This document shows, one piece after another, positions 1-64,000 of a DNA stretch of 64,000 bases. The notes under the pieces are model-generated. The model was not told where the DNA came from. It made no database searches and worked only from the letters and a program-made list of their open reading frames with translations. This DNA is from Geothrix sp. PMB-07. Its GTDB lineage: Bacteria; Acidobacteriota; Holophagae; Holophagales; Holophagaceae. A program made the translations under genes and the position numbers. The stretch's first letter is position 1. Every line of letters begins with the position of its first letter. Location of the stretch: contig NZ_CP132333.1 in NCBI RefSeq assembly GCF_030758935.1, forward strand, positions 1,116,992-1,180,991. Direction: 5' to 3'.

Positions 1-1041
1 GCTGAGGTCCAGATGACCCAGCAGCTCCGGGCCGTTCGGGTAGGCGAAGCAAACGCCTTCCGCACGCACCAGGGCGTCGCTGCGGTTGTCGCCTTTTGAG
101 AACGTGAGGCCCTGGCGGATCTCCTGCCGGGTGCGGTCGGTGACGGTGTCCTTGAGGTCGAGAACTTCCTGGATCCGGAGTTTGGATTTGCGCGTTCGGG
201 CCTTGGCGCCACGGCGCAGCCAGGCCATTTCTCGACGCAGGCGGTTCTGCATGTGCTCGTTGAGCCGCGCCTCGCGGAACTCTCGATCAGACTTCTCCAA
301 CAGGTAGTCGCTGTAGCCGCCCTCATAGCTGCGAAGCGCACCATCCTCCAGTTCCAGCATCCTGGAAACGACCGCATCCAGCAGGTGGCGGTCGTGGGTG
401 ATGAGGAGGAGGGCGCCCTCAAACCCTGCCAGCCATGCCTCCAGGCGCTCCACCTGCTCAGGGTCCAGGTGGTTGGTGGGTTCATCCAACACCAGCACAT
501 CGGGCTCCTTGAGCCAGGCCTGGGCGAGGGCCACGCGTTTCCGCCAGCCGCCGGAGAGGGATTCCACTTCGGCATCCAGGTCGGTCAGGCCCCAGACGGT
601 GGCGGCCGCCTTGAGCCGCGGTGCCAGGTCCCAGCCCCAGTGGTGTAACAAATGCTCCACATTTTGCAATTCGTCAAAGAGGCGCGCCTCCGCGGCCCCG
701 GCCGATCCATGGAGGACCTCGTGGATCTCCTGATGCCGGGCGAGGAGGGCGGCGTGGTCCGAGAGCGACGCCTCCAAAGCCTGGCGGATGCTGGCACCAG
801 GCGCGAAATGGGGCTCCTGGCTGAGGCGCGCGACGCGCAGACCCTGGGTGATCACCACCTCGCCTGAATCGGGAATCTCGTCACCGGTGAGCAGGCGGAA
901 GAGCGTGCTTTTCCCAGCGCCGTTGCGGCCGATGAGGCCCACCTTCTCGCCCTGGAAGAGCCCGAAACTCAATCCGTCCAGGATGGCTGTCGCGCCATAG
1001 CGTTTCGTGACATTGATCAAACTCAGGGCGATGGAAGGCAA
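1..1041 (-). CDS. ABC-F family ATPase, C-terminal part missing
   Basis: Duplicated-ATPase protein of the ABC-F type, a cytoplasmic family that acts on ribosomes rather than in transport. The first ATPase domain is complete: Walker A GRNGAGKST near residues 38-46, signature LSGGWRKR, Walker B VLVLDEPTN, with no membrane segment. An Arg/Lys-rich linker (RRGAKARTRKSKL) follows and the second ATPase domain has just begun when the window edge cuts the gene. I chose the TTG at 1041 because GAGGAG lies 7 bases upstream and the protein then begins directly with the domain. It is divergent from the MarR-type gene with 72 bases between. The subgroup (Uup, EttA, antibiotic resistance) cannot be told from the visible part. 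Confidence 0.9.
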   Translation of the reverse strand, partial: MPSIALSLINVTKRYGATAILDGLSFGLFQGEKVGLIGRNGAGKSTLFRLLTGDEIPDSGEVVITQGLRVARLSQEPHFAPGASIRQALEASLSDHAALLARHQEIHEVLHGSAGAAEARLFDELQNVEHLLHHWGWDLAPRLKAAATVWGLTDLDAEVESLSGGWRKRVALAQAWLKEPDVLVLDEPTNHLDPEQVERLEAWLAGFEGALLLITHDRHLLDAVVSRMLELEDGALRSYEGGYSDYLLEKSDREFREARLNEHMQNRLRREMAWLRRGAKARTRKSKLRIQEVLDLKDTVTDRTRQEIRQGLTFSKGDNRSDALVRAEGVCFAYPNGPELLGHLDLS

Positions 1042-1113
1042 GAATGGCTCCTCGGACCTTCCAGATTCCCATGAATGGGTTGATCCTTGGCCCGAAAGTC
1101 TTCCGAGGCACCC

Positions 1114-1617
1114 ATGTCACTTCAAGAAGAACTCCAGATGTCCATCCTGCCCCCGCCGGGAGTGCAGCTCATGCTTCAGCTGATGCTGACGCGGGAGGCG
1201 GTGATCCGCGTCCAGGAGCGGCTGTTCGAGGCCCACGGCCTGACCATCCAGCAGTACAACGTCCTGCGCATCGTCCGTGGTGGCCCCACCAAGGGCCACC
1301 CCATTTATGAGATCGAGCGGCGCATGATCTACCGCTTCGCCAACGTGACGCGTCTGGTGGACCGCCTGGAACTGCAGGGGCTCCTGAAGCGCGTGGCCGA
1401 TCCCAAGGATCGGCGCGTGAGCCGAGTGGTCATCACGCCGAAAGGTCGTCGGCTCATGGAGCGGCTGGATGTGCCGGTGCAGCAGATGGCCACACGTCTC
1501 ACCAGCTGCTGCGATGAAGCGGAATGCCTGGCCATGTCGAACCAGCTGGAACGACTGCGGGAGCACTGCTCCCAGCAGGAAACCGTTCAGGAAGAGCTGG
1601 TGGGCGCCATCAACTGA
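1114..1617 (+). CDS. MarR family transcriptional regulator
   Basis: Winged-helix DNA-binding protein of 167 residues, typical for MarR dimers. The helix-turn-helix and wing are visible as LTIQQYNVLRIVRG, MIYRFANVTRLVDRLELQGLLKR and the wing motif DPKDRRVSRVVITPKGR. The ATG at 1114 has GAGG five bases upstream; an in-frame TTG at 1087 would add nine residues without a ribosome site. It is divergent from the ABC-F gene, which it might control. Its last 31 bases overlap the convergent transglutaminase-like gene. The ligand is unknown. Confidence 0.88.
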   Translation: MSLQEELQMSILPPPGVQLMLQLMLTREAVIRVQERLFEAHGLTIQQYNVLRIVRGGPTKGHPIYEIERRMIYRFANVTRLVDRLELQGLLKRVADPKDRRVSRVVITPKGRRLMERLDVPVQQMATRLTSCCDEAECLAMSNQLERLREHCSQQETVQEELVGAIN

Positions 1618-3341
1618 TCCAGCAGGTTGTAGGCCTCTGATTCGGAGAGGCCTTCAGCCTGCAACCAGCGGCCTCCGCCCAGATCCATGACAAGCCGCCG
1701 GGAGGGTGCATGCCACCAGCCCGAGCGGAGCGTGCGCGGGCCCGCCAACCGCGCACTCCCTTTGAGCTGCGCTTCGTTGGGCCGGGTCACGGCCTCGATG
1801 CGCCACGGGCCGCCCGTGGCGCTGCGAAGGTGGAGCAGCCCTTCAGCGAGACTCCACCGGCCGCCGGGAAACCGCAGCTTCACGCCGCCGGGAGCCGAGA
1901 TCTGGTCCCCTTGCATGGAGGGCGATTCCCCTTTCTCGGGCACCCAGCGGATGCCTGAAAAGGCCGTGGCGGCGGTATCCCAGCCCACACTGCCCAGGTC
2001 TGATAGATCCGTATCACCCAGTTTGATGCGCAGGGCGGAGGCTGGTGCCTGATCGAAGGTGGGATCGATGGGAACCCAGCGCTGACCCAGCCGCACTTCC
2101 ACCCAGAAGTGCAAGCCAAGCATGTCTCCGAGGCCCACCCAGCCAGTGACGCCCCGCGCGGGAACGCCCAGGCGGCGCAGCAAAGCCACGGCCAGCACAC
2201 CATTCTCGGTGCAGTCGCCCCGGGGCGTGTGGCAGACCTCCAGCGCCGAGGCAAACCCCACGGTGAAATCTTTCTGGGTGATCCACTCAAAGACGAAGGC
2301 GTTCACCCTCCGGGCAATCTCCCAGCGCGACAATCCGGCAGGAAGGGCCATGCGGCGCAGCAGCCCATCGAAGGCGGGATCCTCGAAGGGCACCAGGGGA
2401 CTGGGCGCCAAGTACCGCGTCTCCTCGGCATTGGGTGTGCCCTGGACCGGCCCCTGAGTGCTTTCGGCTGCGGAAGGAGGTTCGGCCCGCCGCAGCCGCC
2501 AGCGGTTCCCCGGCAGCGGGGCCTGCTGAGCATCCTCCGGCAAGGCGGGCTGGGGCCCCTCGGTGCGCAGAACCCATTCCGGCATCCAGGGTTGGAAGGG
2601 GTGGGGAGGAAGCTTCTGCAGGGTCTGCGCGAAGAACCCTTCCGAAGTCGCAGGAGGCCTCGGGGCGGGCAGTTCCGATCGCTGGCTGAGCACCTCCATG
2701 CCGCCCAGTTCGGTGCGATGGCGCAGTTCCCCAGCACTGGGCGAAACCCAGAGTTCCACCTTGGCGGTGTTGCCGCCCTCGGTTTCCTGGCCCGTAAATC
2801 GAACGGCGTCGGGAAAGCCGGGCAGGGGGGCTGGCCCCTGGGGTTCCAGCTGCAGGCTGCTCCACTGCTGAATGGCGAAGGAGAAGGTCACGGCCTTCAG
2901 AGGATGGCGCCGCTGGGCGGCCTCTTTCAGTTTTGCTTCGAGATCCTCTGGCCAGAGCATTGCTCCCGCGGGCACTTCCTTGCGCACAGGGGTCCCGTGC
3001 GCGGGTTGGAGGAAGAGGATTCCGGGTTCCTTGGGTGACCACCCGGCCTGGCCTTCGAAGGGTTCCGTGGAGAGTTGCAGCCGCCAGGTGAAGGTGAGGC
3101 GCCCATCAGATGCCTTGATGGCCTTTTGATCGATCTCCTGTTTGATCTCTTGGCCCAGACGGGACAGGACCATCCATTCACGGGTACGGATTTCCAGGCT
3201 TTGGCCCTGCTGTTTGGTTTCAATGGAGGCCCCTCCCACTTCTTGGCCTCCCAGCCACTGGCGGAAGGTTCGGGTGGGCGGGGTCTGGCCCAGAAGGGAC
3301 AGGCCGCTGAGGAACAGCACGAAAAAGGGGGATGCACGCAT
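1587..3341 (-). CDS. secreted transglutaminase-like domain protein
   Basis: A 584-residue exported protein. A signal peptide is evident at residues 1-19 (FFVLFLSGLSLLGQ). The N-terminal half is a beta-rich region without a recognised motif; the centre contains a transglutaminase-like core with Cys in GDCTENG (about 376), His in GLHFWVEV (about 410) and Asp in PIDPTFD (about 424), the order expected for the catalytic triad. Such proteins in bacteria are usually peptidase or amide-cleaving enzymes of the envelope, substrate unknown. The C-terminal 120 residues are a further beta-rich domain. The gene ends inside the 3' end of the convergent MarR gene. Confidence 0.82.
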   Translation of the reverse strand: MRASPFFVLFLSGLSLLGQTPPTRTFRQWLGGQEVGGASIETKQQGQSLEIRTREWMVLSRLGQEIKQEIDQKAIKASDGRLTFTWRLQLSTEPFEGQAGWSPKEPGILFLQPAHGTPVRKEVPAGAMLWPEDLEAKLKEAAQRRHPLKAVTFSFAIQQWSSLQLEPQGPAPLPGFPDAVRFTGQETEGGNTAKVELWVSPSAGELRHRTELGGMEVLSQRSELPAPRPPATSEGFFAQTLQKLPPHPFQPWMPEWVLRTEGPQPALPEDAQQAPLPGNRWRLRRAEPPSAAESTQGPVQGTPNAEETRYLAPSPLVPFEDPAFDGLLRRMALPAGLSRWEIARRVNAFVFEWITQKDFTVGFASALEVCHTPRGDCTENGVLAVALLRRLGVPARGVTGWVGLGDMLGLHFWVEVRLGQRWVPIDPTFDQAPASALRIKLGDTDLSDLGSVGWDTAATAFSGIRWVPEKGESPSMQGDQISAPGGVKLRFPGGRWSLAEGLLHLRSATGGPWRIEAVTRPNEAQLKGSARLAGPRTLRSGWWHAPSRRLVMDLGGGRWLQAEGLSESEAYNLLDQLMAPTSSS

Positions 3342-3370
3342 CCCCCCAGTCTATCGATCCCTTTGCGGTT

Positions 3371-3820
3371 TCATCCGGGCATCCCGGCGGCCATGCGGAG
3401 ATGCCGCATGCGTTCCTGCCGCTTCACCCGGGCCAGCGCGTGCCTCTCGGCGGCCTTGGCGCGCTGCTCGGGCGTGAGGATGGCCTGCACCTCCTGGTGG
3501 AGTGACCGCTGGGCCAGCATCAGGTCGAACCGGGCCGCGGAGGCCTTGTCGTGCAGGGAGCGCAGCTGGGCTTCTGGCGTGGTCGAATCCTGCAGGGCCG
3601 CCTGCAGCGCCGTCTGGGCCTGTTTGGCCGCATCTCGGCGGAGCAGCAGGTCGGGGCGGTGTTTGTCCCGGATGGCCTTGATGCTGGATTGCTGGGCCTC
3701 GGTGAGGTTCATCCCTCGACCGGTCCATTCGGCGCGAGGACTGTGACCGGGCCCGGCCTGGGCCGACAGGGGCAGGGCGGCCATGGCGATGCAAAAAGCG
3801 GTGTGGCGCATGAAGGTCAT
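3371..3820 (-). CDS. Spy/CpxP-like periplasmic heavy-metal or stress chaperone
   Basis: A 149-residue exported helical protein. A signal peptide ends near residue 22 (PLSAQA). The mature part has LTEAQQSSIKAIRDKHRPDL and later ILTPEQRAK, matching the two LTxxQ-type repeats of the Spy/CpxP/ZraP group, rich in Arg, Gln and Ala. I chose the ATG at 3820 (MTFMRH); upstream in-frame sequence is intergenic. Known relatives are envelope chaperones or metal-responsive modulators; the exact role here is inferred. Only 29 bases separate it from the downstream transglutaminase-like gene on the same strand, so co-transcription is likely. Confidence 0.75.
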   Translation of the reverse strand: MTFMRHTAFCIAMAALPLSAQAGPGHSPRAEWTGRGMNLTEAQQSSIKAIRDKHRPDLLLRRDAAKQAQTALQAALQDSTTPEAQLRSLHDKASAARFDLMLAQRSLHQEVQAILTPEQRAKAAERHALARVKRQERMRHLRMAAGMPG

Positions 3821-3907
3821 CTGGGACTCCCTTGGCTGAGGTGGTTTCTGCCTCACCTCTTGAGACCCGGATCCTGCGAAGGGGTTGAATGCGGGCAGAC
3901 TGGAAGG

Positions 3908-4645
3908 GTGATTCGGACCCATGCCGCCATCGTGCTCAAAGCTGTGCCCTATGCTGAGGGCGGGGCGGTGGTGTCCTTCCTTTCCGAGCTGGGCGAGCGC
4001 CTGTCTGGCGTGGCCAAGGGCGTGAAGAAGCCCACGGCCAAGTGGGTGGCGGCCTTCGAGCCCATGAGCATGGTGCGCGTGAGCTTCTTCGGGAAGGAAC
4101 ACACCGAGCTGAAGCGCGTCACCCGCTGCGAACTGAGCTTCAGTCCCCTCACACTCGGCCATCTGGAATCAAGCCTGGTCATGGCCTGCCTGGCCGACCT
4201 CTTCGACCGCGTGGCCCGGGAGGGCGTGGAAGATGATCGCCTCTACCGGCTGCTCTCCGCCTGCGGTCGGGCCCTGAAGGCCCAGCCGGACAATGCCCTG
4301 GGCATCTTGGCCTACGCCGAACACTGGCTGCTTCATTGCATGGGGTTGTTACCTCATCCCCGGGTCTGCGGCCGTTGCGGCAACGACACGGCCGCCCTGG
4401 TGCTGTTCAGCCCGGAGGATGGCTGGTGTTGTGGATCCTGCACCGCCGTGGATCCCGGGGAAGCCCTGCCGCCGGGGACCCGGGAGTACCTCCGGGGCCT
4501 CCGCTCGGGGGGGGCCGACGTGGCCCCCAGGGTGAACCCCGTGGACGAAGCCCAGACCGCGATCACGGCCCTTCTCCGGGCGCGGTTGCTCCAGGAGCTG
4601 GGGGGCGGGCTGAGGAGCTACGACGTGCTCTGGCGGACGGTATGA
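3908..4645 (+). CDS. recO: DNA repair protein RecO
   Basis: RecO, the recombination mediator that works with RecR to load RecA on SSB-coated single strands. The 245-residue length fits. The N-terminal OB-fold part is IRTHAAIVLKAVPYAEGGAVVSFLSE with the typical GVAKGVKK motif, followed by the helical domain and a four-cysteine zinc site (CGRCG near 156 and CCGSC near 177). The start is taken as the GTG at 3908, which begins exactly at the family's N-terminus; GGAAGG abuts it with no spacer, so the initiation signal is unusual. It is divergent from the Spy-like gene. Confidence 0.9.
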   Translation: MIRTHAAIVLKAVPYAEGGAVVSFLSELGERLSGVAKGVKKPTAKWVAAFEPMSMVRVSFFGKEHTELKRVTRCELSFSPLTLGHLESSLVMACLADLFDRVAREGVEDDRLYRLLSACGRALKAQPDNALGILAYAEHWLLHCMGLLPHPRVCGRCGNDTAALVLFSPEDGWCCGSCTAVDPGEALPPGTREYLRGLRSGGADVAPRVNPVDEAQTAITALLRARLLQELGGGLRSYDVLWRTV

Positions 4646-4721
4646 CGCCATTGCCCGACACGCTAATTCTTGCCTTGTGGTGGGGACCGGCCGATGGATT
4701 CCCATGGTCGAGGAAAAGCTT

Positions 4722-7301
4722 ATGGGGCTGGGCAGGTCCATCTGGACGCGGATATCGGGTCTGAGGGTCTCCGTGGAAATGCTGGGGCTCCCTTTGCTTT
4801 GGGCCGTGCTCTGGCTGGTGGCCTACGTGTTGTTCCGCCATGCCGGGGCACTGCAGCCTGCGGAAGGGGCCTTCCTGATCGTGGCCGCTGCTGGGCTGCT
4901 GCGGGCGGGCCTGCACTGGCTGGACTGGCACCGCGGGCTGGCCAGCGATGGCACCCTCATGGATGGGGTGCAGCGGATCCTCCAGGGGGATCGGCATCCC
5001 ATCGCCTTACCGGAGGGCCTGCGAGAGCGGGACGCCCAGGTCGCGGCCGCGCTGAACGCGCTCATCGAGGATGTGCGGCAGGAGCGCACGGGAGACCGCG
5101 CGTTGCGCCGGGCAATGGCTCGGGAGTGGGTGGAATTGGATGCCCTCTTTGAAGCCATCCAGCGCCACCGTGCCAACGAGGAAGAAGTCCGCCAGGAGGG
5201 CAGTCTCAGGCTGGAGCGGCTTGGGCGGGACTTGAAGGCCGCCTTTGAAGACACTCTGAAGCTGGATCAAATCGAGTTGAATCACCGGCTGCGAGCGGAC
5301 CAGTTCAGGCTGCAGGGACAGGCCTTCCAGAGCACACTGGGCCGACTGCGGGCTGATCTGGAGCAGTTCGAGAACCTGCTGGAGGAACTCCACGATTCCT
5401 TTCCGCGCATCCGCCGCGAAGAGGATGCACTCGGGCGATTGGCGGATGCCGGGCTTCGCCAGGGGTCACGCCTGTCCCTGACCGTGAAGGGGCTGGTGGC
5501 GCATACGCCGCGCCTCATGGACGAAACCCAGTCGCGCATGGAACAGCTGGGGCGGTTCCGGCAATCCGCCGATGGGGTGCGGGACAAGACCGAAGCTCTG
5601 GCCCGTCGGCTGGAGGGCTTCCGCGAGGAAGCTCAATCCCGCATCCGCTCCTTCGGGGGTGCCCAGGTCCACCTGAAAGAATTGGATCACGTGGCCCAGC
5701 AGACCAGTCTTCTGGCCGTGAATGCAGCCATTCTCGCCCAGCAGGATGGCGGCAGCTCAGGCATGGCCACCATCGGCAGCCGTCTGCGGTTTCTGGCCGA
5801 TCAAACGGCGGAAAGCACCTCGGGGTTGGAACGGATGCTCGACGTCCATCAACGCGGTCTGGAGCGCGAGACTTCTGGCCTCTGGGATCTGCAGGAGGTG
5901 ACCCAGAGCCTGCTGGCGGATGTGCATGAGCTGCTGCGGACCGCGGGGAATCTGGACCATCAGGGACATGGGCTTGAACGGGCGCTGGAGACTCACCTGA
6001 GCCTGGTGGATCAGGTGCGCCAGGCTTCAGAACGGGCCGAACTATCCCTGCACGAGGTGCGAGAGCGCGCCGTTGCCCTTGAGTCTGCGCATGTGCGCCA
6101 GTGGGGCGTCGAGGCCAAGCTCGCGCCGGAGAGGGAGCGGATGACCCGCGAGGCGGCGCGCCTGCTGGAAGTGGGGGCAGAGCTGGCCCGCATTAGCCAG
6201 CAGAACATCGACGAGATCTGGGACATCCTCTCCCGGCACCAGGAGATCCGTAGGACCGAGGCCTACCGTCAGGTGGTTTCAGAGGGGCTGCCCCACCTCA
6301 TGGATGCCTCCATGACTGCCGAGGCCACCTGGAATGGCGTGACATGGGTGCGCGCCCAGCACCGCCTCCGGCTGGTTGAGGCTGATCGGGGGCTGCTGCC
6401 GCCCATGGGCCATCGCGAATCCAATGGCGGGCTGCGTCTGCTCTTGATCGCGGAGGACGCCCTTCGCAGGCCTGAACCCTCCGCGCTGGAATCATGGTCC
6501 TGTGATGCCAGTGGGCGCTTCTGGGAACTCCGGTTACTGGCTTCCCTGAAGACTGAAAGCCATCGGCTCGCCCTGCTGGCCCTGCTGCGGGAAAGCGCTC
6601 TGGTGGCCAGTTTCCAGGGGGTGGAAATCCACATCGCCCCGGCGGGTGTGCATGTCCGACTGCCCCATCCCTACCCTGGATTTCCGTCATTCCTGATGGG
6701 ACTGCGTCTGGAATTGCCCGTGGATCCGGACTTGTGGGATCACCCCTTCCGGGAGTGGGATCTGCCGCCTCTGGAGACTCAGAGTCTGCTTTGGCTTGGC
6801 CCTGGCCCCGGGGGTGGCGTGCAGAACCCCCTCATGCGTTTGGCGCATAGCTGGGTGCGCGACACAGACCATCACGAGGCCTGCTTGCTGTGGCTTCCCC
6901 ATGAGGGACATCGGCCCTCCTGCCCGTGGCAAGGGGATGAGGGCTTTGAAGAATCACCCGTCATTTCGATCGCGATCCGCTGTGTCGGTCTCGGAGCCGA
7001 TCCGGCGCCCCTGCGGCCCATGTACGACAGGCTTCTGCAGGCCGGCGCCCAGGAGGGGCTCGGAGGCGCTGCCCTTTGTTCCGTGGGGATCGGCCATGCC
7101 CATCCGGAAGCCCTGCTGCTGCGCTTGTTCGAGCCAGAATCGGATCTCGCCGGTGCTTTCCATCCCGATCTGGTTCCCTTCCAGGCCCGTCTGCGGGACG
7201 AGGTGTTGGGCGGCGGCACGGGCGATCCCTACCGCGCGGCCTGGTCGATTCTGGAGGACCTGCAGCGCGCAGGTTGGTTGATGCCCTTGCCTTCTGTTTG
7301 A
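4722..7301 (+). CDS. membrane-anchored, degenerate chemoreceptor-like coiled-coil protein
   Basis: An 859-residue protein with two N-terminal membrane helices (about residues 22-38 and 48-66) and almost no periplasmic sensor. A long helical coiled-coil region follows. Around residues 320-365 it resembles the tip of a methyl-accepting chemotaxis protein (QTSLLAVNAAILAQQ), but the usual NAAIEAARAGE...GFAVVA sequence is altered (ILAQQDGGSSGMATIGS), so CheW/CheA contacts may be lost. The last 300 residues form a separate soluble domain rich in Trp and Pro that I do not recognise. I chose the ATG at 4722 because GAGGAA lies seven bases upstream; ATG 4704 and GTG 4677 are alternatives. No che genes are nearby. 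Confidence 0.6.
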   Translation: MGLGRSIWTRISGLRVSVEMLGLPLLWAVLWLVAYVLFRHAGALQPAEGAFLIVAAAGLLRAGLHWLDWHRGLASDGTLMDGVQRILQGDRHPIALPEGLRERDAQVAAALNALIEDVRQERTGDRALRRAMAREWVELDALFEAIQRHRANEEEVRQEGSLRLERLGRDLKAAFEDTLKLDQIELNHRLRADQFRLQGQAFQSTLGRLRADLEQFENLLEELHDSFPRIRREEDALGRLADAGLRQGSRLSLTVKGLVAHTPRLMDETQSRMEQLGRFRQSADGVRDKTEALARRLEGFREEAQSRIRSFGGAQVHLKELDHVAQQTSLLAVNAAILAQQDGGSSGMATIGSRLRFLADQTAESTSGLERMLDVHQRGLERETSGLWDLQEVTQSLLADVHELLRTAGNLDHQGHGLERALETHLSLVDQVRQASERAELSLHEVRERAVALESAHVRQWGVEAKLAPERERMTREAARLLEVGAELARISQQNIDEIWDILSRHQEIRRTEAYRQVVSEGLPHLMDASMTAEATWNGVTWVRAQHRLRLVEADRGLLPPMGHRESNGGLRLLLIAEDALRRPEPSALESWSCDASGRFWELRLLASLKTESHRLALLALLRESALVASFQGVEIHIAPAGVHVRLPHPYPGFPSFLMGLRLELPVDPDLWDHPFREWDLPPLETQSLLWLGPGPGGGVQNPLMRLAHSWVRDTDHHEACLLWLPHEGHRPSCPWQGDEGFEESPVISIAIRCVGLGADPAPLRPMYDRLLQAGAQEGLGGAALCSVGIGHAHPEALLLRLFEPESDLAGAFHPDLVPFQARLRDEVLGGGTGDPYRAAWSILEDLQRAGWLMPLPSV

Positions 7302-7508
7302 TGGTTTGTGATGCATCTGTGACATATATCTGAAGTTAAATTTCCAGGGTGGGGTTGACAGCCTCAAAGGCGTGCCGATACCTGTTGCAAGCGATCTTTG
7401 GACCTCCCCAGACGGTGTGCGATCCAGGGCCCGGGATTGCCATCAACCAGCCCCACCCAAGTGAGGGTTGGTCCTGCGGAGGCCAAGGCGCTCCTCACAG
7501 GAGATCCC
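7302..7508. other. intergenic region upstream of tonB
   Basis: A 207-base stretch, AT-rich at its start. A perfect -35-like TTGACA lies at 7355-7360, but the -10 17 bases downstream (ATACCT) is poor. An imperfect inverted repeat lies around 7440-7480. No reading frame here has coding character, and no known riboswitch class was recognised. Confidence 0.4.
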
Positions 7509-8264
7509 ATGTTCCATGTCGCGTTTCCGCGCGGCCAGGGGCCCGCCTATGCGGACCTGCCGCCCACCCTCCAGCCCTTCGCCATCGCGGCTTCCGTGCC
7601 GCCCACAGACCGCCTCCGAACAGCGACTTTTTCGGGCCTGATCTACCTCCTCATCGGGGCCGGGGTACTTGCGCTGTCCTCCCAGGCGCCACACATCACC
7701 GCAAAGCCGGCGCCTCCCGTGGACCAGGGACGAACAGTGGTGTTTGAAGCTGCTCCTCCCAGGCCCCTTGAGACGGTTCCGTACGCCACCGGTGGTCCGA
7801 GCAGCCGCCCTTCTGAATTCACACAGCCGGTACCGGCACCAACGCCCACGGCCGATCCCACCGAGGCCGCGGCCGGGTTGCCGACGGTGGATCACTCCCA
7901 CGATGCCGTGGCCCATGGGCCTCAACGGTCCGCAGGCCCGGTGCAAGAGGGGGCCGGGCTTCCCGCAGCCCCTTCGACACCGACTGTCCATGACTTCACG
8001 TCGGTTGGGCTCGCCATTCTCCACCGCGTGGATCCCATCTATCCGGATTTCGCCAAGCGGGCGCATATCCAGGGGCCGGTGGTGCTGAGAATGACTGTGG
8101 ATGAGGCTGGCCGACCGGTGCAGGTCCAGGTGCTGGAAGGACATCCCATCTTCCATGAAGCGGCCATTCAGGCCGCCCGGCAGTGGCGGTTCGAACCTGC
8201 GCGCATGGACGGCCGTTCCGTATCCGCCGCCTTCCAACTCACCATCAAGTTCGCGCTGAGGTAG
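7509..8264 (+). CDS. TonB family energy-transducing protein
   Basis: A 251-residue TonB-like protein. One membrane helix (about 41-57) is followed by a Pro-rich periplasmic spacer and a C-terminal TonB domain: DPIYPDFAKRAHIQGPVVLRM, then VLEGHPIFHEAAIQAARQWRFEPARMDG, ending in a beta strand. TonB passes proton-motive energy from ExbB/ExbD to outer-membrane receptors such as the one encoded at 24545. I chose the ATG at 7509 with AGGAGA upstream. The next gene is ExbD, four bases on; no ExbB is in the pair, which is unusual. The N-terminal 40 residues before the membrane helix are longer than in classic TonB. Confidence 0.87.
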   Translation: MFHVAFPRGQGPAYADLPPTLQPFAIAASVPPTDRLRTATFSGLIYLLIGAGVLALSSQAPHITAKPAPPVDQGRTVVFEAAPPRPLETVPYATGGPSSRPSEFTQPVPAPTPTADPTEAAAGLPTVDHSHDAVAHGPQRSAGPVQEGAGLPAAPSTPTVHDFTSVGLAILHRVDPIYPDFAKRAHIQGPVVLRMTVDEAGRPVQVQVLEGHPIFHEAAIQAARQWRFEPARMDGRSVSAAFQLTIKFALR

Positions 8265-8268
8265 CGCC

Positions 8269-8631
8269 ATGGCCTCCCCTCTCCGCAGCGACATCAACGT
8301 CACGCCACTCGTGGACATCGTCCTCGTGCTGCTCATCGTCTTCATGACGCTGGTTCCGGCCCTGCCGAAGGCGCTTTCGGCGGTGTTACCAGGGCAGGGG
8401 GAGGGTTCCTCGACCTCCACGCGCCTCATCCTGGCCCTCAGTCCGGATGGAGGTGTGACGGTGGTGGGACGGCCCGCGGATGCCTGGGCCGCGGCGGTCC
8501 AGGCCCATCGGGGGCCCATCGTGCTCAGGGTGCCTCCCGACCTGCCCCTGAGTGCGCCAACCCGCGTGCTGGATGAGGTGGAAGGGCTGCGCCCCGGCGC
8601 CAAGGTGGCCCTCGTGGCCTGGACCGGATGA
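8269..8631 (+). CDS. exbD: ExbD/TolR family biopolymer transport protein
   Basis: A 120-residue protein with the ExbD/TolR signature: a short basic N-terminus (SDINVTPLVDIVLVLLIVFM) whose membrane Asp (D16) is the proton-pathway residue, then a periplasmic domain that is short but has the family pattern. The ribosome site GAGG overlaps the end of the tonB gene, so the two are likely translationally linked. No ExbB/TolQ gene is adjacent; the partner must be elsewhere. TolR rather than ExbD identity cannot be excluded, but the TonB neighbour favours ExbD. Confidence 0.9.
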   Translation: MASPLRSDINVTPLVDIVLVLLIVFMTLVPALPKALSAVLPGQGEGSSTSTRLILALSPDGGVTVVGRPADAWAAAVQAHRGPIVLRVPPDLPLSAPTRVLDEVEGLRPGAKVALVAWTG

Positions 8632-8651
8632 GGCCGGGTTCGGTGAGCCCG

Positions 8652-8660
8652 TGCTAGGCT
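8652..8660 (+). promoter_or_regulatory. extended -10 promoter element of rnpB
   Basis: TGCTAGGCT is an extended -10 box lying seven bases before the first base of the RNase P P1 stem. No good -35 hexamer is seen, as is common for extended -10 promoters. The position agreement with the RNA 5' end is the main support. Confidence 0.5.
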
Positions 8661-8666
8661 GAGCAG

Positions 8667-9022
8667 GTGGATCAGGGCGTCGCTGGCCGCAAGGCCAGAG
8701 GAAAGTCCGGGCTCCACAGGGTGCTGGGCCTGGTAACACCAGGGCGGGGTGACCCGACGGAAAGTGCAACAGAAAACAAACCGCCGATGGCCACGCAAGT
8801 GGATCAGGTAAGGGCGAAACGGTGGGGTAAGAGCCCACCGCCGGACTGGCAACAGGACGGGCACGGCAAACCCCCCAGGGAGCAAGACCAAATAGGCTGG
8901 TGCACCGCGCAAGCGGCGAGGGCTGACCCGGCCGAGCCAGCGGGTAGGTCGCACGAGGTGGGTGGCGACATCCATCCCAGAGGAATGACGTCCCACGACA
9001 GAACCCGGCTTACCGATCCACC
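8667..9022 (+). ncRNA. rnpB: RNase P RNA (bacterial type A)
   Basis: Catalytic RNA of RNase P, which matures tRNA 5' ends. The conserved blocks are all present: GAGGAAAGTCCGGGCTCC at 8698-8715, GGTAAGGGCGAAACGGTG near 8807-8824, and the 3' signature AGAGGAATGACGTCCCACGA with ACAGAACCCGGCTTA at 8979-9013. The P1 helix pairs GGTGGATC (8667-8674) with GATCCACC (9015-9022). It sits 35 bases after exbD on the same strand and is followed at once by a strong hairpin. About 356 nucleotides is normal for type A. Confidence 0.96.
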
Positions 9023-9045
9023 ACGGCCCCCGCGAGGGGGCCGTG
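9022..9045 (+). terminator. strong hairpin directly after rnpB
   Basis: Perfect 10-bp GC stem CACGGCCCCC / GGGGGCCGTG with a GCGA tetraloop, starting at the last base of rnpB. The 3' side lacks a T run (TCTACG follows), so it may act as a processing stop or stabiliser as much as an intrinsic terminator. Confidence 0.65.
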
Positions 9046-9054
9046 TCTACGCTG

Positions 9055-9095
9055 TCCGGGGGTTCCTCGCTGCGCGAACACCCCCGGGCCCCGGC
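9055..9095 (+). repeat. dispersed GC-rich repeat, copy 1 (3' of rnpB)
   Basis: Core TCCGGGGGTTCC...CGCTGCGCGAACACCCCCGG, an inverted repeat whose arms are CCGGGGG and CCCCCGG. The same core lies 3' of fur (13367) and, reversed, three times 3' of the pseudouridine synthase gene. A decayed second copy follows at about 9130-9160. Confidence 0.8.
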
Positions 9096-9217
9096 GCCTT
9101 GGTCGGCAGAGCCGCCCCCGGCTTATGCTCTCCGGGGGGGCCTCGCTGCGCGCCTCCGTGTGATGCGGCGCGGTGCGCCGCTCCCACTCGCCTCCGGCTC
9201 GCGGACATGACCCTAGA

Positions 9218-9246
9218 CTCCAGGCCAACGCATGCGTTGCCTGGAG
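9218..9246. repeat. 29-bp near-perfect palindrome
   Basis: CTCCAGG, one unpaired C, CAACGCATGCGTTG and CCTGGAG form a near-perfect palindrome centred on GCATGC. It lies in the non-coding stretch between rnpB and the GNAT gene. It could be an operator or a transcribed hairpin; nothing decides between them. Confidence 0.6.
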
Positions 9247-9394
9247 GAGCCTCCCCCCGGGGCCCCCGCGATCACTCCGGCGAAGCCGGGCTTCGCTTTA
9301 CTCAACATCTGAGGGGCCCGCTTTGCTTTGCTGACGGCCTCCGCTAGGATGGGCGCTGTTCTCCGAGTAGGCCTCTGACTTCCACCTCGCATTC

Positions 9395-9510
9395 CCATCG
9401 TTGCCTGCCGGGCCTTGGCAGGTGCTGGGCCGCGTCCACCCGGTGACGCAGAGGAAGGCTCCTGGCGGTTCGCCGGGAGGTCAGATTGAAGCCACCCATT
9501 CGGAGCAACC
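9395..9510 (+). promoter_or_regulatory. structured leader upstream of GNAT gene, unassigned
   Basis: Three consecutive hairpins can be drawn: CCTGCC/GGCAGG (9404-9422), GCGTC/GACGC (9432-9449) and CTCCTGGCG GTT CGCCGGGAG (9459-9479). They precede the ATG at 9511. I could not match them to a known riboswitch class. With the repeats at 9055-9246 they account for the 465-base gap after the rnpB hairpin. Confidence 0.35.
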
Positions 9511-10269
9511 ATGTCGCACGACCTTCAAGCCCTGGCCCGCCGTCTTGAGCGCGCCCAGGCCCTGCAGAACGAACGTTTCAACCTGGCCGCTGGAGGACAA
9601 AGCCTCCCTGTGGGCGGAGGCTATGCCCACTTCCGTGGCGAGGGCCATCCGCTGAATCAGGCGTTGGGCCTCACAGAGGCTATTACGGAATCTGAGCTGA
9701 GCTCGGTGGAAGCTTTCCTGGGAGCTCCCACGGTGCTGGAACTGAGCCCTGGCGCCCACGCTTCGCTGTGGCCTTTGCTGGCCCAGCGTGGCTACCGCCT
9801 GCACCAGTTCCAGCAGCTCTGGACTCGCCCGCTGGAAGGTGTCGAGCCGACGTTGCCGCTGGTTGGGATTCGACTGGTGAGGTCTGAGGAAGCTGTCATG
9901 TACAGCCGCATCACCTGTGCCGCCTTCCTTGAACGTGATGATTGGCAGGAGCTGGATCCGCCCTTCCTGACGCCTCTTTCCGTTCCCGATGCCTGGGGCT
10001 TCCTGGCCTTGGTCGATGGTCAGCCGGTGGCGGGTGGCATGCTGGGCATCGTGGAGGACATCGCGCTGTTTTCGGGAGATGGCGTGCTGCCCCGACATCG
10101 GGGCAGGGGGCTGCAGAAGGCCCTGATCCAGGCCCGGCTCGCTTTCGCTCGGGCGCGGGGATGCGAGCTTGCGTGCGCCTCCACGGCCCCGGGCACGCCC
10201 AGCCAGCGGTCCTATGAAGCCTGCGGGTTCCGAGTGGCGTACCCCAAGGTGGAGATGGCCCGGGGGTGA
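9511..10269 (+). CDS. GNAT family N-acetyltransferase
   Basis: A 252-residue cytoplasmic acetyltransferase. The C-terminal half contains the GNAT acetyl-CoA loop in motif A (GVLPRHRGRGLQKALIQARL) followed by the typical helix and SQRSYEACGFR motif B. The N-terminal 120 residues look like a second, diverged GNAT half, so it may be a double-fold member. The substrate is not predictable. The ribosome site is weak (CGGAGCAACC). The MFS gene begins 15 bases downstream. Confidence 0.82.
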   Translation: MSHDLQALARRLERAQALQNERFNLAAGGQSLPVGGGYAHFRGEGHPLNQALGLTEAITESELSSVEAFLGAPTVLELSPGAHASLWPLLAQRGYRLHQFQQLWTRPLEGVEPTLPLVGIRLVRSEEAVMYSRITCAAFLERDDWQELDPPFLTPLSVPDAWGFLALVDGQPVAGGMLGIVEDIALFSGDGVLPRHRGRGLQKALIQARLAFARARGCELACASTAPGTPSQRSYEACGFRVAYPKVEMARG

Positions 10270-10284
10270 TGGAAGCCGCGGCGC

Positions 10285-11454
10285 ATGGTTCCATGGATCA
10301 TGCGCCGCCCTTCGCCCCAGACTGCCGCCCTGCTCGTGACGGCCCTCGCCTTCCACGTGGACATGCTCCTCTATTACCTGCTGGTGCCGCTGCTGCCCCG
10401 GTACGCGCGGGAGCTGAACCTGAATCCCATGCAGGTCGGCATCCTCTTCGGCAGCTATGCGGTGGCACTGCTGCTGGCCACCTTTCCCGTGGCGGTCCTC
10501 ACGGATCGTTACGGGAGGAAGGCGCCCATGCTGTGGGGGTTGGCGGGCCTGGGTCTCACCACCCTTGTGTTTGCGCTATCAAAACAGTACTGGCTGCTGG
10601 TGGTGGCGCGCTCCTTCCAAGGCGCGGCGGGCGCCGCGACCTGGCTGCCAGGCATGGCCCTTCTCGCGGACCACTTCCCTTCGGAATCGAGGGGCAAGGC
10701 CATGGGCACCGCTTTCGCAGCGGCGAACCTCGGCGTCCTCATCGGGCCGCCCTTGTCCGGCTTCCTGGCCCAGCATGCAGGTCCCGCGACTCCATTCCTG
10801 TTCGGTGCGGGCCTGGTGGCGCTGGATGCCGCAGGGCGCGCCTTTCTTCTGCCCGAGGTGGAACCGGAGCGGGGACCGAGACTGCCCTTTCGACAGTTGC
10901 TGTCAAACCCAACCATCCGGCTGTTTGCGGGCGCCATGGCCCTTGGGTCTGGGCTCTGGGCGCTGTTGGAATCGACGCTGCCTTTGGACATGGACCAGCG
11001 CCTGGGTTTCAGCGCCTCTCAGATCGGCCTGTGCTTCGCGGCTTCAGCCGTGGCTCACACCTTCACCTCACCCCTCATGGGCAGGCTGTCGGATCGCATC
11101 GGCCGTGTGAAGGTGCTCCGCATCGGCCTGGTGCTGGCGGTATTCCTGCTGCCCCTGCCGGTGTTGCTGCCCAAGGCGTGGATGGTGGTGCTGGCCATGA
11201 TGGGCCTGGGCAGCACGGCCAGCTTCATCATGAGCCCTTGCAGCCCCGCAGTGGCGGACCAGGTGGAGCGCCAGGGCAGTCAGAGCTTTGCCTCAGCCTT
11301 CTCGATCCTGAACCTGGCCTATTCCGTGGGGCTGATGATCGGCCCTGTGGCAGGCGGGGCCCTGGTCCAGGGTGTGGGCCTGCCCCTGGCTCTGGGGCTC
11401 TGCGGGCTGTGCTTCGGGGTTTACCTGCTGGCCGCGCGCCACGCTAGCGTTTGA
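10285..11454 (+). CDS. MFS transporter
   Basis: A 389-residue major facilitator with about twelve hydrophobic helices. The loop 2-3 motif is visible as VLTDRYGRKAPML near residues 72-84 and its repeat in the second half as LMGRLSDRIGRVKVLR. The length and small loops fit drug or small-metabolite exporters, but no substrate can be named. GGAAG precedes the ATG at 10285; ATG 10300 is an alternative start. It overlaps the convergent methyltransferase gene by 11 bases. Confidence 0.85.
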   Translation: MVPWIMRRPSPQTAALLVTALAFHVDMLLYYLLVPLLPRYARELNLNPMQVGILFGSYAVALLLATFPVAVLTDRYGRKAPMLWGLAGLGLTTLVFALSKQYWLLVVARSFQGAAGAATWLPGMALLADHFPSESRGKAMGTAFAAANLGVLIGPPLSGFLAQHAGPATPFLFGAGLVALDAAGRAFLLPEVEPERGPRLPFRQLLSNPTIRLFAGAMALGSGLWALLESTLPLDMDQRLGFSASQIGLCFAASAVAHTFTSPLMGRLSDRIGRVKVLRIGLVLAVFLLPLPVLLPKAWMVVLAMMGLGSTASFIMSPCSPAVADQVERQGSQSFASAFSILNLAYSVGLMIGPVAGGALVQGVGLPLALGLCGLCFGVYLLAARHASV

Positions 11455-12160
11455 CGGCCCGATAGATCCAGCGCTCCGCGTCCTCGTCCCAGGCCCGGCC
11501 ATCCAGGCCGCCATAGGCCTGCGCCACGTGGAAGCCAGCCCGGTGAAGGAAGGCCCTCACCTCGCCATCCTCTGGAATCCAGATGTCATGGCAGAAGGAC
11601 TCTCCCTGGCAGAGCCGGTCCGTGAGAATGCGGCGACCATCCGCGTTCCAGCGAACGCGCTCCTGGTAACCCTCCTCGGGGAAGTCCAACCAGTCCTCGC
11701 CCGATGCTTCCAGGGAGGCTTGCAAGGCGCTGCGGCCGGCGAGATCGAGGAGCAGGATTCCTCCGGTGCGGAGTACCCGGGCGTACTCTTCCAGTTGAAG
11801 CAGGTTCTCCGCTTCGGTGGCAAAGTAGCCCCAGCTGGTGAAGGCGCAGAAAACGCCATCGGCCACCCCCTCGCGGAAGGGCAGGGCGCGGAAATCCAGC
11901 CGCACCAGCGGCACGGGATGGCTCACCCGATGCTTGGCGAGATTGAGGGGGCTGATGTCCCCGCCAATGACCTTCAATCCCCGCTGGCGGAGATGGGGAT
12001 TGAGCCGACCCCAGCCGCAGGGAAGGTCCAGCACCCGGCTTCCGCTCGGGAGATCCAGCAGGTTTGCCAGAGCGGGGCCCTCATGGGCCGCATCCTTGGC
12101 CTTGTCCGCATAGATGGTGAAGTACGCCGGGTGGTTGAAATCCTTGATGAACCAATCCAT
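11444..12160 (-). CDS. class I SAM-dependent methyltransferase
   Basis: A 238-residue cytoplasmic methyltransferase. Motif I is VLDLPCGWGRLNPHL, followed by GGDISPLNLAKH (motif II acidic residue), LDFRALPFREGVADGVFCAF and RVLRTGGILLLDLAG. The start MDWFIKDFNHPAYF at 12160 is the family's usual N-terminus. The substrate is not recognisable; small-molecule methylation is likely. The gene runs convergent to the MFS transporter and lies just downstream of the tautomerase-like/winged-helix gene on the same strand. Confidence 0.85.
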   Translation of the reverse strand: MDWFIKDFNHPAYFTIYADKAKDAAHEGPALANLLDLPSGSRVLDLPCGWGRLNPHLRQRGLKVIGGDISPLNLAKHRVSHPVPLVRLDFRALPFREGVADGVFCAFTSWGYFATEAENLLQLEEYARVLRTGGILLLDLAGRSALQASLEASGEDWLDFPEEGYQERVRWNADGRRILTDRLCQGESFCHDIWIPEDGEVRAFLHRAGFHVAQAYGGLDGRAWDEDAERWIYRAVKR

Positions 12161-12201
12161 GGCCTGAGTGTGGCAGAGCTGAGGTCCGGGGGTTGGACGC
12201 C

Positions 12202-12756
12202 TCATCCCTCTTCGTTTTCGGCCTTTACCAGTTTCACGGTCGGCGCAGATTGAGGGGCATTGGCGATGCCCTTCCAGACATAACGGGTGCCCCGCTTCTG
12301 GCCGCTCTTGGCGATGAGCTTGGCTTCCTCCAGTTCGGTGAACAGGCGGCGGAGGGTGGCTGGGGCCCAGTCGCACTCCTTGAGGTCAAGCGCCACCTGG
12401 GCCTCGAAGCTGCTGAGGGAGCCACGGTTTTGAAGGGCGGCAATCAGGGCCTGCTTCATGTCTTCGAGTTCGGGCTTGGAGCGCCGCGCCTTGGTCTTGA
12501 AGGCGGGGGTCGACTCATGGACGGGCTCCAAGACGAGGGCCTTGGGGGCTGGCGGCGCGGGCGTGGCGGCGGCCCCTGTGGACTGAGCTTGAATCAGCAG
12601 GCCATCCACATAGATATCCCCGCGCTCGGGCTGGAACAGAATCACCACCGATCCGGGAGCGATGCCCTCATGCTGTAAAGCTGTAATGACACGTTCCCCG
12701 ATCCTGCTTTTCTGATCCGAACTGAGCGTCGGAGACTCGATAATCACGACTGCCAT
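12202..12756 (-). CDS. tautomerase-like domain fused to a winged-helix domain
   Basis: A 184-residue protein. Residues 1-57 (AVVIIESPTLSSDQKSRIGE... then PERGDIYVDGLL) follow the 4-oxalocrotonate tautomerase fold pattern, but position 2 is Ala, so the catalytic N-terminal Pro is missing. A Pro/Ala linker leads to residues 95-165, a winged-helix-like region (KQALIAALQNRGSLSSFEAQ, ATLRRLFTELEEAKLI). The TAT-style Pro1 chemistry is therefore unlikely and a binding or oligomerising role is more plausible. The start has GAGG seven bases upstream. It is divergent from the Fur gene and shares its AT-rich 104-base control region. Confidence 0.55.
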   Translation of the reverse strand: MAVVIIESPTLSSDQKSRIGERVITALQHEGIAPGSVVILFQPERGDIYVDGLLIQAQSTGAAATPAPPAPKALVLEPVHESTPAFKTKARRSKPELEDMKQALIAALQNRGSLSSFEAQVALDLKECDWAPATLRRLFTELEEAKLIAKSGQKRGTRYVWKGIANAPQSAPTVKLVKAENEEG

Positions 12757-12860
12757 GAATGCCTCATATTTAAAACAGAAATTCCATAATACGCTTGGAT
12801 TTAGGCTTTGTAAAATGGGTTTTCCTGCCTACATCGTGTAAACTTCCCGCCGAGGGTTCC
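12757..12860. promoter_or_regulatory. divergent AT-rich control region, tautomerase-like gene and fur
   Basis: A 104-base intergenic region, clearly more AT-rich than its surroundings (TATTTAAAACAG, TTGTAAAATGGG). It must hold promoters for both genes. I see no clean Fur box and cannot fix the -35/-10 pairs. Confidence 0.4.
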
Positions 12861-13361
12861 ATGCGCAAGCCCAAGATCGAACGGCCCGAAGAGCAGCAGC
12901 GTTTCGAGACCTTTCTCCGATCCCGACAGCTGAAGCTGACGGGTGAGCGGCTGGAACTGGTGGAGGAGGTTTTCGGCCAGCCTCACCATTTCGACGCCGA
13001 CCAGTTGCACATGGCCTTGAAACAAAAGGGGAAGGCCATCAGCAGGGCCACCGTGTATCGGACCCTCGACCTGCTGGTGCAGTGCGGGCTGGTGCGCAAG
13101 AGCAGCTTCGGCGACCAGTTCGCGCATTACGAGGCGGTGCGCAGCAACGAGCACCACGACCATCTCATTTGCCTGAACTGCGATGCCATCATCGAGTTTT
13201 TCCGCCCCGACCTGGAAGCTCTGCAGGAACAGATCTGTCGGGAATTCAGCTTCAAGCCCATGCACCACAGCCATCAGATCTTCGGCCTCTGCAAGGCCTG
13301 CCAGGGGCAGGCGACGGATGACTCGGTGCTGGCCCACCGGTTGAGCCAGCTGAATACCTGA
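12861..13361 (+). CDS. fur: Fur family transcriptional regulator
   Basis: A 166-residue metal-responsive repressor. The winged helix is LKLTGERLELVEEVF to AISRATVYRTLDLLVQCGLVRK. The metal sites are visible: EHHDHLICLNCDAIIEF (HHDH and CxxC-type zinc ligand) and the second cysteine pair CKAC near 149-152. The PHHFDADQLH segment is also typical of Fur. ATG 12861 has GAGG upstream. Fur versus PerR/Zur cannot be settled from sequence alone, although the FeoAB operon in this window is a natural iron target. Confidence 0.87.
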   Translation: MRKPKIERPEEQQRFETFLRSRQLKLTGERLELVEEVFGQPHHFDADQLHMALKQKGKAISRATVYRTLDLLVQCGLVRKSSFGDQFAHYEAVRSNEHHDHLICLNCDAIIEFFRPDLEALQEQICREFSFKPMHHSHQIFGLCKACQGQATDDSVLAHRLSQLNT

Positions 13362-13366
13362 TGTCC

Positions 13367-13413
13367 TCCGGGGGTTCCTCGCTGCGCGAACACCCCCGGA
13401 CCCCCGCGCCTCG
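13367..13413 (+). repeat. dispersed GC-rich repeat, copy 2 (3' of fur)
   Basis: Starts six bases after the fur stop codon. The core TCCGGGGGTTCC...CGCTGCGCGAACACCCCCGG is base-for-base the same as the copy after rnpB, then CGCGCCTCGGCCGG. The rest of the gap to 13571 holds further GC-rich palindromic fragments (for example GGGGGTTCCCGC at 13444) and no gene. Confidence 0.8.
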
Positions 13414-13571
13414 GCCGGCTTAGCGGTCCTCGGCTTGGCTCTCTGGGGGTTCCCGCCGCACGCCATAGACCCCGCGCTAAGGCATGGCGGGGCCGTTCCA
13501 TCGCTTCTCCATTCCCCGGGGGGCCGGGCACAGCCCATAGCCGACAGCAGGGTTCAGCGCTAGGCTTGGCC

Positions 13572-14639
13572 ATGGCCAAACTGACGATCCAAGACCTCCA
13601 GCGCCTCCCCAAGACGGATCTGCATGTCCACCTGGATGGCAGCCTCCGCATTCCGACCATCCTTGAGCTGGCCGAGCAGCAGAAGGTGAAGCTGCCTGCC
13701 GATTCCGTGGACGGCTTGCGCCCCTTCGTGGAGGTGGGGGACGACTGCAAGTCGCTGGTGGAGTACCTCCGCGCCTTTGACGTCACGCTGTCGGTCATGC
13801 AGACCTACGACAGCCTGGTGCGAACGGCCTTTGAACTGGCCGAGGACGCCGCCAAGGAGAATGTGCGTTACATGGAGGTGCGCTACAGCCCCATCCTCCA
13901 TCAGCAGAAGGGGCTCACGCTGCACGCCATCGTGCAGGCCGTGCTCGAGGGCCTGGCTCAGGCGGAGCGCCAGTACAACATCAAGACCGGCGTCATCCTC
14001 TGCGGCATGCGCCACATCTCGCCCGACATCTCCCTGCGGCTTGCGGATCTCACCGTGGCCTTCAAGAACAAGGGCGTGGTGGGCTTTGACCTGGCGGGGG
14101 CCGAGGAGAACTTCCCGGCCAAGCGCCACAAGGATGCCTTCGGCCGCGTGCTGCAGAACAACATCAATTGCACGCTCCACGCGGGTGAGGCCTACGGGCC
14201 CGAGAGCATCCACCAGGCCATCCACCTCTGCGGCGCCCACCGCATCGGGCACGGCGTGCGCCTCATCGAGGATGGCGACCTGCTCAACTACGTGAATGAC
14301 CACCGCATTCCGTTGGAGTGTTGCCCTTCGAGCAACGTGCAGACCAAGGCTGTGAAGAAGATGGCCGACCATCCCATCCGTCTGTTCTACGATCTGGGCC
14401 TGCGCGTCACGGTGAACACGGACAACCGCATGGTGACGGGCACCACGGTCAGCCGGGAGTTCCAGGTCATCCACGAGGAACTGGCCTTCAACCTCGAGGA
14501 GATCAAGGAACTCATCATCATGGGCTTCAAGAGCGCCTTCCTGCCCTATGCCCTCAAGCGGGCCATGCTGGCGGAAGTGGTCCATGAGCTGAAGGCCTTC
14601 AAGCCCGGGAGCCTCGAAAGTAAAAAAGAGCAGCTCTGA
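13572..14639 (+). CDS. add: adenosine deaminase
   Basis: Zinc hydrolase that deaminates adenosine to inosine in purine salvage. A 355-residue protein with the family's metal and catalytic motifs in order: HVHLDGS (His18, His20), a Gly-rich substrate segment, HAGE with the catalytic Glu, HRIGHG, and VNTDN with the final metal Asp. The NTDNR form rather than NTDDP occurs in part of the family. ATG 13572 is preferred over TTG 13566. It is followed 28 bases later by the DHH phosphoesterase gene on the same strand. Confidence 0.92.
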   Translation: MAKLTIQDLQRLPKTDLHVHLDGSLRIPTILELAEQQKVKLPADSVDGLRPFVEVGDDCKSLVEYLRAFDVTLSVMQTYDSLVRTAFELAEDAAKENVRYMEVRYSPILHQQKGLTLHAIVQAVLEGLAQAERQYNIKTGVILCGMRHISPDISLRLADLTVAFKNKGVVGFDLAGAEENFPAKRHKDAFGRVLQNNINCTLHAGEAYGPESIHQAIHLCGAHRIGHGVRLIEDGDLLNYVNDHRIPLECCPSSNVQTKAVKKMADHPIRLFYDLGLRVTVNTDNRMVTGTTVSREFQVIHEELAFNLEEIKELIIMGFKSAFLPYALKRAMLAEVVHELKAFKPGSLESKKEQL

Positions 14640-14667
14640 TATCCTGACGCTCGAGGTCAGGATTTCC

Positions 14668-15663
14668 ATGCTGGATCGCTTTGCCCACTTTCTCGATCAC
14701 CACGCGCGCGTGCTGCTCACGACCCATGAGAATCCGGATGGGGATGGGGTGGGCGCTGCCATCGCTTTGGCGTCCTACTTGAAGGCCGCAGGCAAGCAGG
14801 TGCGCATCGTGGTGACACCTTCCCTGCCCGAGAACCTGCGTTTTCTGGACCCTGAGGGCTGGATCGAAGCCTACGCCCCCGCTGGTCCGCATGCAGGTCT
14901 CGCAGCCTGGCCCGATGCCTGGCTGCTCATTGACGCTTCAGAACCCCACCGCATGGGCCCGCTGTTTGCCGCCTTCGAGACCACCCAGGCCGATCGGGCC
15001 TGCCTCGATCATCATCTGAAGGATGCTCCGAAGGGCTTCGATGCGGAGTTCACGGATCCCAGCGCCAGCGCCAGCGCCGAACTGGTCTACGACCTGGTTC
15101 GTTCCCGCACTGACGGCGACTTCCCACCCGTCATGGCCCAGGCGCTCTACGCGGGTCTCGTGAGCGATACGGGCAACTTCCGGCACTCCAACAGCACCCC
15201 CAAGGTCCATCATGCCGCCGCGGATCTGCTGGCCCAGGGGGTCCATCCGGCTCGAACCTTCAATGCCCTTTACCAGACGGCGACACCTGCCAAGATCAGG
15301 CTCTTCGGTCGGGCCATGGGCGGACTGCAGTTGCGGGAAGAAGGCCGCTTCGCCTATGTCACTGTGACCAAGGCGGATCTGGAGGCGGCAGGAGCCACCC
15401 ACGAGGATCTTGATGAGCTGGTGGAGGAGCCTCGCAAGCTGAAAGGGGTGGAGGTCGCAGCCCTGTTTTCCGAAACGGCCGATGGCCGCTCCAAGGTCAG
15501 CCTCCGGTCCCGGGAGCGGGTGGATGTGAACGCGGTCTGTCGTTTGTTCGGCGGAGGGGGCCATCGACTGGCCTCCGGGGCCAAGGTCGGTGAACCCTTG
15601 GCAACCTTCATCTCCCAGGTGGAGGCAGCCCTTCACACTCAGATGGAACGGGATTTTGTCTAG
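14668..15663 (+). CDS. nrnA: DHH family phosphoesterase, NrnA-like oligoribonuclease/pAp phosphatase
   Basis: A 331-residue cytoplasmic DHH-DHHA1 protein. The metal-binding motifs are HENPDGDGVG near residues 20-29, the DHH motif LDHHLKD near 112-118, and SDTGNFRHSN near 170-179. The C-terminal DHHA1 domain ends with GGGGHRLASG. Relatives degrade nanoRNA and dephosphorylate 3'-phosphoadenosine 5'-phosphate. The start MLDRF fits, but the upstream ribosome site is weak. It probably shares a transcript with add. Confidence 0.88.
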   Translation: MLDRFAHFLDHHARVLLTTHENPDGDGVGAAIALASYLKAAGKQVRIVVTPSLPENLRFLDPEGWIEAYAPAGPHAGLAAWPDAWLLIDASEPHRMGPLFAAFETTQADRACLDHHLKDAPKGFDAEFTDPSASASAELVYDLVRSRTDGDFPPVMAQALYAGLVSDTGNFRHSNSTPKVHHAAADLLAQGVHPARTFNALYQTATPAKIRLFGRAMGGLQLREEGRFAYVTVTKADLEAAGATHEDLDELVEEPRKLKGVEVAALFSETADGRSKVSLRSRERVDVNAVCRLFGGGGHRLASGAKVGEPLATFISQVEAALHTQMERDFV

Positions 15664-15770
15664 AATGTAAATTAGACTTTATGGGGTTGCCGAGAAAGGC
15701 CCCAGGTCTCAGACTTCAAGTTCGCCCGAGCGGCATCCCATGAGGTGACCGCTTTTGACACTGGACTCCC

Positions 15771-16430
15771 ATGTCACCCAAAGAACCCAGCAGCGCCCCG
15801 AAGCTTGAACTGTTCTGCAAGCTGCAGGCGGAGAAGGTCCCCTTCATCGCCAAGGCCAATGTGCCTTCCATCTTCGGCAAGTTCACGGTCTACGGTTTTC
15901 TGGAGCATGCCACCGGGAAAGAGCACCTCGCCATCGTGGCCGGCGAGATCGACGCACGCAGGCGCATTCCAGTGCGCATCCACTCAGAGTGTTGGACCGG
16001 CGATGTGCTGGGCAGCCTCAAGTGCGACTGTCGTCAGCAGCTGGAAGAAGCCCTGCGCCATGTATCAGAGCACGGTGGCATGGTGCTCTACCTCCGGCAA
16101 GAGGGACGCGGCATCGGCCTGTTGAACAAGCTCAAGGCCTATGCGCTGCAGGAGCAGGGGCTCGATACGGTGGAAGCCAACCACTCCCTCGGTTTCCCCG
16201 ATGATCTGCGCACCTATGATTGTGCCGTGGAGATGCTGAAGTTCTTTGGCATCACCCAGGTGAAGCTGCTCACCAACAACCCGAGGAAGATCGGCGCACT
16301 GGAATCCGCTGGCATCGAAGTCGAGCGGGAGCGGCATCAGCTGGCTTCGAATCCGCATAATCTGCGCTACCTCAAGACCAAGGCCCGCAAGAGCGGGCAC
16401 ATGCTGGACTTCGAGGAAGAAGCGCTCTAA
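15771..16430 (+). CDS. ribA: GTP cyclohydrolase II
   Basis: Stand-alone RibA of 219 residues, which opens the GTP ring in the first step of riboflavin synthesis. The zinc site is RIHSECWTGDVLGSLKCDC (Cys54-type triad), the active motif is LRQEGRGIGLLNKLKAY, and the C-terminal half has TNNPRKI and a typical ending. It is not fused to a RibB domain. The 107-base region upstream shows no FMN riboswitch features that I can recognise. No other rib genes are in the window. Confidence 0.93.
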   Translation: MSPKEPSSAPKLELFCKLQAEKVPFIAKANVPSIFGKFTVYGFLEHATGKEHLAIVAGEIDARRRIPVRIHSECWTGDVLGSLKCDCRQQLEEALRHVSEHGGMVLYLRQEGRGIGLLNKLKAYALQEQGLDTVEANHSLGFPDDLRTYDCAVEMLKFFGITQVKLLTNNPRKIGALESAGIEVERERHQLASNPHNLRYLKTKARKSGHMLDFEEEAL

Positions 16431-16484
16431 CCCATTCACCCCAATCTTTGACACTCGGCCCTTGGAGGCCGATAGCTAAGGCAT

Positions 16485-16928
16485 ATGGACACTCCCGTTT
16501 CGTACCAAGCCGTTTACGACATCTCACATGTCATTCAGCTCTCTGTGGCACCGGTTTTCCTGCTGACCTCCATCGGCACCATTTTGGGTGTGCTGTCCAC
16601 GCGGCTGGCCCGGATCATCGACCGGGCGCGGGCCCTCAACGACAAGCTGGAGAACGCTGCGGAGGTGAAGGCCCGCCTGATCCACGAGGAGATGCACATC
16701 CTCGCGCAGCGGCGGCATCTGGTGAACCTGGCCATCACCGGAGGAACCACCTCGGCGCTGCTTGTGTGCGTCAGCATCGCCACGGTGTTCCTCGGCGCCA
16801 TGCTCAAGGTCAATGTGGCCATGGCCGTGGCGCTGATGTTCATCCTTTCCATGGCAGCCTTCGTGGCCGCGCTGGTCTTCTTCCTGCGGGAGATCCTGCT
16901 CGCAGTGCGAAGCCTCGATCTCGTCTAG
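16485..16928 (+). CDS. DUF2721 family membrane protein
   Basis: A 147-residue membrane protein with three hydrophobic segments (about 15-37, 81-104 and 110-135) and the cytoplasmic segment TRLARIIDRARAL, which is the hallmark of the DUF2721 family. The function of the family is unknown. It stands alone, 54 bases after ribA on the same strand. Confidence 0.8.
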   Translation: MDTPVSYQAVYDISHVIQLSVAPVFLLTSIGTILGVLSTRLARIIDRARALNDKLENAAEVKARLIHEEMHILAQRRHLVNLAITGGTTSALLVCVSIATVFLGAMLKVNVAMAVALMFILSMAAFVAALVFFLREILLAVRSLDLV

Positions 16929-16940
16929 GAGGGGATCTTC

Positions 16941-17199
16941 GCTCAGCTCGGCTTTGCCGGGCTGAGCGCGGAGGTCCGGGGGTATTCGCGCAGCGAAGCG
17001 GAGCGGGGGACCCCCGGAGAGTTTCAGCTCAGCACGGCTTTGCCGGGCTGAGCGCGGGGGTCCGGGGGTATTCGGGCAGCGAAGCGGAGCGGGGGACCCC
17101 CGGAGAGTTTCAGCTCAGCTCGGCTTTGCCGGGCTGAGCGCGGGGGTCCCGGGGGTGTTCGCGCAGCGAAGCGGAGCGGGGGACCCCCGGAGAGTTTCA
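16941..17199 (-). repeat. three tandem 86-bp GC-rich repeats (3' of pseudouridine synthase)
   Basis: Units at 16941-17026 (86), 17027-17112 (86) and 17113-17199 (87). They differ at only a few bases. Each holds two inverted repeats: GCTCAGCTCGGC TTT GCCGGGCTGAGC, and TCCGGGGGT ... ACCCCCGGA. The last unit ends with TTTCA, whose TCA is the stop codon of the minus-strand synthase gene. The core matches, in the same sense relative to the gene, the copies after rnpB and fur. These repeats fill the whole 268-base gap. Confidence 0.92.
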
Positions 17200-18333
17200 G
17201 AGGCTCTTGATGGCTGCGATTTCCTGGGGGCTGAGGAAGCGCCAGGCGCCGGGCTTCAGCATGGGATCGGCCAGGGGGCCGAACTGCACGCGGCGCAGCT
17301 TGCTGACCGGGTGTCCCACCGCCGCGAACATGCGTCGGATCTGCTGGTTCTTGCCCTCCGTGAGGGTCACCTTCAGCCAGGGATTGTCGCCCTTTTCAGC
17401 CACCTCGATGTGGCAGGGCTTCAGGCGCCGTCCGCTGAGCAGGAAGCCCTCCTGGAATTCCTTCAGCAGCTCGGGCCGCGGATTGCGGTGCACCTTCACC
17501 AGGTAGACCTTGGGGATCTCATGCTCAGGCCCCATGAGCACCTGGGCCAGGGCTCCATCGTTGGTCATGAGGAGGAGGCCTTCGGAGTTGAAATCGAGAC
17601 GCCCCACGGGGTACAGGCGGCCAGGCACATCGCGGATCAGGGCCATGACCGTGGGGCGGCCCTGGTCATCCTTGACGGTGGTGACGTAGCCCTTGGGCTT
17701 GTTCATGAGGATGTAGACCGGCGCTTCCTTCTCGATGGGGATCAGGTCCACGGTGATCTCATCCCGCTTGGGGTTGGCGCAGGTTCCCAATTCCGTGACG
17801 GTGACGCCGTTCACCTGCACGCGGCCATCGAGGATGATCTCTTCACAGGCGCGACGGCTGGCGATGCCTGCGGCGGCGAGGATTTTCTGGAGGCGCTCCT
17901 GGCCAGGGCCGCCGGGCCTGGGGCCAACCTTGCGCGCGGCCACTGGAGCGGGTTTGGCCTTGGGTGCAGCGACTGGGGCTGGGCGGCCTGTGGCGCGATT
18001 CGAGGGCCGACTTTGGGCCCGGTCCACGGGACGGCGGGTCGGGCGCTCATCGGGACGACTTGTGGTGCGGCGAGCCGGGCGGTCATCGACGCGGGTTTCA
18101 GGGCGGGACTCGGGACGACTGTCGGAGCGGGCCGGGGTATGGCGGTCAGGGCGTTCCGCGGAGCGGGTCGCCGGACGACGCGTTGGACGCTCCTCTGCCA
18201 TCGCGGGTCGGTCCGCAGTTCGGGCGGCAGGTCGGCGCGCGGGCCGATCCCCAGGGCGCCCCGTCGGACGGCTGGAGGCGGTTTTCTTGGCGGTGGGCGC
18301 GGTTCCAGCCCCCTTGGGGGTGAACTTTCTCAT
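17197..18333 (-). CDS. rRNA pseudouridine synthase (RsuA/RluB type) with long Arg/Pro-rich N-terminus
   Basis: Converts uridine to pseudouridine in ribosomal RNA. The last 245 residues form a normal enzyme: S4 domain ERLQKILAAAGIASRRACEE, then the catalytic motif GRLDFNSEGLLLMTNDG with Asp near 246, and GKNQQIRRMFAAVGHPV. The first 130 residues are low-complexity, with RPxxRxxxRP-type repeats, highly basic and probably disordered, absent from E. coli RsuA/RluB. ATG 18333 has GGAG upstream. The stop codon lies inside the third 86-bp repeat. Confidence 0.88.
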   Translation of the reverse strand: MRKFTPKGAGTAPTAKKTASSRPTGRPGDRPARRPAARTADRPAMAEERPTRRPATRSAERPDRHTPARSDSRPESRPETRVDDRPARRTTSRPDERPTRRPVDRAQSRPSNRATGRPAPVAAPKAKPAPVAARKVGPRPGGPGQERLQKILAAAGIASRRACEEIILDGRVQVNGVTVTELGTCANPKRDEITVDLIPIEKEAPVYILMNKPKGYVTTVKDDQGRPTVMALIRDVPGRLYPVGRLDFNSEGLLLMTNDGALAQVLMGPEHEIPKVYLVKVHRNPRPELLKEFQEGFLLSGRRLKPCHIEVAEKGDNPWLKVTLTEGKNQQIRRMFAAVGHPVSKLRRVQFGPLADPMLKPGAWRFLSPQEIAAIKSL

Positions 18334-18376
18334 GGCAGCTCCTTCGGCGTCTCCCGACGCGGAATCTGCCAGTGTA

Positions 18377-18946
18377 TCAGGACGGGTGGGTTGTCGTGGC
18401 CCGCAGGAAGTAATGGATGCCCGAAGCGAGCACCAGCGCAGCCACCACGTAGTACATCTCGGGCAGCAGGGGATCCATCCAGGACCGGTAGCCGATGGCA
18501 TTGAAGAGCAGCCCCAGGGATACGGCGATCAGCTGCATGGCCGTGCTCAGCTTGCCCAACAGGCTGGGGTGGAATTTGCTGTCGCTGAGGCGATCCACCG
18601 AGGCGAAGGCGTAGAAGGAGATGACGAGATCCCGCATGATGGCGAGGATGGCCACCCAGACGGGGATGGGGGCCGTCATGCCCTGGGTGCGCCAGGCCAT
18701 GAGGATGAAAGCCGTGGTCATCAGCAACTTATCGGCGGCGGGATCGAGAATCGCACCCAGATCGGAGCGCTGATTGAAGGTTCGGGCGATGAGGCCGTCC
18801 AACAGGTCGGTAAACCCTGCCGCTGCAAACAGGATGCAGGCCTGCCAGTAGTGTCCGTACCAGACCGCGATGGCGAAAAAGGGAATCGCCAGGATCCGCA
18901 GCAGGGTCAGCGCATTGGGGAGGGTGATGGGACTGGAGGCATTCAT
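18377..18946 (-). CDS. pgsA: CDP-alcohol phosphatidyltransferase, PgsA-like
   Basis: Membrane enzyme that makes phosphatidylglycerophosphate from CDP-diacylglycerol. The CDP-alcohol motif DGX2ARX8GX3D is visible in TDLLDGLIARTFNQRSDLGAILDPAADK near residues 46-73, and five to six membrane helices surround it. The N-terminus (TLPNALTLLRILAIPFF) is typical of PgsA. At 189 residues the length fits. It precedes the synthase gene by 43 bases on the minus strand and is divergent from feoA. Confidence 0.87.
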   Translation of the reverse strand: MNASSPITLPNALTLLRILAIPFFAIAVWYGHYWQACILFAAAGFTDLLDGLIARTFNQRSDLGAILDPAADKLLMTTAFILMAWRTQGMTAPIPVWVAILAIMRDLVISFYAFASVDRLSDSKFHPSLLGKLSTAMQLIAVSLGLLFNAIGYRSWMDPLLPEMYYVVAALVLASGIHYFLRATTTHPS

Positions 18947-18988
18947 TGGCTTCAGTTTAGACGGAGATCACATCCCTTCGTTGCTTCC

Positions 18989-19016
18989 TTGTTCCATGCT
19001 GGTCATGAGCTACACT
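18989..19016 (+). promoter_or_regulatory. possible sigma-70 promoter of feoAB
   Basis: TTGTTC, 16 bases, TACACT lies 20 bases upstream of the feoA start in the divergent region with pgsA. A Fur box would be expected here; I do not see a good one. Confidence 0.35.
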
Positions 19017-19035
19017 GGTCGACGGAGTTGAGACT

Positions 19036-19281
19036 ATGACTCAAAATCTACCAATCCCCCTAAGTCAACTCCACCCTGGAGATCAGGGGGAAGTTGTCCA
19101 GGTGCAGGCTCAGGGGCAGGTGCGCCAGCGCCTGCTGGAGATGGGCTTCATTCGCGGGGCGCTTCTGCGGGTGGAGAAGCTCGCTCCCCTGGGTGATCCC
19201 ATGGAATTGGTGATCAAGGGCTATCACTTGTCTCTGCGGCGCGAAGAAAGCGCCTGCATCCTCGTGCAGCCGGTGGCCTGA
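19036..19281 (+). CDS. feoA: FeoA ferrous iron transport protein
   Basis: An 81-residue SH3-like cytoplasmic protein (LSQLHPGDQGEVVQV, RQRLLEMGFIRGALL, GDPMELVIKGYHLSLRREE) that supports FeoB. GGAG lies nine bases before the ATG. The stop codon shares a base with the feoB start (TGATG), so the two are coupled. Confidence 0.93.
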   Translation: MTQNLPIPLSQLHPGDQGEVVQVQAQGQVRQRLLEMGFIRGALLRVEKLAPLGDPMELVIKGYHLSLRREESACILVQPVA

Positions 19282-21452
19282 TGACGCTGACCATCGCCCT
19301 CGCAGGCAACCCCAACTGTGGCAAGACCACGTTGTTCAACGCCCTCACCGGCGCGCGCCACCATGTGGGCAACTGGCCCGGCGTCACCGTGGAGCGCCGC
19401 AGCGGCACCTTCGAGGATGGTGGCACCACCATGGAAGTGGTGGACCTGCCCGGCACCTATTCGCTGTCCGCCCGCAGCGAGGATGAAAAAGTGGCCTCGC
19501 AGTTCCTGGCGTCGCCCGAGGTGGATCTCGTCCTGAACGTGCTGGATGCCTCCAACCTGGAGCGCAACCTCTACCTCAGCACCCAGCTGTTGGAACTGGG
19601 TAAGCCCGTGGCCTTCGTGCTGAACATGGTCGACGACGCCGAGAACCGCGGCGTCCGCATTGACGTGCCGGCCCTGGAGCAGCTGCTGGGCGGCCCGGTG
19701 ATTCCCACCGTGGGCAACCGGGAACAGGGCATCACCGAGCTGAAGACGCTGCTCTCGGCCATGGCCCGCGGCGAGTCCAACCGCTGCCGCCGCATCACGG
19801 TGGACTACGGCCACGACATCGAGGGCGAACTCACGAAGCTGCAGACAGAGATCTGCCGGGACGAGCTGCTGGAAGCCGCCATGCCGCCCCGCTGGCTGGC
19901 CCTGCAGCTGCTGGAGAACAACGCCGAAGCCAAGCGGGTGGTGGCTGAGAGCCACGCTGCTGAAGCCATCAAGCAGCAGCTCGCCAAGAGTTTCGCCTTC
20001 CTGGAGCCGCACCTCGGCGCCGATGGCGCCACCCTGGTGGCTGAGCGCCGCTACGGCTTTGCCCATGGCCTGGTGAAGGAAGTGGCCACGGCGCCCGATG
20101 ACAAACAGTCACCCACCTCGAAGCTCGATGCGGTGCTTACCCACCGCGTGATCGGCATTCCCATCTTCCTGGGCGTGCTGGCGCTGATGTATTCGCTCTC
20201 CTTCATCCTCGGGAAGATCCCGCAGGATTGGATCGCCGACGGCTTCAAGGCCTTGTCTGGCTTCGCCGCCTCGCGCCTGCCCGCGGGCGAACTCACCAGC
20301 CTGCTGGTGGACGGCATCATCCCCGGCCTGAGCGCGGTCATCGTGTTCGTGCCCGTGATCATGATCCTCATGGGCTGCATCGCCTTCCTGGAGGACACGG
20401 GCTACATGGCCCGGGCGGCCTTCATCATGGACCGCCTCATGCACGTCATGGGCCTGCACGGGAAGAGCTTCATCCCCCTCATCATGGGCAGCGGGTGCAA
20501 TGTGCCGGCCATCCAGGCGGCGCGCACCATCGAGAGCCCGCAGGACCGCCTCATCACCATGCTGGTCACGCCGCTGGTGAGCTGCTCGGCGCGTCTTCAG
20601 GTCTACATCGTCATCGCCGGCACCTTCTTCACGCCTTTCAAGGCGGCGCTGGCCATCATCGCCATGCACTTCCTGGGCCTGGCCCTGGCCGTGCTGATGG
20701 GCCGCCTGCTGCGCAGCGCGCTGTTCAGCGGCCCCAGCTCGCCCTTCGTCATGGAGCTGCCGCCCTACCGTCTGCCGACGTTGAAGGCGACGCTCATCCA
20801 CATGTGGGAGAAGGGCTCCATCTTCCTCACGCGCGCGGGCACCACCATCTTCGCGGGCGCCACCCTGGTGTGGTTCCTGTCGCGGTATCCCGGCATCGCC
20901 AACCGCGAGTGGACAGCTGAATACCAGCAGCAGCGCCAGGCCGTGGTGGCGCTCAACCTGCCCAAGGCCGAGGCTGAAGAGAAGCTCAAGGACCTGCAGC
21001 TGGCCCACGAGAGCCGCATCGTGAACACGAGCCTGGCGGCCCGCCTGGGCCAGAAGGTGGAGCCGGTTCTGCGGCCCATCCTCGACCCCGATCACAAGCG
21101 CGCCGAGGCCTGGAAGGATGTCATCGCGCTCACGGCGGGCTTCGTCGCCAAAGAAATCGTGGTGTCCACCATGGCAGTCATCCACCAGGCCAGTGAGGAA
21201 CCGAAGGAAGGTGAACGCCTCAGCCCGCTTCAGGTCGCACTGCGCGACGGCTCGGGCCTGACGCCCCTCACGGCCCTGGCCTTCATGGTGTTCACCCTCA
21301 TCTACACGCCGTGCCTGGGCACCATCGCCATGATTCGCCGTGAAGCCGGCAGCTGGGGCTGGGCGGCCTTCACCGTGGGCTACGGGTTGGCGCTGGGCTG
21401 GGGCCTGGCCTGGATCACCGTGGCCGCGGGCCGCGCCCTCGGATTCGCGTGA
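19281..21452 (+). CDS. feoB: FeoB ferrous iron transporter
   Basis: A 723-residue Fe(II) transporter. The N-terminal G domain has GNPNCGKTT (residues 9-17), the switch DLPGTYS, and NMVDD as the G4 motif. A helical linker follows, then two Gate repeats: the first with IPLIMGSGCNVPAI, the second with AGFVAKEIVVSTMAV. The protein ends with the membrane segment of the C-terminal half. It forms a unit with feoA and the 49-residue Cys-rich peptide. Iron starvation regulation through Fur is probable but not shown here. Confidence 0.95.
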   Translation: MTLTIALAGNPNCGKTTLFNALTGARHHVGNWPGVTVERRSGTFEDGGTTMEVVDLPGTYSLSARSEDEKVASQFLASPEVDLVLNVLDASNLERNLYLSTQLLELGKPVAFVLNMVDDAENRGVRIDVPALEQLLGGPVIPTVGNREQGITELKTLLSAMARGESNRCRRITVDYGHDIEGELTKLQTEICRDELLEAAMPPRWLALQLLENNAEAKRVVAESHAAEAIKQQLAKSFAFLEPHLGADGATLVAERRYGFAHGLVKEVATAPDDKQSPTSKLDAVLTHRVIGIPIFLGVLALMYSLSFILGKIPQDWIADGFKALSGFAASRLPAGELTSLLVDGIIPGLSAVIVFVPVIMILMGCIAFLEDTGYMARAAFIMDRLMHVMGLHGKSFIPLIMGSGCNVPAIQAARTIESPQDRLITMLVTPLVSCSARLQVYIVIAGTFFTPFKAALAIIAMHFLGLALAVLMGRLLRSALFSGPSSPFVMELPPYRLPTLKATLIHMWEKGSIFLTRAGTTIFAGATLVWFLSRYPGIANREWTAEYQQQRQAVVALNLPKAEAEEKLKDLQLAHESRIVNTSLAARLGQKVEPVLRPILDPDHKRAEAWKDVIALTAGFVAKEIVVSTMAVIHQASEEPKEGERLSPLQVALRDGSGLTPLTALAFMVFTLIYTPCLGTIAMIRREAGSWGWAAFTVGYGLALGWGLAWITVAAGRALGFA

Positions 21453-21459
21453 GGTGAGC

Positions 21460-21609
21460 ATGGGCATGCAAAGCGTTCTCGCCCTTTCCGCCGCCGGCCT
21501 TGCGGCCCTCTACTTCATTCGGGGCGCTGTCCAGGATCTGAGCGCACCCAAGGGTGCTGCCTGTGGCAAGTGCAGTTCGGGTGGCTGTCCGGTGGCTCGG
21601 AAAGGCTGA
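21460..21609 (+). CDS. FeoB-associated Cys-rich membrane peptide
   Basis: A 49-residue peptide with one N-terminal membrane helix (SVLALSAAGLAALYFI) and a tail CGKCSSGGCPVARKG with three cysteines. Small Cys-rich membrane proteins of this build follow feoB in many bacteria, possibly acting like FeoC. GAGG lies before the ATG at 21460, seven bases after the feoB stop. The function is inferred only from position and shape. Confidence 0.75.
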   Translation: MGMQSVLALSAAGLAALYFIRGAVQDLSAPKGAACGKCSSGGCPVARKG

Positions 21610-21670
21610 CGGTCCGACGAGCCAGCCTGCCATCCTGACCCCTGCCATCCTGGTTAAGGAGGGAGGGCCC

Positions 21671-22324
21671 ATGCGCTTCATCTTCGAGCAGATCAGGGTG
21701 GGTGGGGATCGCAACTTCGGCTACCTGCTGGGCGACCGCGAGGCGGGCGTGGGCCTGCTCATCGACCCTTCCTACGCTCCGGAGGCGGTGGTGGAGCGAG
21801 CCCAGGCGCAAGGTCTGAAGGTGACCCACATCCTCAACACCCATGGCCATCCGGATCACACCAATGGCAACGAGGTGGCGAAGGCGCTCACAGGGGCCCT
21901 GATCGCCGGTGGACCGAAGCACCCTGGCCCTGTCGATGTCACCTTGCGCGATGGCGATGGTGTCTCCTTCGGCGAGTACACCCTTCGTGTATGGCATGTT
22001 CCCGGCCATTACCCGGACCATCTGGCCTTCCTGGTGGAGGGCCAGGATGCGGCGTTCACGGGTGACCTGCTCTTCGTGGGCAAGGTGGGCGGCACCCAGA
22101 CCGAGGCCGAGGGCCGCACCGAATGGCAGAGCCTCCAGCGCCTGTTGAAAGTCTGGCCCGACACCACGACCCTCTGGCCCGGCCACGACTACGGCGCCCG
22201 GCCCAGTTCCACCCTGGCCTGGGAGAAGCGCAACAACCCCTTCCTGCTGTGTGCCGATGTGGAGGCGTTCCTGGCGGCGAAGCGGGGGTGGGCTGGGTTC
22301 AAGGCCCGGCACGGGCTTCGTTGA
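21671..22324 (+). CDS. MBL-fold metallo-hydrolase, glyoxalase II-like
   Basis: A 217-residue hydrolase. The metal motif is THGHPDHTNG near residues 57-66, then a second His in VPGHYPDH, Asp in FTGDLLFVG and His in WPGHDYG, all of the beta-lactamase fold. Glyoxalase II, persulfide dioxygenase and related thioester hydrolases share this pattern, and the length fits without the C-terminal glyoxalase II helices. GGAGGG precedes the ATG. It is 61 bases after the Feo peptide, so it may be co-transcribed. Confidence 0.85.
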   Translation: MRFIFEQIRVGGDRNFGYLLGDREAGVGLLIDPSYAPEAVVERAQAQGLKVTHILNTHGHPDHTNGNEVAKALTGALIAGGPKHPGPVDVTLRDGDGVSFGEYTLRVWHVPGHYPDHLAFLVEGQDAAFTGDLLFVGKVGGTQTEAEGRTEWQSLQRLLKVWPDTTTLWPGHDYGARPSSTLAWEKRNNPFLLCADVEAFLAAKRGWAGFKARHGLR

Positions 22325-22384
22325 CCCACCCCGAGGCAACCGACCCGCGACCGCGGGTATGGTTGTTCTGAGGGAAGGATTTCC

Positions 22385-23098
22385 ATGAGCCTGTTCGAAA
22401 CACCCACCGCCACCCAGACCGCCGCTGTGGATGCGGCCATTGCCAGCCGCCGCTCCATGCGGGCTTTCCTGCCCACCCCGGTGCCCCAGACCCTGCTGGA
22501 GGAGATCCTCGGCCTGGCCGCGCGAGCCCCCTCCGGCACCAACATCCAGCCCTGGCAGGTCCACGTGCTCACCGGCACCGCCAAGGACCGGCTGTGCGAC
22601 CGCATCTGCGCCATCTACGAAAACCCCGCCGAGCTGGCCCAGCACGAGCGCGAGTACGACTACTACCCCAAGGAGTGGACCTCGCCCTACATCGACCGCC
22701 GCCGCAAGGTGGGCTGGGATCTCTACAAGCTGTTGGGCATCGCCAAGACCGACAAAGAGGCGATGCACCGCCAGCACGGCCGCAACTACCGGTTCTTTGA
22801 TGCCCCCGTGGGTCTTCTTTTCAGCATCGACCGCATTCTGGAACAGGGCAGCTGGCTGGACTACGGCATGTTCCTGCAGACCCTCATGATCGCGGCGCGG
22901 GCGCGAGGCCTGCACACCTGCCCCCAGGCGGCCTTCACCCAGTTCCACCGCGTCATTGCGGAAGAGCTGTCCCTGCGCCCCGACCAGGCCATCGTCTGCG
23001 GCATGGCTCTGGGCTATGCCGATCCCGAAGCGGCGGAGAACCAGCTGCTGACGGAACGCGCCGATCTGGGCGAGTTCGTCACATTCCACGGAGGCTGA
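22385..23098 (+). CDS. nitroreductase family protein
   Basis: A 237-residue FMN-dependent oxidoreductase. The N-terminal FMN phosphate motif is SRRSMRAF, followed by [17 protein letters not shown], and the C-terminal half has [24 protein letters not shown] and the [11 protein letters not shown] segment, as in NfnB-like nitroreductases. The natural substrate is unknown. It is separated from GlgC by 86 bases. Confidence 0.9.
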
Positions 23099-23184
23099 CG
23101 GGTTCTGATTGATCTGGCGCCCATTCGGGCTCATGGTGGGTCCCAAACCGATCCGTCCGTGAACCCCCCATCAAAGGCGCCCCC

Positions 23185-24405
23185 ATGGCCGAACACACGT
23201 TGACCATCCTCCTTGCCGGCGGAAGTGGGACGCGACTGCTGCCCCTTACGGCGGACCGCGCGAAACCGGCGGTGCCCTTCGGCGGCAAGTACCGCGTCAT
23301 CGATTTCACCCTGTCCAACTGCCTACACTCCGGCCTGCGCCGCGTGCTGGTGCTGACTCAATACAAATCGCATTCCCTGCACAAGCACTTGCGGGACGGC
23401 TGGTCCATCTTCAACCCCGAATGTGGCGAGTACATTACGGTGGTGCCGCCCCAAATGCGGACCGGTGCCTCCTGGTACTCTGGCACGGCGGACGCCATCC
23501 ACCAGAACCTCTTCCTCCTGGAGCGCAGCTCCGCGAAAAAAGTGCTGATCCTCGCCGCGGATCACATTTACCGCATGGACTACGCGGCCCTTATCAAGGC
23601 CCATGACGAGGCGTGCGCCGATCTGACCATCGCCTGCATGAAGGTTCCCCTGGAAGAGGCCAGCGCCTTCGGAGTCATGGCCATCGACTCAGACAACCGC
23701 ATCGTGGAATTCCAGGAAAAGCCGGAGCGGCCCAAGCCCCTGCCCAGTGACCCGGAGACAGCCCTGGTGTCCATGGGCATCTACGTCTTCCCGAAAGATC
23801 AGTTGATCGAGGCGCTTCGCAGCGACAGCCTCCGAGACGATTCCAGCCATGATTTCGGCAAGGATCTGATCCCCCGCATGATTCGCACCCACAAGGTCTG
23901 CGCCTATGAATTCGGCGGCACGCGGGGCCGGGTCACACCGGACCGCTACTGGCGCGACGTGGGCAGCCTCGATGCCTACTACGAAGCGAACATGGACCTG
24001 CTCAAGCCCGTGCCGCCCCTGGATCTGTACCAGCGGGACTGGGCCATCCGCACCTACCATGGCCAGAATCCTCCGGCCCGCATGGTGCCTGGCGCCAGCG
24101 GCAAGGACGGCATGATGACCAACTCCATCATGGGCGCGGGCACCGTGATCATCGGTGGCGTTGTGCGCCATTCCATCCTGGCCTCGCGGGTGTATGTCCA
24201 CGAGGAGGCACTGGTGGAGGATTCGATCCTGTTCGATCACGTCGTGGTCGGGGCAGGGGCCCGGTTGCGCCGCTGCATCGTGGACAAGCACGTGACCATC
24301 CCGCCTGGCGAAAGCATCGGCTATGACTTGGAGAAGGACCTTCAGCGCTTCACTGTCTCTGACAAGGGCATCATCGTGGTGCCGGAGGATTACCGGTTCA
24401 CGTGA
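23185..24405 (+). CDS. glgC: glucose-1-phosphate adenylyltransferase
   Basis: ADP-glucose pyrophosphorylase of 406 residues, the committed step of glycogen synthesis. The N-terminal nucleotidyltransferase motif is [13 protein letters not shown] followed by [16 protein letters not shown] and LTQYKSHSL; the WYSGTADA segment and the [12 protein letters not shown] Lys site are present. The C-terminal part is a left-handed beta helix ([17 protein letters not shown]). No other glg gene is adjacent. Confidence 0.94.
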
Positions 24406-24544
24406 TACGCCGCCGCCCTGGAGCTGGTCCGGGTCGCCAAAAATGGCCAAACCCCTGCCATGACAATTAGGCGGGAAACTTGTGATTTCCGGCCATCGGT
24501 CCGAATAAGCTCATTGTCAATCCGGATATCCAAGGGGGGGTCTC

Positions 24545-26716
24545 ATGGTCCGTTCTCTCCAGCAGCGCGGCAGACCGGGGTCCCCCTTCGCAGCCCAGGG
24601 GCGGGTTTTTCTCTGGCGGGAACCCGAGGTGGTGCGAGGCAGGCCCGGATCATGTTTGCCGGTTCGCCTGGGGGCCCTTGGCCTGGCCTCCCTGCTGGGG
24701 TCCCCCCTGGTGGCCCAGGAAACCGAACCGTTGGGGGTTCTCGAAGACCTTCTGAGAACGCGGGTCGTCGTGGCGACCAAGCGGCCCCAGGCGGAGGAAT
24801 CCGCCCCGAGCATTGTGTCCGTGGTGACTCGCGCGGACATCGAACGGTACGGCTGGCGCGACCTGGCGGACATCCTGCGCGCCCTGCCGGGTTTCGATTT
24901 CGCCCTGGACGGCACTGGGCTCATCGGCCTTTCAGAGCGCGGCATCTGGGCCCACGAGGGCAAGGCCCTGGTGATGGTCGATGGCCTGGCCGTCAGTCCC
25001 ATCCACAACGGAAACGTGAACTACTACGGGTTCATCCCTTCGGAGATGGTGGAGCGGGTGGAGGTCATCCGCGGGCCCGGCAGCGCTGTCTATGGCCAGT
25101 TCGCAGGGGTGGCTGTCATCAATGTCATCACCCACAACGCCCAGATGGGCGATCAAGGCCGGTTCGCCTTGAGGGGCAGCACCCTTGGCGCCGGCAATCA
25201 GGGAGGCGGCGCCTTTCTCTCGGTCAGCGACCACCTGTCGGACGCGGCCTATTTCTCCCTCCGCGCCGGTTACCAGGCGGACCCCTTCAGCAATCAGCCC
25301 TACGTGGACACCTTCTTCACCCAGCAGGCGTTCCCGCAGGACAAGGGGAATGCGCGGCGGGAGAACACCTTCGTGGCGGGCGAGGTCCAGGCCCTCGGAA
25401 TGGAGGTGCGCTTCCTCCGAACAGCCTTTCAGATCGCCCAGGTGGATGGTGCGGGGAGCGGGCCCCTGGATCCGGTCATTCCAGGGCTTCCACCTGGGGT
25501 TCCAGGCGCGGGCCAGCGCGTCGTCCAAGGGTTTCGCTTGCAGCGCACGTTCCAGGTGAGGAAGGACCTCTCGCTTGAGGCAGCCGCAGAACAGCTCACC
25601 AATGACATGGGGGTGCTCTACGCCCAGAGCCGGGTGGGCAGCGGCGTTTTCACCTCAGGCAGCACCCGTGGCCGTTTCACGGGCGATGCCACCTTGAAGT
25701 GGGCGCCATCGTCAAAGGCCACGCTGTTGCTGGGTGGAGGCGGCATCCAGGATTGGGAACGCAGCGTGAACCTCCAGAATCAAGGGGGACTGCGGGATCC
25801 CTCCAATCCCGCCCAGTTGACGCCCCAGATCACGCTCAACACCCAGTTTGCCTACGCCCAATATGATCAGGAGGTGAGCGCCTTCGGCATCACCGTGGGC
25901 GGCCGGTACGAGAGCAATTCCGTGGGCCACGCCTTTGCACCGCGCTTGGGCCTCACCTACGCGGACGGCCCCTTCAATGCCAAGCTGCTGTATGGTGAGG
26001 CCTTCCGGGAGCCCTCGATCTTTCAGGAATACAGCACCCTGTTCGCCTATACAGGGCTCCGCCTGCAGCCTGAGTTGATCCGCAGCAATGAATTGCAGGT
26101 GGGCTGGCGATTCTCCCACCACGCGATGATGCGGCTCAACCTCTACCGGACGGCCGTCAGCCGCGTCATCGAGGGTTTTCTCACCAGCAACAGCCTCTAC
26201 TCCATCCAGAATGCCGGCTCTGTGCATGCCAAGGGCCTCGAAGCCCAATTCGAGACGCAGTACGGCGCCTGGGGCGCCTTTGGGAACCTGAGCATCACCC
26301 GTCCTGATGGAGAGGTGGTGCCCTTCTACCTGGCCTCCAATGGCAAGAGCTTCTTGGGGGTTTCCCCGGTGAAGATCAACGTGGGCATCCACTTCGAGGT
26401 GGGGGCCTGTCTGGTGGCTCCGAGCCTCCTGTATGTTTCCTCGCGAGAGGCCCAGACCCCGGCCTCCGCCAGGTCGGGGTACCAGCCGGGCACGGTGCTT
26501 CCGACCCTTCTGCAAAGCGCGCCCTTTCCGGCCCGCCTGATCGCGAACCTGGCCCTCACCTGGGACCACATTCTGGGGCCTGATACCAAACTCCGATTCA
26601 CCTTCAAGAACCTCGGCAACGCGGCCTATCCGATCCTGCAACCCTATTACGGCGGCCATGCCCCGTTGGCGGCCAATGACCGCAGCTTCACAGCGGATCT
26701 GGTCTGGACTTTCTAG
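24545..26716 (+). CDS. TonB-dependent outer-membrane receptor
   Basis: A 723-residue receptor. The signal region is residues 38-58, after a long basic N-terminus (start uncertain; 24545 ATG with GGGGGG upstream). The plug contains VVVATKRPQAEESAPSIVSV, LADILRALPGFDF and VEVIRGPGSAVYGQFAGVAVINV. The 22-strand barrel ends with an aromatic C-terminus (FTADLVWTF). Ligand unknown; VVVATKR-type plugs occur in colicin I/siderophore and vitamin receptors. TonB/ExbD at 7509-8631 could energise it. Confidence 0.88.
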   Translation: MVRSLQQRGRPGSPFAAQGRVFLWREPEVVRGRPGSCLPVRLGALGLASLLGSPLVAQETEPLGVLEDLLRTRVVVATKRPQAEESAPSIVSVVTRADIERYGWRDLADILRALPGFDFALDGTGLIGLSERGIWAHEGKALVMVDGLAVSPIHNGNVNYYGFIPSEMVERVEVIRGPGSAVYGQFAGVAVINVITHNAQMGDQGRFALRGSTLGAGNQGGGAFLSVSDHLSDAAYFSLRAGYQADPFSNQPYVDTFFTQQAFPQDKGNARRENTFVAGEVQALGMEVRFLRTAFQIAQVDGAGSGPLDPVIPGLPPGVPGAGQRVVQGFRLQRTFQVRKDLSLEAAAEQLTNDMGVLYAQSRVGSGVFTSGSTRGRFTGDATLKWAPSSKATLLLGGGGIQDWERSVNLQNQGGLRDPSNPAQLTPQITLNTQFAYAQYDQEVSAFGITVGGRYESNSVGHAFAPRLGLTYADGPFNAKLLYGEAFREPSIFQEYSTLFAYTGLRLQPELIRSNELQVGWRFSHHAMMRLNLYRTAVSRVIEGFLTSNSLYSIQNAGSVHAKGLEAQFETQYGAWGAFGNLSITRPDGEVVPFYLASNGKSFLGVSPVKINVGIHFEVGACLVAPSLLYVSSREAQTPASARSGYQPGTVLPTLLQSAPFPARLIANLALTWDHILGPDTKLRFTFKNLGNAAYPILQPYYGGHAPLAANDRSFTADLVWTF

Positions 26717-26728
26717 GGGATGGTTCCA

Positions 26729-26749
26729 AACCCGCTGTGACGGACGGGT

Positions 26750-26750
<1 letters not shown>
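26729..26750. terminator. possible bidirectional hairpin between receptor and pntB
   Basis: AACCCG ... CGGGTT inverted repeat of six pairs with a ten-base loop, in the 33-base gap between the convergent genes. No T run, so weak. Confidence 0.35.
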
Positions 26751-28167
<1,417 letters not shown>

Positions 28168-28171
<4 letters not shown>

Positions 28172-28524
28172 TTGGCCCCCTTTTCGTGCTTCTTGAACAT
28201 CTTCAGCATGCGGTCCGTGATGAGGAAGCCACTGACGATGTTGGTGGTGGAGCAGAAGATGGCCACCAGGCCCAAGAGGGTGATGTACCCCGGCGAATCC
28301 TTGCCGGCGGACACGATGAGGGCGCCCACCACGGCGATGGCGGAAATGGCGTTGGTGAGGCTCATGAGCGGCGTGTGCAGCAGGCGCGACACCCGCTGGA
28401 TGACCATGAGGCCGATGAAGGTGGCCAGCATGAAGACGAAGAGGGCGCCCATGAAATCGAGCTGCCCGTGGCCGCCGCCTGCCGCGTGGCCCGGCGTTTC
28501 GGTGCGTGCGAGGAGCATCATCAC
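28168..28524 (-). CDS. pntAB: NAD(P) transhydrogenase alpha subunit, membrane part (PntAB)
   Basis: A 118-residue protein with three membrane helices (about 27-48, 55-80 and 82-102), corresponding to the C-terminal membrane segment of E. coli PntA and present as a separate gene in split transhydrogenases. A GTG at 28524, or the ATG at 28521, overlaps the upstream stop. It joins the soluble alpha part and the beta subunit in the complex. Confidence 0.9.
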
Positions 28525-29690
28525 GCCTTCCCTCCCTCGTTTTGGCCCAGTGCCTTGAGCGTGGGCCCGTGGACCACCTTCCCCTCATGGGTGACGGCGC
28601 AGCCCTTGAGGATGTCGTCCGCCCAGTCCAGGTTGAAGCGCTTGGCCTCCTTGTCCCAGAAGGCGGTCATGAAGTTCAGCAGGTTCCGCGAGAAGAGCAT
28701 GCTGGCGTGGGTCGCCACGGTGGCAGGCAGGTTGAGCGGGGCGATGATCTTCACGCCGTTCACGTCGGTGGTGCCGCCCAGCTTCGACAGGGTGCAGTTC
28801 CCGCCGCCGTCGGCGCCCAGATCCACGATGACGGAGCCGGGCTTCATGGAGCGGACGATGGTTTCATCGATGAGCTTGGGCGCGAACACGCCGCCGATGA
28901 GGGCCGTGGTGATGACCACATCCACCGTGGCGCAGTGATCCGCCAGCAGCTTCGCCTGCAGGGCCTTGTCCTCGGCGGAGAGCTCGGTGGCGTAGCCGCC
29001 TCCAGCGGACGCACCCTGCTTCAGATCGATGCCCACGTACTTGCCGCCCACGGATTCGATCTGCTCTTTCACCTCGGGCCGGACATCCGTGGCGGTGACG
29101 CTGGCGCCCAGGCGCTTGGCCGTGGCGATGGCCTGCAGGCCCGCCACCCCCGCGCCGATGACGAAGACCTTGGCGGGCAGGGTGGTGCCCGCGGCGGTCA
29201 TGAACATGGGGTAGTACTTGGGCAGCTCCATGGCGCCGATGAGCACGCCCTTGTAGCCGACGATGTTGGCCTGGCTCGACAGCGTGTCCATGGCCTGGGC
29301 GCGGGTGGTGCGGGGGATGCAGTCCGTGGAGAAGGCGGTGATGTTCCGCTCCGCCAGCCGCTGGACAGCCTCGAGATTCCGCGTGGGGAAGAGTGAAGCC
29401 AACAGCATGGCCCCGGGCTTCAGAAGGTCTGCTTCATGGCCGCCCTCGGGGCGGGCCTGGGGGGCGTTCACCTTCAGCAGGAAGTCGGCGTTTCCCCACA
29501 GCGACGCCGCATCTGCCATCATCGTGGCCCCCGCCGATTCGTAGGCGGAATCGGGGTAGTGGGCGGCGGCCCCGGCCCCGGCCTGCACAGCCACCTCGAT
29601 GCCGAGCTGGATGAGTTTCTTGCAGGATTCGGGGTCCAACGCGACGCGGGTCTCGTCCGCCCTGATCTCTCTGGGTACGGCAATTCTCAT
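28521..29690 (-). CDS. pntAA: NAD(P) transhydrogenase alpha subunit, soluble NAD-binding part (PntAA)
   Basis: A 389-residue NAD-binding domain. The N-terminal motif is RIAVPREIRADETRVAL, and the Rossmann motif is VFVIGAGVAGLQAIATAKRLGA, followed by the mobile-loop region near GGYATELS. The ATG at 29690 has GAGG upstream, giving MRIAVPRE, the family's start; the frame extends further upstream without support. It begins the three-gene pnt operon on the minus strand. Confidence 0.93.
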   Translation of the reverse strand: MRIAVPREIRADETRVALDPESCKKLIQLGIEVAVQAGAGAAAHYPDSAYESAGATMMADAASLWGNADFLLKVNAPQARPEGGHEADLLKPGAMLLASLFPTRNLEAVQRLAERNITAFSTDCIPRTTRAQAMDTLSSQANIVGYKGVLIGAMELPKYYPMFMTAAGTTLPAKVFVIGAGVAGLQAIATAKRLGASVTATDVRPEVKEQIESVGGKYVGIDLKQGASAGGGYATELSAEDKALQAKLLADHCATVDVVITTALIGGVFAPKLIDETIVRSMKPGSVIVDLGADGGGNCTLSKLGGTTDVNGVKIIAPLNLPATVATHASMLFSRNLLNFMTAFWDKEAKRFNLDWADDILKGCAVTHEGKVVHGPTLKALGQNEGGKA

Positions 29691-29710
29691 GGGGGGCCTC
29701 GGCGTGATCA

Positions 29711-29726
29711 TCCGCAGTAATGCGGA
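29711..29726. promoter_or_regulatory. perfect hairpin in pntAA leader
   Basis: TCCGCA GTAA TGCGGA, a perfect six-pair palindrome 21 bases upstream of the pntAA start. It could be an operator or an mRNA hairpin; nothing decides. Confidence 0.4.
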
Positions 29727-29775
29727 CACCTTACCATTGGTTGGCCCCAAAGGTTCAATGCGGATTATTTATGAC

Positions 29776-30318
29776 TCATCCCTGCGACTTGGCTGACATC
29801 AGTTCGGTCTTGCGGGCCGACCCGGCGCTGGAGCCGAAGTAGTAGCTCACCACGCCGATCCAGGCGGAGCCGAGGCTGCCTAGCATCACGTTGAGCACCT
29901 GGCTGTTGTTCAGGGCCGCGTTCGCGCTGTTGTGGATCAGGTAGCCCAGCAGGGAGAAGAAGCCGATGGTGATGAGGAAGGCCAGGACTTTGGGGGTCCA
30001 GTCCTGGGTTTTGATCTCCCGCTCCCGGGCGTTGGCGCGGTCCCCGGCCGCGATGGCCTCCAGGGCCTCGATGTTCTCGAAGCCCAGTTTCTGCATCTGC
30101 ACGGCGAAATCCTGATCGGCCTTTTTGAGGGCGAGCAGTTGATCTGGATTGGCACCTTGGATGGCGGCCGAAAGGCTGTTGTCATCCTTCGCGGCGTCAT
30201 CGGGCATGCCCAGGGCCTTGGTGAGCGCCAGGCCCGCGATGCCGCCCAGGGGGCCGCCCAACGCGGTGCCGATGGTGGGGGCGATGCTCTTGACGAGCGC
30301 TTTCCAATCAAACGACAT
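29776..30318 (-). CDS. holin-like membrane protein (GTA/phage 3TM type)
   Basis: A 180-residue protein. It begins with WKALVKSIAPTIGTALGGPLGGIAG, has a central hydrophilic coil (QLLALKKADQDFAVQMQKL), the segment DRANAREREIKTQDWTPK, and two C-terminal hydrophobic stretches (VLAFLITIGFFSLLGYLI and LGSLGSAWIGVVSYYFGS). This matches the three-TM holin family found in gene transfer agents and phages. It overlaps by 11 bases the end of the GH108 gene upstream of it, and the pair looks like a lysis cassette. No other phage genes are seen nearby. Confidence 0.8.
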   Translation of the reverse strand: MSFDWKALVKSIAPTIGTALGGPLGGIAGLALTKALGMPDDAAKDDNSLSAAIQGANPDQLLALKKADQDFAVQMQKLGFENIEALEAIAAGDRANAREREIKTQDWTPKVLAFLITIGFFSLLGYLIHNSANAALNNSQVLNVMLGSLGSAWIGVVSYYFGSSAGSARKTELMSAKSQG

Positions 30319-30847
30319 GGGGGGCCTCCGGAATGCGATCCGCCCGCCTCAGCCAGCCCTTCAGGAACACGGACTGACTGGGATTGCGATCGACGATGGA
30401 CTGGTAGTAGTTCTTCTGCGCCTGACAAAGGGCCTGCATGAGCGCCGAGGGGGATTGGGCGTTGGCGGCGCCGAGGGTCGCGGGCCCGGGTTGCCCATCC
30501 ACGGAAATGGGTGCGGTGATCAGGGTGTTGAGGGCCTTCTGGAGCAGTTTGACGGCGACTTCCAGGCTGCAGTTCACCCCGATGTCGAACAGCTTGATGG
30601 CGATGGCGGCATCGGAAAGGCCATCCCAGCGCCAGTAATCGGTCCGGTAGATGGTGCTGGCCTGATCCTTGGTCAGATCCTTCACATCGCCAGGAAAGCC
30701 CAGCTCCGGGTGGGCGCCGTTCCACTTGTCGAGGTTGCGCTGGATGATGCCGAAGTTGGTGGCGCCGCCGGGATCGGCCGGATGGTTCACATAGCCGCCT
30801 TCATTGCCGAGGGTGAAGGCGAGGGCGTTATCAAGGGGACTGTTCAA
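30308..30847 (-). CDS. GH108 family N-acetylmuramidase (endolysin-like)
   Basis: A 179-residue peptidoglycan hydrolase. Starting at the TTG 30847, the catalytic segment is NEGGYVNHPADPGGATNFGI with the catalytic Glu at 16; the C-terminal region has the predicted peptidoglycan-binding helices. No signal peptide is visible, so export would need the holin encoded downstream. I chose the TTG because AGGAG lies six bases upstream; a longer frame begins at 30877 without support. It overlaps the wHTH-like gene by TTGA. Confidence 0.87.
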   Translation of the reverse strand: MNSPLDNALAFTLGNEGGYVNHPADPGGATNFGIIQRNLDKWNGAHPELGFPGDVKDLTKDQASTIYRTDYWRWDGLSDAAIAIKLFDIGVNCSLEVAVKLLQKALNTLITAPISVDGQPGPATLGAANAQSPSALMQALCQAQKNYYQSIVDRNPSQSVFLKGWLRRADRIPEAPHVV

Positions 30848-31131
30848 TGGGAGCTCCTGGGGGTGGGGGGACGCCAAGCTGGGTGGGAGCCTGAAACCTT
30901 CTCAACGCTCTGGTACAAGATCCGACCGTCTGCCAGGTCGAGGCGGGCGATGCGCTGATCGGCCACCAGGAGGGCCAAGGCCTCTTGCACGGCCTCGACC
31001 GTGACCGAGTAGGCAGGGGCGGGAAGCCACCAGTTGGCGATGCCCTCCAGGCTGTCGGCGGCCTCGGGATGATCGTGAAGGTACGCCAGGATGCCCTGAC
31101 ACAGGCTGTTGGAATGAGAGGCGGAGGGCAT
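30844..31131 (-). CDS. small winged-helix-like protein, first gene of lysis cassette
   Basis: A 95-residue hypothetical protein. Residues 12-70 (ILAYLHDHPEAADSLEGIAN, VTVEAVQEALALLVADQRIARLDLADG) have the helix-helix-wing pattern of a winged helix and could bind DNA. The C-terminal tail is Pro/Ser-rich. The TGA overlaps the TTG of the muramidase gene, which argues that it is translated. It may regulate the cassette. The ribosome site is poor. The IS481 element lies 177 bases upstream. Confidence 0.5.
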   Translation of the reverse strand: MPSASHSNSLCQGILAYLHDHPEAADSLEGIANWWLPAPAYSVTVEAVQEALALLVADQRIARLDLADGRILYQSVEKVSGSHPAWRPPTPRSSH

Positions 31132-31301
31132 GGAGCACCCGGGGTGGTGCGGAACCCGTGCAAGTGGTGGGCCAAAGGGGTAAATGTGGTTTTGGTGCCA
31201 ATTAGGAATTGAACCTTCCGATCGCAAACCCACCGGGCTGGCGGGTTGGCCGGTGCTGGCATACCTAAGTTGAAGGATTTCGACAGGCTTACCGTAGTGG
31301 C

Positions 31302-31307
31302 ACTAGG
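31302..31307. repeat. IS481 target-site duplication, left copy
   Basis: ACTAGG, identical to 32319-32324. The NCTAGN form is the known target of IS481-family elements. The CTA on the plus strand at 31303-31305 reads as TAG on the minus strand and is the transposase stop codon. Confidence 0.9.
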
Positions 31308-32241
31308 TGTCGGTGCCAACGAGGTTGACCAGCCGGGTAACCGGGGGCTGACCACCTAAGGCCTTGTGGGGCCTGTGGTGATTGTAGAAGTGGAGCCAGG
31401 CGCCGAGCGCCTGGTTTCTTTCGTCTGAGCTCTGCCAGGTGGGACCGTAGGCCCACTCTCGCAGGGCCGTCTGGATGAGGCGCTCGGCCTTGCCGTTGGT
31501 CCGTGGGCGGTAGGGGCGGGTGCGGCTGTGCGTGAGGCCGAAGGCTTCGCGCATGGCCTTGAACGCCTTGGACCGGTAGGGCGAGCCGTTGTCGGTCAGC
31601 AGCTTGCGGGCGGTGACGCCCCGGGCCTGGAAGTGCAACAGCGCCCTCTGGAGGAATGAGGCAGTGGTCTCCTTCTTCTCGTCCGGGAGCACTTCCATGT
31701 AGCAGGCCCGCGAGTGGTCGTCCGAGCAGACATGGAGCACCTGGTAGCCCGCATCGCGGTTCTTGTGGTGGCGGATGCCTGTGGCGCGGTGGCCCACTTC
31801 GTGGAAGTTGGCGAGCTTCTTGGTGTCCAGGTGGAGGAGGTCGCCGGGGGCCGCGTGTTCGTAGCGGTTGTCGGGTTCCTTGGGCTGGAGGTCCGAAGCC
31901 TTGGAGATGCGCGCCTTGCGGAGCCAGAAGCCCACGGTGGAACGGGGCACGCCCAGTTCCGAGGCAATCCGGATCGCCGCCTGGCCCCGCCGCCTTCGAC
32001 CTACGGCCTCGACGACGAGGCCAAGCTCGTGGCTTCGCGCCAGGCGATGCGGCTGGCTGGAGCGATCCAGGAGTCCGGCCGGACCCTCTGTTTTGAACCG
32101 AGCGAGCCATCGGTAGGCCCTGCGCGTGCTGATTCCTATGGATTCAGCCGCATCCCGGACCGTCCAGTCCTCCTCCAGAACGCGCTTCACCATTAATGCT
32201 CGACTGGCGGGGCAAGACTTTGCTGAACTGTGGAGGTTCAC
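31303..32241 (-). CDS. IS481 family transposase
   Basis: A 312-residue transposase. The N-terminal helix-turn-helix region (VRDAAESIGISTRRAYRWLARF, RGQAAIRIASELGVPRSTVGFWL) is followed by a DDE catalytic core: Asp in DLLHLDTKKL and DNGSPY, and Glu in RTNGKAERLIQ. GTG 32241 is used with GGAGCC five bases upstream. No frameshift or stop is seen, so the gene looks intact. Its TAG stop lies in the duplicated target sequence and not within the element itself. Confidence 0.92.
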   Translation of the reverse strand: MNLHSSAKSCPASRALMVKRVLEEDWTVRDAAESIGISTRRAYRWLARFKTEGPAGLLDRSSQPHRLARSHELGLVVEAVGRRRRGQAAIRIASELGVPRSTVGFWLRKARISKASDLQPKEPDNRYEHAAPGDLLHLDTKKLANFHEVGHRATGIRHHKNRDAGYQVLHVCSDDHSRACYMEVLPDEKKETTASFLQRALLHFQARGVTARKLLTDNGSPYRSKAFKAMREAFGLTHSRTRPYRPRTNGKAERLIQTALREWAYGPTWQSSDERNQALGAWLHFYNHHRPHKALGGQPPVTRLVNLVGTDT

Positions 32242-32318
32242 CCGAGGCTCCGAGAAAGCTGTTTGTTGGCGCTTTCAGCTTCCCAGATCTCGGGTGAACA
32301 ACCTGATTGGCACTTACA
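31308..32318. mobile_element. IS481 family insertion sequence, complete
   Basis: A 1,011-bp element. Left end TGTCGGTGCCAACGAGGTTG; right end, read inward on the opposite strand, TGTAAGTGCCAATCAGGTTG: 16 of 20 positions agree. It is flanked by ACTAGG on both sides and carries one transposase gene. Target choice, ends starting with TGT and the family transposase all agree. It separates the lysis trio from the sigma-54 activator gene. Confidence 0.93.
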
Positions 32319-32324
32319 ACTAGG
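32319..32324. repeat. IS481 target-site duplication, right copy
   Basis: ACTAGG, the second copy of the target duplicated on insertion. Removing the element and one copy joins 31307 to 32325. Confidence 0.9.
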
Positions 32325-32553
32325 GTGGGTTGATCTTGACCCAGGCCTTTCGGCAGGGGGCTGCGGGAAGGGTGCCGAGGTCGATTTCCTAATGAATGTC
32401 CGCAATGCATATGCAAAACATGACATTGGACTTCTTAGGTGTAATGGTTAAAAAAAGGCATTGAATGTTTATTGTGATTCTATGTGTTGGGCCTATAGTG
32501 CCTCATCGATCCATTTGTGGCCAACGACCTTCCCGCCGATCCAAGGAGGCCCC
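32325..32553. promoter_or_regulatory. AT-rich region upstream of sigma-54 activator gene
   Basis: A 229-base region, much more AT-rich than its neighbours. TTGGAC-N17-TAAAAA at 32426-32454 and TTGTGA-N16-TATAGT near 32474-32501 are possible sigma-70 promoters. An in-frame TTG at 32461 extends the downstream frame, but with no ribosome site. Confidence 0.4.
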
Positions 32554-33543
32554 TTGATTGGGCAATCGCCAGCCTTTCAAGCCACCGTTCGCCTCATGGC
32601 CCGCATGGCGGCCTGCGATGCGCCGGTGTTGATCGAAGGCGAAACGGGCACCGGCAAAGAACTGGCCGCCCGCGCCATCCACTACCAGAGCGCCCGTCGG
32701 GATGGGCCCTTCATCCCGGTGAACTGCGGCGCCATCCCGGATTCCCTCATCGAAAGCGAACTGTTCGGCCACCGCAAGGGCGCCTTCACGGATGCCAAGG
32801 ATCATCAGCCGGGCCTGGTGGTCCTCGCAGAGGGAGGCACGCTCTTTCTGGATGAAGTGGATGCCCTCTCCGCGAAGGGGCAGGTGACCCTGCTGCGTTT
32901 CCTGCAGGATCAGGAGTTCAGGCCGCTGGGGGCGCGCCGGGTGGAGCACGGGAATGTCCGCATCCTGGCCGCCAGCAATGCCAGCTTGCCCCTGCTGGCG
33001 GAGAAGGGCGCCTTCCGCTCCGACCTGCTCTACCGTCTGCGGATCCTCTGCCTGGAACTGGCGCCACTGAGGCATCGGCGGGGGGATGTGGAACTGCTGG
33101 CCGGTTGGTTTCTGGAGGCCTGCGATAAGCGCTTCGGCCTCGGGCTGAAAACCATCCATCCCGATTCCCTGCGATGGATGAACGAGTATCACTGGCCCGG
33201 AAACATCCGTGAACTCGAGAACCTCCTCTACCGGGAGTATCTGCTTTCCGAAGGTGTCCTGATGCGCATCGACGCGCCCAAGAGCCTGCATGCACCTAAG
33301 CCTGGAGCGCGCAGCAGGACGGGAGGGGATCTCCTGTTCCATCGTGCCAAGGCCCAGGCTGTGGAGGCCTTCGAGCGCGACTACCTGGTGGGCTTGCTGG
33401 GCCGGGCCGGGGGCAACGTGAGTCTGGCGGCCAAGCTGGCTGGCAAGGAGCGGCGCAGCCTGGGCAAGCTGCTGAAGAAGTACGGGCTGGGCCAAGCTCC
33501 CAGGGGGAATGCCCGCTTCCTGGACGACCCCCTTTCCGCCTGA
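32554..33543 (+). CDS. sigma-54 interaction domain ATPase without sensor domain, GAFTDA variant
   Basis: A 329-residue AAA+ enhancer-binding protein. Walker A is GETGTGKE (29-36), Walker B GGTLFLDEVD (about 94-103), the arginine region RSDLLYRL, and the sensor II motif WPGNIRELENL. A C-terminal Fis-type helix-turn-helix follows (GGNVSLAAKLAGKERRSLGKLL). No receiver, GAF or PAS domain precedes the ATPase, so it may be constitutive or controlled by a partner. The sigma-54 contact loop reads GAFTDA (76-81), where GAFTGA is usual. TTG 32554 is chosen because AAGGAGG lies four bases upstream. Confidence 0.88.
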   Translation: MIGQSPAFQATVRLMARMAACDAPVLIEGETGTGKELAARAIHYQSARRDGPFIPVNCGAIPDSLIESELFGHRKGAFTDAKDHQPGLVVLAEGGTLFLDEVDALSAKGQVTLLRFLQDQEFRPLGARRVEHGNVRILAASNASLPLLAEKGAFRSDLLYRLRILCLELAPLRHRRGDVELLAGWFLEACDKRFGLGLKTIHPDSLRWMNEYHWPGNIRELENLLYREYLLSEGVLMRIDAPKSLHAPKPGARSRTGGDLLFHRAKAQAVEAFERDYLVGLLGRAGGNVSLAAKLAGKERRSLGKLLKKYGLGQAPRGNARFLDDPLSA

Positions 33544-33649
33544 ACAGTGGGTGTGTTTCGACCCAGGGCGGGGCGCATGGTGACCCTGGGCTTGGGCATC
33601 CATACCATCCAAATCACGTTTTGAGACAGCTTCGAGTGCCCATCCCAAC

Positions 33650-33665
33650 TGGTGCGCAGGTTGCA
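33650..33665 (+). promoter_or_regulatory. sigma-54 promoter of the C1 peptidase gene
   Basis: TGGTGCG-N4-TTGCA, with GG at 33651-33652 and GC at 33663-33664 separated by exactly ten bases, the strict sigma-54 spacing. Two positions of the -24 box differ from TGGCACG. Transcription would start near 33676, 32 bases before the ATG. The neighbouring activator gene makes this functionally plausible. Confidence 0.65.
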
Positions 33666-33707
33666 CACGAGAAAACATCCGACCCAATCCATCCCCGGAG
33701 GTTCAAC

Positions 33708-34415
33708 ATGGCGAATCAACCGCATCCTCAGCGCATCGGACTCATCCCCGAGCACGACTCGAAACACGGCGGGCGCCTGGGGCGGCACCTCCATTTTGAC
33801 GACCGCAGTTGGAACTTCCCGGTGCGTCTTCTCAAAGGGGCCGCCATCCAGACCCACACCTGGGATCGGCCGACCAAGCCCTTCAATCAAGGCGAACTGG
33901 GCTCCTGCACCGGCAATGGCGCCGTGGGCGTGGCCTGCACCAAGCCCTATCGGCAGGCCGGTGTCCGCTACACCGAGGCCTTGGCCAAGAAGGTCTACAG
34001 CCACGCGACTCACGATGACACCATCGTGGGCGCCTGGCCGCCGAAGGATACCGGTTCCACCGTGCTGGGCGCCATGAAGGCGCTGAAGCAACTGGGCCTG
34101 GCCAAGGGCTACCACTGGTGCTTCAGCCTGGATGATGTGCTCAAGACGCTCTCGACCCTGGGCCCCGTCGAGGTGGGGGTGAACTGGTACGAAGGCTTCG
34201 ACAAGCCGGATGCCAAGGGATTGGTGAAGGTGGGCGGCTCCGTGCGCGGGGGGCATGCCTTTGAACTGCTGGGTGTGGATGTGGAGAAGAAATTGGTCTG
34301 GGCCATCAATTCCTGGGGTTCGGATTGGGGACTGGAAGGCCGCTTCGCCTTTTCCTGGAAGGATCTGGACCGCCTCCTCCACGAGGATGGCGAAGCCTCC
34401 ACCCTCACGCTCTAG
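33708..34415 (+). CDS. C1 (papain-like) family cysteine peptidase
   Basis: A 235-residue papain-fold protein. The active Cys is in QGELGSCTGN (Cys67), the His in GGHAFELLG (His183), and the Asn in INSWGSDWG (Asn201), with the oxyanion Gln at 61. There is no signal peptide or pro-domain, so it appears cytoplasmic or exported by another route. GGAGG precedes the ATG. It is preceded by a sigma-54-type promoter and followed 18 bases later by the large membrane protein gene. Substrate unknown. Confidence 0.9.
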   Translation: MANQPHPQRIGLIPEHDSKHGGRLGRHLHFDDRSWNFPVRLLKGAAIQTHTWDRPTKPFNQGELGSCTGNGAVGVACTKPYRQAGVRYTEALAKKVYSHATHDDTIVGAWPPKDTGSTVLGAMKALKQLGLAKGYHWCFSLDDVLKTLSTLGPVEVGVNWYEGFDKPDAKGLVKVGGSVRGGHAFELLGVDVEKKLVWAINSWGSDWGLEGRFAFSWKDLDRLLHEDGEASTLTL

Positions 34416-34433
34416 GCCTGACCAGGGTTTCCT

Positions 34434-37400
34434 TTGAGCAAGGTCTTTTCTCCCCTGACCCTCGGCGTGGGATTCACGGCCCTGCTTGCGCTGGTGCCGG
34501 GCCTGGGCCTGGGTTCCACCAGTCCCAAGCCCGTGATGGCGGCGGTTGCCAAAACCGCTGAGACCCAGGAAAGCCCTGGTAGGGGCGGGGTGGGAACCCT
34601 CTTGGAACAGTGCCTGCGGGACCGGGCCCGGGCTGGCATCGCGCCCGTGGACGTGACGATCCTGACCCTTCCGGACCCTCAGCGGACGAACATGGGCTTG
34701 TGGTTCGACCTGCGCCTGAACGCCGTGCAGCGGGCCTTTCGCACCTTCGATTTCCTGCCCCGGAGCTTCTACCTGCCCTGGGGCGCCAAAGCGAAAGAAG
34801 GGGGAGATGCCGGTGTTTCGTCGGCCTTCCCCGAACCGGGGTTGGGCCTCATCTGGTTCGCCCGGGAGGGGGCCGCTCCGGCCTACCACGCGCTGTTCAT
34901 CGTGGGGGAAAGCCAGGCCCTGGGCGTGAACCGCGAGGCCCTCCGCCAGGCCCTGCAGCTGGCGGCCAGGGTGGTTCCCGCCGACGCGGGCCGTCGAGTC
35001 TCGATTCTGGGCCCCCAATTCTCCGGGAGCCTGACCTCCCTGGGCGCTGGGCTGGAGGCCCACTTCAAGGATCCTTCTGCCTTGAATGTGCGCGTCCAGG
35101 GCACCACCACCCTCGATGCCAGTGGCACCAAGCTGCTGCGAGAGGCCCTCGGTCCCGTGGAGCCCAGGCGGCTGGAGATCTCCACCTGGCTCTGCAACCT
35201 TTCGGGAACCGCCAAGGAGAGCCTGCTGAGCTGGTACATGAAGGAGGCTGGCTGGCCCCGGGATGCTTCCAAAGTGGCGCTGTTTACAGAAGCGAACACG
35301 GCCTATCGGCGGGAGGTGCAGGCCGGTGAAGCGATGACGCAGATCCTCTTTCCCATGGGGCTGTCGCGGCTCCGCTCCGAGCGGCAGGCCATGGAGCGCA
35401 GCCTGGGGAAGGATGGCGCCTCGGAGCTGGTGCTTCCCTCCAGCCTCCTGGGACCGGCCCAGGAAGAGACGCAGCGGGGGCTGGATACGGTGCCTCAGTT
35501 TGCTGGCGACACCATCCGGAACACGGAGCTCACCCTCGCGGGAACGATCCTGAGTCTGGCCCGGCGGGGCTATACCCACGTGGGCATTTCCGCCAGTGAT
35601 CCCCAGGATCTGATGTTCCTGGCCGAGCGGATCCGCGCCTACCATCCTTCGTGCACACTCTTCACCACCAGCGGGAACCACAGCCTGTTCGCCCACCCCA
35701 ACGTCAGTCAGGCCATGGATGGCATGGTGATGTTCGGCGGGTATCCCGTGACAGACTCTGTGCGCGCCCTTTCCCTGCAGAAAGGAGAGCTGGAATCCCC
35801 GGTGCGGTTCACCTCCGAGGGTGAATACGCCACCTACTACGCGACCCTGCTCCTGCTGGACCCGGCCCGTGCCAAGGATCCCGAGCGGGCCTTCTGGGGG
35901 CGCCAGGGCTACGTGTCCATCGTGAAGGGCGGCAGTGTGTGGCCCCTGCGGCATGGTGGGTTGGCAGTGGCCCGTGAGGGCGGGTTGGTGTGGGATCACG
36001 ATGTCGAAGGGCGGTATCGCGAGGTGGCCACCCAGAGCAAAGACCTCGTCCAGTACGTGCATTCCCGTTTGCGGCAGCTGGCGTTGTTGCTGGTGGGCCT
36101 GGGACTGGCGATGGTGTGGGTGTTCCTGGGCCCGCTCCTGGGGGTGGCCAAGGTGCCCAGCCATGAGCCCGGCCTGAGCCCCTATCGCAACCTCCTGGCG
36201 GGTGCGGTGCTCGCCCTGGGCACCCTCAGCTTCCTGGCCATGGGCTATGTCCTGCCGCTGGCGGTGCTGAGAGGATCGCCCTGGCGGGATCCCTTTCTGG
36301 GGATGAGCCTGCTGGTGTGGGCCGCACTCGTGGGGCTGACGTTCTGGGCCCTCTCCGGTCGCCTGGGCGCCATGCGGGCCCTCCTGCTGTCGCTTTTGGC
36401 GCTGGTGCCAGCCGCCCTCATGGCCCTCTGGGGACCGAAGCATTTCCTGGACTACATGCCGAACTATCTGCGGTTCTCGTCGCCCGGGCGGGGCATTTCG
36501 ATGCTGCCGACCATGGTCCTTCTGGCGGCGGGCCTCGCCCTTTTGCTGCGCACCTGGTTCGCGGTGCGGCGCCAGGGGCACGAGGCCTTCTGGCCTGCGC
36601 CGCTGGGCCTCAGCGATCCGCAGATCCTTCGACTCTGCCATCTCCGAGGACTCCAGTTCCAGCCCTGGACCTTTGCCATCGTGGCCATTCTCGCAGGCTT
36701 TCAATGGTTCCTGCCGGGCGGCATCATCCGGCCGCTGATGGAGGGGCAGGGGGCCACCCTGGTCGTGGTGGCCGTGGCCAGCGGGTTGTTCACGGCGAGC
36801 CTGTTCCTGTTCTGGCAGTTTCACCGGGGCTGGCAGGACCTGCGCCGGGTGCTGGAGGTGCTCGATTTCAGCTCGTATCGCGCGGCCTTCGCCGAGGTGG
36901 GTGGGCTGGTGGAGTGGAACGCCATGCGGGCCATGGGCCGGGGGCTGTGGATGCATCGGTCCAGCCTCCGCGGGCGGGAGATCCTGAACGAGCAGAGGGA
37001 CTGGGTGGCGGAGGTGGAGCCGGATTTCCCGGCCCACCTTGAAGCGCTGGATGCCATCGAGGAGGGCACTTCCAAGACGCGGCTGGGCCTGGGCGAGTAT
37101 CAGAAGTGGCGGGTCCGCCTGGCGGTGGCCCTCGAAATGACGGCCTGCGGAGACGCTGTGGCGGCCGCCTGCGGGAAAAACCCCGCTGGGGCCATGGCCC
37201 ATCAAGCAGAAGTGGATCTCTTCAAGGCCCTGCGGGCGGTTCACTTCATCCGTCAGGCCTTCCTGGTCATGCGCCATCTGCTCATCGGTTCCGTGGGCAC
37301 GCTGATCCTGCTCGTGCTGGGCGTGGCGGCTTTCGACTTTCAACCGAAGAATGATGTGCTGATCCTGCTTTGCGGCGCGCTGCTGATCATGGCCGCCTGG

Positions 37401-37613
37401 GCGGGCATGGCCATCCTGAACATGGAGCGGGATCCCCTGCTCAGCCTCATGGAAGGCACCCAGGCCGGGGAAGTGAAGCTGAGCCTGGGGCTGGTGGAGA
37501 ACGGCTTCCGCTTCGTGCTGGTGCCCCTTCTGCTCCTGCTGGCGACCCTCAATCCTTCCTTCGGTGGTCTCCTGGTGCAGGTGTTCAACCCGCTCATGCA
37601 TCTTCTGAAGTGA
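34434..37613 (+). CDS. large multi-TM membrane protein with N-terminal extracytoplasmic region, unassigned
   Basis: A 1,059-residue protein that I do not recognise. A signal-like segment (about residues 5-28) is followed by some 510 mostly soluble residues, including a stretch near 365-430 (THVGISASDPQDLMFLAERI, NVSQAMDGMVMFGGYPV) whose pattern resembles a type I periplasmic binding domain, then about ten membrane helices between 545 and 1050, with a large soluble loop near 800-940. Start is TTG 34434; the ribosome site is weak. It is downstream of the C1 peptidase and likely in its operon. No enzyme motif is evident. Confidence 0.6.
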   Translation: MSKVFSPLTLGVGFTALLALVPGLGLGSTSPKPVMAAVAKTAETQESPGRGGVGTLLEQCLRDRARAGIAPVDVTILTLPDPQRTNMGLWFDLRLNAVQRAFRTFDFLPRSFYLPWGAKAKEGGDAGVSSAFPEPGLGLIWFAREGAAPAYHALFIVGESQALGVNREALRQALQLAARVVPADAGRRVSILGPQFSGSLTSLGAGLEAHFKDPSALNVRVQGTTTLDASGTKLLREALGPVEPRRLEISTWLCNLSGTAKESLLSWYMKEAGWPRDASKVALFTEANTAYRREVQAGEAMTQILFPMGLSRLRSERQAMERSLGKDGASELVLPSSLLGPAQEETQRGLDTVPQFAGDTIRNTELTLAGTILSLARRGYTHVGISASDPQDLMFLAERIRAYHPSCTLFTTSGNHSLFAHPNVSQAMDGMVMFGGYPVTDSVRALSLQKGELESPVRFTSEGEYATYYATLLLLDPARAKDPERAFWGRQGYVSIVKGGSVWPLRHGGLAVAREGGLVWDHDVEGRYREVATQSKDLVQYVHSRLRQLALLLVGLGLAMVWVFLGPLLGVAKVPSHEPGLSPYRNLLAGAVLALGTLSFLAMGYVLPLAVLRGSPWRDPFLGMSLLVWAALVGLTFWALSGRLGAMRALLLSLLALVPAALMALWGPKHFLDYMPNYLRFSSPGRGISMLPTMVLLAAGLALLLRTWFAVRRQGHEAFWPAPLGLSDPQILRLCHLRGLQFQPWTFAIVAILAGFQWFLPGGIIRPLMEGQGATLVVVAVASGLFTASLFLFWQFHRGWQDLRRVLEVLDFSSYRAAFAEVGGLVEWNAMRAMGRGLWMHRSSLRGREILNEQRDWVAEVEPDFPAHLEALDAIEEGTSKTRLGLGEYQKWRVRLAVALEMTACGDAVAAACGKNPAGAMAHQAEVDLFKALRAVHFIRQAFLVMRHLLIGSVGTLILLVLGVAAFDFQPKNDVLILLCGALLIMAAWAGMAILNMERDPLLSLMEGTQAGEVKLSLGLVENGFRFVLVPLLLLLATLNPSFGGLLVQVFNPLMHLLK

Positions 37614-37674
37614 TCCGACGCCACAGGGCCTGGCCGTGCTTCAATCAGCTGTCTGCCTGTTGGAGGGAGCCCGC

Positions 37675-38070
37675 ATGATCCCATCGCTCATCCTGGCCGC
37701 TGCCCTTGTCCTGGGCGCCGCACCGGCCCCTGATGCCACCCCGGAAGTCGTGGTGCAGAAGCAGGTGGAGGCCTACAACGCCCACAACCTGGATGCCTTT
37801 GTCGCCTGCTATGACGCGACCATTGAATTCCGCACCATGGACGGCAGGGTGGGCCCGGAAAAGGGCGTGGCGGCGCTTCGCAAGGGCTACGACGATCTCT
37901 TCAAACGCTTTCCCGCCTTGAAGGTGACGATCCTCAAGCGCATCACCCAGGGTGCCTTCGTCATCGACCAGGAGCAGGCCGAAGGCATGGGGCCCAATCC
38001 GGTGACCGTCACGGCCATCTACGAAGTGACGAAGGGCAGGATCGTCCACGTGTGGTTCATAGAGGGCTAA
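37675..38070 (+). CDS. exported SnoaL/NTF2-like small protein
   Basis: A 131-residue protein with a signal peptide (LILAAALVLGAA) and a mature NTF2-fold: EVVVQKQVEAYNAHNLDAFVACY, TIEFR, GAFVIDQEQ, IYEVTKGRIVHVWFIEG. The fold binds small ligands; here the ligand is unknown. It closely resembles the C-terminal domain of the amidohydrolase at 54337 (NAYNARD, PFVIDQEQF, AIYEVKDGLI). GGAGGGAG lies before the ATG. It may be the last gene of the sigma-54 controlled operon. Confidence 0.82.
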   Translation: MIPSLILAAALVLGAAPAPDATPEVVVQKQVEAYNAHNLDAFVACYDATIEFRTMDGRVGPEKGVAALRKGYDDLFKRFPALKVTILKRITQGAFVIDQEQAEGMGPNPVTVTAIYEVTKGRIVHVWFIEG

Positions 38071-38076
38071 AACGCG

Positions 38077-38949
38077 TTAGAGCCCCCGCGACCACTCGGG
38101 CCGCAGGGCCACGCGTCCCGCCAGGGCTTCATCGATGGCGGCCAGGATGGAATCCCGGTCCCGCGGCAGGCGACCGCCGATGGGCAGGTAGCTGGAGGCA
38201 TGGTTGGAGCGGAAGATGGCGCCGCTGGGCTGGGCCTCCTCCACGAACCAGCGCTGCTCTTGCAGCAGCTCATGCACGTCGGGCAGCTCGAAACGCCCCT
38301 GATCCTCCAGCCTTGAGATGGGGGTTCCCGGCACCACCGTGAGCGTGAGCGTCGACAGGAACTTGGGATCCATGGCTGTGGCCAGGCGCCCGGAGGCCCG
38401 CGCGTGCTCCTCGCTGCGTTCGCGACCTCCGGCGCCCAACAGGAAGATGAGGGACTGGTCCATGCCGGCTTCCCGGGCCTTGCGGGCGGCTTCGGCGTGC
38501 TCGGCGGCGGTGGCGCCCTTGGCGATGCGCCGCAGGGTGACGTCATCGCCGGATTCGGGGCCGATGTAGAGCAGCGACAGGCCCAGCTCCCGCAAGCGCT
38601 GAAGCTCCTCGGGCGTTTTCTCCAGCAGGTTGCGGGCCGTGGCGTAGGTGCTCACCCGGCGCAGGCGCGGGAAGGCCTGGGCCAGGGCCCGCAGGATGGG
38701 TTCCCAATGGCCCATGTCCATGCCCAGCGGATCGCCGTCGGCCACGAAGACATGGCGAACCAGGTCCGCGAAGCGGCCGCCGGCCTCGGTGATGTCGGCC
38801 AACACATCGTCAAGGGGGCGCACCCGGTACTGCTTGTCCCGGTACATGGCGCAGTAGGTGCAGGCGTTCCAGGAACACCCGAGGGTGGCCTGGAGGATGA
38901 AGGAATCGGCCTCACTGGGCGGGCGGAAGAGGGGTTCGTCGTAGCGCAC
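38077..38949 (-). CDS. radical SAM protein
   Basis: A 290-residue Fe-S enzyme. The cluster motif is CSWNACTYC (CX4CX2C) near residues 22-30, followed by AMYRDKQYRVR, GDPLGMD and LLYIGPESGDD, the typical pattern of the COG1032-like radical SAM group. The reaction is not known. GTG 38949 is the first start that leaves the motif near the N-terminus. Its last codons are seven bases from the end of the SnoaL gene (convergent); it is divergent from the aminotransferase gene. Confidence 0.85.
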   Translation of the reverse strand: MRYDEPLFRPPSEADSFILQATLGCSWNACTYCAMYRDKQYRVRPLDDVLADITEAGGRFADLVRHVFVADGDPLGMDMGHWEPILRALAQAFPRLRRVSTYATARNLLEKTPEELQRLRELGLSLLYIGPESGDDVTLRRIAKGATAAEHAEAARKAREAGMDQSLIFLLGAGGRERSEEHARASGRLATAMDPKFLSTLTLTVVPGTPISRLEDQGRFELPDVHELLQEQRWFVEEAQPSGAIFRSNHASSYLPIGGRLPRDRDSILAAIDEALAGRVALRPEWSRGL

Positions 38950-39045
38950 GGGTTCATTCTCTCGCAAACGGGACCCGTGCGGGATTCTTGGCGCAGTGAG
39001 AGTGTGTGCGCCACAATCACAACAGGCCTGATCCCTTGGAGCACC

Positions 39046-40200
39046 ATGCGCACCGCCCAACGCACCCACGGCTTCACCGAATCGGTCATTCGCGGCATGA
39101 CGCGGCTGGCCAACGAGCATGGGGCCATCAACCTGGCCCAGGGCTTTCCCAATTTCCCGGCGCCGGGCATCATCAAGCAGGCTGCGGTGGCGGCCATCCG
39201 GGCCGACGTGAATCAGTACGCCATCACCTGGGGCTCGAAGCGCCTGCGGGAAGCGCTGTCGCGGAAGATGCAGGCCTTCTACGGTCTGGCGGTGGATCCG
39301 GAAACGGAAATCACGGTGACTTGCGGTGCCACCGAAGCCATGGCCTCCGTGCTGCTGGCCCTGGTGGACCCCCGCGAAGAAGTGGTGGTCTTCGAGCCCT
39401 GGTACGAGAACTACGGCCCCGACGCGGTGCTCTGCGGCGCGAAGCCCGTGAACGTGCCGCTGCCCGTGGGCCAGCCCCTGGACCTTGACCGGTTGGCCCG
39501 TGCCTTCGGGCCGCAGACCCGCGCCATCATCCTGAACACGCCCAACAACCCCACGGGCAAGGTCTTCACGGCCGAGGAGTTGGCGGGCATCGCGGCGCTG
39601 TGCCAACGGCATGACGCCTATGTCATCACCGATGAGATCTACGAACACATCGTCTACGACGGCGTGCACATCCCCATGGCCACGCTGCCGGGCATGGCGG
39701 AGCGCACCATCACCATTTCGGGTGCCTCGAAAACCTACGCCATCACGGGCTGGCGCATCGGCACCATCATCGCCCCGCGGGAGCTGACGGCCGCCATCCG
39801 CAAGGTGCACGACTTCCTCACGGTGGGCGCGCCCGCGCCCCTGCAGGACGCCGTCGCGGTGGCCATGGATGAACTGCCCCGCGGCTACTACACCGAAATG
39901 GCCGAGGCCTACCGTCAGCGCCGCGACCTGCTCTGCGGCGCGCTGACCCGTGCGGGCTTCCAGCTGCAACCGCCCCAGGGCGCCTACTACGTGCTGGCGG
40001 ACTACTCGGCACTGAGCCAGGAGGATGATGTGGCCTTTGCCACCCGCCTGGTGAAAGAGGCCGGCGTGGCCACGGTGCCGCTCTCGAGCTTCATCTCCGA
40101 TCCGGCCTCGTCGCGCATGGTGCGCTTCGCCTTCTGCAAGACCGATGACCTGCTGGAGACTGCAGCACAGCGCCTGCTGGCCTTCGCCTCCAGCCGGTGA
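39046..40200 (+). CDS. class I/II aminotransferase
   Basis: A 384-residue PLP enzyme. The substrate-binding start is INLAQGFPNFPAPG, the PLP motif NTPNNPTGK, then VITDEIYEHIVYD and the Schiff-base Lys in SGASKTYAITGWRIG; the Arg for the carboxylate is in RFAFCK. It resembles kynurenine/glutamine transaminase and methionine aminotransferase (YbdL-like). The next two genes make serine-derived sulfur amino acids, which fits a methionine or related role. GGAG lies before the ATG at 39046. Confidence 0.9.
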   Translation: MRTAQRTHGFTESVIRGMTRLANEHGAINLAQGFPNFPAPGIIKQAAVAAIRADVNQYAITWGSKRLREALSRKMQAFYGLAVDPETEITVTCGATEAMASVLLALVDPREEVVVFEPWYENYGPDAVLCGAKPVNVPLPVGQPLDLDRLARAFGPQTRAIILNTPNNPTGKVFTAEELAGIAALCQRHDAYVITDEIYEHIVYDGVHIPMATLPGMAERTITISGASKTYAITGWRIGTIIAPRELTAAIRKVHDFLTVGAPAPLQDAVAVAMDELPRGYYTEMAEAYRQRRDLLCGALTRAGFQLQPPQGAYYVLADYSALSQEDDVAFATRLVKEAGVATVPLSSFISDPASSRMVRFAFCKTDDLLETAAQRLLAFASSR

Positions 40201-40206
40201 TCATCC

Positions 40207-41184
40207 TCAAATCATCCAGTCATCGGGCAGCGCCTGCTTGAATTCCTGGGGCTTGCGGTCCTTGTATTGCAGTTCGGGGTTCTTCACGCTGACGCGCGTT
40301 TGCGGCGGCACGGACTGGGTGACGAACACGTTGCTGCTGATGATCGCTTCTTCGCCGATGACGGTTTCGCCGCCCAGGATGGAGGCGCCGGAGTAGACGG
40401 TGACGCGATCTTTCAAGGTGGGATGGCGCTTCACACCGCGAAGGGATTGGCCGCCCCGCGTGGAGAGCGCTCCCAGGGTGACGCCCTGATAGATCTTCAC
40501 GTACTGGCCGATGGTGGTGGTTTCGCCGATGACCACGCCGGTGCCGTGGTCGATGAAGAAATAGTCGCCGATGGTGGCGCCCGGGTGGATGTCCACGCCC
40601 GTGAGGGCGTGGGCATACTCGCTCATGATGCGGGGAATGAGGGGCACGTTCAGGCCGTGCAGTTCGTGGGCGATGCGGTGCACGGTGATGGCGAACACGC
40701 CAGGGTAGGAGAAGATCACTTCGTCGGTGTCGCCGGCGGCGGGATCACCGTCGAAGGCCGCCTGCACGTCCGTGGCGAGGGTGGCGCGCAGCCTGGGGAT
40801 GGCGGCGAGGAAGGTCTGCACGATGGATTCGGCGGTGGCCTCCACATCCTGGCAGGGACTTCCGTGACGCGTGGCCTGGTGGCGCAGCACGTTGAGGATC
40901 TGCTCAAGGAGCAGGCCCCGGATCTCGCCCAGCAGCTCGCCCACGTAGTACTCGAGGGTCTGAGTGGTCAGGTTCTGCTTGCCGAAGTATCCGGGGAAGA
41001 GCAGCTCGCGCAGCTTCTTCACCAGATCGATCACCGCGTCCCGGTTTGGCAGGGAGCCTGCATCGATGTGGCGGGTGAGGGGTTCCGCCAGATCGCTGGC
41101 CACGATGGCCGCCACCAGCGCGGTGAAATCGCTGGAGGAACGGTCAACCCGCTTCAGAGGGCGGATGGGGGACGCCTGGGGCAT
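40207..41184 (-). CDS. epsC: serine O-acetyltransferase, long form
   Basis: A 325-residue enzyme that activates serine for cysteine synthesis. The N-terminal helical domain is long, as in the EpsC-type form. The left-handed beta-helix has [48 protein letters not shown] and [20 protein letters not shown] 41184 has GGAG upstream. It follows the MetY gene on the minus strand by 62 bases. Feedback inhibition by cysteine is expected from the family. Confidence 0.92.
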
Positions 41185-41246
41185 GGGGACTCCGGATCGA
41201 GGGGTGCGTGCGGGCCTGGATGATTGTAAGGACAAGTGCGAGGGAA

Positions 41247-42536
<1,290 letters not shown>

Positions 42537-42668
42537 GGGAGTCTCCAAGGGGAAGGTTGGCGCTGGGGTGGGAAAAGGTGTTCCATGGCTCTCGTGGGTG
42601 CCTCGTGGGGGATTTCGTTCGACCTCGCTCGACAGCGTCCGACATGGCGCGGCAAGGGGTGGGCACGC

Positions 42669-43127
42669 TTAGTCCGCTGCATGGGCGGCATCCTTCCGGG
42701 CGAGCAGGGACTGGAGAAGGCTGTGGGCCTTGCAGCCCACGCAGTAGCCGAAGAAGGCCTCCAGCGCGGCGCAGAGCAGCAGAAGCGATGCGATCACCAG
42801 GGCTGTCGTGCCGTGCTGGCGCCACAGGGCGAGGGCGAAGCCCAGGGAGAAGAGCGCGCCGAGGAGCGCCGCAAATCGTTTGGGGCCCGCATTGATGGGC
42901 TGAGGGGCCCAGCCCACGGCCGCGCGAAGGGCCTTTGCGACCTGGGCGATGAGGCTGAAGGTCGTCCATCCGCGGCTTCGCAGGGCGAAATCCGCGGCCA
43001 GAAGCAGGGGGATCCACCACCGACCGAGCCAGAGGCCTGACAGGGCGATAGCCAGCACAAGGCCAGCGCCGATGCGCGTGGCGCGTTCATCGACCAGGTC
43101 GGGGGAGATGGGGCAGTTCTCAGGCAT
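42669..43127 (-). CDS. DUF4395 family membrane protein
   Basis: A 152-residue protein with three to four membrane helices. The N-terminus (CPISPDLVDERATRIGAG) and the cysteine pair FGYCVGCKAHS match DUF4395, whose members often sit by redox genes; the function is unknown. ATG 43127 has GGAAG upstream. A longer frame starts at 43169 in TGATG overlap with the dapA stop, so the two are probably coupled in some way. Confidence 0.7.
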   Translation of the reverse strand: MPENCPISPDLVDERATRIGAGLVLAIALSGLWLGRWWIPLLLAADFALRSRGWTTFSLIAQVAKALRAAVGWAPQPINAGPKRFAALLGALFSLGFALALWRQHGTTALVIASLLLLCAALEAFFGYCVGCKAHSLLQSLLARKDAAHAAD

Positions 43128-43168
43128 GGCGGCTTCCAGGGGGGGACGGGATGAAAGGGGAGCGGACA

Positions 43169-44071
43169 TCAGGCCACCAGGGCCCTCTGCATGGCGGCGG
43201 CCAGAACCTTGCGTGTCTCCAGCGAGGCGGCCATCAAGGGCACCCGCAGGTGATTGCCGCACACGCCCAGATGTTTGAGCAGGGCCTTGAGGGGGATGGG
43301 ATTGCTTTCGTGGAAGAGGGCCTCGATGAGCGGGGCAAGCTGCTCCTGCAGGCGCGCGGCTTCCTCCGTGCGCCCCGCCAGGGCCGTGCGCACCAGTTCC
43401 GCCACCCATTCGGGATAGGCGTTCCCCAGGACGCTGACCAGCCCGCGGGCGCCCAGGGCGATGCTCGGCGCGGCCAGGGCGTCATCTCCCGCCAGCAGCA
43501 GTTTGCCCATGGGGAGGTCCCGGGCGATCTGCTCGATCTGGGCCAGGTCCCCGCTGCTCTCCTTCACGCCGATGAGTTCCGGGATGCGCCACAGGGCCCT
43601 CAGTGTGGCCGGTTCCAGGTTCACGCCGGTGCGCGAAGGCACGTTATAGGCGAGCAGGGGAAAGCCGGGAACGGCCTCGGCGATGGCCTGGTAGTGGGCC
43701 ACCAGGCCGTTCTGCGTGGGGCGGTTGTAGTAGGGCGTCACCACGAGGGCAGCGCGGGCGCCCAGCTGCCGTGCGCGGCGGGTCCAGGCGATGGCCTGCC
43801 GGGTGGAGTTTGATCCGGTGCCGACGATCACCGGGCGTCCCGCCGCTTCCTCCAGGGCCGCGAGGAGGACCACGTCGCGCTCCACGTCTTCCAGGGCGGA
43901 GGCCTCGCCGGTGGATCCCAGCGGCAGGACAGCCTGAGCCCCGCCCTTGAGGGCCCGGCGCACCAGGCGCCGCAGGGCGGGAAGGTCAATGACGTGCTCC
44001 TCGGTGAAGGGGGTCGGCAGGGCCACGGTGAGCCCCGACAGCTGCCGGGCGATGACGGAAAGGTGATTCAT
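43169..44071 (-). CDS. dapA: 4-hydroxy-tetrahydrodipicolinate synthase
   Basis: A 300-residue enzyme that condenses pyruvate and aspartate semialdehyde in lysine and diaminopimelate synthesis. GSTGEA (52-57), the proton-relay Tyr in AYNVPSRTG (142) and the Schiff-base Lys in GVKESSG (170) are in place, then GDDALAAPSIALGARGLVSVLGN. ATG 44071 overlaps the stop of the upstream 122-residue frame (ATGA). A start at 44083 is possible. Confidence 0.94.
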   Translation of the reverse strand: MNHLSVIARQLSGLTVALPTPFTEEHVIDLPALRRLVRRALKGGAQAVLPLGSTGEASALEDVERDVVLLAALEEAAGRPVIVGTGSNSTRQAIAWTRRARQLGARAALVVTPYYNRPTQNGLVAHYQAIAEAVPGFPLLAYNVPSRTGVNLEPATLRALWRIPELIGVKESSGDLAQIEQIARDLPMGKLLLAGDDALAAPSIALGARGLVSVLGNAYPEWVAELVRTALAGRTEEAARLQEQLAPLIEALFHESNPIPLKALLKHLGVCGNHLRVPLMAASLETRKVLAAAMQRALVA

Positions 44072-44436
44072 GAGGCCCACCATTCGGAGAGGCGGTCGAG
44101 GGAACCGCCGTGGGGGGTGTTTGACAGGCCGGTTTGGGGCGGGGCGGTGGACAGGACATCAACCTTCCCCACCGGCATGCTCAGCGGAATGAGGAGGGCT
44201 TCCTCGTTGGGAAGGAGGCCTGTAAAGGGAACAGCTCCTTCCCGGAAACCCAGACCACCCCGATCCACCTCCAGCAGGATGACTGCCCGTTGGGGATGTC
44301 CAAAAGCGGGACCAGGGCCCCTTCCGGCTTCAGCTGAACCAGATGGGTTGGTTAGGGGAGGACCCTCGAACCTGGTTCCGCGGCGAAAAAGCCCGGGGGT
44401 ACGGTCTTGAAGATGGATATGGCTGTCCTTGCCCAT
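44068..44436 (-). CDS. hypothetical protein, possibly PilZ-like, coupled to dapA
   Basis: A 122-residue Gly/Pro/Leu-rich frame. RRGTR near residues 18-22 and LLEVDRGGLGF near 54-64 recall the RxxxR and DxSxxG elements of c-di-GMP-binding PilZ domains, though the Ser is replaced. The ATG at 44436 has GGGAAG upstream, and its stop overlaps the dapA start in ATGA, which argues for translation. A PilZ-like domain is a guess. Upstream lies a perfect hairpin. Confidence 0.45.
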   Translation of the reverse strand: MGKDSHIHLQDRTPGLFRRGTRFEGPPLTNPSGSAEAGRGPGPAFGHPQRAVILLEVDRGGLGFREGAVPFTGLLPNEEALLIPLSMPVGKVDVLSTAPPQTGLSNTPHGGSLDRLSEWWAS

Positions 44437-44472
44437 GGTCGCTTCCCTGTGTGTGTGGACTGCGGCTTTCCA

Positions 44473-44490
44473 TGGGACCGTCAGGTCCCA
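44473..44490. promoter_or_regulatory. perfect hairpin upstream of the 122-residue gene
   Basis: TGGGACC GTCA GGTCCCA, a seven-pair stem with a four-base loop, in the leader of the 122-residue gene. No T run. It could be an attenuator or the end of the receiver-SpoIIE transcript upstream. Confidence 0.4.
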
Positions 44491-44591
44491 GAAGCATCAG
44501 CAACAACACAGACAGCGCATAGTCCTCCCAAGGATCGGAAAGCCTAGCACATCCTTTTCTGAGGGCGCAAGTCGACCGTAGAGGGCGGCCA

Positions 44592-46286
44592 TCAGGTGTC
44601 CGCGGCGTAGAGGCTGAAGCTCACCTCATTGCCGATGTCGTTGAAGGCCAGGTCTCGGCCCAGGGCGTTCAGCAGGATGAGGCCCCGGCCATGGGGTTTT
44701 CCGGGTGCATCTTCGGTCGCGGACAAAGCCCGCCGCCAATCGAAGCCCCGCCCGGGATCGGACACCTGCACGAACAGGTGGGAGAATTCGCCGTCCGGGG
44801 TGCGGTTGACGAGGATCTCCACGCCCACGAACTTCGCGTGCGCCACCGACAGCTGGGCGATGCGGGCAGCCTCGTAGATCTCGAATTCGGATTCCTTGAG
44901 GGCCGAATCCAGGTCGAGCACACCATGATCCACGGCGTTCACGATGGCCTCGGAGAGCAGCAGGGCCAGGATCTGGGAGACCTCCTCGGGCACGCCCTGG
45001 CGTCCCAGGAAGCTCACGAGGTTGGAACCCAGGTCACGGTAGTTCAGCGCCCGCGGATCGAAGGTGAATCGCAGGGTGATGCCGGTTTCCGTTTCGCGCG
45101 CAGGGGCCGCCAGATCCAGCGACCGAGCGGGCCTGGCCTGCTCGGGGTGGAAGGGCCAAAGACACCAGCTCACGTCATCGGCCAACTCCCGGTCCCGGAT
45201 GCGCTCATCCATGAGGTCCTGCAGCAGGTCCGTGAAGCGGGCTTCACCGCCTTTCTGAAACAGGCCCAGGCACTCACCTTCCTCGACGATTTCGGACAGG
45301 CCATCGCTGCACGCAAAGAAGCAGTCGCCCGCCTCCAACCGCAGGCGGTGCACTTCCACCGGACCCAGTTCCCGCTGGATGCCCAGGGGAATGCAGGTGG
45401 AGGGGAACCGCACCAGGCTGCCATCGCGGCGGAAGACGTAGGCGTCCGGCATGCCCGCGCTGGCCACGGACAAATCCCCCGTGTGCATGTCCATGCGGAA
45501 CAGCAGGACGCAGGAGAATCGGCCTCCTGGCAGCAGCTCGCGCAGCTTGCGGTTGATCTCGGACAGGAGGCCGGGCAGGGGGAAATCCCGCGCCGAAAGG
45601 GCGTTGAACACATCCATGGTGGGGATCTCGGAAATGCCCGCCATCAGGCCGTGGCCCATGGGATCGCAGATCATGCCGAAGTGGATGCCCGGCGCGCCCA
45701 CGTGGTAGGCGCAAACATCGCCATTGATGCGGCGAGTGGACATCGTCTCCATGATGAAGCCCTTGGGGAGCGAAGCCTTGCTCTGCTCCACCTGCCGTCC
45801 CAGCACGTGCTTGAGCACGGAGATTTCGTAGTGCTCTTCAACCTCGCGCGCCAGCAGGCCCGCATGGGCGGCCGCCATCTGGGCGATGGCCCGGATGCGC
45901 GTCCGCAGCTCGGGGCCATTGAAGGGCTTGGTGAGGAATTCCACGGCCCCGGCATCCAGGCATTCCTTCAGCACCTCCAGCTCGCCCAGCACGGTGAACA
46001 CCACGATGGGCACGAAGAGGGGCAGATCTCCGAAACGCTGTTTGATGGAGGCCCGGATCTGACGGGTGAGTTCGGCTCCGTTGATGCCGGGCATCTTGTA
46101 GTCCGTGAGCACCAGGTCGGGCGCTTCTTCGAGGAAGAGCCTCAGGCCCTCCTCGCCGTCCTCGGCCAGCAGCACCTCGAAACCATCCGCCTCCAGCACG
46201 CCCTTGGCGAAGCTCCGGGTGACGGAATCATCGTCCACCACAAGGATCTTCAGCGCGGTTTGATCGTTGGGGCGCAGCACGGGCAT
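44592..46286 (-). CDS. receiver, SpoIIE-type phosphatase and HATPase protein
   Basis: A 564-residue signalling protein of three domains. Receiver: ILVVDDDSVT, phosphate Asp in LVLTDYKMPG, Lys in FLTKPFNG. The middle is a PP2C/SpoIIE serine phosphatase (GDVCAYHV, DPMGHGLMAG, FACSDGLSE, and ADDVSW). The C-terminus is a GHKL ATPase of the anti-sigma/RsbW type (LLLSEAIVNAVDHG and GRGLILLNAL). This layout is known for phosphatase-kinase switches acting on anti-sigma antagonists. ATG 46286 has AGGAAGG eight bases upstream. No partner gene is adjacent. Confidence 0.9.
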   Translation of the reverse strand: MPVLRPNDQTALKILVVDDDSVTRSFAKGVLEADGFEVLLAEDGEEGLRLFLEEAPDLVLTDYKMPGINGAELTRQIRASIKQRFGDLPLFVPIVVFTVLGELEVLKECLDAGAVEFLTKPFNGPELRTRIRAIAQMAAAHAGLLAREVEEHYEISVLKHVLGRQVEQSKASLPKGFIMETMSTRRINGDVCAYHVGAPGIHFGMICDPMGHGLMAGISEIPTMDVFNALSARDFPLPGLLSEINRKLRELLPGGRFSCVLLFRMDMHTGDLSVASAGMPDAYVFRRDGSLVRFPSTCIPLGIQRELGPVEVHRLRLEAGDCFFACSDGLSEIVEEGECLGLFQKGGEARFTDLLQDLMDERIRDRELADDVSWCLWPFHPEQARPARSLDLAAPARETETGITLRFTFDPRALNYRDLGSNLVSFLGRQGVPEEVSQILALLLSEAIVNAVDHGVLDLDSALKESEFEIYEAARIAQLSVAHAKFVGVEILVNRTPDGEFSHLFVQVSDPGRGFDWRRALSATEDAPGKPHGRGLILLNALGRDLAFNDIGNEVSFSLYAADT

Positions 46287-46387
46287 GGGGCCCCTTCCTG
46301 GGAAGGCGTCGGCTCCCCTAGGTTCGGGCCCTTTTCCCCTGGTCATGAGTCCTGGATGCCCCATGCGGCGCGTCCGTGGATGGCGGC

Positions 46388-47182
46388 CTACCTGGCGAGC
46401 AGGTTCATCGGCGAGCCTCCCTGCGGGGGTTCCACCTCCAGCCGGGAGAAACGCCACTGCGCCTCCGTTCGGGTTCCTGTCACGCGGAGGAGGGCGCTGC
46501 CCTTGGGGCCGTGGATGGGCACGGCGATGTCCACCTTGGCCCCGGCGGCTCGGGAGAACAGGTGGAAGCCGTGGGGTTCTCCCTTGGCCCAGGACGTGAT
46601 GGATCCCCTGGGGGTGTCGCCCAGGGCCATGGGGGTTCCCACCAGGCTGGCGACGCGGGGATCGTTCTCGACCGCGCGCAGCAGAGACCGGCCCGTTTCG
46701 CTCGTTCCGAATGGCGGTGGGACGGGCGGCGCGGGGGGCGCCGGTGGGGCTGGAGGCGGTTCCGGCGGGGGAGGCGGCGCAGGCGGCTGGGGGACGGCCT
46801 GCCGGGCGGCCTGGAGGGTGGCCTGGGCCCAGCCCCGAACGGCCTCGTCCACGGGCTTGGCTGCGCCATTCTCCTGGTAGCTTTCCCTGAAGCGGCCATC
46901 AGCCTCCCGCGAGGCGCGGTAGACCCGTTCCGGGAGGCCTCCACCCGCCTCGATGAGGAGGGTGCCCTGGTCATCGGTTTTCAGGATCACGTGGTGGCGG
47001 CCCATCCTTTGCCACCAGCGCTTCAAGGCGGAAGAGGCGGGCAGAGGAGCCTGACTGGAGGTTGGAGCGCCTGCCTCCCGCACGCCCTGGGGTTCGGCGC
47101 GCAAGGGGAGGCTGCCGGTCAGGGCGAGGCCGAGGGCGCATGCCAGCCAAGCCTGGTGTCCGAAGCCGGTCTTAGCCTTCAT
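46388..47182 (-). CDS. exported Pro-rich protein with Coa1/Tim21-like C-terminal domain
   Basis: A 264-residue protein. Signal peptide: LACALGLALTGSLPLRA. A central Pro/Ala run (PQPPAPPPPPEPPPAPPAPP) separates two parts. The C-terminal 95 residues (SLLRAVENDPRVASLVGTPM, GHFLFSRAAG-like then KVDIAVPIHGPKGSALLRVTGTR) follow the pattern of cytochrome oxidase assembly factor Coa1-like domains. That is a family-level resemblance. GGAG precedes the ATG. It lies downstream of the membrane protein and the ECF pair on the same strand. Confidence 0.55.
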   Translation of the reverse strand: MKAKTGFGHQAWLACALGLALTGSLPLRAEPQGVREAGAPTSSQAPLPASSALKRWWQRMGRHHVILKTDDQGTLLIEAGGGLPERVYRASREADGRFRESYQENGAAKPVDEAVRGWAQATLQAARQAVPQPPAPPPPPEPPPAPPAPPAPPVPPPFGTSETGRSLLRAVENDPRVASLVGTPMALGDTPRGSITSWAKGEPHGFHLFSRAAGAKVDIAVPIHGPKGSALLRVTGTRTEAQWRFSRLEVEPPQGGSPMNLLAR

Positions 47183-47301
47183 GGGGGTCTCCTCGAAGCG
47201 GCAGGCGGGCTGCCGGAAAGGGGAACGAGCCAGCGGGGCAGGGGTTCTCCTGCCCCGCTGAGGGAGCTTGCGGTTCAGATCCAGAGGGTTCCTGCGGGCG
47301 C

Positions 47302-47889
47302 TCAGCCCTGGCTGGATTCCGCCTGGGCGGCCCGGTCTTTCACGGCCCGGCCCACCAGATAGACGCCCAGCAGCACCAGACCCGCGGGCCACCAATGCTC
47401 CAGCCAGGCCATGGAGATGTTGAAGCGGAGGTTCAGCAGGGCGAGCATGCCGACGAAGATGAGGATCAGGCCCATGGCCAGGCGGCCACCGAAGGAGACG
47501 GCGCCGAAGCCATCGGGCAGTTCCGGCGTTTCCATGCGGCTGATGGCTTCATTGAGCAGCAGGGCGCGGCGGTAGGCATCCACCAGGTTGTAGAGCCAGA
47601 AGAAGGTCATGAAGATGCCCACGGCCGGTTCCAGCAGGCCCAGGCGGTTCGACGACATCAGGCATACGAGGAGGGCGATGGTGCCCGCGTGGATGAAGCC
47701 CAGCCGCGTGTAGCCCAGGAACACCTGGCCCAGGCCGGGCATGAGGGAAAGCACGGCGGCGAGCATGGGGGACTTGTAGCGGGGATCGCGGAAATAGTCG
47801 GGCCGCGCCCCCGAAGGAAGGGGGTAGGGCGCTGGCGGCGGAACCGGGACGGATGTCACGTGGGGATCGGATTCGGGCTGGGGGGTCAT
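47302..47889 (-). CDS. hypothetical membrane protein with Pro-rich N-terminus
   Basis: A 195-residue protein. A Pro-rich cytoplasmic N-terminus ends with DYFRDPRYKSPMLA, followed by four hydrophobic helices (SLMPGLGQVFLGYTRLGFIHAGTIAL, then AVGIFMTFFWLYNLVDAYRRALL, LILIFVGMLALLNL and LVLLGVYLVGRA). The GLGQVFLGYTRLGF segment resembles TM2-type repeats. No catalytic motif. ATG 47889 with GGGAGC upstream. Probably part of the sigma-factor operon. Confidence 0.6.
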   Translation of the reverse strand: MTPQPESDPHVTSVPVPPPAPYPLPSGARPDYFRDPRYKSPMLAAVLSLMPGLGQVFLGYTRLGFIHAGTIALLVCLMSSNRLGLLEPAVGIFMTFFWLYNLVDAYRRALLLNEAISRMETPELPDGFGAVSFGGRLAMGLILIFVGMLALLNLRFNISMAWLEHWWPAGLVLLGVYLVGRAVKDRAAQAESSQG

Positions 47890-47993
47890 GGGCTGCTCCC
47901 GGTTGAAGGGGGGAATTGAGAACGGGTGGGGAAAGGAGACTTGTTGAAAAGGACTGTGAGGATGGCGCCCAAAGAGAAGAACGCAGCTGCGCC

Positions 47994-48680
47994 TCAGGGG
48001 TTCGGGGGGCCGGTTGGATTTCCCTGGGCCGGAGCGGCGGGCGGATTCCCGCGGAGCGCCTGGAACTGGGCGCGCATCCAGGCCGAGCCGCGCTGCCAAT
48101 GGGATGGACGAGGTGCGGCGGGCGATGCCGGTGCGGGGCGAAGGCCCTGCTGGACCGTCAGGGCACTGCGGCGTTCGACCTGGATCACCTGGGCTTTCAC
48201 CCGCTGGGCGGAGGCGCCCAGGGGCTGCACAAAGGCGGGAACCCGCAGGGGAATTGAAGGCGCAGGGATGGGCAGGGTGATGCCCATGAGGCCTGCGGCG
48301 GCGCCCAGGTAGGCGGCCTCCAGGGCGATGCGGGGCCGGTGCATCAGTTTCCACCAGAGGCTGCGCAGGTCCGTCCTGGCCGCAACCGGACGGTGGACCG
48401 TGGCCCGCAGCACTCGCTGGGTGAACCAGGGTCCGGGGTTCGCCTGGGCCAGGGCGGGCAGCGCCGTCTGCGCGGCGCGCAGGGCCGCGACAAGCCTCGC
48501 GCAGCCGGGGCAGCCGTCCAGGTGGGCCTGGGCCAGCTGGCTCCGGGTGGCATCCAGCGTTTCATCCACGAGGTCGCAGGCCAGCTCCTGCAGGCGTTCG
48601 CAGGACGATCCAGACGTACGGGCCAGGATGGCCCGGGTGAGATCCAAGGCGGCCTGGGGCGGGAGCAGGGAGTCGTTCAT
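47994..48680 (-). CDS. anti-sigma factor with zinc-binding motif
   Basis: A 228-residue protein. The N-terminal ZAS-type motif has SCERLQELAC and AHLDGCPGCARL (His-X3-Cys-X2-Cys), followed by one membrane helix (AAYLGAAAGLMGITLP, about 120-137). The C-terminus is Pro/Ala-rich and outside the cytoplasm. It is the second gene after the ECF sigma factor, one base between them (TGACATG), as expected for a partner that holds the sigma factor inactive. Confidence 0.85.
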   Translation of the reverse strand: MNDSLLPPQAALDLTRAILARTSGSSCERLQELACDLVDETLDATRSQLAQAHLDGCPGCARLVAALRAAQTALPALAQANPGPWFTQRVLRATVHRPVAARTDLRSLWWKLMHRPRIALEAAYLGAAAGLMGITLPIPAPSIPLRVPAFVQPLGASAQRVKAQVIQVERRSALTVQQGLRPAPASPAAPRPSHWQRGSAWMRAQFQALRGNPPAAPAQGNPTGPPNP

Positions 48681-48681
48681 G

Positions 48682-49236
48682 TCAGCCTCCCATGCCCGCG
48701 GCGCAGAGCTTCTGGGCCAATTCCAGCCGGGCGCGGTTGGAGCGGGATTTCACCGTGCCCACGGGCACTTCCAGAATGGCGGCGATCTCCTCCAGACCCA
48801 GGCCCTGGATCTCCTTGAGGAGGATGACCTCTCGGTTCAGATCCGTCAGCTCCTGGAGCGCGCGGTGGACCATCGTCTTCCGCACCGCCGCCAGGTGGGC
48901 CTCCTCGGGGTTCTGGTCGGTGGATCGCAGATCGAACAGCTCGTCGGCAGGCAGATCCCACAGAGGCGGTCGGGCCTTCCGCCGCCGCAGGTGGTCGATG
49001 CAGGCGTTGCGGGTGATGCGGATGATCCAAGGCAGGCAGCCGGATTCATCCGGCACCAGGGCCAGGTTCTGATAGATGCGCACGAAGACATCCTGGGTGA
49101 GGTCCCGGGCATCCTCGGCCTGGGCCGTGTAGTGGTAGGCCAGCCCGAAGACCCGGCCCTGGAAGGTGCGGACAAAGAACTCCCAGGCCAGCTCATCGCC
49201 ACGTCGAACCAGGGGCAGCGCTTGGGAGAGTTCCAT
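48682..49236 (-). CDS. ECF-type RNA polymerase sigma factor
   Basis: A 184-residue sigma-70 factor of the extracytoplasmic function class. Region 2: DEAWEFFVRTFQ-like start, YHYTAQAEDARDLTQDVFVRIYQN, LPWIIRITRNACIDHLRRRKAR. Region 4: LTDLNREVILLKEIQGLGLEEIAAILEVPVGTVKSRSNRAR. ATG 49236 has AAGG upstream. It is followed by its anti-sigma gene and two envelope genes. It is divergent from the UvrA-like gene. The stimulus is unknown. Confidence 0.93.
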   Translation of the reverse strand: MELSQALPLVRRGDELAWEFFVRTFQGRVFGLAYHYTAQAEDARDLTQDVFVRIYQNLALVPDESGCLPWIIRITRNACIDHLRRRKARPPLWDLPADELFDLRSTDQNPEEAHLAAVRKTMVHRALQELTDLNREVILLKEIQGLGLEEIAAILEVPVGTVKSRSNRARLELAQKLCAAGMGG

Positions 49237-49346
49237 CGATCCTTTCAGGGTTGGGGCCGGTGGCCTCATGAACAAGAACGCAGGGGGCGCGAAAAGGTTC
49301 GGTGGCGAAATCCACCGGTAGAATCCAGGAATGGAAAGGTGCCCCC

Positions 49347-52300
49347 TTGTTGGAAACGAGACCGGTTGCAGCGGGAAGTGAAGACATCGTCATCCGGGGG
49401 GCCGCCGAGCACAACCTCAAGGGCTTCGACCTGCGCATTCCGAGGCGCAGCCTCACGGTGATCACGGGGGTGTCAGGTTCGGGCAAATCCTCCCTGGCCT
49501 TCGACACCTTATTCCGGGAAGGACAGCGCCGCTTCCTGGAAACCTTGCCTGCCTTCAGCCGCCAGTTCGTGGGGGGGCTATCCCGCCCGGCCCTGCGCAG
49601 CATCGAAGGGCTGGGACCGGCGGTGGCCCTGGGGCAGCGTGTGAACCACGCCAACCTCCGCTCCACCGTGGGCACCCTCACAGAGGGCTGGGACCTCCTC
49701 CGGCTGCTCTTTGCCCGTTTGGGCAAGGCGCCGGAGGGGATCCATCCCACCCGCGGCCTGTTTTCCTTCAATGGCGAAGCGGGCGCCTGTCCCCAATGCC
49801 AGGGCCTGGGCGTGGAGGACCGCCTGGACCTGGACCTGCTGGTGGCCGATCCGGCCAAGTCCCTGCGCGAGGGGGCGCTGCGCGTCAGCACGCCCAACGG
49901 CTACCTCATGTATTCGCAAGTCACGCTGGCCGTGCTGGACGAGGTGCTGCGCGCCCACGGCGGATCCGTGGATACGCCGTGGAGAGATCTCAGCGATGAG
50001 GTGCGCCAGGTGGTGCTGCAGGGCTCTGAGCGGTTGAAGGTGCCCTATGGCAAGCACCCCTTGGAATCCCGCCTGAAATGGGCGGGCATCACCGCCAGGC
50101 CGCGGCCCGAGGGCTTCTACCGCGGGCTTGTGCCGGTGATGGAGGAGATCCTCCGCAGCAAGCGCAACGATTCGATTTTGCGCTTCGTGCGCAGCTCGCC
50201 CTGCGGCGCCTGTGGGGGAACGCGGCTGCGTCCGGAGGCCTTGGCTGTGAGCTGGCAGGGCTGGCGCATCGTGGATCTGGCGGCGATGCCGGTGAAGGCC
50301 CTCGGCCCCTGCCTGGCGGCGATCCAGGCCCCCGCCGACGAGGCGGCCATTCTGGATCCCATCCGCCAGGAGCTGCTGGAACGCTGCGAACTCATGGAGG
50401 ATCTGGGCCTGGGTTACCTCTCCCTGGATCGCCCGGCGCCCAGTCTGTCCCGTGGCGAAGCCCAACGCCTGCGCCTTCTCGGCCTGGCCCTGGGGGAACT
50501 GCGGGGCCTCCTGCTGGTGCTGGATGAGCCCTCCGCAGGCCTGCATCCCAGCGAGGTGGCCCGCCTGATCCAGGTGCTGCAGCGCCTCCGCGACCAGGGC
50601 CAGACCGTGGTGGTGGTCGAACACGAGGCGCAGATCGCCCGAGCCGCGGACTGGCTCGTGGACCTCGGCCCGGGGCCCGGAAAGGCCGGAGGGGAACTGC
50701 TCTGGAGCGGCCCGCCTGCGCAGCTCCTGGAGGCACCGGAAGGCCGTGCCGCCGCGACCCGGCGCTGGCTTCAGGGGGATGACCCGGAGCCGATCCGCCC
50801 GGCGCGGATCGACAAGGGCGGCCTGAAACTGGATGGGCTGAATCGCAACAACCTGCAGAACCTTGCCATCGAGCTGGCCTTGGGCGCTCTGAACGTTGTC
50901 AGCGGTGTGTCCGGGGCGGGCAAGTCCTCGCTGCTGGAGGAGGTGGTTCAGCGCCTTGGAGCGGGCGGCGCCATCCAGGACTCCTTCCAGCGTATCGTCC
51001 GGGTGGATGCTGAGCCCATCGGCCGCACGCCCCGTTCCAATGCGGCCACCTATACGGGCGCTTCCGACCTCCTTCGCGATCTCTTCGCAGCCACCCCTGA
51101 GGCGAAGGCGCGGGGTTTCGGCAGGGGGCACTTTTCCTTCAACACCGCCGGGGGGCGCTGCGAGGCCTGTGAAGGGGCGGGTGTTCAGGAGGTGGGGTTG
51201 CGGCACTTCGGCACCGTGGAGCTGCCTTGCGAGGCCTGCGGCGGGCGACGCTTCCACCCGGAGGTGCTGACGGTGCAGGTGCGCGGCCGCAGCATGGCCG
51301 ACCTGCTGGAGGGCAGCATCGCCGAGACCGCGGAGCTGTTCGCCGATCAGCCGAAACTCCGGCGCATCCTGAAGGCGCTGCTGGAAGTGGGCCTGGGCTA
51401 CCTGCCCCTGGGCCAGCCCGCCACCACCCTGTCTGGCGGGGAAGCTCAGCGCGTGAAGCTGGCCGCAGAACTCGCCAAGGCGGGACGCGGCGCCGCGCTG
51501 ATCGTTCTGGACGAGCCCAGCACCGGGCTGCACTCGGCGGATGTCCATGTCCTGCTGGAGAGCTGGGATCGTCTGCTGGATGCTGGCCACACCCTGCTGG
51601 TGGCGGACAATCACCGAGCGGTCTTGCGGCATGCGGACCAGGTGTTGGACCTGGGGCCTGGCAGCGGTCCCGAGGGCGGGCGGCTGGTGTGTGGGGGCAG
51701 GCCAGAGGCACTGATGGCGTGCGAGGCGTCGCTGACGGGGGCGGCCCTGCGGGCCCGGCCTTCCCAGCCAATGCCAACCCCCATGGCCTCGGAAGCGACG
51801 GCCATCGAGTTGCGGGGCGTGCGCACCCACAACCTGCAGGGCATCGAGGTGGCCATCCCCGCCCGGGGGCTGACGGTGGTGACGGGGCCTTCAGGCAGCG
51901 GGAAGTCCTCCCTGGTGTTCGACACCTTGCTGGCTGAGGCCCAGAACCGCTTTGCGGATCTGGTGTCACCCTGGGCGAGGCGCCTGCTGCCGCGCCGAGG
52001 CGGTGCGGACCTGGAGAGCGCCCACGGCCTCCAGGCCGCCATCGCCGTCCCCCAGCGGGCGGGGCGGCGCAATCCCCGTTCCACGGTGGGTTCTGTCACC
52101 GAGCTGGATGAGTTGCTGCGGCTGATCTTCTCCCGCGCGGGGGAGCGCCCCTGCCCAGTCTGCGGGGCGACCACGTTGGGCGAACGGTGCGCCTGCGGCG
52201 AAAGCCTTCCCGTGCTGTGGGCGTCGGATTTCTCACCGCATTCCGAGCGGGGCGCCTGCCCCCGTTGCAAGGGGCTGGGCTTGCTGCAGCGCTGCGATCC

Positions 52301-54284
52301 TGAGCGGCTGGTGAGTCACCCCGACCTGCCACTGGATGGGGGCGCCCTGGGGGGCACACGCTTCGGCGCCTACCTGGGCGAACCCGACGGCCAGTTCATG
52401 GCGACGCTTCGCCACGCGGCTGGCCAGGCTGGCCTCAGCGTCGAGGGGCCCTGGCGCGGGCTGGCGCCCGAAGCCCAACAGCTCGCCTTGTACGGAACCG
52501 GGGATCGGATTCATGAGGTGAGCTGGTGGTACCGCCGTGGCAAATCGGAGGGTGTGCATCACCTGAAGACCGCGTGGGCGGGCCTCCTCGACCTGGTGGA
52601 CCGCGAGTACGAGCGGACCCATGCCGAGGCCAAGGGGGCCGAGTTGGAGGTTCTTCTGGCCGATGTCCCCTGCGAAGCCTGCGACGGCGAACGCCTGAAG
52701 GAGCAAGCGCGCAGGGTCAGGTTCGGTCCGCACCGTTTGGGGCCGTGGCTGGAGCGACCGCTCCAGGAAATGCTCGATTGGTTTGCCACGGCGGAGGAAC
52801 AGGGATTGTCCGCCAGGGCGATCAAGCTCACGGAGGATCTTCGTGAAGATGTCGTGCGCAAGCTTCGGGCCCTCGCTGAAGCAGGGCTGGGCTACCTCTC
52901 CCTGCGTCGCGAGATGGCGAGCCTCTCCGGTGGCGAAGCTCAGCGCGTCCGTCTCGCCGCCTCCCTCAGCGGCGGACTGGTGGGCGTGACCTACGTGTTG
53001 GATGAACCCAGTCAGGGGCTGCATTCGCGGGATGTCCGGAGGCTCGGCGGCGTGCTCCGCGGGCTGGCGGAGGCCGGCAACGCGGTGGTGCTGGTGGAGC
53101 ATGACCGCTCCCTGATTGCAGCCGCGGACCACGTGATCGAACTGGGACCGGGCGCAGGCCCTGCGGGCGGACGCCTCGTGGCCGCAGGGCCGCCCAGGCC
53201 GATGAAGGAAGGAGCGTCCCGCGCACGAAAGGAAGGGCGCCAGGACGGGAAATTGGACACCGCTTCGGGCGGAGTTGCTGTGTTGCCTCCGCTGCCTGCG
53301 GTGGGCCTGCGTGGAGCCAGCCTTCACAACCTCCAAAGCCTCGATGTGGCCTTTCCCGTGGGGGCGCTGGTGGCTGTCAGCGGGGTCTCCGGCAGCGGGA
53401 AATCCAGCCTGGTCATGGGCGTGCTGGCCCCTTCCCTGCAGCATCACCTGGAGGGGCGCGACCCAGTGGGCTGCGAAGGCCTTGAGACACCCTTGACCTT
53501 CGAGTCGGTGCTCTGCGCCCAGCAGGGCAGCCTGGAGCTTTCCCCCCAAAGCACGGTGTCGAGCCTGGCAGGGTTCAGCGAGGCGCTGCGGAAGCGCTTC
53601 GCTGCGACGCCGCGGGCCAAGGCCCTGAAGCTGGGGGCCAAGCACTTCTCCACAGCCAGGCCCGGCGGCCGCTGCGAGGCCTGTGAGGGCCGCGGCGTGA
53701 TCACGATCGCCATGGACCTGCTCCCGGATGTCGCCCTGGGCTGTGATGTCTGCGGTGGACAGCGCTTCCAGCCGCAGGTGCTGGAGTGCCTTGTCGAGGG
53801 GAAGACCATCACCGATGTCCTGGAAGCCAGTGTGGCGGAGGCCGCTTTGTTCTTCACCGGTCTGGCCCCTCTCGCCAAGCCCATGCAGGCCCTCTGCGAC
53901 ATGGGGTTGGGCTACCTGAAGCTGGGGCAGGAGGGCTCCACCCTGTCGGAGGGTGAACGGCAGCGCCTGCGCCTGGCTACCCTGCTCGCGGAGATGGGGC
54001 CGGGACGCAGGGCCATCCTGCTGGATGAACCCACGCGCGGCCTGGGCTTCGAGGATGTGACGCGCCTGGTGGATTCGTTGCGGCAGGTCGCGGGACAGGG
54101 CCATCTCGTGGTCGCCGTGGAGCATGATCTGGTTTTCCTTCGCGCCAGCGATTGGGTCATCGATCTGGGGCCAGAAGCTGGTGCGGCCGGGGGCCGGGTG
54201 GTGGCCCAGGGGCCGCCGGAGGCGCTGACCACCCACCCCGAATCCCATACGGGACAGGCCCTGGCGGCGCCCGGGAATTCCTAG
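49347..54284 (+). CDS. UvrA-like protein, fused double length with four ATPase sites
   Basis: A 1,645-residue protein that looks like two UvrA proteins joined. Four Walker A motifs: GVSGSGKSS (about 40), GVSGAGKSS (about 520), GPSGSGKSS (about 848) and GVSGSGKSS (about 1347). Signatures: SLSRGEAQRL, TLSGGEAQRV, SLSGGEAQRV and TLSEGERQRL, each with a DEP Walker B. Zinc-type CxxC pairs are present (CPQCQG, CGACGG, CEACEG). The UvrB-binding insertion between Walker A1 and the zinc region is not seen. TTG 49347 is chosen for GGAAAGG upstream; GTG 49302 is the alternative. Class III UvrA relatives act in drug or DNA-damage tolerance. Confidence 0.85.
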   Translation: MLETRPVAAGSEDIVIRGAAEHNLKGFDLRIPRRSLTVITGVSGSGKSSLAFDTLFREGQRRFLETLPAFSRQFVGGLSRPALRSIEGLGPAVALGQRVNHANLRSTVGTLTEGWDLLRLLFARLGKAPEGIHPTRGLFSFNGEAGACPQCQGLGVEDRLDLDLLVADPAKSLREGALRVSTPNGYLMYSQVTLAVLDEVLRAHGGSVDTPWRDLSDEVRQVVLQGSERLKVPYGKHPLESRLKWAGITARPRPEGFYRGLVPVMEEILRSKRNDSILRFVRSSPCGACGGTRLRPEALAVSWQGWRIVDLAAMPVKALGPCLAAIQAPADEAAILDPIRQELLERCELMEDLGLGYLSLDRPAPSLSRGEAQRLRLLGLALGELRGLLLVLDEPSAGLHPSEVARLIQVLQRLRDQGQTVVVVEHEAQIARAADWLVDLGPGPGKAGGELLWSGPPAQLLEAPEGRAAATRRWLQGDDPEPIRPARIDKGGLKLDGLNRNNLQNLAIELALGALNVVSGVSGAGKSSLLEEVVQRLGAGGAIQDSFQRIVRVDAEPIGRTPRSNAATYTGASDLLRDLFAATPEAKARGFGRGHFSFNTAGGRCEACEGAGVQEVGLRHFGTVELPCEACGGRRFHPEVLTVQVRGRSMADLLEGSIAETAELFADQPKLRRILKALLEVGLGYLPLGQPATTLSGGEAQRVKLAAELAKAGRGAALIVLDEPSTGLHSADVHVLLESWDRLLDAGHTLLVADNHRAVLRHADQVLDLGPGSGPEGGRLVCGGRPEALMACEASLTGAALRARPSQPMPTPMASEATAIELRGVRTHNLQGIEVAIPARGLTVVTGPSGSGKSSLVFDTLLAEAQNRFADLVSPWARRLLPRRGGADLESAHGLQAAIAVPQRAGRRNPRSTVGSVTELDELLRLIFSRAGERPCPVCGATTLGERCACGESLPVLWASDFSPHSERGACPRCKGLGLLQRCDPERLVSHPDLPLDGGALGGTRFGAYLGEPDGQFMATLRHAAGQAGLSVEGPWRGLAPEAQQLALYGTGDRIHEVSWWYRRGKSEGVHHLKTAWAGLLDLVDREYERTHAEAKGAELEVLLADVPCEACDGERLKEQARRVRFGPHRLGPWLERPLQEMLDWFATAEEQGLSARAIKLTEDLREDVVRKLRALAEAGLGYLSLRREMASLSGGEAQRVRLAASLSGGLVGVTYVLDEPSQGLHSRDVRRLGGVLRGLAEAGNAVVLVEHDRSLIAAADHVIELGPGAGPAGGRLVAAGPPRPMKEGASRARKEGRQDGKLDTASGGVAVLPPLPAVGLRGASLHNLQSLDVAFPVGALVAVSGVSGSGKSSLVMGVLAPSLQHHLEGRDPVGCEGLETPLTFESVLCAQQGSLELSPQSTVSSLAGFSEALRKRFAATPRAKALKLGAKHFSTARPGGRCEACEGRGVITIAMDLLPDVALGCDVCGGQRFQPQVLECLVEGKTITDVLEASVAEAALFFTGLAPLAKPMQALCDMGLGYLKLGQEGSTLSEGERQRLRLATLLAEMGPGRRAILLDEPTRGLGFEDVTRLVDSLRQVAGQGHLVVAVEHDLVFLRASDWVIDLGPEAGAAGGRVVAQGPPEALTTHPESHTGQALAAPGNS

Positions 54285-54336
54285 GCCCTGTCAGAAGCTC
54301 CGCGCCCTATCATGGGCCCTTCCCCCGGAGCCAATC

Positions 54337-56112
54337 ATGTCCTTGAGACGCAAGATGGGAACTGCCACGTGGCTGATCGCGCTGCCGGGGCTCCCCCTGC
54401 TGGCCCAGGCCACGCCGCGCGCCTATGTGGGGGCGACCCTGGTGAATCCTGGCGCTGCCTCCATCCCCAACGCGGTGGTGGTGCTGAAGGATGGCCGCAT
54501 TCTGGCCGCCGGGCCCGCGGCCAAGGTGAAGATCCCCGCGGATGCAGAGCGGGTGGATGTCTCCGGAAAGTGGATCATGCCCGGCCTGGTGGATTCCCAC
54601 ATCCACTTCTTCCAGTCGGGGGGACTCTACACACGCCCCGATGGCCGGGATCTGCGGGCCTACCGCAGCTACGAAGAGGAACAGGCCCTCATCCGCAAGA
54701 ACCTGCCCGACACCTTCGCACGCTACCTCCGCTGCGGCATCACCGGTGCCATCGACATGGGCGGTCCCAACTGGAACTACGAGGTGCGGGCTCAGGCCAA
54801 CCAGACGGAACTGGCGCCCCATGTCTGGGTGGCCGGTCCGCTGCTCACGCCGGGGCCATTGCAGGGACGCAACGGCGGTCCGCACTTCCTCACCACGGGC
54901 AATGATCCACCGGTGATCGCGGGCACCACCGAGGAAGCCGCGCGGGCCGAGGTGCGCCGCCAGGCGGCCCTGCGTGGGGATGTCTTCAAGATGTGGGTGT
55001 CCGAGGGCCCCACCACCGCGGTGCAGAAGGCCGCCTACGACGAGGCGAAGAAACTGGGCATGCGGATGGCGGTCCATTCCACGTCGTTGGCCGGAGCCAC
55101 GGAGGCCGTGGCATCTGGTGCCAGCATCCTGGTGCACAGCGTCCTCGACCAGCCCATCCCGGACACGCTGCTGGCCGAGATGAAGCGCCGGGGCGTGATC
55201 CTCATCCCCACCCTGGTGGTGTTCCGGGGCGGGCCCCTGTTGCGGTCCCGCCGTTACGCCTTCGATCCCTGGGAGTACGAGCTGGCGAACCCCCAGGTCA
55301 TGGGCACCCTCTTTGATCTCATGCACCTGCCCCTGAAGCTCGACGAGGCCGCCACCAAGGCCATCCAGGAGGGCAAGGTCTGGGAGGCACCAACCGTGGC
55401 CCTGGACAACCTGCGCCGCCTGGTGGCCGCGGGTGTCACGGTGGCCACCGGCACGGATGCGGGCAATCCCGGCACCTTCCATGGCGCCTCCTATTACACG
55501 GAGCTGAAGCTCATGGCCCAGGCGGGCCTCTCGCCAAAAGAAATCTTGGCCTGTTCCACCCTGAACGGCGCCAAGGTGCTGGGGAGGGAAAAGGAATTCG
55601 GATCCGTGGAAGCAGGGAAGGGGGCGGATCTGCTGGTGCTGGACGCGGATCCCCTGCAGGACATGCTGAACACCCGCCGCCTCCACCTGGTGGTGAAGAG
55701 CGGGCAGGCCCACCTTCCCGCAGACATCCTGAAACCCTCCGCCGAAGAGGTGGTGCAGCGGCAGCTGAATGCCTACAACGCGCGGGATGCCGTGGCCTTC
55801 GCGGCCACCTACGCGCCAGACGTGGCCATCCGCACCTTGCCGGAAACCACGGATCTCATGAAGGGCCGCGAAACCCTGCAGGCCAAGTACGCCGAGATGT
55901 TCAAGCAGCGCCCCGATCAGGCCGTGCACATCACCAACCACGCGATCCAGGGCCCCTTCGTCATCGACCAGGAGCAGTTCGTCCACCGTTGGGATGCGAC
56001 CAAAACCGCCTTCGCGGGGACGGCCATTTATGAAGTGAAGGATGGCCTCATCCAGACCGTGTGGTTCCTAAAACCGCGGGTGGCTGAAGCGGACTTGCAC
56101 TCAAAGAAATAA
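54337..56112 (+). CDS. exported amidohydrolase with C-terminal SnoaL-like domain
   Basis: A 591-residue metal-dependent hydrolase. Signal: WLIALPGLPLLAQA. The urease-like core has MPGLVDSHIHF (His-X-His), FKMWVSEGPTT (Lys region), VHSVLDQP and ATGTDAGNPG, as in imidazolonepropionase-like amidohydrolases. Residues 470-585 add an SnoaL/NTF2 domain (QLNAYNARDAVAF, GPFVIDQEQF, AIYEVKDGLI), closely like the separate protein at 37675. The fusion is unusual. It follows the UvrA gene by 52 bases. The substrate is unknown. Confidence 0.87.
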   Translation: MSLRRKMGTATWLIALPGLPLLAQATPRAYVGATLVNPGAASIPNAVVVLKDGRILAAGPAAKVKIPADAERVDVSGKWIMPGLVDSHIHFFQSGGLYTRPDGRDLRAYRSYEEEQALIRKNLPDTFARYLRCGITGAIDMGGPNWNYEVRAQANQTELAPHVWVAGPLLTPGPLQGRNGGPHFLTTGNDPPVIAGTTEEAARAEVRRQAALRGDVFKMWVSEGPTTAVQKAAYDEAKKLGMRMAVHSTSLAGATEAVASGASILVHSVLDQPIPDTLLAEMKRRGVILIPTLVVFRGGPLLRSRRYAFDPWEYELANPQVMGTLFDLMHLPLKLDEAATKAIQEGKVWEAPTVALDNLRRLVAAGVTVATGTDAGNPGTFHGASYYTELKLMAQAGLSPKEILACSTLNGAKVLGREKEFGSVEAGKGADLLVLDADPLQDMLNTRRLHLVVKSGQAHLPADILKPSAEEVVQRQLNAYNARDAVAFAATYAPDVAIRTLPETTDLMKGRETLQAKYAEMFKQRPDQAVHITNHAIQGPFVIDQEQFVHRWDATKTAFAGTAIYEVKDGLIQTVWFLKPRVAEADLHSKK

Positions 56113-56224
56113 AGATCACCACGAAGACACCAAGACACGAAGCGTGCTGGAATCGCGCCCCGTCTCCTTCTGGCGCAGGACGGTATGCACCCTTCGTGGT
56201 TTCGTGCCTTCGTGGTGGATCTTT
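56111..56224. terminator. long inverted repeat with CACGAAG motifs, bidirectional hairpin
   Basis: AAAGATCACCACGAAGACAC... (56111 on) pairs, with few mismatches, with ...TTCGTGGTGGATCTTT (ending 56224); arms are about 37 bases. The spacing loop is 35-40 bases. It lies directly after the amidohydrolase stop codon and ends 10 bases before the symporter stop, so it serves both convergent genes. The CCACGAAG repeat type is common in intergenic DNA of several bacterial groups. Confidence 0.8.
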
Positions 56225-56234
56225 TGTGTGACCG

Positions 56235-57950
56235 CTAGGAAGCAGGTTCCGGGTGTGTGCCCGTGGGCAGGATCAGGCTGAAGCACCAGGCCAGGGCCAC
56301 CACGGCCACGCAGCCGATGAGGTTGTACCAGAGGAAGGAGATGCGGGTGAAGGTGAAGCAGAGCAGCACCCCGGCCTCGGCCACCAGGGCTGCGTAGAAG
56401 GCGGCCCCGCCGTGCACCCGCTTCACATAAAAGGCCGTGATGAAGATGCCGAGGATGGTGCCGTAGAAGAGGGAGCCCAGGATGTTCACGGCCTCGATGA
56501 GCGAACCCAGCCGCGCGGCGTATTCCGCGAAGCCCATGGCGAAGCAGCCCCAGGCGAAGGTGGCGAGGCGGCCCACCCAGACTTCCCGTGAGCCCTCGTG
56601 TTGGCCTCGACTGCCGCCGATGAGGCGCCTCCAGAGGTCCACCACGGTGGTGGCGCCCAAGGCACTGATCTCGCCCGACATGGAGGACATGGAGCCTGAG
56701 AATACGGCCGCGATGACCAGGCCGACCAGACCCACCGGCAGGCTGCTCAGCACATAGGCCAGGAAGATGTAGTTGGTGTCGCTGGGATTGGTGCCGGGGT
56801 TGGCCTTTTCGATGAGCTTCACGGCTTGTCGGCGCACGGTCTCGCTGGTCGCGTGGGCCTGCTGCAATTGCACCTTGGCCGCTTCGATCTGTGTGGCATC
56901 TCCGCCATGGCGCGCCAACACGTAGGCTTCGGCCTTCTGGCTTTGCAGGCCCCGCGCTTGCGCGAAATCGGCTTCCAGAGCCTGGTAGGCGGCGGCATCC
57001 GGTCCGGCCATCACCTGCTTCACGGGGCCCGGGTTAAAGAAGACGGGCGGCGTGTGGAACTGGTAGAACACGAAGACCAGGGCGCCCAGCAACAGGATGA
57101 GGAACTGCATGGGCACTTTGATCATGCCGTTGAGCAACAGGCCCAGGCGGCTTTGCGTAAGATCGCTTCCGGCCAGGTACCGCTGCACCTGGGACTGGTC
57201 TGTGCCGAAGTAGGACAGCATGAGGAAGAAGCCGCCGATGAGTCCCGACCACAGGTTGTAGCGGTTGTTGGGATCGAAGTGGGTGTCGATGACGTTCAGC
57301 CGGCCCAGGCCGCCGGCGACATGCAGCGCATCGCTGAAGCTCACATGGGCGGGCAGGCGGTGGGCGGTCATGATGCCCGCCAGCAGCATGCCGCAGGCGA
57401 TGATGACCATCTGCGAGCTGTGGGCCCAGGCCACGGCCTTGGTGCCGCCGGTGACGGTGTAGATCATCACGAGCGTGCCCACCAGCAGGATGTTGACGTG
57501 GATGCTCCAGCCCAGCAGCACCGACAGCACCAGGGCCGGGGCGAAGATGGTGATGCCCACGGCCAGGCCCCGCTGCAACAGGAACAGGCAGGCCGCCAGC
57601 AGGCGCGTCTTCAGATCAAAACGGGCCTCCAGGATCTCGTAGGCCGTGGAGACCTTCAGCCGGTGGTAGAGCGGGATGAGGGTGACGGAGAGCACCACCG
57701 CGGCCAGGGGCAGGCCGAAGTAGAACTGCACGAAGCGCATGCCATCCACATAGGCCAGCCCGGGCGTCGAGAGGAAGGTGATGGCGCTGGTCTGCGTGGC
57801 AATGATGGAGAGGCCAATGAGCCACCAGCGATGGTCGCGGCCTCCACCGATGTAGCTGTCGCCAGTCTTGGCGCCGCGGCCCTTGTAGAGGCCCCAGAGG
57901 ACGACGAAGAGCAGCGCGCCGCCCAGGACCAACCAGTCGATGCGACTCAC
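56235..57950 (-). CDS. sodium:solute symporter (SSS family)
   Basis: A 571-residue transporter with about 13 membrane helices. Motifs: GGGRDHRWWLIGLSIIATQTSAITFLSTPG, GLAVGITIFAPALVL, SYFGTDQSQVQRYLAG and FSGSMSSMSGEISALG. A charged helical insert near residues 325-385 (DFAQARGLQSQKAEAYVLARHGG, QIEAAKVQLQQAHATSETVRRQ) lies in a loop. GTG 57950 overlaps the stop of the 45-residue peptide. The substrate is unknown; linkage with the deacetylase suggests a sugar or sugar-acid. Confidence 0.9.
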   Translation of the reverse strand: MSRIDWLVLGGALLFVVLWGLYKGRGAKTGDSYIGGGRDHRWWLIGLSIIATQTSAITFLSTPGLAYVDGMRFVQFYFGLPLAAVVLSVTLIPLYHRLKVSTAYEILEARFDLKTRLLAACLFLLQRGLAVGITIFAPALVLSVLLGWSIHVNILLVGTLVMIYTVTGGTKAVAWAHSSQMVIIACGMLLAGIMTAHRLPAHVSFSDALHVAGGLGRLNVIDTHFDPNNRYNLWSGLIGGFFLMLSYFGTDQSQVQRYLAGSDLTQSRLGLLLNGMIKVPMQFLILLLGALVFVFYQFHTPPVFFNPGPVKQVMAGPDAAAYQALEADFAQARGLQSQKAEAYVLARHGGDATQIEAAKVQLQQAHATSETVRRQAVKLIEKANPGTNPSDTNYIFLAYVLSSLPVGLVGLVIAAVFSGSMSSMSGEISALGATTVVDLWRRLIGGSRGQHEGSREVWVGRLATFAWGCFAMGFAEYAARLGSLIEAVNILGSLFYGTILGIFITAFYVKRVHGGAAFYAALVAEAGVLLCFTFTRISFLWYNLIGCVAVVALAWCFSLILPTGTHPEPAS

Positions 57951-58084
57951 GAGAACGTCCAGGAGAAGAGGCGGAAGAGCAGGATGCAGAGCAGGAGTTC
58001 ACCCAGCACGGCGGCGTAGAGGCGCTTCCAGGTGCCCAGGAGGGGCGGGGCCTCTTCGATCTCGTCTGTTCCCGGTTCAATCAT
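57947..58084 (-). CDS. 45-residue single-pass membrane peptide
   Basis: Starts at ATG 58084 inside the last codons of the PIG-L gene (8-base overlap) and its TGA overlaps the symporter GTG (GTGA). An acidic N-terminus is followed by one helix (LYAAVLGELLLCILLFRLF). Such double overlap strongly suggests translation as a small transporter partner, like other SSS-associated small subunits. No further function can be named. Confidence 0.65.
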   Translation of the reverse strand: MIEPGTDEIEEAPPLLGTWKRLYAAVLGELLLCILLFRLFSWTFS

Positions 58085-60620
58085 GGGCCAGGGCCTTGGC
58101 ATGGGCATGGCCCAGGGCCAGGAGGTTGGCGAAGAGGCGCGTGGCCCCGGGCACACCATCCGGCAGCTGGCGGAAGAAGGCGAGGCCCGTGTAGACGTAG
58201 GTGCCCTTGCCGTGTTGGGCCACGATGAGGGCGCCGTTGTCCGCGGCCTCACCGGGATCGGCCATGCCCAGCAGGGGCGTATAGTGGGCGTCCCAGCCTT
58301 CGGCGTGGTAGAGGCTGCGCTCCTGGATCCAGCCGTCGAAATCCCCGGCCGTGAGTTCGTTGGGCCAGTGGAAGACAGGATGGTCGGGTTGCAGGAATCG
58401 GACGGGCACCGTTTCGTCGGTGATGCGCTTGCGGCCCACCTTGAAGGGATAGGGACCGATGGCATCGGTGACCATGGCGGCATTGATGCCGGGGAAGCCC
58501 GTGTTCACGGTGTAGAGCACCACCTCAGTGCCGCCCGCGGCCACATAGGCATGGAGGCGGTCCTTGAGGGAGAGCAGGGCGGGGCGCGTGTTGTAGGCGC
58601 GGATGCCCAGCACGATGGCGTCGAAGCGGGCCAGATCTTCTCGCGCCAGGGCCTCGTCCGACAACAGCTCCACCTCGTAACCAATGCGGCGCAGGGCCTG
58701 GGGAATCTCATCGCCCGCGCCCATGACATAGCCGATGCGGTGGCCGTTGTGCTTCAGGTCGAAGCGCTCAAGGCGGACCTTGGCCTCGGGCAGGAGGGTC
58801 TGCAGGGGGATGTGGGGGTGATCGAGCTTCAGGCGGCTGTGGGCGGGGGTGAATCCCGAACCGGCATCCACCTCGGGCCTCAGCTCCGCTGAGGCCGTGG
58901 CCGCCGGTGGTGTCACCCGGAAGACCAGCTCCTGTTCCTCGCCCATCTGGCGCAGCTGGAAGGGCTGCTCGGCAGGTTCCACTCGCCAGCCCTTGGGGGC
59001 GGGAAGGCGCACGCGACCGGTGGCACCTGCGGCTCCGGCCAGCACCTTGAGGCGCAGTTCCTTGGTGGCGCCGCCTTCAAACACGAGCACCGGATCCGTC
59101 AGGGTCACCAGGGCGGGCGGCACCACGGCCAGGGGTTGGTAGCGTTCCCCCAGCACGGGGTCGCGGAAGCGGTATTGCACCGGTACGCTGACTTCGAAGG
59201 TCTCGGCGGGTGTGGAGGGACTGGCCAGGCGGACGCGCAGGCGGAAGGGCGCAGGGGATTCGGGCAGGCCCGCCCAGGCCGCGGCACCGGGTCCTCCCAG
59301 CCAGTGAGGCTGGGTGAGTCGTGTGTCCTTGGGCAGCGTGACCGTGAAGACCGCTTTCTTCGGCACATTGTCGGTCAGGGACTGACCGTCCGAGCGGTCC
59401 TCTAGGGGCTGGACGCCTTGGGGACCCACCGCCTCCAAGCGAAGGGATTGCAAGGTGAGTGGTTCGCCGCTGCGGGGCAGCACGGCGACGCTGACCGTGA
59501 GCGGGCTGCCTGGAGACACCTGCTGGCGATCTGCGATGGCCTCCACCCACAGTCCCAGCGCCATGCGGAGGGCTTCTTCCACTTCCGCCGTCTTGGCCTG
59601 GATCAGCGGCTCGCGTTGCAGGTCGGCGGGCAGGGCGCGCAGTTCCCGCAGGGCGCGCAGCAACCAGGGGCGGATGGCCCCAGGGCGGTCGACCGGGTAG
59701 GCGTTACGGGTTTCCTTCAGGGCCTCGGCCACTTTCTCCGTTCCCTTGAAGCGCGACCAGGTGAGGTCGACACCCTCAAAGAGATCCCGTTGGGCGGGCA
59801 TTCCAGCCAACAGCTCGAAGCTTTCTTCCCGCCCCCCGCGCTGGGCCAGCACGCCGAAGCCCTGGCTGCGGTGCTGGCTGCGGCTTTCGGCGGCGAGTTC
59901 GCCGTAGGACCGGCCCAGCAGCGGATCGTAGGCACCCACCTCGAAGGTGAGGCTGCCGGGAGCGGGCTTGGGCGCATCGTCGCTGAAGCGGAAGTGGTTC
60001 CAGAGCAGGCGCGTGGCCTGCCAGGGGCGGAGGCCGGCCTTGAGCTGTTCGGGGTAGCGGGTGGGATCCGCCGCGGCCTTGAAGGCCTCGATGGCCAGCA
60101 GGGCGGATGCGGTGTGGTGGCCATGGCCAGCGCGCTCATCCGGCGGGAAGCGGGTGATGATCACGTCGGGACGGAAGGTGCGGATGGTGCGCACCACCTC
60201 GCCCAGCACCAGGTCGTGGTTCCAGATCTGCAGCGATTCCTTGGCGGTCTTGGAAAAGCCGAAGTCCACGGCGGAGGTGAAGAACTGTTCGGCGCCATCG
60301 ATGCGCCGGGCCGCCAGGAGTTCCTGCGTCCGGATGGCCGCGAGGCCATCGCCCAGTTCGGGGCCGATGAGGTTCTGACCGCCACCGCCACGGGTGATGG
60401 CGAGGTAGGCCGTGCGCAGGTTGCGGCCCTTGGAGAGGGCGGCCAGCAGGCCGGTGTTTTCGTCATCGGGGTGGGCTGCGATGTAGAGGACGCTGCCTAC
60501 CACCTGGAGGCGGTCCAGCTGCTTGTGCAGCTCTGCCGCATCCCTCACGGGCACCTGGGCCTGCAGGCAGGGCAGGGCCCCGACCAGAAGGGCGATGGAG
60601 GCGTGGCGCAGCTTCAGCAC
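58077..60620 (-). CDS. exported long-form PIG-L family deacetylase
   Basis: An 847-residue protein. Signal: SIALLVGALPCLQA. The N-terminal 300 residues are an LmbE/PIG-L zinc deacetylase: AAHPDDENTG, ITRGGGGQN, and RAGHGHHTAS as the final His motif. The C-terminal half is beta-rich with an Ig-like region, then a flavodoxin/glutamine-amidotransferase-like domain (FDAIVLGIRAYNTRP, VLYTVNTG). Related cytoplasmic enzymes make bacillithiol or mycothiol precursors, but this one is exported and the substrate is probably an N-acetyl sugar. Linked to a symporter and DinB protein. Confidence 0.88.
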   Translation of the reverse strand: MLKLRHASIALLVGALPCLQAQVPVRDAAELHKQLDRLQVVGSVLYIAAHPDDENTGLLAALSKGRNLRTAYLAITRGGGGQNLIGPELGDGLAAIRTQELLAARRIDGAEQFFTSAVDFGFSKTAKESLQIWNHDLVLGEVVRTIRTFRPDVIITRFPPDERAGHGHHTASALLAIEAFKAAADPTRYPEQLKAGLRPWQATRLLWNHFRFSDDAPKPAPGSLTFEVGAYDPLLGRSYGELAAESRSQHRSQGFGVLAQRGGREESFELLAGMPAQRDLFEGVDLTWSRFKGTEKVAEALKETRNAYPVDRPGAIRPWLLRALRELRALPADLQREPLIQAKTAEVEEALRMALGLWVEAIADRQQVSPGSPLTVSVAVLPRSGEPLTLQSLRLEAVGPQGVQPLEDRSDGQSLTDNVPKKAVFTVTLPKDTRLTQPHWLGGPGAAAWAGLPESPAPFRLRVRLASPSTPAETFEVSVPVQYRFRDPVLGERYQPLAVVPPALVTLTDPVLVFEGGATKELRLKVLAGAAGATGRVRLPAPKGWRVEPAEQPFQLRQMGEEQELVFRVTPPAATASAELRPEVDAGSGFTPAHSRLKLDHPHIPLQTLLPEAKVRLERFDLKHNGHRIGYVMGAGDEIPQALRRIGYEVELLSDEALAREDLARFDAIVLGIRAYNTRPALLSLKDRLHAYVAAGGTEVVLYTVNTGFPGINAAMVTDAIGPYPFKVGRKRITDETVPVRFLQPDHPVFHWPNELTAGDFDGWIQERSLYHAEGWDAHYTPLLGMADPGEAADNGALIVAQHGKGTYVYTGLAFFRQLPDGVPGATRLFANLLALGHAHAKALAHD

Positions 60621-60624
60621 GGAG

Positions 60625-61200
60625 CTACTGCCGACTGGCGGGCGGGATGATGCCGTTCAAACGCAGATAGACCACCAGCTGGCCGTAGTGATCGTAGCCG
60701 TGATCCACGGTGTGAACGGCCAGGGCGAGGCGAGTGGTGGTGCCGGATCCCCAGGGGCTGGGAATGGGCTCGGCGAGGGCCTCGGCCTTCAGGCTGGCGA
60801 AGGCCTTGTGCGCGTAGGCGAAGGACGCCTTCAGATACGTCACGATCTCGGCCTTCGTTTTGAGCGCTTCGGGGCCGTCATCTCCACCAAGATCCACAGG
60901 GGCTTTCTCGCCCAGAATGCCTGCGGCGAACTGGAAATTGGCCGACGCAACGTGGCGCACCTGGCGGGCGAAGGTCTTCACGCCCTTGAACTCGCCGGCC
61001 GTGGGGGCGAAACCGTAGTGGGCCTCGTCCAGGGCCTCGGCGGCCGGGACGAATTCCCGCTCCAGCCGAGCCAATTGCCGATCCAGCACCTCGCCGGCGC
61101 TGAGCGCCTTGGCAGGTGCCGCGGCGGCAGGTGTGGGTGCCTGGGCATGGGCCAGGGTTCCGGCCAGGAGGGCGGCCAGGGCAAGGCGGGCGAATGGCAT
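60625..61200 (-). CDS. exported DinB family protein
   Basis: A 191-residue protein. Signal: LALAALLAGTLAHAQA. The DinB four-helix fold has metal-binding His residues in ARQVRHVASANFQFAAG, and HTVDHGYDHYGQLVVYLRLNGIIPPAS. DinB/YfiT relatives are metal-dependent thiol transferases in the cytoplasm; a signal peptide is unusual. Four bases separate it from the PIG-L gene, so they form one operon. Confidence 0.85.
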   Translation of the reverse strand: MPFARLALAALLAGTLAHAQAPTPAAAAPAKALSAGEVLDRQLARLEREFVPAAEALDEAHYGFAPTAGEFKGVKTFARQVRHVASANFQFAAGILGEKAPVDLGGDDGPEALKTKAEIVTYLKASFAYAHKAFASLKAEALAEPIPSPWGSGTTTRLALAVHTVDHGYDHYGQLVVYLRLNGIIPPASRQ

Positions 61201-61295
61201 GATTGCTCCTGTGGGGGTTGGCCAGCATACCCTCTTGCCGGGCCACCCATCGAGGGAAGTGGGGTGGATGCTGAAGGCCCGGGGGTGATCGCTAC

Positions 61296-62945
61296 TCAGG
61301 ATTTGATCGCGGGCGTGGGCGAGGCTGGGGCGGTCGGAGCCGGTGTCGCGGGGGCCGGAGGTGGTGGCACAGGCGGCAGGGTTTCCTTGGTGAAGAAGGG
61401 CAGCCGCTCCTCCCGGGTGGCCAGGTGCCAGGCCACGGAGGCCAGCACGGCGGCGGTGCGCTTGGTATCTTCGGGAGGCACGCGCTCCAGGGTGTCGAGG
61501 GTGGTGTGCCAGGTGTACTCGAAATACTCGAGGCCGTCCTGGGCCACGTTGATGGTGGGCAATCCGGCGGCGCTGAAGGAGGCGGAGTCGGAAGAAGGGC
61601 CCGAGCGCAGCCGGCTGGGGCGGTTGGCGCTGGTGCTGGCGCCCTTGACGGCGAGGTCGTTGAAGGGCGCCACGAGCTCGCGCAGCACCTGTCCCCCCGC
61701 CGCGGGGCCGAAGAGCGACAGGCCGCGAACTTGGCCCGCGCCTGCATCCGTGTTGAAGCAGGCCACCAATTCGCCGAAGGCGGGCTTGGGCGCCTCGGCG
61801 CTGCCATAGTGGGCCTCCACGTAGGCGGCCGAGCCCAGCAGGCCGTGTTCTTCGCCATCCCAGAGGGCGATGCGGATGGTGCGGCGGGGCTTGCCGAGTT
61901 TCTGCAGAATGCGGCCAACCTCCATCATGATGGCGGCGTTCACGCCGTTGTCTGTGGCGCCCGTGGCGGTGTGCCAGGAATCCAGGTGGGCGCCCAGCAT
62001 CACCACGTCGCCGGCCTTGTCGGTGCCCGGGACTTCGGCGATGACGTTGTAGCCCTGGGTGTTCTCGGGATAGAGGCGGTTGGCGATTTCCAGGGCCAGC
62101 TGCACCTCCTTGCCATCCTGCAGCACGCGGCAGATGCGGCCGTAGTCTTCGTGGCGCATGGCCAGGGTGGGCACCACTTTGGCGAGGTCGTAGCTGCGGT
62201 TGCTGAAGGCTCTGATCTGACCGTTGCGCAGGGCGCTGTCATTAATGCGGGCCAGGGCCTTGTGGGTCACCAGGAAGGCATCCACCTGTTCGTTGATGGC
62301 CCGGGGCTCCAGCGCCCCAGGGCGGCGGGCGGGTGGCGCTGGCATGCGCGGCGGATTCGGATTCGCAGGGTCGAAGCGCTTGGCGAGGCTTTCATCGGAA
62401 AGGCGGGGCGACGAAGGGTTGGGATTCAGCGCAGGGACCTCCTTGAGCACCCCGGCCAAGACGATTCTCCCCGCCACTTTGTCTGCGGCAGCCTGAAGCA
62501 CGGCGTTGAGCTCCTCCTGGGTGGGCTCGTCGGGGACTGGCAGGTGGAAGGCGGCGCCGCGGGCGGTGCCCTGGGTGGAGGGCGTCCAGGCCAGCACTTC
62601 CACGGCCAGATGGCCCTTCCAGGGGGCCTCCACATGGGCGGCACAGCGCTCATTGGCCCAGCCCGGATGGCCCCAGTTCCAGGCTTCCAGATGGGCGTTG
62701 CTGAGGCCCCAGGCCTTCATCTGATCGCGCGACCATTCCGCCGCGGCTTTGTAGGTGGGTGAACCCGTGAGCCGGGGGCTGAACACATCGGTGAGTTGGT
62801 GCAGGGTGGCCATGACCTGCGAATGCTGAAGGGCCTCCTCCCGGATGCGGGCATTCATGGCCGCATCGATGGGCTCCTGGGCCGAGGCTGACACCACGGC
62901 CAGGGCGAACAAGGTGAGGAAGGATCGTTTTGAGATGAGCATCAC
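61296..62945 (-). CDS. M28 family zinc aminopeptidase
   Basis: A 549-residue exported peptidase. Signal: SFLTLFALAVVSASA. The PA-type insert is followed by the M28 core: GAHLDSWH, ATDNGVNAA, DGEEHGLLGS and FNTDAGAG, supplying the His, Asp, Glu and Asp ligands of two zincs; the final His is in YTWHTTLDT. A Pro/Ala-rich C-terminal tail (PPVPPPPAPATPAPTAPA) may link to the envelope. The gene precedes the DinB gene on the same strand, with 95 bases between. Confidence 0.9.
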   Translation of the reverse strand: MMLISKRSFLTLFALAVVSASAQEPIDAAMNARIREEALQHSQVMATLHQLTDVFSPRLTGSPTYKAAAEWSRDQMKAWGLSNAHLEAWNWGHPGWANERCAAHVEAPWKGHLAVEVLAWTPSTQGTARGAAFHLPVPDEPTQEELNAVLQAAADKVAGRIVLAGVLKEVPALNPNPSSPRLSDESLAKRFDPANPNPPRMPAPPARRPGALEPRAINEQVDAFLVTHKALARINDSALRNGQIRAFSNRSYDLAKVVPTLAMRHEDYGRICRVLQDGKEVQLALEIANRLYPENTQGYNVIAEVPGTDKAGDVVMLGAHLDSWHTATGATDNGVNAAIMMEVGRILQKLGKPRRTIRIALWDGEEHGLLGSAAYVEAHYGSAEAPKPAFGELVACFNTDAGAGQVRGLSLFGPAAGGQVLRELVAPFNDLAVKGASTSANRPSRLRSGPSSDSASFSAAGLPTINVAQDGLEYFEYTWHTTLDTLERVPPEDTKRTAAVLASVAWHLATREERLPFFTKETLPPVPPPPAPATPAPTAPASPTPAIKS

Positions 62946-63079
62946 ATTATGATGCAGCTAGTTCGTCCCCTGTCCAGGGGGTCTTTCGATCCTTCGGAGG
63001 CTCTGATTCACCTCACCTCTCGGGTGTCTGTGATGAAGGCCCGTTCAAGGCAGACTGATCCCTCTCCCCCGGAGTTCCC

Positions 63080-64000
63080 ATGAAACCCGCCATCCTGGCC
63101 CTCGTTCCCACCCTGATCCCCAGCCTGATATCTGGCGCCCAGACCCCTGCGGCCGCACCCAAGCCACCGGCCAAAGCCCCGCGCAGCCTGGCCCAGAGCA
63201 CCAAGGCCTTCCCCTTCACCATCCATCAGAAGACCCTGCCCAACGGTCTCAAGGTGGCGGTCATTCCCACGGGCATGCCGGGTCTGGTGGCCATCCAGAT
63301 TCCCGTGAGCACGGGGTCGCGCAACGAAGTGGAACCGGGGAAGTCGGGTTTCGCCCACTTCTTCGAGCACATGATGTTCCGGGGCACCAAGACGGTGTCG
63401 CCCGAGGCCTGGAACGAAACCCTCAAGCGTACGGGCGCGGCCCAGAACGCCTACACCAGCGATGACCTCACCAACTACCACACCACCTGCGGCAAGGAGG
63501 ATCTGGAGACCTGGCTGAAGCTGGAGGCGGACCGCTTCCAGAATCTGGAGTATGAAGAGAGCGCCTTCAAGGATGAAAGCCGCGCGGTGCTCGGCGAGTA
63601 CAACAAGAATTCAGCCAACCCCATTTCCAAACTCTTTGAAGTCATGCGCGAGGCGGCCTTCACCACGCACACCTACAAGCACACCACCATGGGCTTCCTC
63701 AAGGACATCGAGGACATGCCCAACCAGTTCAAGTACTCGCGCGAGTTCTTCAACCGCTGGTACAAGCCCGAGAACGTCACCGTCATCATCGCGGGTGATG
63801 TCAGTCCCGAGCAGACATTCCCGCTCGTGGAGAAATACTTCGGTGCCTGGAAGCGCGGCACGGTGAAGCCCCCCGTGGTGCCGCAGGAGCCTGAGGCCAA
63901 GGGCCCGGTGACGGCCCACGTGCCCTGGGCGACGCCGACCATCCCCTGGATGACGGTGTCTTTCCACACCCCCGCCAAGTTCAGCACCGTCAAAAACGAC
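63080..64000 (+). CDS. M16 family zinc peptidase, C-terminus beyond the window
   Basis: The visible 307 residues are the N-terminal half of a processing-peptidase-like protein. Signal: LALVPTLIPSLISGA. The inverted zinc motif HFFEH (HxxEH) lies in SGFAHFFEHMMFRGT, with the second Glu in ESRAVLGEYNKN. GGAG lies five bases before the ATG at 63080. Divergent from the M28 gene, with a 134-base control region. The frame is open at the window end, so the gene is partial. Confidence 0.93.
   Translation, partial: MKPAILALVPTLIPSLISGAQTPAAAPKPPAKAPRSLAQSTKAFPFTIHQKTLPNGLKVAVIPTGMPGLVAIQIPVSTGSRNEVEPGKSGFAHFFEHMMFRGTKTVSPEAWNETLKRTGAAQNAYTSDDLTNYHTTCGKEDLETWLKLEADRFQNLEYEESAFKDESRAVLGEYNKNSANPISKLFEVMREAAFTTHTYKHTTMGFLKDIEDMPNQFKYSREFFNRWYKPENVTVIIAGDVSPEQTFPLVEKYFGAWKRGTVKPPVVPQEPEAKGPVTAHVPWATPTIPWMTVSFHTPAKFSTVKND

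Follow-up and report, generated by a model that had tools for sequence, protein, structure and literature searches.

Background

In a window of 64,000 nucleotides from Geothrix sp. PMB-07 (by window we mean the whole stretch of DNA analysed), a GC-rich repeat lies on the 3' side of several unrelated genes and reads in the same sense as the gene upstream. The question raised by this locus is what kind of sequence occupies such a position and what it does there. The answer that we consider probable, judging from sequence comparisons, is a palindromic element of REP/MITE-like kind, specific to the genus, which delivers a terminator in the sense orientation and can take over transcript ends. A mobile-type element of ~78 nt would land in gene sense directly behind gene ends, where the TGA or TAA of the gene would most often fall inside the left junction of the element, (C/T)T(G/A)AT. 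Transcribed together with the gene, the module would fold into a first hairpin (H1), 6 nt past the stop, followed by a freely evolving second hairpin (H2) and a short U-tract; the latter two would act as an intrinsic terminator. Copies would be retained where they are useful as (extra) transcript ends, and the native terminator would become dispensable.

With about 47 related species to compare, in a phylum for which transcript-end data are scarce, such a module would be a natural system for following the insertion, takeover and turnover of transcript ends. It would also be a testable case of a repeat tolerated because its landing site lets it act as a terminator, and would lend itself to comparison with the proposal that stop-proximal hairpins affect ribosomes.

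Structure of the repeat

The repeat unit, about 78 nt long, is composed of a leader of 5-6 nt, the conserved hairpin H1 with arms CCGGGGGTTCC and ACACCCCCGG around a small inner stem, a linker (A/G)CCCCCGCG, and the hairpin H2, which ends in CTTT and whose sequence varies by locus among the copies collected from the host genome. The unit is thus longer, by the linker and the second hairpin, than the 33-base core named in the original prediction. H2 has the predicted shape of an intrinsic terminator; the U-tract 3' of it is short, with a mean of 4.4 T per 10 nt and TTT in 83 of 159 copies.

The copies predicted at rnpB, at fur and, threefold on the minus strand, at the pseudouridine synthase gene are all present when the sequence is read directly (Table 1). 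H1 begins exactly 6 nt after the fur TGA (13359-13361), as had been stated, and the same 6 nt separate the TGA of the pseudouridine synthase gene (17199-17197, minus strand) from its first H1. The rnpB copy is indeed found 3' of its gene, but not in direct contact with it, because the terminator-like hairpin of rnpB intervenes. Likewise, the hairpin that had been attributed to all copies is common to them in its outer arms, but the three minus-strand copies carry a loop longer by 10 nt, and in one of these the predicted fold pairs the linker in place of the 3' arm. The layout of the long mosaic copy resembles that of loci L178, L181, L183 and L197. Typical module copies have a predicted fold with z of about -6; the fur and rnpB copies of the window have, in the fold prediction, decayed H2 stems.

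Table 1. Positions in the window of the module copies and of the genes upstream of them
Feature	Position	Strand	Score or basis
RNase P RNA (rnpB)	8664..9028	+	RNA family search
Terminator-like hairpin of rnpB (CACGGCCCCCGCGAGGGGGCCGTGTC), ahead of the repeat	9022..9047 (about)	+	read directly
Module behind rnpB: leader GCTGT, H1 9056-9087, linker, degraded and poorly paired H2	9051..9126	+	70.6 bits
Long mosaic copy, with two palindrome modules between its 5' half-stem and its 3' half-stem CCCCCCGG, then linker and H2	9126..9299	+	
Palindrome module inside the mosaic copy, around CAACGCATGCGTTG	9226-9239		
fur-family regulator gene, upstream of a module copy	12861..13361	+	
Module behind fur: 6-nt leader, H1 13368-13399, linker, partly decayed H2	13362..13438	+	69.8 bits
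Second copy at fur, decayed, 3' of the first (CTGGGGGTTCCC...)	13442..13490	+	similarity to 5' half only
Pseudouridine synthase gene, followed by three tandem copies	17197..18501	-	
Module copy 1 at the pseudouridine synthase locus: H1 variant of 42 nt (17190-17149), with H2	17112..17196	-	
Module copy 2, tandem, same locus: H1 17103-17062	17026..17111	-	
Module copy 3, tandem, same locus: H1 17017-16976	16941..17025	-	

In an alignment of 129 distinct relatives, pairing is kept in 96% of the pair cells, and double-sided changes occur in 370 cells; shuffles give 90 (sd 7). Because this alignment had been fitted to a covariance model, the counts are biased towards the structure; slid controls are only 31-51% paired. 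Both hairpins have compensatory changes, but the covariation is mostly in H2, where 95% of cells are paired and double changes occur in 10 of 12 pairs. The outer pairs of H1 change together from CC/GG to TT/AA, in copies behind secF, and also to GC/GC and CA/TG, while its inner stem appears as GCGC/GCGC, TCGC/GCGA or GTGC/GCAC. The arms and the internal loop of H1 are far more conserved in sequence than H2. In orthologous copies behind fur, the sequence of H2 has diverged and its pairing is mostly kept.

Distribution in Geothrix and beyond

The module is genus-specific. Its 32-nt core, with up to 3 mismatches, has 19 matches in the 4.24-Mb genome of the host, compared with 0 for the reversed control pattern, and the covariance model has 30 hits (E<0.01) in this single contig. 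All 47 Geothrix genomes searched are matched, with 3-48 copies each at the same threshold; of the sister genera, four have a single genome with weak matches, 1-4 in number, and other families searched with the model gave no matches. Exact H1 sequences, among the matches listed, belong to Geothrix, to other Holophagaceae and to some 'Acidobacteria bacterium' records. Viral carriage was considered and rejected, as exact H1 is absent from the viral contigs of IMG/VR. In Rfam no family exceeds the gathering threshold for the module.

Position relative to gene ends

Since the covariance model demands H2, a second sample of 72 independent copies was drawn by H1 alone. In this sample 78% of the copies lie, in gene sense, 0-15 nt past a called stop codon, compared with 0% at the same places on the opposite strand and 0.84% at random positions. 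Neighbouring copies near each other form 84 pairs on the same strand and 0 on opposite strands (the pairs are partly redundant, coming from overlapping loci). The original prediction had called for a check of placement and strand genome-wide: across the genus the distribution is neither random nor unbiased, but strongly one-stranded and 3' of genes, and the pattern first noticed in the window thus holds.

The gap between stop and H1 was counted, from the stop of the upstream reading frame, on the 134 copies that stand first in their array. It is exactly 6 nt in 72 of them; 11 copies have 7 nt and 13 have 11-12 nt, and gaps of 1-5 nt also occur among module copies; the remaining first-in-array copies include a few whose stops were missed by the crude gene caller. 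Ordinary terminators, taken like ordinary genes from a 400-kb host sample plus the window (464 kb of host), have scattered start distances, with 6 nt in only 1 of 47. Upstream of the modules are genes for ribosomal proteins S15, L24, L27, L31 and L35, NusG, SecF, SucC and fur, among others, while some copies follow rnpB, the rpmE terminator, a tRNA gene or no called gene end.

So regular a gap might point to translation control, the hairpin stalling terminating ribosomes 6 nt past the stop. PMC12306157, citing Liang et al. 2015, reports such stalling by E. coli REPs located up to 15 nt from stop codons, a range into which the 6-nt gap falls. We regard this reading as very unlikely, since the module also stands at gaps of 1-5, 7 and 11-12 nt and follows non-coding genes as well; moreover, reduced output of essential ribosomal protein genes would presumably be costly.

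Two kinds of unusual position were also seen. At L114, L121 and L171, in three species, the module lies about 7 nt past the CCA end of a tRNA gene. A degenerate copy with H1 only, at C1:3507420 in the host (L018), is an exception to the 3' placement, as it lies about 30 nt before a start codon.

Gain and loss at rpsO and fur, and terminator damage at rpsO

Sites were compared across species at two loci, rpsO and fur. Where rpsO has no module, the stop codon is followed after 10-18 nt by the native terminator (AAAACGCCCGC, loop, GCGGGCGTTTT). Twelve of 33 species carry the module, which lies past the stop codon and ahead of this terminator; the tail of the terminator is 103-670 nt away from the stop with the module and 37-42 nt without it. 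The carriers are patchy on the tree and no more clustered than shuffled labels: well-supported branches force at least 4 changes of state, and the best tree has 9. The patchiness, which could be due in part to recombination between species, reaches near sister species.

This last observation bears on the possibility that the module is a vertically kept 3'-UTR motif, in which H1 would be bound by an RNA-binding protein or would block exonucleases, stabilising the mRNA, with H2 as an accessory terminator. The strong sequence conservation of H1 relative to H2 and the housekeeping genes upstream (ribosomal S15, L24, L27, L31 and L35, nusG, secF) are in keeping with a role of this kind; a vertically kept motif would hardly be patchy among near sister species, copies also follow rnpB and tRNA genes, and recent copying could equally have given a conserved H1, so that we find this explanation quite unlikely.

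All 21 non-carriers have an intact native terminator at rpsO; in 5 of the 12 carriers it is broken, with its left arm destroyed and a predicted folding energy of -4 to -8 in place of about -19 kcal/mol. Three of the five broken terminators share one common break, which leaves few independent events, and on so small a tree a phylogeny-aware test yields 2-3 independent pairs for takeover and 0 against, which is not significant. Such decay is what relaxed selection would be expected to produce if the module ends the transcript. On these comparisons the module seems able to take over transcript-end formation from the native terminator, and the damage would have come after the takeover. Support for the putative transcript-end role put forward in the original prediction comes from the terminator shape of H2, from the compensatory changes and from the fact that the native terminator of rpsO is damaged in carriers only.

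The 3' side of fur, compared in 30 species, holds the module, long mosaic forms, remnants, or wholly different repeats and terminators. The long copies have two further palindromes inside H1. Presence and absence between species, insertion at rpsO, head-to-tail arrays and nested inserts together point to the module as an inserted element, repeatedly gained and lost. The other half of the proposal, which set a function against random insertion, is therefore not supported as far as insertion is concerned.

Several features of these loci are worth recording. At rpsO of L131, eight modules stand in a row, with a period of 78-79 nt, ahead of an intact native terminator. Behind fur in other species (L186, L188-L190, L192, L193, L198, L201) a different repeat, TAG-CTGTCGGCTGTCAGCTGTCAGC..., begins right at the stop, and at these loci the fur stop is TAG, not TGA. 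The second palindrome of the long copies, a hairpin around ACGCATGCGT followed by ATCTA(A/G)GGG, is nested in the copies of L178, L181, L183, L197, L148 and L169, and in the window (9226-9239) it has the reverse orientation; from its sequence it looks like an independently moving REP-like unit.

Possible target sites and retention

At the left junction the sequence (C/T)T(G/A)AT is followed by (G/A)(C/T)T(C/G)T and then by H1. The pyrimidine before T(G/A)A is enriched, and a T comes right after the stop in 74 of 84 copies of TRA type, compared with 76 of 243 ordinary genes ending in TGA or TAA. The whole YTRAT junction is present in 61/84 of these copies and in 56/243 ordinary stop contexts, and the last sense codon ends in T in 33/84 versus 35/243. 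In genes ending in TAG, TGAT sometimes stands between this stop and the module (TAG-GT-TGAT|GTTCT); other junctions, such as TTTT|GCTGT and CCAAG|GCTGT, also occur. Insertion beside a TGA-containing target is plausible on this pattern, in which case the left junction would act as the target and the module would be actively transposed. A peptide encoded from the overlapping TGATG was rejected as an explanation, because the variant with the 10-nt longer loop shifts the frame and the ATG is not conserved.

The same junction can be read as the mark of a purely selfish REP/MITE-like element, inserting in one orientation 3' of (C/T)TGAT-like sites, and hence often hitting TGA stop codons, with copies elsewhere purged and the folding being a transposition hairpin of no use to the host. 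Besides the enrichment beyond ordinary stop contexts, including the last sense codon, and the TGA retained at the junction of genes with a different stop, this reading would account for the tandem arrays, the nested inserts, and the gain and loss. What weighs against it is the choice of sites: of the YTGAT sites in the host sample where insertion would not be disruptive, only 14% (65/459) are in-frame stops, yet these hold at least 72 of the 134 copies (binomial p about 1e-26). Target choice alone does not explain the placement; it takes either selection favouring a terminator in sense or an additional step that steers insertion. Selfish copying alone, moreover, does not predict that H2 pairing is kept amid free sequence turnover, nor that native terminator damage is confined to carriers, and we judge the purely selfish reading unlikely. 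A steering step would be provided if insertion were directed to stop codons in sense, at a TGA/TAA target and perhaps aided by transcription or translation, the element spreading by harmless replacement of terminators; this is a possibility that we entertain with some doubt.

Relation to known repeats and mobile elements

Like the REP (GTAG/CGTC) and BIME sequences, which are short extragenic palindromes 3' of genes and in some cases lie within 15 nt of stops (PMC3733652, PMC12306157), the module is a short extragenic palindrome. GTAG REP ends can even supply a TAG stop codon (PMC3733652). The module is less abundant, with about 30 copies in the host and 3-48 per genome, than REPs, whose copies usually exceed 100 (PMC2817692). 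It has no REP tag, GTAG occurring in 3/159 and CGTC in 6/159 of the 5' flanks, and in 0 and 1 of the 3' flanks, and most genomes lack the Y1/RAYT transposase of GTAG REPs (PF01797 is found in 5/47 Geothrix genomes, and the examples examined are IS200-type). Unlike BIMEs, neighbouring modules do not alternate in orientation. The module thus lacks two defining features of REPs, tag and transposase, and one of BIMEs, alternating orientation; it also differs from REPs in being bipartite, with a freely evolving terminator hairpin, and in its single orientation relative to the gene. Mobilisation by RAYT was rejected for the host and most species.

MITE-type bacterial repeats such as ERIC and Nezha are transcribed with neighbouring genes (PMC3733652), and they share with the module the small size, the lack of coding capacity, the position next to genes and the folding in the transcript. 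At the module no terminal inverted repeats or target duplication were seen by eye, and stop position and sense are almost fixed. Intrinsic (Rho-independent) terminators resemble it in the GC-rich hairpin of H2 and, in the copies that have one, the short T-run, but in the module a conserved hairpin precedes H2 and the whole spreads as a repeated unit.

A DNA-uptake-type signal doubling as a terminator, of the kind found in Neisseria and Haemophilus, would likewise place two short conserved arms at gene ends, one inverted relative to the other. Genomes with uptake signals contain hundreds to thousands of them, far above the 3-48 copies of the module, and we give this reading scarcely any credence.

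The non-autonomous elements of IS200/IS605 type are similar to the module in having a subterminal hairpin and a short 5' flank of fixed orientation, for which YTRAT is the candidate in the module; the target of ISDra2 is TTGAT. A transposase with module-like ends was not found, and two IS200 groups examined were rejected as parent elements because their flanks and hairpins are unlike those of the module. In the host, six near-identical copies of an IS200-type tnpA are located at C1:1199946-1215915 (L027-L029), 19-35 kb to the right of the window, and in three more places. Most of them have flanks with GCCTAAC and GCGTTAGC, resembling integron attC core sites, and these tnpA copies are possibly cassettes of a chromosomal integron.

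Follow-up and report, generated by a model that had tools for sequence, protein, structure and literature searches.

What does a 1,059-residue membrane protein of no named family do directly downstream of a papain-type cysteine peptidase in Geothrix sp. PMB-07? We address this question in a 64,000-nucleotide stretch (the window, to which all positions refer) of a genome of 4.24 Mb in one contig. The open reading frame of the membrane protein starts with TTG, and orthologues are found in 11 of 47 genomes of the same genus, ten of which align from the same start (MSK or MAK). Comparison with three of these orthologues gives 117/69/291, 216/171/481 and 275/232/514 differences at codon positions 1/2/3, an excess at the third position that indicates selection on the forward strand and in this frame. 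An antisense open reading frame (33381-37601, 1,406 aa) is broken by stops in all three orthologues, and we reject a chance or antisense gene. At the level of sequence comparison, the reading frame is confirmed as real and as coding on the forward strand. The parts of the protein are placed as follows.

34434-37613, forward strand: 1,059-aa membrane protein with a signal-like start, a type I periplasmic-binding-protein (PBP) fold and about ten transmembrane (TM) helices, from the open reading frame, its orthologues and a structural model
34635-35993, forward strand: type I PBP (Venus-flytrap) fold, residues 68-520, predicted outside the membrane, the best-conserved part
36063-37559, forward strand: membrane domain, residues 544-1042, with seven TM helices, a helical insert and three more TM helices
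36825-37253, forward strand: soluble helical insert, residues 798-940, predicted to be cytoplasmic from the helix count

Hydropathy averaged over 41 homologues, read together with the AlphaFold2 model, places a signal-like segment at about residues 7-27 and about ten TM helices at approximately 544-570, 586-611, 621-643, 648-667, 691-713, 745-764, 773-797, 941-966, 973-997 and 1019-1042. If the binding domain lies outside, counting the helices places the insert at 798-940 on the cytoplasmic side; loop charges are weakly informative on this orientation. The AlphaFold model, built from 41 sequences, has a mean pLDDT of 75.6 and a pTM of 0.75, and its residues 68-520 superpose on LivK (3td9) with a Z of 22.7 and 3.2 Å over 304 residues. 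The next matches are many aromatic-acid and amino-acid binding proteins together with AmiC (Z 18-21), and the fold comparison identifies this region as a two-lobed type I PBP fold. An earlier reading made from the sequence alone (the sequence-only reading) had described a signal-like start, some ten TM helices, a large loop near 800-940 and a binding-protein-like N-terminal region with a periodic type I binding-fold pattern at 365-430. The helices and the loop are recovered, the latter at 798-940, and the binding fold is borne out over the wider range of 68-520.

The membrane half, modelled alone, reaches a pLDDT of 81.3 and a pTM of 0.83 and has no Foldseek match in the PDB at E up to 0.001; on a second look its best match is a designed protein at Z 8.0, a value inside the range the tool quotes for models that match nothing clearly. 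In BFVD, a fold search returns nothing at E up to 0.001. The protein has no Pfam or NCBIfam family and none from PADLOC, and its single weak match in PHROGs (E 0.078) is listed there as of unknown function. Scanning 41 family members against Pfam gives ten families with one member each (E up to 0.1), of which none fits and none is a PBP. A profile search of PDB sequences with alignment A3 ranks adrenergic receptors best (E 0.0011, over TM helices), and we set these matches aside as likely reflecting hydrophobic composition. No transporter is matched by the membrane domain in Pfam or NCBIfam, and no known signalling domain is recognised in the cytoplasmic insert. Structural modelling, which the sequence-only reading had proposed for the two halves separately, yields a PBP fold outside and no convincing PDB fold match for the membrane half. 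That reading also saw no transporter motif and had no family name to offer, and no known transporter or synthase family is found by Pfam, NCBIfam, PHROGs, PADLOC or fold search. The protein belongs to an unnamed family that has an outer domain of known fold and a membrane domain without a recognised fold.

Patterns of conservation across the 41 homologues differ between the two halves. Identity of 90% or more is reached at 34 of 456 positions of the binding domain but at 3 of 239 in the TM helices. Within the helices no charged residue is conserved at 80% or more, and the only polar, charged, tryptophan, proline or glycine residues to reach that level are P608, W666, P1031 and P1041. A best-conserved binding domain combined with the lack of conserved TM charges favours a receptor over a transporter; at the level of sequence, the pattern fits a binding function and speaks mildly against a transporter with conserved charges.

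The main new finding is that the membrane protein sits in a lysis regulon under sigma54 control; the following features lie upstream of the gene.

29776-30318, reverse strand: holin-like small membrane protein
30308-30877, reverse strand: GH108 endolysin with a peptidoglycan-binding domain
30844-31131, reverse strand: small conserved protein of 95 aa, first gene of the lysis operon
31159-31174, reverse strand: P1, sigma54 promoter TGGCCCACCACTTGCA, upstream of the lysis operon
31303-32241, reverse strand: IS481-type transposase between P1 and its enhancer, outside the conserved cassette
32326-32343, no strand: palindromic enhancer candidate 1, TGGGT-N8-ACCCA
32472-32499, forward strand: sigma70-like promoter of the activator gene, TTGTGA-16-TATAGT
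32554-33543, forward strand: sigma54 activator (bEBP), 329 aa, with AAA+ and Fis-type HTH only and no sensor domain
33548-33565, no strand: palindromic enhancer candidate 2, TGGGT-N8-ACCCA
33650-33665, forward strand: P2, sigma54 -24/-12 promoter TGGTGCGCAGGTTGCA, upstream of the peptidase-membrane protein pair
33708-34415, forward strand: C1-like (papain-type) cysteine peptidase, 235 aa, with Cys67/His183/Asn201, from Pfam, PHROG and alignment

The activator has a Walker A motif (GETGTGKE), a GAFTGA-type loop that reads GAFTDA and an HTH_8 domain without an N-terminal regulatory domain, and is PspF-like. Its own promoter resembles the sigma70 consensus. All 12 loci with the region (the window, L014-L017, L019, L020, L022, L059, L102, L109 and L111) have P1 in the same position. 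P2 is present in ten of the 11 loci with an adjoining activator and peptidase (the window, L014, L015, L016, L019-L022, L059 and L102); the sole exception is L109, and P2 is not seen before the peptidase in three loci without the activator (L103, L104 and L107). The palindrome TGGGT-N8-ACCC occurs upstream of P1 in 12 of 12 loci and, with one changed outer base allowed, upstream of P2 in nine of nine aligned loci. It typically lies about 150-185 bases upstream, and about 105 bases upstream at P2 in the window and in G028. In eight aligned P1 regions, all eight promoter-core columns and all nine enhancer-arm columns are invariant, against 67 of 345 gap-free columns (19%). We further note that rpoN occurs once in each of the 15 genomes tested, so that the sigma54 gene, -24/-12 promoters and enhancer sites of a sigma54 activator system are all present. 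A genome-wide palindrome search in six genomes found fewer matches to the enhancer palindrome than to a mirror-control pattern, and the nine extra sites read in the window's genome have no sigma54-like site (score of at least 20) within 300 bases. There is thus no genome-wide enrichment, and the case for the enhancers rests on position and conservation. The anatomy of the membrane protein and the layout of this regulon are strongly supported.

The endolysin and holin-like genes lie side by side as in a phage-type lysis cassette; some phage relatives of the holin-like protein are found beside lysozyme genes, and one is annotated as a holin. In the window the enhancer of P1 is about 1.15 kb away, separated from it by the IS481 element, a distance that may weaken the lysis operon of this strain. 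The peptidase, in which no signal peptide is seen, matches Pfam C1 with an E of 6e-4 and 20.4 bits, slightly below the 20.7 cut-off, and a PHROG peptidase with an E of 3e-45. C67, H183 and N201 are kept in ten of 11 aligned peptidases (L114 reads differently), and the protein thus joins a Cys-His-Asn set to C1 similarity. Its gene is separated from that of the membrane protein by 18 bases (34415 to 34434).

Four neighbouring units recur within the genus: the divergently transcribed lysis operon, which encodes the small protein, the GH108 endolysin and the holin-like protein; the activator gene; the C1 peptidase gene; and the membrane gene. Copies of the GH108 gene, at least 69% identical, are found in 11 of 47 genomes, comprising ten of the 11 carriers of the membrane gene and one of the 36 non-carriers. 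The peptidase occurs in 25 of the 47, mostly without the membrane gene, and in G012, G034 and G016 it stands at the same chromosomal place without the activator or lysis genes. Fisher tests, uncorrected for shared descent or physical linkage, give 2e-8 for the membrane gene with the lysin and 0.005 with the peptidase. The membrane gene thus tracks the lysis operon more tightly than it tracks the peptidase. This closer tie, to the lysin/holin operon on the opposite strand and to the sigma54 activator, escaped the sequence-only reading.

Individual carriers and non-carriers show how far these units can be separated. In G031 the activator, P1 and the small gene lie where a contig ends, a break that may account for the missing lysin; its membrane gene lies elsewhere, without an upstream enhancer or sigma54 promoter, and its peptidase is on another contig. 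G064 has the lysin, and of the whole cassette only the membrane gene is missing, which indicates that the activator and lysis genes do not need the membrane gene. In G009 the peptidase is absent and the membrane gene follows the activator after about 20 bases. After the membrane gene of this genome, a sigma54 site with GGGTC half-sites (L017:12015-12030) precedes a gene for a protein of 711 aa, the start region of which resembles that of the peptidase; this gene has no plasmid match and no significant Pfam hit. These observations suggest that the cargo of the regulon may be swappable while activator, lysin and membrane protein stay.

Beyond the genus, the distribution of the family across Acidobacteriota is patchy. 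The Geothrix alignment matches 12 of 77 genomes from the order and 21 of the 396 sampled across the phylum; a wider alignment matches 5 of 193 genomes in one further class and 37 of 250 in another. Remote relatives measure 1,100-1,460 aa and share about 17-23% identity with the protein of the window. A second, remote copy of the membrane gene is carried by G066. No relative was found among the plasmids searched, and of 26 pattern stretches in IMG/VR none was confirmed as one. At 25 loci outside the genus we scanned 40 selected proteins, two of which are family members; the activator-lysin arrangement is absent from these selected neighbours and most of the genes are ordinary, so the general job of the family cannot be the lysis cassette. 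Neighbours at these loci include a patatin (L048, L051), a muramidase (L052), a papain-like peptidase (L049) and a haem peroxidase (L048). The idea of a common sensor with swapped toxic enzymes was dropped after 20 further proteins at L082-L100 proved to be mostly ordinary genes. MacB/FtsX exporter-type genes lie near relatives of the membrane protein at two loci.

From the computed fold, operon layout, promoters, enhancers and co-occurrence we tentatively infer that the membrane protein is a ligand receptor that tunes the sensorless activator of a regulated-lysis cassette, and we give this reading a probability of about 0.38. A Venus-flytrap domain would sit on the outer side of the inner membrane, anchored by a multi-helix membrane domain of a new kind, all within one polypeptide. 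The PspF-like activator would bind the palindromic enhancer and drive both the P1 operon (small protein, GH108 endolysin and holin) and the P2 operon, which would consist of the leaderless C1 peptidase and the receptor itself. Ligand binding outside may change the membrane domain and so tune the activator from the cytoplasmic side, and the tuned activator would then set the decision to lyse or permeabilise and with it the release of the peptidase. Counted against the receptor-regulator reading are G064, G031, the ordinary neighbourhoods of most remote relatives, the insert without a recognised signalling domain and a structure that would also suit a transporter.

An activator without an N-terminal domain is probably controlled in trans, as the sensorless PspF is by PspA (PMC3791423). 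By analogy, the membrane protein is a candidate, and only a candidate, for the trans-acting partner of the Geothrix activator. The likeness to PspF lies in an activator made of AAA+ and HTH only (PMC3791423); in contrast to that system, no PspA gene is recognised in the cassette, and the targets are lysis and peptidase genes. A second point of comparison is the ALC of Yersinia entomophaga, a phage-type lysis cassette that releases exoproteins and has a neighbouring regulator, RoeA (PMC10101115). Cassettes of this type, as used in type 10 secretion and in the ALC, resemble the Geothrix locus in having holin-like and endolysin genes next to a regulator of their own, and in the joint control of a leaderless protein (PMC10101115). 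The ALC differs in its PhoB-like regulator, against sigma54 and a sensorless activator here, and the Geothrix system has an acidobacterial host and a predicted role in lysis and release. Searches of the open-licence literature turned up no paper that deals with the membrane-protein family, or with a Geothrix lysis cassette under sigma54.

Could the protein instead be a solute importer, with a binding domain that passes its ligand to a fused secondary transporter or channel without an ATPase and a place in the regulon due to nutrient recovery or accident? Its fold is that of the binding proteins of amino-acid and aromatic-acid importers, it has about ten TM helices, and the family occurs in many unrelated neighbourhoods. 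Yet Pfam, NCBIfam and the PDB fold search give no transporter match, and the membrane domain, with no conserved TM charges across the 41 homologues, is less conserved than the binding domain, which leaves an importer doubtful. Type I PBPs (LivK/LivJ and AmiC, and the ectodomains of mGlu and iGluR) do have the same fold as residues 68-520, with Z up to 22.7. Where a PBP is expected to be a free or lipid-anchored protein that serves an ABC importer encoded close by, the Geothrix protein forms one chain with a multi-TM domain without a recognised fold, and no component of an ABC importer turned up in the neighbours scanned. Nor does Pfam recognise a PBP in the 41 family members.

The patchy, context-free distribution in the phylum, the natural absence from G064 and the relocation in G031 would also fit an accessory gene placed by history, that is, a stand-alone Acidobacteriota surface protein downstream of P2 and simply read from it. 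We consider this unlikely, as most carriers keep the gene beside the cassette over a divergence that reaches 59% protein identity, and it stays with the activator in G009, where the peptidase is lost. The sequence-only reading had raised a tie to the peptidase, with the membrane protein as its possible partner or substrate, and had proposed a search for co-occurrence with C1 peptidases. The tie is supported in part. That the two genes adjoin in nine of 11 carriers, where they are probably co-transcribed from a common P2, speaks for a functional partner (anchor, inhibitor, activator or substrate), as does a papain-like peptidase of C39/C70 type directly upstream of the remote relative at L049. 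However, the peptidase is more widespread than the membrane gene (25 against 11 genomes) and mostly stands without it, G009 lacks it, G031 has the two apart, and no peptidase is seen among the scanned neighbours of most remote relatives. A partnership thus appears very unlikely, and no support was found for the membrane protein as a substrate.

Class C G-protein-coupled receptors (GPCRs) combine a Venus flytrap with a seven-TM domain. The Geothrix protein likewise has a flytrap ectodomain, and seven TM helices come between it and the insert, but it has three more TM helices, and comparison of its membrane domain with GPCR structures gives scattered matches at a Z of about 5, under the noise level of the tool. 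A bolder form of the receptor reading, which we hold to be quite unlikely, is that the family consists of bacterial one-chain receptors of class-C-GPCR-like design (flytrap, seven plus three TM helices, cytoplasmic insert). In Geothrix-like bacteria such a receptor would sense an outside solute and govern a sigma54-run programmed lysis that releases the peptidase or, in G009, the 711-aa cargo.

These findings bring to light an unnamed Acidobacteriota membrane family of receptor-like design, one branch of which belongs to a sigma54 regulon of lysis genes whose parts can all be read from the sequence. Should the protein prove to be a receptor, the family would represent a flytrap domain fused to a membrane domain without a recognised fold, and the locus would give simple genetic access to the cause of self-lysis in an environmental bacterium.

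The membrane protein family has a second representative in genome G066, a remote one of 1,385 residues whose gene (L058:7052-11206) is flanked by genes for an NAD-binding oxidoreductase and an alpha/beta hydrolase. Some other remote relatives are directly adjoined by muramidase, patatin or papain-like peptidase genes, at the following loci:

L052:6544-9135, muramidase
L051:5672-8914, patatin
L049:4851-5732, papain-like peptidase
L048:6587-9298, patatin

In G009, where the C1 peptidase is missing, GGGTC half-sites accompany a third promoter of the sigma54-like type. This promoter is followed by a gene whose 711-residue product belongs to no known family (promoter and gene together, L017:12015-14221). 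An enhancer-like palindrome also lies some 1.7 kb away from the rpoN match of two other genomes; no such site was observed close to rpoN in the genome of the window:

G009:C45:2687-2704, enhancer-like palindrome
G013:C4:488006-488023, enhancer-like palindrome

The lysis operon opens with a small protein, which in the window is:

30844-31131, minus strand, small protein of 95 residues

Its G013 copy shows weak similarity (E 1.6e-4) to phrog_1578, a phage family of unknown function. The small protein occurs twice in G031, and the second copy (L109:1930-2163), about 9 kb from the first, was not seen with the remaining lysis-operon genes.

In the window, an IS481-type transposase gene (31303-32241) separates the lysis promoter P1 from its conserved enhancer. 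Such a gene is missing from that position in all other cassette loci compared, and control of lysis may therefore be altered in this strain.
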